Both the position numbers and the translations under genes were made by a program. The notes beneath the pieces are model-generated. The model saw only the letters and a list, made by a program, of their open reading frames with translations. It was not told the origin of the DNA and made no database searches. From positions 1 to 20,861 of IMG/VR virus record IMGVR_UViG_3300042922_000618: 20,861 bases of DNA, one strand, 5' to 3'. Every line of letters starts with the position of its first letter. Position 1 is the stretch's first letter. This DNA comes from a virus. This document shows positions 1 through 20,861 of this stretch, in pieces.

Positions 1-2
1 AT

Positions 3-302
3 CTACACCAACACTTTGTCATTCAATTTATCATATGTATATTTTCGTTTTTCACTAATCCATATGTATTCTTTATCGTTCATAAATAATTCAATGATAT
101 TATTATTTTTAATCACCAATCTGAGATTATGATAGTGAATAACTCTCTCAGGATATGACTGAACTACCGTTCCCAAATATGCAGCTCTTCTAATTTTATA
201 ATCAACCTCATACAGCGACTCACATTTTGCAGTACTTCTCCAACAATTCTTCATGTAGGCTTCTCGCGCGGCATGACTGATTTTTAGTACTTTAGTTTTC
301 AT
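3..302 (-). CDS. Hypothetical protein, 99 aa
   Basis: I do not recognise this protein. It has a basic N-terminal half (MKTKVLKISHAAREAYMKN) and a mixed, probably beta-rich C-terminal half. The frame stays open 105 nt further upstream, but the start at 302 is chosen because it has a clear GGAGG 6 nt before the ATG, and the extension lies in another gene. The first 11 nt overlap the end of the preceding small gene at 292-465, suggesting coupled translation. It is the last gene of the run that begins with the membrane protease. It ends with TAG two bases inside the window edge, so it is complete. Confidence 0.7.
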   Translation of the reverse strand: MKTKVLKISHAAREAYMKNCWRSTAKCESLYEVDYKIRRAAYLGTVVQSYPERVIHYHNLRLVIKNNNIIELFMNDKEYIWISEKRKYTYDKLNDKVLV

Positions 303-465
303 ATATTTCCTCCAAAGTTTTATTGTCGATAATCCCATAGATACTTTCTGCTTTTGCATCAAATCGTCCTTGTTCATAAGCCATATGATAATGTTCCGCT
401 CTAACAATTTGAAAGATATTTGACCAAAAACAACGAATAGTTAATCTACTCCACATTTTTTTCAT
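292..465 (-). CDS. Hypothetical protein, 57 aa
   Basis: This is a small unrecognised protein beginning MKKMWSRLTIRCFWSN and ending KTLEEIYEN. It has a basic aromatic N-terminus and an acidic C-terminus, with no signal peptide or clear membrane segment. The ATG shares ATGA with the stop of the upstream gene (462-695), and a GGAGG sequence lies about 12 nt upstream. Its stop overlaps the start of the next gene by 11 nt. This tight packing on both sides supports it as a real gene despite its length. An alternative start is the Met at codon 4. Confidence 0.6.
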   Translation of the reverse strand: MKKMWSRLTIRCFWSNIFQIVRAEHYHMAYEQGRFDAKAESIYGIIDNKTLEEIYEN

Positions 466-695
466 TTTGTTAGTATTCCTCCAGTAATATTTACGTAGTT
501 GCCGTTGCGATAAATTTTAATTTGCTTTTCTCCATTCTCGCGATACCGTTCAAGTTCTTCATATGTATTTTCAGTTGGCTTAAACTCCTTACCTTCCCAC
601 TTGTATTTATCACCAATAATAAATGTAGTTGATGCTCTCTGACCATTCTTCCAGCAGAGGGACAATACAATCTCTGCCTCCTTACTTAGTTGCAT
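462..695 (-). CDS. Hypothetical protein, 77 aa
   Basis: This small soluble protein is not recognised. It begins MQLSKEAEIVLSLCWKNG and has alternating charged and hydrophobic residues that suggest a small beta-rich fold. The start ATG is preceded by AAGGGTGATC and the leader ATACAT, a start context also seen at 14616 and 19407. Its stop TGA overlaps the next ATG. It lies 9 nt after the CPBP protease gene, so the two are probably co-transcribed. A functional link to the protease is possible but not shown. Confidence 0.65.
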   Translation of the reverse strand: MQLSKEAEIVLSLCWKNGQRASTTFIIGDKYKWEGKEFKPTENTYEELERYRENGEKQIKIYRNGNYVNITGGILTK

Positions 696-704
696 ATGTA
701 TTGA

Positions 705-1211
705 TCACCCTTTCAGTGATTGGATTAAAATTGCCGTGTAATTGAATAGAAAGTGGCTTAGGATAGGTACGAGTATGTTATTGGATTTACGATAGTAGTA
801 GCACCAAATCAATCCAATAAACGCATACCCTAGGAACCCAGTTAAGTTAAAGTGTAGCAACGAGAACAACAGGGAGCTTATTGAAGCAGCCATCCACCAG
901 TTGAAATATTTATTGATTGCTCTGGTTAGGATCTTTCTACAGATTAACTCTTCGAATACAGGACTGAAAAGTACTGCATATATGTACATCATTGGTGTTC
1001 TTATGTCCGACTGAGTTGTGATGTTTGGAATGAGTGTAGATGATATTGCAGTAAGGACGTTAAAACCGATGATCGAGATACAGAATGAGTAAAAGATATC
1101 ATCTGCCGTAGACTTGTTAAGATTTAAAAGATCAGATTTAAATGTCTTATTCCCTACATAAAGAACTGATGCAAGTATTAGCGTGGGTACAACATTGAGT
1201 AGCACTAGCAA
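705..1211 (-). CDS. CPBP-family intramembrane metalloprotease (Abi/Rce1-like)
   Basis: A 168-aa polytopic membrane protein with the three CPBP (Abi, Rce1-like) motifs in order: EELICR (motif 1, EExxxR) near residues 87-92, FSLLH (motif 2, FxxxH), and HFLFN (motif 3, HxxxN) near the C-terminus. In this family the Glu and His residues form the metal-dependent active site inside the membrane. Several hydrophobic segments are visible, including the N-terminus and the stretches around residues 40-60, 105-125 and 145-160. The start is TTG (1209-1211) after AAGGGGAG; a GTG two codons on is an alternative. Bacterial members are linked to bacteriocin immunity and other membrane proteolysis. A phage copy could cleave a host membrane protein or act in exclusion, which is inference. 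It follows thyX but is separated from it by a hairpin. Confidence 0.85.
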   Translation of the reverse strand: MLVLLNVVPTLILASVLYVGNKTFKSDLLNLNKSTADDIFYSFCISIIGFNVLTAISSTLIPNITTQSDIRTPMMYIYAVLFSPVFEELICRKILTRAINKYFNWWMAASISSLLFSLLHFNLTGFLGYAFIGLIWCYYYRKSNNILVPILSHFLFNYTAILIQSLKG

Positions 1212-1238
1212 TTTATATTATCGCTCCCCTTCAAAGAA

Positions 1239-1283
1239 CAAAAATGAGTTACACCAAGGTTTATCACCTCTATGTAACTCATT
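1239..1283 (-). terminator. Stem-loop, probable terminator after thyX
   Basis: A perfect 10-bp inverted repeat, ATGAGTTACA and TGTAACTCAT, is separated by 19 nt and followed on the minus strand by TTTTT (1240-1244). This fits an intrinsic terminator for thyX, although the stem is AT-rich and the loop is large. A TATAAT hexamer (about 1278-1283) with TATACA 17 nt upstream overlaps the left arm. The element could therefore also be the 5' leader structure of the protease transcript. Confidence 0.55.
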
Positions 1284-1331
1284 ATAAGACTTGTTATTCT
1301 ATTTGTATATAGTTATTTTTAGTTTATTTAA

Positions 1332-2069
1332 TTATTTCTCTTCAAAATATTGAGTTAGCCACTTATCAACCTCAAGGATTTCTGTCTTAATACCTTCTGC
1401 CAATTGCGTAATCTCGTATTGAGCACCTTTTCCCGGCTTACGCTTGTTGTAGAACTCCAAGAGTGTTCGGAGATTGCCAGTCATAACAATATTTGTGGTC
1501 CCCGCCTGTGGAATGACCGCCCTAGCATCCTCTTGCGGAACTCCAGCCGCACGTAGTTGATCATAAGCCCCTTGAGCATGTCTCATCGCTTCTTCAAAGA
1601 TGTCCCTTGCTGTTTGCAGTTCAGAAAACTCTCGGCCATCAACTTTCTCAGGCACAACATAATTAAAACCCTTGGATTTGCTATCAGTGCTCATTGGAAC
1701 ATACCTCATCGATTGGATACTAAATGAAAGGTGTCTATGGCGTGTTAATTGTCCCATAAGAGCACGACTAACTCCTTCAATAGCAAAAGTGTAATTAAGG
1801 TGTTCAAGCGTACTAGTGTGGCCTGATCCAGTGATATGACGGAATAAACGATCTGCCTCAGTGCCACTTTTACCGTCTGTGGCCTTATTGCCAAAGTATT
1901 TGTTTCCTTCAAGTGAAAGAATTTCAGTTGGTTTATTTGGTGAATAGCAGGTTCTAATCGCCGTAAGCGCAATCGAAGCTCGTTCATTGTACTCAAATTG
2001 AATATCGCTTTCGATCTGCTTTTTAAATGACTCCGATAATTGTGTATGTGCGATAAGTTGAACGTTCAT
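1332..2069 (-). CDS. thyX: Flavin-dependent thymidylate synthase ThyX
   Basis: This enzyme makes dTMP from dUMP using methylenetetrahydrofolate and NADPH through FAD, and as a homotetramer. The 245-aa protein carries the ThyX signature RHRHLSFSIQSMRY at residues 110-123, matching RHRxxSxxxxSxRY. Flanking conserved stretches include HTSTLEH near residue 84 and the C-terminal NLRTLLEFYNKR. Length is normal for the family. The ATG follows GGGAGGT closely. It lies 27 nt after dut, whose product dUMP is its substrate, at the end of the nrd-dut-thyX series. This gives dTMP synthesis independent of the host enzyme. A 21-bp AT-rich sequence over its stop (1318-1338) recurs at 9688-9708. Confidence 0.97.
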   Translation of the reverse strand: MNVQLIAHTQLSESFKKQIESDIQFEYNERASIALTAIRTCYSPNKPTEILSLEGNKYFGNKATDGKSGTEADRLFRHITGSGHTSTLEHLNYTFAIEGVSRALMGQLTRHRHLSFSIQSMRYVPMSTDSKSKGFNYVVPEKVDGREFSELQTARDIFEEAMRHAQGAYDQLRAAGVPQEDARAVIPQAGTTNIVMTGNLRTLLEFYNKRKPGKGAQYEITQLAEGIKTEILEVDKWLTQYFEEK

Positions 2070-2096
2070 TTAGACCTCCCAGTTTATAGTGTTGAA

Positions 2097-2615
2097 TTAA
2101 TTAGTCCCTGTGCTCCCGAAGCCACCACGATCAGTGTCATCAAGATAATCTACATCTACAATCTCAACATCATCCATTACTCGATTAATCCTGAACTGAC
2201 AGATGCGATCATTCTTCTTGATGATAGTATCACGCATAGCAAGTGCAGGAAAATGCCATTGATCATTGTTTCCTGAATAAGAATTATCTATGACTCCAAA
2301 ACTATTTGTTTGTAGAATACCGAAGTTCTTAAAGGTGCTGCTACGAGGAACAACATTTGCTTCGTAACCATCTGGGAGTTTCATTCCTACTCCAAGAGGA
2401 ATAAGCTTAAATTCTCCTGTTTTCAATTCAACATCGACTGCGGATCGCAAATCAATCCAATCCCCATGCGATATTTTAGTTAATGGTTCAACATCGGTGA
2501 AATATTTAACTTTAATTTGTTTACCGATCCGATTTTTGTATTGATCTATACCCTTAAATATCATTTTTGATACTTCGTCCATTCCTACAATATCATTATG
2601 AAATGGTTGTTTCAT
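2097..2615 (-). CDS. dut: dUTP diphosphatase (dUTPase), trimeric type
   Basis: It hydrolyses dUTP to dUMP and pyrophosphate, keeping uracil out of DNA and feeding ThyX. All five motifs of the trimeric family are visible in the 172-aa protein: DLRSA at 55-59, PRSST at 90-94, GVIDNSYSG at 107-115, NDRICQF at 135-141 and RGGFGSTG at 163-170. Motif 1 has DLRSAVD rather than the common DLxAA, and there is an N-terminal extension of about 40 residues before the core. The frame is open 14 codons further upstream. The start at 2615 (MKQPF) is chosen because AAGGGAG lies inside that extension, about 12 nt before this ATG. It lies between nrdF and thyX in the same direction. Confidence 0.95.
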
Positions 2616-2646
2616 TATGTTTGTATTCTCCCTTAATAATTTTATT

Positions 2647-3603
2647 TTAAAATACAAAATCTTCTTCAGTCATTCTTTCTACATTTAGTGCTCGAACGTA
2701 TCCATTCCCTTTCTTGGAGAAGAAGTCATGTTGCTTCGTGCCTGTGTTAATACCGTTTTGAACAATCGGATTAATCTGAACGTCATCATAAATTGGTTCA
2801 ATGCCAAGGTTCATGAAGGCTTTATTAGCGTTATAGCGGACAAATTGTTTAACTTCATCAACAAGGCCAACACCAGCATAGATTTCCTCAGTATAACTAT
2901 CCTCATTTTCCATTAGCTTATTAAGCAGTTCCAGCAAGATCCCCTTAACTTCATTCTGAACTTCCGGCTCTAACTCTGCATAAATCTCCTGTGCAATAAC
3001 GCCAACATATACACCGTGAATGCTTTCATCGCGGAGAATCAAATCAATAATTTCACCGCTTGATGTCATCTTGCCTTGCCCTGCCAAATACAACGGATAA
3101 AAGAATCCGGAATAGAACAGGAAACTTTCTAGAAGTACTGATGCGCTCATAGCCAAATATAGACGGGCTGGTCTGTCTATAGTCTTATAAAATGATTCAA
3201 TCAGTTTACCTTTAAATTGCAGCTGTGGGTTTGTTTCAACCCAGGAAAATACTGCATCAATCTGTTCTGTAGTAGCCAAAGTTGTAAAAATACTGCTGTA
3301 AGACTTCGCATGAATCTGCTCCATCATTGACATAAAGCCAAGTACAGCTTTACGCTGAAGACCATCAACATGCTCAAGAATCTTGGGCATTCCTACTCCT
3401 CCTTGCAGTGTATCAAGAAGGGTAAGTCCACCGAGTACTTTCATATATGTATCTCGTTGGACATCAGTCATTTCCATCCAACTCATTTTGTCATCTGATA
3501 ATGGAATTTCATCATCTGTCCAGAATTGTTGAATATTCTGATTCCAGAATAGTAATGAAAAATCATCGTCTGGCCTGTTCCAATTTACTGCTTTTAAATT
3601 CAT
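2647..3603 (-). CDS. nrdF: Class Ib ribonucleotide reductase, beta subunit NrdF
   Basis: This is the radical-generating small subunit of the class Ib ribonucleotide reductase, 318 aa, complete. Metal ligands expected for the dinuclear (Mn or Fe) site are present: D64, E95, H98, E159, E193 and H196. The radical tyrosine is Y102 in the MEQIHAKSY context. The C-terminus ends EEDFVF, an acidic-aromatic tail of the type that docks onto NrdE. The ATG at 3603 is 21 nt after the nrdE stop and has GAGGAT upstream. Neither an intein nor an intron interrupts it. NrdI, encoded just upstream, normally supplies the oxidant for the Mn cofactor. Confidence 0.96.
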
Positions 3604-3624
3604 ATTTTAAAGTATCCTCTTTTC

Positions 3625-5700
3625 TTAAATCGCGCAAGAAGTGCATTCTTCAACGCTTAGTTTCTTAGTTCTTGTGTAGTAAAGTGATTTAAGACCTTTG
3701 TAATTGGCATAGACGTAATATCTGCCCAATTCTCTGGTCGATACATCGCTATTAACAAAGAGGATAGTAGATACTCCTTGGTCAATGTGGCGTTGGATTT
3801 CAGATATGAGATCAATCATCTTAAACATGTTCATATTGTAGGCAGATTTATAATAATAGAAATTATCTGGACTTAGATATGGCATCGGGTAATAGGTGGT
3901 TGAGTTGGCGTAAGTTCGTGTTTCAATATGTTCCACAATCGGAGTTACACTTGCAGTTGCATTTTGGACATAGCCAATAGATTGTGTTGGTGCAATTGCC
4001 AATCGATAGGCATTTGCTAGTCCATGATACATCACTCTGCTTTTGAGCTTGTTCCAATCCGATTGATTTGGTAGATAGATGCCCTCAAAGAGCTGCTTAA
4101 CCTTCTCTCTTTTAGGGTTAAAATCTTCAACAAGATACAGATTAAAGTAATTACCATTCGCATATTCTGATTTTTCAAACCCATCAAATGTCCCATATTT
4201 TTTGGACAATTCCATACTAGCCTCCAACGAATAGAAATTCATCGCAGAGAAAAATGCACGTACAAACTCAATGGCTTCTTTGCTCTCATATGCAATCTTA
4301 TTCTTTGCAAAGTATCCATGCAGGTTCATTGCACCTAAGCCTACGGAATGTAGTTCTTTATTGGCCTTTTTTACACCAGGAGCATTGGAAATATTGGTTA
4401 GTCTTGCTACGGAATCGATAGCTAGAATGCCTTCAAATACTGACTCTTTGAGTTTCTTATGCTCCATCACATTAACAATATTAAGAGAGGCTAAATTACA
4501 ACTAATATCTCGTTTAATTTTGTCTCCTACACCATAATCATTAATTGTTGAAATCTCTTGTAACTGAAATATTTCGGTACAAAGGTTAGACATTTTGATA
4601 CTGCCTACATTTTTTAATGCATGATGCTTGTTTGCATTATCAATGTTTGCAATGTATGGATAGCCAGATTCTAATTGAGTAGCTGCAATTTTTGTAAGCA
4701 TGTCTCTGGCATCAAGTTGTTTCTTCTTTACATCTGGATGCTTGATTAAGGCTTCATACATTGAGCTTAGATCCATATCGTCCAGGTGAACACCAAATGC
4801 CTTGTGAACTGAATGAGGAGCGAATACATAGAAAGGCAAATCGTCCTTAGCTAAGTCGTAAAATTTTTGTGGAATTATCAGTCCAATAGACAGCGTCTTT
4901 AATCGAGTCTTCTCGTCAGCGTTAATCTTCTTGCTGTCCAAGAACTCCAGGACATCCCAGCCAAAAATATTATAATAAGCCGCACCTGAACCCTTACGCT
5001 GGCCCATCTGGTCCGCATAGGAGAAGCCGTCTTCCATAAGCTTCAGGACAGGCATGATGCCTTTAGCAGCTCCCTCTACTCCTTTAATAGCTTCTCCTCT
5101 ACCACGCAGTTTGCTCAAGTTGACAGCAACACCACCACCGATTTTAGACAACTGCATGCAAGTGTTAAGCACATAGTTAATCGAATTAAGAGAATCGTCC
5201 ATCTCTAATAGGAAGCACGAGACCATCTCGCCTCTTCGACTACGGCCAGCGTTGAGATATGTTGGAGTGCTTGGTTGAATTCGCTGCTCCATAAATCCAC
5301 GAACCAATGATTCAGCAAGGTTATTATTACCTTGTGCAAGATACATTGCCACAATGCAATTATGCTGCTCATAATCCTCCAGGTAATTATCTTTATTGTT
5401 TGTCTTCAAAGAGTAATCCTTAAAAAACTTCTGTGCAGCCATAAATGATGCAAATTTGAAATTATAGCTATATGCTAAGTCGTGAAGCTTTTCGATTTGC
5501 TCAGAAGTGTAATAATTATATAAATTTTCATAATAATTTTCTTGAATAAGAAATTCAATTCTTTCCTTGTTAGACGGAAAGTGAAGTGTTTTGAGTTTTA
5601 CTTCTTTCAGGTACTCTTTAACAGCTTGTAAATCCTTCTCAAGATCAAAGAAACCATCCTTCTTCTGCATTACTTGATTATTAAGTTCTAAATATTTCAA
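3625..5700 (-). CDS. nrdE: Class Ib ribonucleotide reductase, alpha subunit NrdE
   Basis: This catalytic subunit reduces ribonucleoside diphosphates to deoxy forms. The 691-aa protein has the redox cysteine pair C162 (SCFLLEM) and C401 (SCNLASLN). The active-site triad is N372, C374 and E376 (NLCTE). The loop ANAYRLAIAPTQS is also present. A paired tyrosine (LYYTRTKK) precedes the C-terminal CTSC (C686, C689), which exchanges electrons with a NrdH-type redoxin. No N-terminal ATP cone is seen, as usual for class Ib. The start is TTG at 5698-5700, overlapping the TGA of nrdI (TTGA) with GAGAGGAT upstream. No nrdH is found in this window, so the reductant must be encoded elsewhere. The gene is uninterrupted. 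Confidence 0.96.
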   Translation of the reverse strand: MKYLELNNQVMQKKDGFFDLEKDLQAVKEYLKEVKLKTLHFPSNKERIEFLIQENYYENLYNYYTSEQIEKLHDLAYSYNFKFASFMAAQKFFKDYSLKTNNKDNYLEDYEQHNCIVAMYLAQGNNNLAESLVRGFMEQRIQPSTPTYLNAGRSRRGEMVSCFLLEMDDSLNSINYVLNTCMQLSKIGGGVAVNLSKLRGRGEAIKGVEGAAKGIMPVLKLMEDGFSYADQMGQRKGSGAAYYNIFGWDVLEFLDSKKINADEKTRLKTLSIGLIIPQKFYDLAKDDLPFYVFAPHSVHKAFGVHLDDMDLSSMYEALIKHPDVKKKQLDARDMLTKIAATQLESGYPYIANIDNANKHHALKNVGSIKMSNLCTEIFQLQEISTINDYGVGDKIKRDISCNLASLNIVNVMEHKKLKESVFEGILAIDSVARLTNISNAPGVKKANKELHSVGLGAMNLHGYFAKNKIAYESKEAIEFVRAFFSAMNFYSLEASMELSKKYGTFDGFEKSEYANGNYFNLYLVEDFNPKREKVKQLFEGIYLPNQSDWNKLKSRVMYHGLANAYRLAIAPTQSIGYVQNATASVTPIVEHIETRTYANSTTYYPMPYLSPDNFYYYKSAYNMNMFKMIDLISEIQRHIDQGVSTILFVNSDVSTRELGRYYVYANYKGLKSLYYTRTKKLSVEECTSCAI

Positions 5701-6047
5701 AGTTGTTTTATCCTCTCTCGCAGTAATTTCACATCATCTTCAATGCCTGATATTTCGAACTTATAAAGTAATGGAACATTGTATTGTTCAGAGATCAGGT
5801 CTCCAGCATTGGCGAATAATGCACCCCAATTTCGATTGCCACTAGCCACAACACCTTGTAGCTGCCGATGATTACTTTTTAAGAATTCTTCAACAGACTT
5901 AGGTATTTTTCCAAATCCGGTGGTGTATGTGATTAACACATATGGTTCGTTGATTTCAAGTCCTGGCTTAATCTTTATATTTCTCATATTCAATCTATCA
6001 ACAAATCGTTGGACATTACCTGTGAGCGAATCGAAAACAATAAGCAA
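5697..6047 (-). CDS. nrdI: Flavodoxin-like NrdI
   Basis: NrdI is a small flavodoxin that activates the class Ib beta subunit by delivering an oxidant to the di-manganese site. The 116-aa sequence has the family features: the phosphate-binding loop DSLTGNVQRF at the N-terminus, TYTTGFGKIP in the middle, SGNRNWGALFANAGD, and NVPLLYKFEISG near the end. The start is TTG at 6047, immediately after the nrdG stop (TAA directly followed by TTG), with GGAGG 7 nt upstream inside the nrdG end. Its own stop overlaps the nrdE start. This arrangement implies coupled translation of nrdG, nrdI and nrdE. Confidence 0.95.
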   Translation of the reverse strand: MLIVFDSLTGNVQRFVDRLNMRNIKIKPGLEINEPYVLITYTTGFGKIPKSVEEFLKSNHRQLQGVVASGNRNWGALFANAGDLISEQYNVPLLYKFEISGIEDDVKLLRERIKQL

Positions 6048-6563
6048 TTAGTTTCCTCCACTCAAAGGCAATAGAGCAGCCTTACCTTGATTTAAACTTT
6101 CTTTGACATTCAACACTCGTTGATTCCTTGAGCCTCTCCACTTCAGAGTTAAGTCTCGAAGTTCCAATTCAAATCGTCCATCAATCAAAACATCACAATA
6201 CGAAAGCAATTCTTTCTGCTTGTTATTTTGAAGAATCTCCTCGAATGTATGACCGGACCAAATCCAAATATCTTTATTTTCACATTCTGCCTTTATTCTT
6301 CTTACCAATGGAAGCAAACCATCTACACTTTGTAGAGGTTCGCCGCCAAGGATTGACAAGCCTGAGATCTTAACATAATCAATATTTAAGTCTTCAATAA
6401 TTTTATCCTCAAATTCTTTTGTATATGGTTTTCCATAATTAAAGTTCCAGATTGAAGCATTAAAACACCCTTTGCAATGATGAGAACAACCCGATGTATA
6501 GAGTGAATGTCTTAGTCCGATACCATTTATTACATCAAAACGTTTGTAATCGGCAATATTCAT
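6048..6563 (-). CDS. nrdG: Anaerobic ribonucleotide reductase activating protein NrdG
   Basis: NrdG is the radical-SAM activase that installs the glycyl radical on NrdD. The 171-aa protein contains the iron-sulfur motif C26-x3-C30-x2-C33 (GCSHHCKGC) and the SAM-binding GGEP stretch in LSILGGEPLQ near residue 75. Other family features include IWIWSGHTFEEI, YCDVLIDGRF and the C-terminal RGSRNQRVL. Length is normal. The ATG overlaps the nrdD stop (ATGA), and only a weak TAGGG lies upstream, so translation probably depends on coupling to nrdD. As an oxygen-sensitive enzyme it would work only under low oxygen. Confidence 0.96.
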   Translation of the reverse strand: MNIADYKRFDVINGIGLRHSLYTSGCSHHCKGCFNASIWNFNYGKPYTKEFEDKIIEDLNIDYVKISGLSILGGEPLQSVDGLLPLVRRIKAECENKDIWIWSGHTFEEILQNNKQKELLSYCDVLIDGRFELELRDLTLKWRGSRNQRVLNVKESLNQGKAALLPLSGGN

Positions 6564-8749
6564 TTATGTTTGACCCTACTCACAACCTCACTCTGTTTAC
6601 CTGCATTGAAGGGACGTTGTGATGGCTCCGACAAATACCCACAACAGCGTCTTATAACCGAAGAAGTTTTTGGATTTCCATTATCGCAATTAGGGCATGT
6701 AAAACCTGTTACTGTTGCTTCAAACTCTCCCTCAAATCCACATTCAAGGCATTTATCTACTGGTGTATTTGTACCAAAGTAAGGAACTCTTTCGTAAGCA
6801 AAGTCCCATACAGCTTCTAGTGCTTCAGGATTTTTTACAAGGGAATCGAACTCACAGTAAACAATAAATCCACCACTAGCATATTGAGGATAGTCCTTTT
6901 CAAATTCAATTTTCTCAAATGGAGTAGTCTTCTTTTGGACATCTAAATGATAACTATTTGTGTAGTAACCCTTATCTGTAACCCCATAGATCAAACCGAA
7001 CTGTTCTTCATCCAATTTACAGAAGCGATAACATAGACTCTCTGCTGGAGTCGAATAAAGACTAAAGCCATAACCAGTTTCATCTTTCCATTCTTCAGCC
7101 TTATTACTCAGATATTTAACTATGTTTATCCCTTTCTGTCTGAGGACAAGATCGTCAAAAATGTGCTTCCCGAACAGCGACAGTACAGTTTCATGTACTC
7201 CAATGTAGCCGAGCGAAATACTTGATCTTCCATTCTCAAGTAAATGGTCAATCGTATCTTCAGCTTGAAGTCTTGCTCCTGTCGCACCCTCCATATAGAG
7301 AATTGGTGCTACTTTTGCCTTTATTCCTTTTAAACGTTCAATCCGATACATTAAAGCTTCCTTACATACTTCAAGCATTTCGTCTAAAAGTTTATAGAAT
7401 CTCGATTCTGAACCTTCTGCTCTGATTGCAATTCGCGGCAGATTAATTGTGGTTACGCCCATGTTGAAGCGTCCATCATGAATTATCTTTTGATTTTCTA
7501 TGTATTGACTAAGAAAACTTCTGCACCCCATAGGGAACTTAAATGAACCCGTTATTTCTTTAACTTTAGGTACTGACAAAATGTCTGGGTACATACGCAA
7601 GGTGCTACACTGAATTGCCAACTTCTTAATATCATAGTTAGGATCTTCAGGTTTAACGTTTATTCCTTCTTCCAGAGCAAAAATGAGTTTAGGAAACACG
7701 GGAGTCTTTCCTTCTTTACCCAACCCTCTAATTCGATTCTTCAGAATGGCAATTTGAATTTGACGTTCTTCCCAAGATGTACCTCTACCAAACCCGAATG
7801 TTGAAAATGGTGTTTGGCCATTAGCTGAAACCAATGTATTGATTTCATATTCCAATGACTGAAAAGCATCTAATGTTTCTTTTTCAGTTAGTCTCAGAGC
7901 ATAGTCATAACATCTAGGGAAACGACTTGCAATGTCAAGATTGTCTACTGATATATTGAGCACATTGATAAGATCTGCTTCGGCGTTATATAACCATTCC
8001 ATACCTGTCTTAAAGTGTTTCTCAAATGATTTGCTGACGTATGGTGATAACACCTTGTCAATCTCATTAATTGTATTTCCACCATAGATATGGCTAGAAA
8101 CTTGAGCAATAATTTGTGCCGTTACTGCTGCGGCTGTTGTTATGGATTTTGGAGTCTCAATTTGAGCATTTCCTAGTTTAAATCCATTCTCTAGCATCTC
8201 TTTAAGATCAATTAGCATACAATTATAGCTTGGGAAATATGGTGAGTAATCTTGATCATGCTGATGAATATCACCGTTGTTGTGGGCTTCTACAACTCGC
8301 TTAGGAATCATATAGGCTTGAGCAAAGTCTTTTGCCATAATTCCGGCCAGCAAGTCACGTTGAGTTGGGATTGTTTGACTATCCTTATTAGAGTTCTCAC
8401 TCATAACTTCGGTGTTCGTCAGATCTAACAAACCTTGTACTTTCTTATCTAAAGCACTACGCTCTCTTCGTTTAAGGCTCCTAACTTCTCTGTATCTTAT
8501 GTATTCTACTGCAACATCTTTTCGCTTACTAAGCATAAGAGCTGCCACAACTTCATCTTGGATGTGTTCAATATCCACTGCTTCCAAATCATTAATTCTA
8601 TGTATTACTCTGTCCGTTACTTTGTTTAAGACCTCTTTATCAAGTCCCTTTTCGGTTCGAATCATCGCGTTTATTATTGCCTGAAGTATTTTTAATTTAT
8701 TAAATTCAACCCGTGTTCCATCTCTTTTAGTTACTAGCGTAGTTATCAT
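6560..8749 (-). CDS. nrdD: Class III anaerobic ribonucleoside-triphosphate reductase NrdD
   Basis: NrdD reduces ribonucleoside triphosphates anaerobically using a glycyl radical. The 729-aa protein starts with an ATP-cone-like domain (TLVTKRDGTRVEFNKLK, about residues 4-90), which would give allosteric control. It ends with the zinc site CLEC ... CPNC followed by RRCCGYL, in which G704 is the expected radical glycine, and then RPFNAGK and RVKH. The central region has conserved stretches such as TPFSTFGFGRGTSWEERQIQ. The gene appears complete. Its ATG lies directly against AGGAG with no spacer, which is unusually close; no better ATG is nearby. It heads the nrdD-G-I-E-F series after a 37-nt gap. 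Confidence 0.96.
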   Translation of the reverse strand: MITTLVTKRDGTRVEFNKLKILQAIINAMIRTEKGLDKEVLNKVTDRVIHRINDLEAVDIEHIQDEVVAALMLSKRKDVAVEYIRYREVRSLKRRERSALDKKVQGLLDLTNTEVMSENSNKDSQTIPTQRDLLAGIMAKDFAQAYMIPKRVVEAHNNGDIHQHDQDYSPYFPSYNCMLIDLKEMLENGFKLGNAQIETPKSITTAAAVTAQIIAQVSSHIYGGNTINEIDKVLSPYVSKSFEKHFKTGMEWLYNAEADLINVLNISVDNLDIASRFPRCYDYALRLTEKETLDAFQSLEYEINTLVSANGQTPFSTFGFGRGTSWEERQIQIAILKNRIRGLGKEGKTPVFPKLIFALEEGINVKPEDPNYDIKKLAIQCSTLRMYPDILSVPKVKEITGSFKFPMGCRSFLSQYIENQKIIHDGRFNMGVTTINLPRIAIRAEGSESRFYKLLDEMLEVCKEALMYRIERLKGIKAKVAPILYMEGATGARLQAEDTIDHLLENGRSSISLGYIGVHETVLSLFGKHIFDDLVLRQKGINIVKYLSNKAEEWKDETGYGFSLYSTPAESLCYRFCKLDEEQFGLIYGVTDKGYYTNSYHLDVQKKTTPFEKIEFEKDYPQYASGGFIVYCEFDSLVKNPEALEAVWDFAYERVPYFGTNTPVDKCLECGFEGEFEATVTGFTCPNCDNGNPKTSSVIRRCCGYLSEPSQRPFNAGKQSEVVSRVKHK

Positions 8750-8786
8750 CTCCTGCAGTTATTCAATTCCTCATAAAAGACTTGTT

Positions 8787-9041
8787 TTATTGTATACTCA
8801 AAACTGGCAAAACTTCTAACAGTTCTATGGTCGTTCCCTCGTGCAGCAAGTAACCTTGTTTGAAAAGTTTTACCATTCCATACTCTGCAGCCACTTCCTT
8901 CATTACTTTCATCAGATCATACTTCTCATCTTCATCTAACGGCAGGTTCACCACCGTATCCTCTTCATCGACTACAACTCTGACTTCAGCCTCGTGGGAT
9001 TGGTTAGCCCAAGATCTTTTAAAAATTACATCGAAAATCAA
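8787..9041 (-). CDS. Hypothetical protein, 84 aa, TTG start
   Basis: I do not recognise this protein. It reads as a small alpha/beta domain with an acidic middle (VVDEEDTVVNLPLDEDEKYD) and a hydrophobic C-terminus (IELLEVLPVLSIQ). The frame also has an ATG at 9059. However, the only ribosome binding site, GGGAGGTGAG, lies between that ATG and a TTG at 9039-9041 with normal spacing to the TTG, so the TTG is taken as the start. It lies immediately upstream of nrdD. Any role in regulating nucleotide reduction would be speculation from position only. Confidence 0.7.
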   Translation of the reverse strand: MIFDVIFKRSWANQSHEAEVRVVVDEEDTVVNLPLDEDEKYDLMKVMKEVAAEYGMVKLFKQGYLLHEGTTIELLEVLPVLSIQ

Positions 9042-9064
9042 TTTCTCACCTCCCTTCATATATT

Positions 9065-9436
9065 TTAAACTGGATCATAACTATACAATGTTGAGACATA
9101 TATTTCACTAAGCGCCGTACCTGCAAAATTGTTGATTACATGTGGAACTGTCTGATCTTTGTGTTCGATCACCAGCACATCCCTATGAGTGTCTCTGTTA
9201 ATTCCTCCCAATCGCACGAACACTGGTGCGTTAATATTGGTCAGTGCTGTATTAATTGGGACAATTAATTCACTTGTAAAGAATTCAAGCTTTGTACTAT
9301 ATGTCCCATCGGGAATTACAATTGAATACGTAACTCCATCAACTGCAAATTGAAAACTATTATTGCTTGAATTGATAACTGTATCATTGCTATTAATGGC
9401 TTTGCTGCCCCAGACTTGTGATCCCTGCTGCGTCAT
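9065..9436 (-). CDS. Hypothetical protein, 123 aa
   Basis: This unrecognised protein is rich in Ser, Asn, Thr, Val and Ile, with a likely all-beta composition. It starts MTQQGSQVWGSKAINSNDTV and ends IYVSTLYSYDPV. It lacks a signal peptide and membrane segments. The composition (FQFAVDGVTYSIVIPDGTYS) resembles phage surface or virion decoration proteins, but there is no motif to prove this. The chosen ATG overlaps the previous stop (ATGA) and has AAGGAAGAAG upstream; the longer frame back to 9493 lies inside the neighbouring gene. It is unusual beside metabolic genes if it really is structural. Confidence 0.65.
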   Translation of the reverse strand: MTQQGSQVWGSKAINSNDTVINSSNNSFQFAVDGVTYSIVIPDGTYSTKLEFFTSELIVPINTALTNINAPVFVRLGGINRDTHRDVLVIEHKDQTVPHVINNFAGTALSEIYVSTLYSYDPV

Positions 9437-9660
9437 TCGCTTCTTCCTTTCATAAATACTCTCATATCGAATTCTCTCCAGCCCACATACCAAAACTGTT
9501 CATCAAGAGCATCAAATTTATTAAATTCCTTTACTCCAATTGTTTCTTTTAACTTTCTCTTTATAAATACATCCTCATGTAATTTGTATTCTTCTTCAGA
9601 TCCAATTACACTTTTAAAGGTCTCATATAAAGCTTCAGATAAATTGATGTATATTCTCAT
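9433..9660 (-). CDS. Hypothetical protein, 75 aa
   Basis: This is a small, mostly helical charged protein (MRIYINLSEALYETFKSVIG), not recognised. It is preceded by AAAAAAGG about 10 nt before the ATG and by a strong promoter at 9682-9710, leaving a leader of only about 15 nt. Its stop overlaps the next start by ATGA. It is therefore the first gene of a transcript that probably continues through 9065-9436 and 8787-9041 towards nrdD. Confidence 0.65.
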   Translation of the reverse strand: MRIYINLSEALYETFKSVIGSEEEYKLHEDVFIKRKLKETIGVKEFNKFDALDEQFWYVGWREFDMRVFMKGRSE

Positions 9661-9681
9661 TATTGCATTACCTTTTTTATT

Positions 9682-9710
9682 ATTATATTTAGTTTATTTA
9701 ATTATTTCAA
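9682..9710 (-). promoter_or_regulatory. Sigma-A-type promoter, TTGAAA-17-TATAAT
   Basis: On the minus strand TTGAAA (9705-9710) and TATAAT (9682-9687) are separated by exactly 17 nt in a very AT-rich stretch. The -35 box overlaps the TGA stop of the upstream gene (9707-9709). Transcription would begin near 9675 and lead into the gene at 9660. The 21-bp spacer region is identical to a sequence over the thyX stop at 1318-1338, where the promoter boxes are not conserved. Confidence 0.7.
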
Positions 9711-9916
9711 CAAGTTTCATAATCAATCCTCAAAAGATTGTCCTCTCCGAGATATGGATTACTTATGGCAACAAATACTGATTTGCCTGACTCGTCTGTC
9801 ACTGGGGTAATGTTATCAAAAAGCCGAAAATAATCATCTCTTTTTAAATCACTAAAATCATAAGGCTTCCAAATACCATCAATTAGTTTTTGAGTGGTTC
9901 TAACTATTCTAATCAT
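9707..9916 (-). CDS. Hypothetical protein, 69 aa
   Basis: This is an unrecognised small protein beginning MIRIVRTTQKLIDGIWKPYD and ending LLRIDYETC. Alternating hydrophobic residues suggest a compact beta fold of the kind common in phage accessory genes. Its ATG overlaps the end of the preceding gene (ATGATTAG), with GAGAGG rather far upstream, so it is probably translationally coupled. Its stop lies inside the -35 box of the next promoter. Confidence 0.65.
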   Translation of the reverse strand: MIRIVRTTQKLIDGIWKPYDFSDLKRDDYFRLFDNITPVTDESGKSVFVAISNPYLGEDNLLRIDYETC

Positions 9917-10139
9917 TATTTAATGAATACCTCTCTACCTTTTCAGTTTCATAAGTTATTTCAAATGTATCGCACCCAATTGTTTTTACTACTTCTTTAA
10001 TTTTGTCCATCGAAGGCAGAATATTAAAATGCTTCCTCCTCGTGGTCGTTGCTTCTTCACCGTTCGCTGCGACATCTGCAATATTGTATATATCTAAGAT
10101 GTAACTCTCATGTAATTCTTCGTCATATTTCGCGAACAT
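9909..10139 (-). CDS. Hypothetical protein, 76 aa
   Basis: Not recognised. The protein starts MFAKYDEELHESYILDIYN, has a basic patch TTTRRKHFN in the middle, and ends EKVERYSLNND. AAAGGACTG lies at good distance before the ATG. It follows a small membrane-protein gene by 18 nt and overlaps the next gene by 8 nt. Both probably belong to the transcript from the operator-flanked promoter at 10349-10376. Confidence 0.65.
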   Translation of the reverse strand: MFAKYDEELHESYILDIYNIADVAANGEEATTTRRKHFNILPSMDKIKEVVKTIGCDTFEITYETEKVERYSLNND

Positions 10140-10157
10140 TTAATCAGTCCTTTATAA

Positions 10158-10298
10158 TTATTTTTCTGTTGGGACACTATTGATTGCTGAAATTAGAAAT
10201 GCACAGCCAACAATAAAATAATCTGGTTTAACTCCTACAATTAAAAGACCCAACATAATCAACCAATAGCAGACTAAAAACCATCCAAGCGTTTTCAC
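10158..10298 (-). CDS. Small membrane protein, 46 aa, GTG start
   Basis: The predicted peptide starts (GTG) VKTLGWFLVCYWLIMLGLLIVG and ends ISAINSVPTEK. Two hydrophobic segments, about residues 5-22 and 27-40, are separated by KPDY, giving a two-pass membrane hairpin. GAGGTGG precedes the GTG at 10296-10298. It is the first gene after the promoter at 10349-10376. Very short membrane proteins are common among phage early genes, and some alter host envelope functions, but no specific role can be assigned here. Confidence 0.6.
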   Translation of the reverse strand: MKTLGWFLVCYWLIMLGLLIVGVKPDYFIVGCAFLISAINSVPTEK

Positions 10299-10344
10299 AT
10301 AGCCACCTCTTTCCTGATCAAAGTTACATTTCATGAGGTTTTAT

Positions 10345-10388
10345 ATACTATATATAGATATTTTTTTAATTGTCAATACTATATATAG
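10345..10388. repeat. Twin 13-bp repeats ATACTATATATAG, probable operators
   Basis: The 13-mer ATACTATATATAG occurs at 10345-10357 and again at 10376-10388, with start points 31 bp apart, about three helical turns. The core CTATATATAG is a perfect palindrome. The second copy extends to the 14-bp palindrome TACTATATATAGTA (10377-10390). One copy covers the -10 box and the other touches the -35 box of the minus-strand promoter, a typical position for repressor sites. Confidence 0.55.
10349..10376 (-). promoter_or_regulatory. Promoter TTGACA-16-TATATA with flanking operator-like repeats
   Basis: On the minus strand a consensus TTGACA (10371-10376) is followed after 16 nt by TATATA (10349-10354), or after 18 nt by TATAGT. 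It is the only consensus TTGACA I found in an intergenic region of the window. Identical 13-bp repeats overlap the -10 box and abut the -35 box. It would drive the small genes from 10298 downwards, and the repeats suggest regulation by a DNA-binding protein. Confidence 0.65.
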
Positions 10389-10405
10389 TAAATAATTAAG
10401 TTAAT

Positions 10406-10723
10406 TTACAGGCTAACCAACTTATTTTCATTTTTAAAACCATCATTTGTCATTACCACAACATCTTTCATATTTACTCCAGGAACAAAAGTCAATGCTT
10501 CTGCTACAGCATAACTTCCATCTGGATTTCGTTGCTGTGTAGATACTTGAACCAAGCATCCGTTAGGTAAGTTGCACACCTTAGTTGATTTCATCCATCC
10601 TTGAGACTCAGAACTTGCTTTGCAAAGCAGAGCAAATGTATCACCGTTTCCTACAGCCTTAATATCAGATACCTTTTTCTTTGCGTCCTCAATATTTTCA
10701 ATCGACAGATTCTTTTCTTCCAT
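10406..10723 (-). CDS. Hypothetical protein, 105 aa
   Basis: This unrecognised protein has a short charged helix at the N-terminus (NIEDAKKKVSDIK). A compact domain with three cysteines (LLCKASS, KVCNLPNGC) follows, then a beta-rich tail (ALTFVPGVNMKDVVVMTNDG). The cysteines are not spaced as a zinc site. The ATG lies 2 nt after the preceding stop, with GAGGAG in the end of that gene, so the two are coupled. The promoter and operators at 10345-10388 lie just after its stop, so it ends the preceding transcript. Confidence 0.7.
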   Translation of the reverse strand: MEEKNLSIENIEDAKKKVSDIKAVGNGDTFALLCKASSESQGWMKSTKVCNLPNGCLVQVSTQQRNPDGSYAVAEALTFVPGVNMKDVVVMTNDGFKNENKLVSL

Positions 10724-10725
10724 TG

Positions 10726-10899
10726 TTAATCATTCTCCTCATTTATTTTTTGTATTTTAAAATCAGCCATATCATCAATTCTTTTATGCGCCCATGCTCT
10801 CATTTTCTCTATCTCTTCGACATCATACGAGAGAACTATTCTAGTTATATTCCCCAGTAACATTCTATTCTCATTTTCAAACTCTCTTCTGTCTTTCAT
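10726..10899 (-). CDS. Hypothetical protein, 57 aa
   Basis: This is a small, highly charged protein (MKDRREFENENRMLLGN ... FKIQKINEEND), probably helical throughout, not recognised. GAGGGGT lies a few bases before the ATG at 10899. Its stop is 2 nt before the next ATG and its final codons carry the next gene's binding site. It has no membrane segment. Confidence 0.6.
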   Translation of the reverse strand: MKDRREFENENRMLLGNITRIVLSYDVEEIEKMRAWAHKRIDDMADFKIQKINEEND

Positions 10900-10943
10900 T
10901 TTTCTACCCCTCTTTTTTCTTCATTGAATATGTGCATTTCATC

Positions 10944-11255
10944 CTACTCGTATAATGCCTTAATTTTATCGTTTACCATTTCTTCAATATCTTCGGGCAA
11001 TAATGAAGTTGATTGATTTGTTTGATCATCCAAATAAGAATCCAAGATCTCATCAAACTTCTCGTATGCATAATCATCGCTGTATACAAATTCCTGTTCT
11101 TGCTCAATTAGTTCAATTGCAGTTTTCAAGCCCCTAATATAATATTCTTTAAAGTTTTGCTCTTCTTCTGTTTGAGTCTCTTGGAGAAGAGCGACCTCCT
11201 TCACTTCATTGATAATCTTAATTACTGAATCATATATTTTTACTATCTCAGACAT
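10944..11255 (-). CDS. Acidic hypothetical protein, 103 aa
   Basis: This strongly acidic, mostly helical protein (many Glu and Asp, for example FVYSDDYAYEKFDEILDSYLDDQ) is not recognised. AAAAAGGAG precedes the ATG. It is the first minus-strand gene left of the divergent intergenic region (11256-11363), so its transcript starts there or further upstream. Small acidic phage proteins often act as inhibitors or DNA mimics of host enzymes; here that is only a possibility. Confidence 0.7.
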   Translation of the reverse strand: MSEIVKIYDSVIKIINEVKEVALLQETQTEEEQNFKEYYIRGLKTAIELIEQEQEFVYSDDYAYEKFDEILDSYLDDQTNQSTSLLPEDIEEMVNDKIKALYE

Positions 11256-11301
11256 TTACTCGTTCTCCTTTTTCTAATAAAATTTGACTTTCATCTTTTA
11301 T

Positions 11302-11330
11302 ATGACATCTTTACTTTCGGACTCTATATC
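11302..11330 (+). promoter_or_regulatory. Possible plus-strand promoter, ATGACA-17-TATATC
   Basis: ATGACA (11302-11307, 5 of 6 matches to TTGACA) is followed after 17 nt by TATATC (11325-11330, 4 of 6 matches). It would start transcription near 11337, just before the plus-strand gene with its binding site AGAGGATG. A weaker minus-strand pair (TTTACT-18-TATAGA) overlaps it, so the region may be a divergent promoter. Confidence 0.45.
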
Positions 11331-11363
11331 CATCCTTTAAAATGATAGTAAAACTTGTAGAGG

Positions 11364-11984
11364 ATGAATTATGTGGGATTTACAATTGATTGGGGTACTC
11401 TAGTTGTTTCAGTACCTGTAATTGCTACTGCTACTATTGGCGCAGTCAAGTTTATTACTAGGGCCTACTTTAATGAACATTTAGAAAAACGAATGGAATT
11501 ATACAAGACTGATTTACAGAGAGAAATGGAAGCATACAAACTTGAACTTGAAAAAGATCGTAGCGAGTTTTTGAAAAGGCTCGATAATAAATCAAAGGTG
11601 TCTAATGATTTTCTAAATACAAGTTTCTTAAAAATGGAGGAGCTACGAGGACTAGTTAAAACTTGTTACTTTGCAGTCAAAGAAATGTCTCCGGCAGATA
11701 ACGTATTTGCAAGTCCTTTAGAGAGAGATCTGATTGGTTATTTAGAGAACCACAGAATGTATTTTTCTACGAAATTGATAGAGTTAATAAATAGCTTTAT
11801 CACTCAATCCGAAAATACACGTAAAATTATATACACTACATATTCAGTCAAAGATTCTGAGAACGCTGATCTCGAAAGGCTCTCCATTTTATATGATAAA
11901 GTAGCAGAAAACAAGAAAAGTCTTGAAGCCTTATTCCACTCTATTGAAGAATTCCTTCGTTCTGAATATTCGAATGCTGTATAA
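11364..11984 (+). CDS. Membrane-anchored coiled-coil protein, 206 aa
   Basis: This is the only convincing plus-strand gene in the window. Residues 10-32 form one membrane segment (TLVVSVPVIATATIGAVKF). A long heptad-like charged helix follows at about 33-78 (HLEKRMELYKTDLQREMEAY), then a helical C-terminal domain containing RKIIYTTYSVKD. The N-terminal anchor without a cleavage site suggests a cytoplasmic coiled coil tethered to the membrane. AGAGGATG precedes the ATG. Opposite orientation, its own possible promoter and its own terminator (11989-12005) mark it as a moron-like unit. A role in blocking other phages or in host interaction is inference; no family was recognised. Confidence 0.75.
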   Translation: MNYVGFTIDWGTLVVSVPVIATATIGAVKFITRAYFNEHLEKRMELYKTDLQREMEAYKLELEKDRSEFLKRLDNKSKVSNDFLNTSFLKMEELRGLVKTCYFAVKEMSPADNVFASPLERDLIGYLENHRMYFSTKLIELINSFITQSENTRKIIYTTYSVKDSENADLERLSILYDKVAENKKSLEALFHSIEEFLRSEYSNAV

Positions 11985-11988
11985 TTTC

Positions 11989-12005
11989 GGGGTCTTTATG
12001 ACCCC
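11989..12005. terminator. Terminator hairpin between convergent genes
   Basis: GGGGTC (11989-11994) pairs with GACCCC (12000-12005) around a 5-nt TTTAT loop, 5 nt after the plus-strand stop. It is followed by TTAAAAT, a short and imperfect U tract. It lies between convergent genes and could stop transcription from both sides, more clearly from the plus strand. Confidence 0.65.
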
Positions 12006-12027
12006 TTAAAATGCGGATTTCATTAAC

Positions 12028-12438
12028 TTACTTCAACAATTCTGCAATCTCATCGAGTTCAAGTTCAACCTTTTTATCATCAGAAAGCAACTTGTCAAGT
12101 TTTGCTTCCATTGCTTTAAGCTTCTGTTCTTCATCCTTTCTATTCATGATCTCAAATTTCAATTTCAAATCAGTAATCCAATCCTCTACATGGTAGCCGC
12201 TAATATTAAATGAATCCAGCAATCCCAAATCTTTAGCGGACAATACGTATGTATTCAACTTAATTAAGAGAATTAAAACCTGCTCTTTCTGAAGCACTTG
12301 AATATTATGTCGTACTCCATCAATTTCAATTGAGCAATTGGTAATAGGCGTAAATTTTTGAGATTTGCTCAGTTTCTCCTTCTTAGTTTCAATTTGCTTC
12401 TTTAACTCAAGAATCTTTTGATCGTTCATATTAGCCAT
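12028..12438 (-). CDS. Coiled-coil hypothetical protein, 136 aa
   Basis: Charged helices flank a central compact domain. N-terminal residues 5-27 (DQKILELKKQIETKKEKLSK) and C-terminal residues 95-136 (EQKLKAMEAKLDKLLSDDKK) look like coiled coils. The middle (CSIEIDGVRHNIQVLQKEQVLILLIKL) is hydrophobic and beta-like. It is not recognised. The ATG overlaps the stop of the upstream gene (TAATG) with GGGAGACG before it, so the two genes are coupled and may act together. Confidence 0.75.
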   Translation of the reverse strand: MANMNDQKILELKKQIETKKEKLSKSQKFTPITNCSIEIDGVRHNIQVLQKEQVLILLIKLNTYVLSAKDLGLLDSFNISGYHVEDWITDLKLKFEIMNRKDEEQKLKAMEAKLDKLLSDDKKVELELDEIAELLK

Positions 12439-13562
12439 TATTCTTCGTCTCCCATTCGATAGAGTTTTCCATTGGTTAGATACTCATTTCTATATCTTGG
12501 TTTATACTGTTCCCAAATCTCTTCTAAGCTTCCAGAAAATAAAACTACTTCTTCAGTTGTATAACCGCTTCCCCATCTGCTCGGTACTTTTCTTTTGTCT
12601 GTGATTTGGTAGTTCTTGCTGTCTCTTTCTCCCTTTACTTCAACATAACTACTTTTGTCGTTAGCGATATAAACAGAAGTACCATAGTGCCAAGCATATT
12701 TCCCAATTTTGCTTTTCACTTTTTCAATGAACCTAGAAAGATCGTAGTAAACATATTCATCTTTTAATTCGTCATATGGTGAGTAGCAACTTCTTTGTTC
12801 TAACAAATCAAACATCTCCGCATAACGTTCGCAGCAATCATTTGAAACGGTCTCTATAATTCTGTCTCCAAGGGATTTTAGATTCAGGATATGCAAATCT
12901 TGTTTCTTTCGATAATTAATTATTTCTTTTGCAAATATGTATTGTTTTCCTTTATTGACATTCTCATAATAACTATCCTTGTAACCATTTCCCGAATTCC
13001 ACTTGGTATCCCAATAATCGTACCTCCCCATATATACAAGCTCTTGATTATCTTTAGTTCTATAAGTAGCGCCAACAATTAATTCCTTAGATTTGATATA
13101 GGTTTTATCATGAAGAACCTTATTGAACTGGCTTATCTCTTGATAATCTGGCGAATCTACAGGTAGGAGAATCAAATTCTTCCCGTCCCACGAGTAAACG
13201 AATTCTCCTTCTAAACCCTTCCCCTTGATGGAGTTGGTGTTTTCAAGAATATAGAGCAGATTTTCAATTGTAATCTCGAATTCAAACCCTCTTGGATCGT
13301 ATACACGAGTATATGCTTGACGATGGTTCCAGCCATCTTTGTAATCTCCAACCTTCTTATTTAAAACGAATCCTGAAACTGGTTCATTGTCGTATTCAAT
13401 TGAATCGATCTTCTTATCTCTCCAGCCTTCCCAAGAAGTTTCCTGGCGTAGTTTACCTTTCGCATCGTAGTAAATTACAAAGGCAAGTTTCTTAGTGTAT
13501 GTATTTTCTCTATTCTGGAATCCAACTTTAATCTTTTGTGGAACAAAAATATTAGTCTTCAT
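12438..13562 (-). CDS. Conserved-looking phage protein of unknown function, 374 aa
   Basis: A 374-aa soluble protein rich in Tyr, Trp, Lys and Asp. The N-terminal part (KIKVGFQNRENTYTKKLAFV ... SWEGWRDKKIDS ... PVSGFVLNKKVG) looks like a type of unknown protein I associate with large Gram-positive phages, but that is from memory and unproven. The C-terminal part (WGSGYTTEEVVLFSGSLEEI) is also beta-rich. No catalytic motif, membrane segment or signal peptide is visible. AAAGGAGAG precedes the ATG, which overlaps the HNH gene end by 11 nt. The following gene overlaps its stop. Confidence 0.8.
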   Translation of the reverse strand: MKTNIFVPQKIKVGFQNRENTYTKKLAFVIYYDAKGKLRQETSWEGWRDKKIDSIEYDNEPVSGFVLNKKVGDYKDGWNHRQAYTRVYDPRGFEFEITIENLLYILENTNSIKGKGLEGEFVYSWDGKNLILLPVDSPDYQEISQFNKVLHDKTYIKSKELIVGATYRTKDNQELVYMGRYDYWDTKWNSGNGYKDSYYENVNKGKQYIFAKEIINYRKKQDLHILNLKSLGDRIIETVSNDCCERYAEMFDLLEQRSCYSPYDELKDEYVYYDLSRFIEKVKSKIGKYAWHYGTSVYIANDKSSYVEVKGERDSKNYQITDKRKVPSRWGSGYTTEEVVLFSGSLEEIWEQYKPRYRNEYLTNGKLYRMGDEE

Positions 13563-14265
13563 TTAATCTCTCCTTTTTCCTATTTTCCCTGTGTCTTTTA
13601 TGATCATCTTCTAGCCATTTATTTATTTTTAAAAATCTCTCCTCTTGATAAAAAGGCTGCTTTAGATACCATACATCCACATCGTGTATCCACTTGCTTG
13701 AGTTACAATGAAGGCATGATGGCACACAATTACTCAAATTATTGCTTCCGTTATGGTCAACATGTTCCTTATGTAGATCTGATTTAATAAGTTTATGTTT
13801 TCTCTTTTGAAAATGATCTTTCTCATGTAACCCACAGTACGCACAAGAATCATCGAAATACTCTTTGCAAATAGACCATTCTTCATTAGTGATTTCATGA
13901 GCTTTGTTTTGTCTGTTTTCACGGTATGTTTTAAATTTGTGCTTGTTATTATTGACCCACTCTTGATGGGTTTCTCCGTCTCTGTATTTTTGATCGTTCT
14001 TTCTTTTTGTGGCTCTGCTAGATTCTTTTGCTTTTTCAGATCGTTTATAATCTCTATGTGTTTCTGCGTTATCTTTTACCCATTTCGCAGACTTTTCTTT
14101 AGTGCAGGTTTTACAATACGGATTAAATCCATCTACGCCATTTAATTTATTCTGATAAAAATTATTTTTATCCATGAGTAACCACTTCAAACATACAGAG
14201 CATTGTTTATATATTTCACCTTCGACAGTCTTATGATTTAGTTCATATGGTAGGCCTCTTGGAAT
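13552..14265 (-). CDS. HNH endonuclease with N-terminal zinc finger, probable ATT start
   Basis: A 237-aa HNH nuclease if started at ATT (14263-14265). An N-terminal zinc module has CSVC (22-25) and CKTC (51-54) in the pattern QCSVCLKW ... GFNPYCKTC. A long basic helical linker follows, then the HNH core: CAYC (141-144), HKEHVDHNGSN (around 165-175) and CLHCNSSKW (184-192). These proteins are often free-standing homing endonucleases in phages. No ATG, GTG or TTG lies between the in-frame TAA and CSVC. The first ATG (14190) would cut off half of the zinc site. The extended N-terminus MPRGLPYELNHKTVEGE fits a natural protein start, and GGAAGGGAG lies 10 nt before the ATT. A lost start codon is the alternative. 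Confidence 0.8.
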   Translation of the reverse strand: MPRGLPYELNHKTVEGEIYKQCSVCLKWLLMDKNNFYQNKLNGVDGFNPYCKTCTKEKSAKWVKDNAETHRDYKRSEKAKESSRATKRKNDQKYRDGETHQEWVNNNKHKFKTYRENRQNKAHEITNEEWSICKEYFDDSCAYCGLHEKDHFQKRKHKLIKSDLHKEHVDHNGSNNLSNCVPSCLHCNSSKWIHDVDVWYLKQPFYQEERFLKINKWLEDDHKRHRENRKKERLNED

Positions 14266-14304
14266 ACTAAATTAACTCCCTTCCTCATGAAATCTCTCTT
14301 TTGT

Positions 14305-14616
14305 CTACTGCGACTTTTTAATTGATTTAATATAGTTGCTCATTGAAAACCTATCTCCTACTGAAACAGTAATATCATATAATTGATCTTGTGTAAGCAA
14401 CTCTTTATAACTTGAATCTTCTGAATCATAAATCTGAATATCTTTTCCTTCTATACTCTTGAAAACATAAACTGTGAACGGAGTTGTATCATCTCCGCGA
14501 CCGTCAATTTCCAAACTTTGTTTATAGGAGAGTTTTTCTAATGTTGTGACTTCACCACATCCAGATAATAAGATTAAAATCAAAGCAGATAAGAGTATAA
14601 TCAATTTTCGTTTCAT
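14305..14616 (-). CDS. Predicted lipoprotein, 103 aa
   Basis: The N-terminus MKRKLIILLSALILILLSGCGE is a classic lipoprotein signal: two basic residues, a hydrophobic stretch and the lipobox LSGC, with the lipidated Cys at residue 20. The mature part of about 84 residues is polar (EVTTLEKLSYKQSLEIDGRG) and would face outside the host membrane. The ATG has AAGGAG and ATACAT directly before it. Surface lipoproteins of phages and prophages can block DNA entry of related phages; that is a reasonable but unproven role here. The protein itself is not recognised. Confidence 0.8.
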   Translation of the reverse strand: MKRKLIILLSALILILLSGCGEVTTLEKLSYKQSLEIDGRGDDTTPFTVYVFKSIEGKDIQIYDSEDSSYKELLTQDQLYDITVSVGDRFSMSNYIKSIKKSQ

Positions 14617-14626
14617 ATGTATCTCC

Positions 14627-14798
14627 TTAGCAAAAGTTAACCGAAATAAATGCTCTTACATCTTCCAATTCCTGAATCTTAGCTACATTAAATTGATCTT
14701 GTTGCCCAGTTGCTTACTGCCTTATTCGCCTTCGTCAGAGTACTAATTCGATTGCTCAAGTAATCCACAATTTCTTCCGTTTCATTTTTACCGTACAT
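14627..14798 (-). pseudogene. Small paralogue needing a +1 frameshift, 56 aa if joined
   Basis: Frame 0 from the ATG at 14798 reads MYGKNETEEIVDYLSNRIST ... AVSNW and stops at TAA (14688-14690) after 36 aa. The +1 frame continues QQDQFNVAKIQELEDVRAFI and ends at 14627. Both halves align with the adjacent gene at 14798-14995 (TKEEIIEMLNDRI and ARISELETVRDLI). The reading frame therefore changed, probably in the TGGG run near 14705-14708, where one extra G would explain it. It could be a decayed copy, a sequencing error or a programmed +1 shift. No obvious slippery codon is seen. GGAGG lies before the ATG, which overlaps the previous stop (TAATG). Confidence 0.6.
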
Positions 14799-14995
14799 TA
14801 ATCTTCCTCCTCAATTTGTGATTTTGGCAAAATTAAATCCCTTACAGTTTCCAGTTCGCTAATTCTTGCTTTCCATTCATTATTAACCACTGTTGGTTCC
14901 TTGGAGACTTTAACGAGTTCCCCCCATCTGATAATGCGATCATTGAGCATTTCAATTATTTCTTCTTTCGTATTCAATGGTTGCTCCCTGGACAT
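14798..14995 (-). CDS. Small helical protein, 65 aa
   Basis: This charged helical protein (MSREQPLNTKEEIIEMLNDR ... RDLILPKSQIEEED) has an unrecognised family. Its start overlaps the preceding stop (TAATG). It is clearly related to the frameshifted gene that follows it, so the pair looks like a tandem duplication. The pattern TKEEIIEMLNDRI, a linker, then ARISELETVRDLI suggests two helices packing as a hairpin. Confidence 0.7.
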   Translation of the reverse strand: MSREQPLNTKEEIIEMLNDRIIRWGELVKVSKEPTVVNNEWKARISELETVRDLILPKSQIEEED

Positions 14996-15168
14996 TAATA
15001 CTCACCTTCGTTTGCTTCTTCAAATTCATCGATCTTTTCACTTAACCGTTCAATGTCACTATTTAAGGCTTCAACATTTGCCTGAAGCAATTGAATTTGT
15101 TGCAGCAACCTATCTCTTGTCTCAACTTTTGAACCCAACTCATCCATTAAATCGTCGTAGTTTTTCAT
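14995..15168 (-). CDS. Small coiled-coil protein, 57 aa
   Basis: Begins MKNYDDLMDELGSKVETRDR and continues with regular leucines and charges (LLQQIQLLQANVEALNSDIE), giving a single long coiled coil, then an acidic tail EEANEGEY. GATGAG precedes the ATG, a weak binding site. The stop overlaps the next start (TAATG). It forms a coupled trio with the two small helical genes that follow. Confidence 0.65.
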   Translation of the reverse strand: MKNYDDLMDELGSKVETRDRLLQQIQLLQANVEALNSDIERLSEKIDEFEEANEGEY

Positions 15169-15202
15169 CTTTTCATCTCATCTCTGTGAAATATATCTTT
15201 CA

Positions 15203-15658
15203 TCAAAACACCAGGATATAGAACATATACCCAAAGTATACGGTCCACAATAATCCTTTGACTATAGAACCAAGAGTAACACTTTTTTGTTTAATTAATT
15301 TTGCTTTTTCAATTGTCAACTCGTCAGCGCTCATGTCTTTGATCTGCTTATTATTCTTATTAAAAACGAAAGACATAATGATTAACAAGATTGCGACAAT
15401 GGTTGGGAATTTATAATTATCATAAGTAAGTGCAGCGATCAGATAAATAACTTCAGCAATAATCATTGTAAAACCGATAATTACTGGGAAGCAACCAGCC
15501 TTTAACGCTTCAATCGCTAGTTTATTTTCATCTTCCTTATTTCCTTCAGTCATTTTAATGCTAATTTCTTTCAGCTTTTTCCCTGAGGGAGAGAATATGC
15601 TGCCCCGAAATACTCCATATAAACTCACCGCAAAAAATACAATTGTCCAAAAAACCAT
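15203..15658 (-). CDS. Membrane protein, 151 aa
   Basis: Hydrophobic segments lie near residues 2-18 (VFWTIVFFAVSLYGVF), 56-78 (CFPVIIGFTMIIAEVIYLI), 84-99 (FPTIVAILLIIMSFVF) and 130-150 (GLLWTVYFGYMFYILVF). Charged loops separate them, giving about four membrane passes. It is not recognised. Two ATGs lie close together; the second (15658) is chosen because it is about 8 nt from AAAAGGAG, whereas the first is only 2 nt away. A good promoter at 15685-15713 lies just upstream, so it can be transcribed on its own. Confidence 0.75.
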   Translation of the reverse strand: MVFWTIVFFAVSLYGVFRGSIFSPSGKKLKEISIKMTEGNKEDENKLAIEALKAGCFPVIIGFTMIIAEVIYLIAALTYDNYKFPTIVAILLIIMSFVFNKNNKQIKDMSADELTIEKAKLIKQKSVTLGSIVKGLLWTVYFGYMFYILVF

Positions 15659-15684
15659 TATCATATCTCCTTTTGATTATTTAT

Positions 15685-15713
15685 TTTATAATTTAATTAG
15701 TAAATGGTGTCTA
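15685..15713 (-). promoter_or_regulatory. Promoter TAGACA-17-TATAAA
   Basis: On the minus strand TAGACA (15708-15713, 5 of 6 matches) is followed after exactly 17 nt by TATAAA (15685-15690, 5 of 6 matches). The gap is AT-rich and sits between two genes, and the start would be near 15678, about 20 nt before the ATG of the membrane protein. Confidence 0.6.
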
Positions 15714-15728
15714 ATATCTTACTATGAT

Positions 15729-15890
15729 CTATCTATCACCTTTGTATGTATAAGCGCCTCTGTACTCATCAGCCAACTTCAAATTCTTCTGCGCTTCCAG
15801 TGTAATAATCTCATCATTAATCTTTGCATGTTGTTTCCGCAACTCGTTAAGTCGGTTATTGAGATCAGTTAGACTTCGGTTAAACATCAT
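15729..15890 (-). CDS. Small coiled-coil protein, 53 aa
   Basis: Starts MMFNRSLTDLNNRLNELRKQ and continues HAKINDEIITLEAQK, a heptad-like helix, with a tail ending YTYKGDR. The frame extends to a TTG at 15914, but AAAGGAG lies inside that extension, 9 nt before the ATG at 15890, so the ATG is chosen. It is unrecognised. It follows the acidic gene at 15917-16150 and precedes a promoter. Confidence 0.65.
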   Translation of the reverse strand: MMFNRSLTDLNNRLNELRKQHAKINDEIITLEAQKNLKLADEYRGAYTYKGDR

Positions 15891-15916
15891 AGTTCTGTTC
15901 TCCTTTAGATTCAATT

Positions 15917-16150
15917 TTATTCTGAGTAAAACCCAACTAATTTAAAGTGTTCATGCTCCTTATCGATCCACTCTCTGTCTGCACCATCTGAATAAATATC
16001 ATAATCATCTAATGCTACCAGATATCCTGCAATACGACTTCCGATTCCATCATGATATTGATCTCCTTGCAGTAATACTTTCTCTTCATCTAAGTCAAAC
16101 AGTGCCTTTTCATCTTCATTTTCTTCGTTAACATAAATAACCAAATTCAT
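15917..16150 (-). CDS. Acidic hypothetical protein, 77 aa
   Basis: A strongly acidic protein (VNEENEDEKALFDLDEEKVL ... DDYDIYSDGADREWIDKEHE), not recognised. AAAAGGAGAG precedes the ATG, and the leader contains CTTTTATCAAAAG, a small inverted repeat also found in similar form before two other genes. Acidic compact proteins of this size in phages sometimes bind and block host DNA-binding proteins; there is no direct evidence here. Confidence 0.7.
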   Translation of the reverse strand: MNLVIYVNEENEDEKALFDLDEEKVLLQGDQYHDGIGSRIAGYLVALDDYDIYSDGADREWIDKEHEHFKLVGFYSE

Positions 16151-16184
16151 ATTATCTCTCCTTTTGATAAAAGCATTATTTCAT

Positions 16185-16481
16185 TTATTCAATATCCACT
16201 TTCCCATTCTCATCATAGACATCGAACCATTCACCGTTATAGTTAAATGTGTTCTCTCTCAACTCAAGTATTCTTTTAAGCGTCTTACATTGATAAACTT
16301 TCATCCCCTGATATTTTTCATTGATGCCAATAAACGTGCCTCGGTAGAATCGAGAAAAATCATGATGTTTGAAGATAGCACGCTCTTCGCTCATGAACTT
16401 TCTTTCTGGTATTACTGACCCATCAGTCTTAGTAATTTCGGGAATAATTCTTTCTTCTGATTCCTTGCGTAAATAGTACAT
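16185..16481 (-). CDS. Hypothetical protein, 98 aa
   Basis: A soluble, charged protein starting MYYLRKESEERIIPEITKTD and ending WFDVYDENGKVDIE. The middle (SRFYRGTFIGINEKYQGMKV) is likely beta-rich. It is not recognised. AAAGGAGG precedes the ATG. A TATAAT hexamer lies upstream at 16517-16522 but without a clear -35 box, so a promoter after the DHH gene is possible only. Confidence 0.7.
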   Translation of the reverse strand: MYYLRKESEERIIPEITKTDGSVIPERKFMSEERAIFKHHDFSRFYRGTFIGINEKYQGMKVYQCKTLKRILELRENTFNYNGEWFDVYDENGKVDIE

Positions 16482-16528
16482 TATTATCCTCCTTTTTTTG
16501 ATAAAACAGTTCTTTTATTATATTTATT

Positions 16529-18173
16529 TTATATTTCACGGAAATCTTCGATAAATAATTGCATTGTTTTAATGACTTTAAACTTCGGTTTATATACCTT
16601 CCAGTAGTTCATATTCAATGATCCTATGGCTTCAACTTCGGCAAAGACTGGAACATCATTAAAATAATCTTCATCAGTTTTGAATTTCATCAACTGTATT
16701 TCACCACAGTCTATCTTCACGGTATTGTTGAGTTTCCCCATTAACTTCTTGTCTGAAATAAACAGATTCTTAATAAGGAACTTCCCTGGCTTAAAGCCAT
16801 TCCCTGAAATTCGATAGAAATCTGAGAGATATAGAATTAGTTTTTCGTTGATCTCCTTAATATCAAACTCAAGTTCATAGTATAGTGAGTCATCTGGTTC
16901 AAAGTTACAAAGTTTTTCGTTCAACTCTTGTCTAAGAACATCAATGTCCTCTTTAAATAATTGTACCCCTCCGGCACCTGGATGGCCTCCGGTGTAAATA
17001 ACGCTCTCACACTCATCTAACAAGTCCAGCATTGAGAAATCTTCTGGGCCGCGATAGCTTCCTGCATATGTATTTGGATCATCACCTTCACCGAGTACAA
17101 TTGCTGGTCTGTTAAAGTACTTGGATAACTCCTGACCGACCAATCCGTTGTACCCTTTTCCAAGAGTTGGGTCAAAGACTATAATCGTTTTATCTTGTTC
17201 ATCGATAAATGGTTTTAGGGCTTGTAATGCCTCGGCTTGAATCTGTTTACGCTTCTCATTCGACCTCACCAGTTCTTTAGCAAGCGTCTTAACTTCTGGG
17301 CAATCTTTATCACACAATAAGAAGTCTATCGCTAATTTAATATTATCAGCTCTAGTAGCTGCAGTTACAGCAGGGCTTACTCCATACAAGAAATCTGTAG
17401 CTGTTAGATTGTTTAATTCGAAACCCATCTCTTGAAAGAGAGTTTTTAGTCCAAAGTGTCTTAAACCTAGCAAAGACTGCTTGGCATAATATCTGTTTTC
17501 CATTTCCATCATAGACATCATATCTGCCATTAATGAGAACCCTGGCAAATCGCTCAAATCATTTGAATAGTATGTATCCATATAATCATCAATTACCTGA
17601 CACACCTTATAAACAAGTAATCCTCCGCAGGCATTCTTATTGGGATACTTACATCCGACTTGCTGTGGATTAACAAGAATTGCATATGGATTTTCCACTG
17701 TAACTGCATGATGGTCAATGATTAAACAATCAATCCCTCGTTCAACTAACGTTCTCATTGAATCAACATCATTTGACGAACTATCTACGGCGATAAGGAG
17801 TTTAGTATGTTCAGGAATTCCATCAATTAAACCATTAATCGAGTGACCTTCTGAGCGTTCGTTGCAAACATAATATACTTCATCAGTAAAGTTTTTGAGG
17901 TATTTATACAATGTTACCAATGAAGTTACACCGTCATAATCTTAACTAATCAGGATCTCCTGTGATCGTGATTGGCTCACGGTTCCGAATTGCTAGAATA
18001 ATTCTAGTTGCCAGTTCATTAATGTTTTTTAGAAGATATGAGTCGCATATCACATTTGATAACGGGTTAAGAAATTGATCTATGTTAGAAATTCCATGTA
18101 GCTTTGCTAATTTAGAATATGTATTGTCGTACTTATCAAATTCTATTGCAGGTTTGCGTTGTTTCCAATTCAA
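16529..18173 (-). CDS. RecJ-like DHH/DHHA1 ssDNA exonuclease, split by a 10-nt coding gap
   Basis: Two frames together encode a 544-aa RecJ-like protein, near the usual RecJ length. Part 1 (18173-17946) runs from a TTG start, placed 8 nt after AAGGAGTGA, to GDPD and then TAG. Part 2, ending at 16529, resumes YDGVTSLVTLYKY. Joined at the two GAT codons the sequence is GDPDYDG (residues 72-78), matching DHH motif I GDYDADG. Further motifs follow: AVDSSSND, IIDHHAV (the DHH motif), and GGHPGAGGV of the DHHA1 domain, then an OB-like C-terminal region. The expected role is 5'-3' degradation of single-stranded DNA in phage recombination or replication. Without joining, both pieces lose the metal-binding motif. 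Neither part has another stop or frameshift. It could be a bypassed gene or a very recent mutant. Confidence 0.85.
17936..17963 (-). promoter_or_regulatory. Candidate translational bypass (hop) site in the DHH gene
   Basis: On the minus strand the codons are GGA GAT CCT GAT, then TAG (17946-17948). After the 7 nt TAGTTAA comes a second GAT (17939-17941) and TAT GAC GGT. The downstream frame is closed by TAA immediately before the second GAT, so a one-base shift cannot join the frames. Skipping 10 nt between the matched GAT codons does. The five bases GATTA occur at both take-off and landing. AGGAG (17957-17961), a Shine-Dalgarno-like sequence, lies 5 nt before the take-off codon within the palindrome CAGGAGATCCTG. 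Confidence 0.55.
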
Positions 18174-18201
18174 TGGTAAAATCACTCCTTCAAACATGTA
18201 T

Positions 18202-18342
18202 CTATCGAATTGCTATTCTGAATTTTTCAGGTAATGTTATATAGTCATAGTTTTTCATTGCAGCCATGAATTTATACGTCAATGCTTTGCTTTCGCGTCC
18301 AGTGAATTTGTCGATGATTCTGATATTTACTTGTCTGTTCAT
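18202..18342 (-). CDS. Small basic protein, 46 aa
   Basis: Sequence begins MNRQVNIRIIDKFTGRESKA and ends PEKFRIAIR. It is basic, with no membrane segment, and not recognised. GGAGAG lies 8 nt before the chosen ATG; another ATG 6 nt upstream is too close to it. It lies between the gene at 18368-18655 and the DHH gene, whose binding site follows its stop by about 20 nt, so it is probably co-transcribed with the exonuclease. Confidence 0.6.
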   Translation of the reverse strand: MNRQVNIRIIDKFTGRESKALTYKFMAAMKNYDYITLPEKFRIAIR

Positions 18343-18367
18343 ATCCATCACTCTCCAGATCAAAGTT

Positions 18368-18655
18368 TTATTCTCCTAACAGTTCAAACTCACTTTCAAA
18401 CAATTCTTTAGAAGCCCACCTCTTTGATCCGTCCTCAGAAGTTACGATATATTCTCCATATTGGTGCTCTTCAACACTCCAATCTTCAGCATAAACATAA
18501 GGAACTCTGTTAGTCTTGGGGAGTGGGCCTTCTTTATCAAACCATCCGATCCACTTGTTTGTGAGAATCTCGTAACAAGAAAATCCATCTTCCATACCTT
18601 CAACGAATTTAACAGCTTCGACAGCATGAGGCGCTTTTCTTATATACCTCGAAAT
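18368..18655 (-). CDS. Hypothetical protein, 95 aa, probable ATT start
   Basis: The N-terminus MSRYIRKAPHAVEAVKFVEG resembles the start of a group of small phage proteins that begin with a YRKxPxxxEAxxF-type sequence, from memory. The rest includes NKWIGWFDKEGPL and ends with EYIVTSEDGSKRWASKELFE. The frame is open far upstream without a start near the binding site. GGAGGTG (18662-18668) is strong, and the codon at normal spacing (8 nt) is ATT (18653-18655). GTG 18662-18664 is inside the binding site itself, and the distant ATG at 18805 lies in the neighbouring gene. ATT initiation is therefore the simplest reading. Confidence 0.65.
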   Translation of the reverse strand: MSRYIRKAPHAVEAVKFVEGMEDGFSCYEILTNKWIGWFDKEGPLPKTNRVPYVYAEDWSVEEHQYGEYIVTSEDGSKRWASKELFESEFELLGE

Positions 18656-18689
18656 TTTGTTCACCTCCAATTTTGATAAAAGATAAGAT

Positions 18690-19076
18690 TTATTGAATTT
18701 TAATCCAAGACCCATCTTCAATATTTTTGAGAACATCGTCCTGACCATAAGTTGCAGACTCAATCTCTCCGTCTTCGATCCACTCAACCTTGCATCGTTC
18801 TTCATTCAAATATTTTGCTCTGTAAATTACATGTGGTTCACTGCGGTGGTAGAAATTAAATTCACTCTCCAATTTTATTCCCACCCTGCTTCTGCCTTCA
18901 CTAATCAATTCGTCAAGATATAATTTTGCATCATCTGCTGCCATGTTCCACAAGATAACCTCGTCATCTGATAATTCAATATCTGGATTTTGAAACACCC
19001 CGGAAATGGTCTGAATTTTACCCTGTAGCCTTAAGAATCTACTGAAAAATTGCTCGTCTGTATTTACTTTTCTCAT
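18690..19076 (-). CDS. Hypothetical protein, 128 aa, paralogue of 19413-19610
   Basis: Residues 9-60 form a helical domain (RFLRLQGKIQTISGVFQNPD ... LYLDELISEG) that matches the gene at 19413-19610 over FQNP, DD, WN and LDxLIxE. Residues 65-128 are a separate beta-rich part ending NIEDGSWIKIQ. AAGGAG lies 9 nt before the ATG at 19076, and the longer open frame upstream lies inside the zinc-protein gene. It is not recognised. Confidence 0.7.
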   Translation of the reverse strand: MRKVNTDEQFFSRFLRLQGKIQTISGVFQNPDIELSDDEVILWNMAADDAKLYLDELISEGRSRVGIKLESEFNFYHRSEPHVIYRAKYLNEERCKVEWIEDGEIESATYGQDDVLKNIEDGSWIKIQ

Positions 19077-19092
19077 ATATATATACTCCTTC

Positions 19093-19407
19093 TTAAAATT
19101 CTTTAACTTCCAATCCCGTTTCCCTGTCATACATTTTCCCATCTTTCGCAAACCAGCCATCTTTTCCAGTACCAACGCAATCAGGGCAAGTGTAACCAGT
19201 GTCATATTCATGCTCTCGATAATAGCCACCACCATTACACCACTTACAATCAGGTAATTGAAACCATCGTTGTTCCGTTACAGTCGGTAAGTATCCTTCT
19301 ATAATTGCTTTCTGAAGATGCTTTTTGGTTTTACGCGATACGCCTTCAATATGAAATCTGTTCTTGTTGTAATACTTCCAATGTCTACTCATCCATAGTG
19401 GTTTCAT
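19093..19407 (-). CDS. Small zinc-binding protein with two CxxCxGxG motifs, 104 aa
   Basis: The C-terminal half holds CKWCNGGG (residues 54-61) and CPDCVGTG (74-81), the DnaJ-type CxxCxGxG repeat in a pair, which would bind one zinc ion. The N-terminal half is basic (KKHLQKAIIEGYLPTVTEQR). There is no J domain, so it is not DnaJ itself. It could be a small nucleic-acid- or protein-binding factor. GGAGAG and the leader ATACAT precede the ATG at 19407. Confidence 0.75.
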   Translation of the reverse strand: MKPLWMSRHWKYYNKNRFHIEGVSRKTKKHLQKAIIEGYLPTVTEQRWFQLPDCKWCNGGGYYREHEYDTGYTCPDCVGTGKDGWFAKDGKMYDRETGLEVKEF

Positions 19408-19412
19408 ATGTA

Positions 19413-19610
19413 TCAGCTCTCCATGAAATTATTTGCTTCATCAATCAGATCGTCCAGGATATCACGAATCTGATTAGCTTGTTTGTTCCAACTCTCAATT
19501 TGATCATCTGTAAATACTGTGTTAGGATTCTGAAAAATTGAGAAGAGTAACGATACATCCATTGGAAATAGCTTTGTTCTAAAGATAAAATTGCTTTCTT
19601 CTTGGCTCAC
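19413..19610 (-). CDS. Hypothetical protein, 65 aa, paralogue of 18690-19076
   Basis: This short helical protein consists only of the domain shared with 18690-19076: LLFSIFQNPNTVFTDDQIES, then SWNKQANQIRDILDDLIDEA. It is likely a duplicated copy that lacks, or never gained, the C-terminal extension. Upstream AGGAGGT lies in the gap after the next gene. Function is unknown. Confidence 0.7.
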   Translation of the reverse strand: MSQEESNFIFRTKLFPMDVSLLFSIFQNPNTVFTDDQIESWNKQANQIRDILDDLIDEANNFMES

Positions 19611-19628
19611 TATATTTATACCTCCTAT

Positions 19629-19880
19629 TTAAAATTGTTCAACATATGTATGTTCTGGTTTAGCACTCCACCATTTTGATTCATCGACTGCAACAATCTG
19701 ATATTCTCCATCGTACATTTCTGCCAGCTGACCATTATTATTCCAAACAGTAACGAAGAAATCTTCTTTGTCAACATAATCAAGACTTGTTTCTACTGCA
19801 TATTCTTTGTCTTTGGTAAGACCCCAACTTAGATGATCTTCGGCGGTGTATTTAACAACTGTAAATTCCTTTTGTAACAT
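19629..19880 (-). CDS. Hypothetical protein, 83 aa
   Basis: Starts MLQKEFTVVKYTAEDHLSWG and ends SAKPEHTYVEQF. It is aromatic, rich in Trp, Tyr and Val, and probably a small beta barrel or SH3-like fold. The frame extends upstream to 19946, but AAAGGAGAATC lies inside that extension at the right distance from the ATG at 19880. It starts 2 nt after the stop of the small membrane gene, so the two are coupled. It is not recognised. Confidence 0.7.
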   Translation of the reverse strand: MLQKEFTVVKYTAEDHLSWGLTKDKEYAVETSLDYVDKEDFFVTVWNNNGQLAEMYDGEYQIVAVDESKWWSAKPEHTYVEQF

Positions 19881-19881
19881 T

Positions 19882-20019
19882 TTATTGATTCTCCTTTTTA
19901 GATTCATATTTTGCAACTTGTACTTTGGATAAGTTTGATAGAGCATTGTCTACTACAATAAGTACGGAGATAAAGAGTACAAAAGTAAAGAATGGATTTT
20001 CAATGCACCATTTAATCAT
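19882..20019 (-). CDS. Small membrane protein, 45 aa
   Basis: The peptide begins MIKWCIENPFFTFVLFISVL and continues IVVDNALSNL, one membrane segment at about residues 9-24, then a charged tail (AKYESKKENQ). It begins inside the stop of the preceding gene (ATGA-type overlap at 20016-20019), with GAGGAT upstream, and carries the binding site of the next gene in its last codons. It is probably real because of this double coupling. Confidence 0.6.
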   Translation of the reverse strand: MIKWCIENPFFTFVLFISVLIVVDNALSNLSKVQVAKYESKKENQ

Positions 20020-20201
20020 GAATTATCCTCATTTCTAATTAATTCAAGTTTGCTCATAGTAAAAAATTCACGATATAGATGTGGTGGTGCAATTTTAATC
20101 ATTATTTGTGCTGTCTCTAAATCTAAGTCACTTCCAATAACATAGGCATCTTCTTGGTCGCCATTTTGCCATTCAAGTACAGCATATTTTTCTTTTTTCA
20201 T
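20016..20201 (-). CDS. Hypothetical protein, 61 aa
   Basis: Begins MKKEKYAVLEWQNGDQEDAY and ends MSKLELIRNEDNS, a small alpha/beta protein (LETAQIMIKIAPPHLYREFF forms a helix). AAAGGGAG precedes the ATG. It is unrecognised. It is coupled to the membrane peptide that follows. Confidence 0.65.
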   Translation of the reverse strand: MKKEKYAVLEWQNGDQEDAYVIGSDLDLETAQIMIKIAPPHLYREFFTMSKLELIRNEDNS

Positions 20202-20224
20202 TTGTTTACTCCCTTTTGTTATTT

Positions 20225-20383
20225 CTATTTCTTACTTCGGTCATCAAACTCTTTTAATTCATGTAACATCCATGTTTCTTCATAGAGTTCATTCAGTTCT
20301 TTCATTGCATCCCTAAGTCCACTTTGGGAATGTTCAAATTTAGCCATCAGTTCACCATCAAGGTAAATTCCAATTCTCTTCAT
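20225..20383 (-). CDS. Hypothetical protein, 52 aa
   Basis: MKRIGIYLDGELMAKFEHSQ forms a beta hairpin-like start, followed by a charged helix (LRDAMKELNELYEETWMLHE). AAAGGATTGG precedes the ATG. Unrecognised. The 67-nt gap upstream holds a TTGAAA hexamer overlapping the previous stop but only a weak -10 box. Confidence 0.6.
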   Translation of the reverse strand: MKRIGIYLDGELMAKFEHSQSGLRDAMKELNELYEETWMLHELKEFDDRSKK

Positions 20384-20450
20384 TTTTATCCAATCCTTTC
20401 TTCATGAAAGTATGTTTTTATCATGTCATACTGTTAATTAATTATGTATT

Positions 20451-20612
20451 TCAAACAAAGACCAAAGCGCATAACATCGATACAATGAATAAAATAAAGA
20501 ACACAACGACTGTCATTTCTATGGACAGCTTCCACCTTAAAACTCTGCTCACAATTAACTTATAAAAACTCAACCAAATCAACATCAGGATTAAAAAGGT
20601 ATATAAACGCAC
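20451..20612 (-). CDS. Small membrane protein, 53 aa, GTG start
   Basis: Starts (GTG) RLYTFLILMLIWLSFYKLIV and ends LFIVSMLCALVFV. Two membrane segments (about residues 3-19 and 33-53) flank a basic loop SRVLRWK. AGGAGAGG precedes the GTG at 20610-20612. It is the second two-pass peptide in the window with a GTG start, alongside 10158-10298, though the two show no clear sequence similarity. Function is unknown. Confidence 0.6.
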   Translation of the reverse strand: MRLYTFLILMLIWLSFYKLIVSRVLRWKLSIEMTVVVFFILFIVSMLCALVFV

Positions 20613-20661
20613 TCGGCCTCTCCTTTCTGCTTTCTTTATAAAACTATTCTTTCATCGTATA

Positions 20662-20861
20662 TCAGACTGACGAAACTCCGGCATTTCCAACGATAGTCCA
20701 AACGCCATCTGGATAAACATCCAACCAATCCCCGAGACCAATGATCGTGTTTTCAACGGCAAGACCTCTTACACCCGATTTATTCTTTGCTTGAACAACT
20801 AGTGCCATTTCTCCAGTCTCTTCATCCTTTAAAACGTCATGTTCCTGAATTAATTTACCTG
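20662..20861 (-). CDS. C-terminal part of a hypothetical protein, 65 aa visible
   Basis: The gene runs off the window edge. The visible part (GKLIQEHDVLKDEETGEMAL ... AVENTIIGLGDWLDVYPDGV) ends GNAGVSSV and TGA at 20662-20664. It is beta-rich and not recognised. Confidence 0.6.
   Translation of the reverse strand, partial: GKLIQEHDVLKDEETGEMALVVQAKNKSGVRGLAVENTIIGLGDWLDVYPDGVWTIVGNAGVSSV

Follow-up and report, generated by a model that had tools for sequence, protein, structure and literature searches.

A conserved interruption of the catalytic motif in phage recJ-like genes suggests short programmed translational bypassing

We analyzed a 20,861-base virus record (IMGVR_UViG_3300042922_000618; the whole stretch is called the window here), which is kin to Paenibacillus prophages. 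Its minus strand encodes a recJ-like gene that is broken inside motif I. We propose that this is an intact phage gene for a RecJ-like ssDNA exonuclease and that its mRNA contains a short programmed translational bypass. There are no expression data, and we put the probability of this reading at roughly three in four. The best reading of the sequence is that the gene resembles bypassing of the T4 type, except that its gap is much shorter and varies. Since no product has been observed, the gene is not a proven member of that class; its layout fits.

The break reads GGA GAT CCT GAT TAG TTAA GAT TAT GAC. All recJ coordinates given here are on the minus strand. A Shine-Dalgarno-like AAGGAG is located upstream of the recJ start at 18185-18190, and such a sequence also precedes the start in the homologue L008 and in most of the relatives with an AUA start. 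The 5′ ORF (17946-18173) runs from a TTG start to a TAG stop over 75 codons, aligns with the N-termini of the relatives and ends in ...ITITGDPD. An in-frame ATG at 18197 would give a longer ORF; it lies upstream of the Shine-Dalgarno sequence and is unlikely to be the recJ start. The take-off codon GAT (Asp) is at 17949-17951, the TAG stop immediately 3′ of it at 17946-17948, the remaining part of the skipped gap, TTAA, at 17942-17945, and the landing codon GAT at 17939-17941. In other words, seven bases separate the take-off GAT from the second GAT (17941-17939), from which the frame is open to 16529. This 3′ ORF (16529-17941, landing codon to stop) encodes the rest of motif I, DHH, DHHA1 and RecJ-OB, as judged from Pfam and PHROG matches and from alignment to solved RecJ structures. 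The +1 frame is closed too, by AGT TAA just before the landing GAT. Because the zero and +1 frames are both closed in the window, the ORFs are not joined there by readthrough or by one shift in the +1 or -1 direction. An earlier note on this DNA had described where the frames end and resume, had held that no simple +1 or -1 shift could join them, and had stated that a GAT-to-GAT join gives GDPDYDG and a 544-aa protein without another defect; we confirmed all of this, with the gene placed on the minus strand. The insert is present once in the window. An exact 24-mer of the insert had no match in other viral contigs because its last letters vary, and nucleotide searches of phage records gave no useful match at the recJ locus.

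The identity of the protein is supported on both sides of the break. The 3′ part matches Pfam DHH above the cut-off and DHHA1 and RecJ_OB just below the Pfam cut-off, and it matches PHROG 2484, “RecJ-like ssDNA exonuclease”, with an E value of 8.7e-103. For the 5′ part, the match is to the beginning of this family (PHROG 2484, E value 3e-8). A profile built from the relatives matches solved RecJ enzymes (8y30, E value 6e-49), and in the structure alignment the break coincides with the motif I catalytic aspartates of these enzymes. The motif I aspartates, the DHH motif, DHHA1 and the OB domain are all present; motif I is whole only after the hop. SPbeta YorK and the PHROG 2484 RecJ-like exonucleases belong to the same protein family as the window recJ. 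In the more distant homologues compared, which do not include YorK itself, the reading frame is unbroken through motif I.

A first scan gave five relatives with 64-67% identity, all uninterrupted, and these favoured a private and recent insertion. That idea was overturned when a scan with the alignment of the relatives, together with genome searches, found interrupted homologues; the genome matches came from the genus and family of the genome of L007 (a Paenibacillus species). Alignment with homologues, which had been suggested as a check for conserved gaps, placed the break at the identical codon in seven further distinct genes (L008, L009, L011, L013, L017, L050 and L054). L008 and L011 each have two database entries (L051 and L047 are the duplicates), and the number of distinct interrupted genes is eight including the window. 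Judged from these sequences, a shared break at the same codon is far from chance and is not a private mutation. Pattern matches in L039, L041 and L059-L061 were discarded as unrelated genes. The consensus of all eight genes is GA[TC]-CC[TC]-GAT-TAG, then TTAA, TTAG, TTCA, CCA or CTA, then GAT, GAC or GGC, then TAT, TAC or TTT, and finally GA[TC] GGN. Conservation of take-off, stop and landing is thus directly observed: GAT-TAG is invariant (8/8), with the stop codon directly after the take-off codon, and the landing triplet keeps its compatibility with tRNA-Asp while the other gap letters drift. The take-off and landing pairs are GAT-GAT in five genes, GAT-GAC in one and GAT-GGC in two (L013 and L050). 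The gap is 10 nt in the window, L008, L009, L011 and L054 and 9 nt in L013, L017 and L050; the two parts of the gene are out of frame in five genes and in frame in three.

The frames around the gap limit how it could be decoded. In the window, L008, L009 and L011, the zero and +1 frames are both closed. In L013, L017 and L050, the in-frame TAG is the sole barrier, and in L054 the +1 frame is open (AGT TCA GAT). No single frameshift or readthrough fits both gap lengths. If the ribosome hops from GAU to the triplet that precedes UAU or UUU, however, the result is GDPD[Y/F]DG, an exact restoration of the motif, in 8/8. As far as sequences alone can tell, no simple decoding event other than bypassing would give the RecJ motif in every one of the eight genes. 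By established decoding rules, tRNA-Asp, with the anticodon GUC, reads both GAU and GAC. The GGC landing triplet of L013 and L050 is mismatched to the take-off codon and needs a middle G·U pair; we infer that GGC pairs with GUC in this manner. The bypassing proposed in the earlier note is supported by the restored motif in every interrupted gene. Three points need correction: the 6-7 nt between the codons are far fewer than the roughly 50 nt of T4, two homologues would land on GGC, and there are no data on product or efficiency.

Both halves of the gene are under purifying selection. The pN/pS values of the interrupted genes are 0.148 for the N-part and 0.208 for the C-part, those of the uninterrupted relatives are 0.202 and 0.247, respectively, and L013 and L050, which combine the 9-nt gap with GGC landing, are under even tighter constraint (0.053 and 0.088). 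Among the interrupted N-parts, on average about 58% of synonymous sites differ. Because pN/pS is low in both parts, both are read and matter. The C-part has a pS of 0.51 and a pN of 0.04 over its first eight codons; the codons directly 3′ of the gap (YDGVTS) vary almost only synonymously, and there is no ATG, GTG or TTG before YDGVTS in the 3′ part. Since the constraint starts right at the C-part, reading picks up again immediately 3′ of the gap, ahead of any potential restart codon. A second defect is absent in all eight interrupted genes.

These observations bear on the explanations that do without a hop. The gene might make two products, a 75-aa N fragment and a C fragment of about 460 aa produced by reinitiation, which assemble or have separate roles; TTG, GTG or ATG does occur about 8-11 codons 3′ of the gap in most members. 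However, the YDGVTS codons lie before any such start and are constrained in the 3′ frame, no Shine-Dalgarno sequence was seen before the restart codons, and a split within the metal-binding motif should inactivate the enzyme, so that only a slender chance is left to this explanation. A pseudogene or loss-of-function allele, with the insertion as an inherited neutral lesion in a dispensable RecJ gene, has a more slender one. Close relatives do have uninterrupted versions, but strong purifying selection acts on both halves across a large synonymous divergence, and none of the eight genes carries a second defect. The main rival in the earlier note, a 10-bp insertion, taken here as a recent event in a gene undergoing decay, is contradicted by the same selection and divergence and by the shared gap.

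The remaining explanations concern the RNA or the decoding of the gap. Exact excision of the 9-10 nt before translation, at the RNA or DNA level and by an unknown system, would likewise restore the motif in all eight genes, and it is the least improbable of the four rivals, though still very unlikely. We know of no phage splicing or editing system that removes 9-10 nt. Moreover, the sequence and length of the gap vary and only GATTAG is conserved at its ends, a landing triplet compatible with tRNA-Asp would be unnecessary, and the stop adjoining the take-off codon would have no role. Readthrough or frameshifting, which would add three residues to motif I of the protein, is the most improbable. 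Readthrough is possible in the 9-nt genes with the in-frame TAG (L013, L017 and L050) and a +1 shift is possible in L054, but neither can work as a single event in the window, L008, L009 and L011. In addition, no homologue in the alignment has the TAG changed to a sense codon, and a three-residue insertion is seemingly not tolerated. Stop reassignment or a suppressor tRNA found no support: TAG is an ordinary stop in 3/28 ORFs of the window, and no tRNA genes were found in the window or in the flanks read (about 9-kb loci).

We then consider RNA structures that might assist bypassing. A 5′ hairpin is predicted at 17964-17984; its core, CGUGA/UCACG (17981-17967), ends 15 nt before the take-off codon. 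The core pairs are kept in 8/8 interrupted genes (core of 4-5 bp, up to 8 bp; only 4 bp in L017 and L054), and the hairpin is absent from the six closest uninterrupted relatives. In 6/8 interrupted genes, its stability exceeds that of about 94-99% of synonymous recodings. Two-sided covariation was not detected among the eight interrupted genes, and a stimulatory role of the hairpin is an inference. Bypassing of the T4 type would also call for a take-off stem-loop with the stop in or near its loop. A second hairpin is predicted at the take-off site, with -6.8 kcal/mol in L011 and -3.6 to -4.3 kcal/mol in L009, L013, L050 and L054; it is weak or missing in the window, L008 and L017. Local RNA folding around the window gap alone was not unusual. 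A 131-nt fold in the window (z -3.1) was set aside because it was not reproduced across homologues. Without strong stimulators, the efficiency of the hop may be low.

The hop itself is inferred. A ribosome would start at UUG, translate about 75 codons and arrive at GAU with UAG in the A site. The peptidyl-tRNA-Asp would detach from GAU, and re-forming of the hairpin behind the ribosome may help to drive the ribosome forward. The tRNA would pair again 6-7 nt downstream, with the next triplet compatible with Asp (GAU, GAC or GGC), and translation would restart at UAU/UUU-GAY-GGN, giving GDPD[Y/F]DG and an active nuclease. The product of the hop would give the tryptic peptide EPITITGDPDYDGVTSLVTLYK, without an insert. 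Ribosomes that terminate would yield only a fragment of about 75 aa without the catalytic domain.

In the tree, the interrupted genes form a clade of seven rows, to which L011 is added as a recombinant. Because L011 is nested among uninterrupted genes, two origins of the interruption had been considered; this idea was replaced by recombination. The C-part of L011 is about 95-100% identical to that of L012 over long stretches, the N-part up to the gap is not, and the breakpoint is at the gap (nt ~240 of L011 recJ). From this comparison we conclude that the start codon, N-part and gap of L011 were transferred as a module onto the C-part of an uninterrupted lineage. A single origin followed by descent and recombination could explain the shared features. 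Therefore, the eight genes should not be counted as eight independent events.

The start codons of the family were also compared. In 13 uninterrupted near relatives (L007, L010, L012, L014-L016, L018, L020-L023, L046 and L052), the codon aligned to the TTG of the window is ATA, and in two others (L024 and L035) it is ATC. These AUA/AUC-start genes have a Shine-Dalgarno-like sequence upstream, and in most of them no ATG, GTG or TTG upstream of the conserved N-terminus is usable; the in-frame GTG of L052 falls within its Shine-Dalgarno sequence. A mini-ORF (GTG...TAG) located 5′ of the AUA starts was discarded, since its GTG is part of the Shine-Dalgarno sequence and L010 does not conserve the mini-ORF. 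Every interrupted gene (8/8) starts with ATG or TTG. Across the flanking regions, recJ was the only sizeable gene group with a clear non-standard start; a 343-aa ORF of L015 was also flagged. In the more distant homologues L062 and L063, recJ apparently starts with CTG, another weak start codon. The association between start codon and interruption is striking, but few independent contrasts underlie it: the tree test has two, one of which comes from the L011 recombination. We take it as a hint, by inference, that RecJ output is kept low by either initiation or recoding. A wider proposal would be that the stop-hop and the AUA/AUC start are interchangeable translational throttles that hold or condition nuclease output, that the 9-nt members are the first natural in-frame stop-hops, and that the distant member L048 uses CCC UGA C as a +1 site in the same position. 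Taken jointly, these ideas are tentative and we would sooner bet against them, but they are not excluded. L048, which has an ATA start, shows a single-base frame offset in motif I, CCC TGA C TAC. Its CCC UGA C would be a classic +1 shift layout; this lone sequence sits on a long branch, and an error is possible.

Natural bypassing has been established or proposed for T4 gene 60, Magnusiomyces mitochondrial inserts and a candidate in the Hau3 terminase; to our knowledge, very few genes have an established case. The Magnusiomyces byp elements resemble recJ in that short inserts are tolerated in conserved genes and some landing codons are imperfectly matched. However, there are 81 such inserts under relaxed mitochondrial decoding, whereas recJ has a single, fixed site within a single family of phage genes. 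T4 gene 60 is likewise a phage gene with UAG directly after the take-off codon. Its 5′ stem-loop, which the predicted recJ hairpin resembles, forms immediately beyond the mRNA exit channel and is believed to pull on the mRNA (PMC5009743, PMC11194080). In contrast to recJ, its gap is about 50 nt instead of 6-7 nt and its tRNA is Gly instead of Asp. In recJ, moreover, no nascent-peptide signal was identified and the gap length differs among homologues. PMC5009743 cites stop-hops in synthetic constructs (Weiss et al. 1987), which are also short hops between matched codons flanking a stop; in those test cassettes 9 nt are decoded as one amino acid, whereas in recJ 12-13 nt would be decoded as one Asp in natural conserved genes. 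The same source also cites the terminase of Streptomyces phage Hau3, another phage gene, as a candidate for a short bypass that may be regulatory; it is UUA-codon based and in a different gene from recJ (PMC5009743). According to the 2016 review, a natural in-frame stop-hop was unknown, and regulatory use of bypassing would broaden the field (PMC5009743). We found no report of bypassing in RecJ genes in the open-licence literature. The recJ family supplies naturally occurring short-gap variants of both the in-frame and the out-of-frame kind, beside uninterrupted controls, and it may tie weak initiation to recoding within one gene.

Several other genes were noticed. A nucleotide-metabolism block on the minus strand of the window (1332-8749) has translations resembling, by eye, thyX, dUTPase, nrdF, nrdE, nrdI, nrdG and nrdD; only its nrdD region has DNA matches to other phages. 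ORFs that look HNH-endonuclease-like by eye are present in the window (13552-14190, minus strand) and about 2.7 kb after the recJ start in L010, and none adjoins the gap. Small related proteins with ...FFSRFL...FQNPD... or ...LFSIFQNPNTVFTDDQ... are encoded near recJ, at 18690-19080 and 19413-19610 of the window and in the flanks of L008, L009, L013 and L017.
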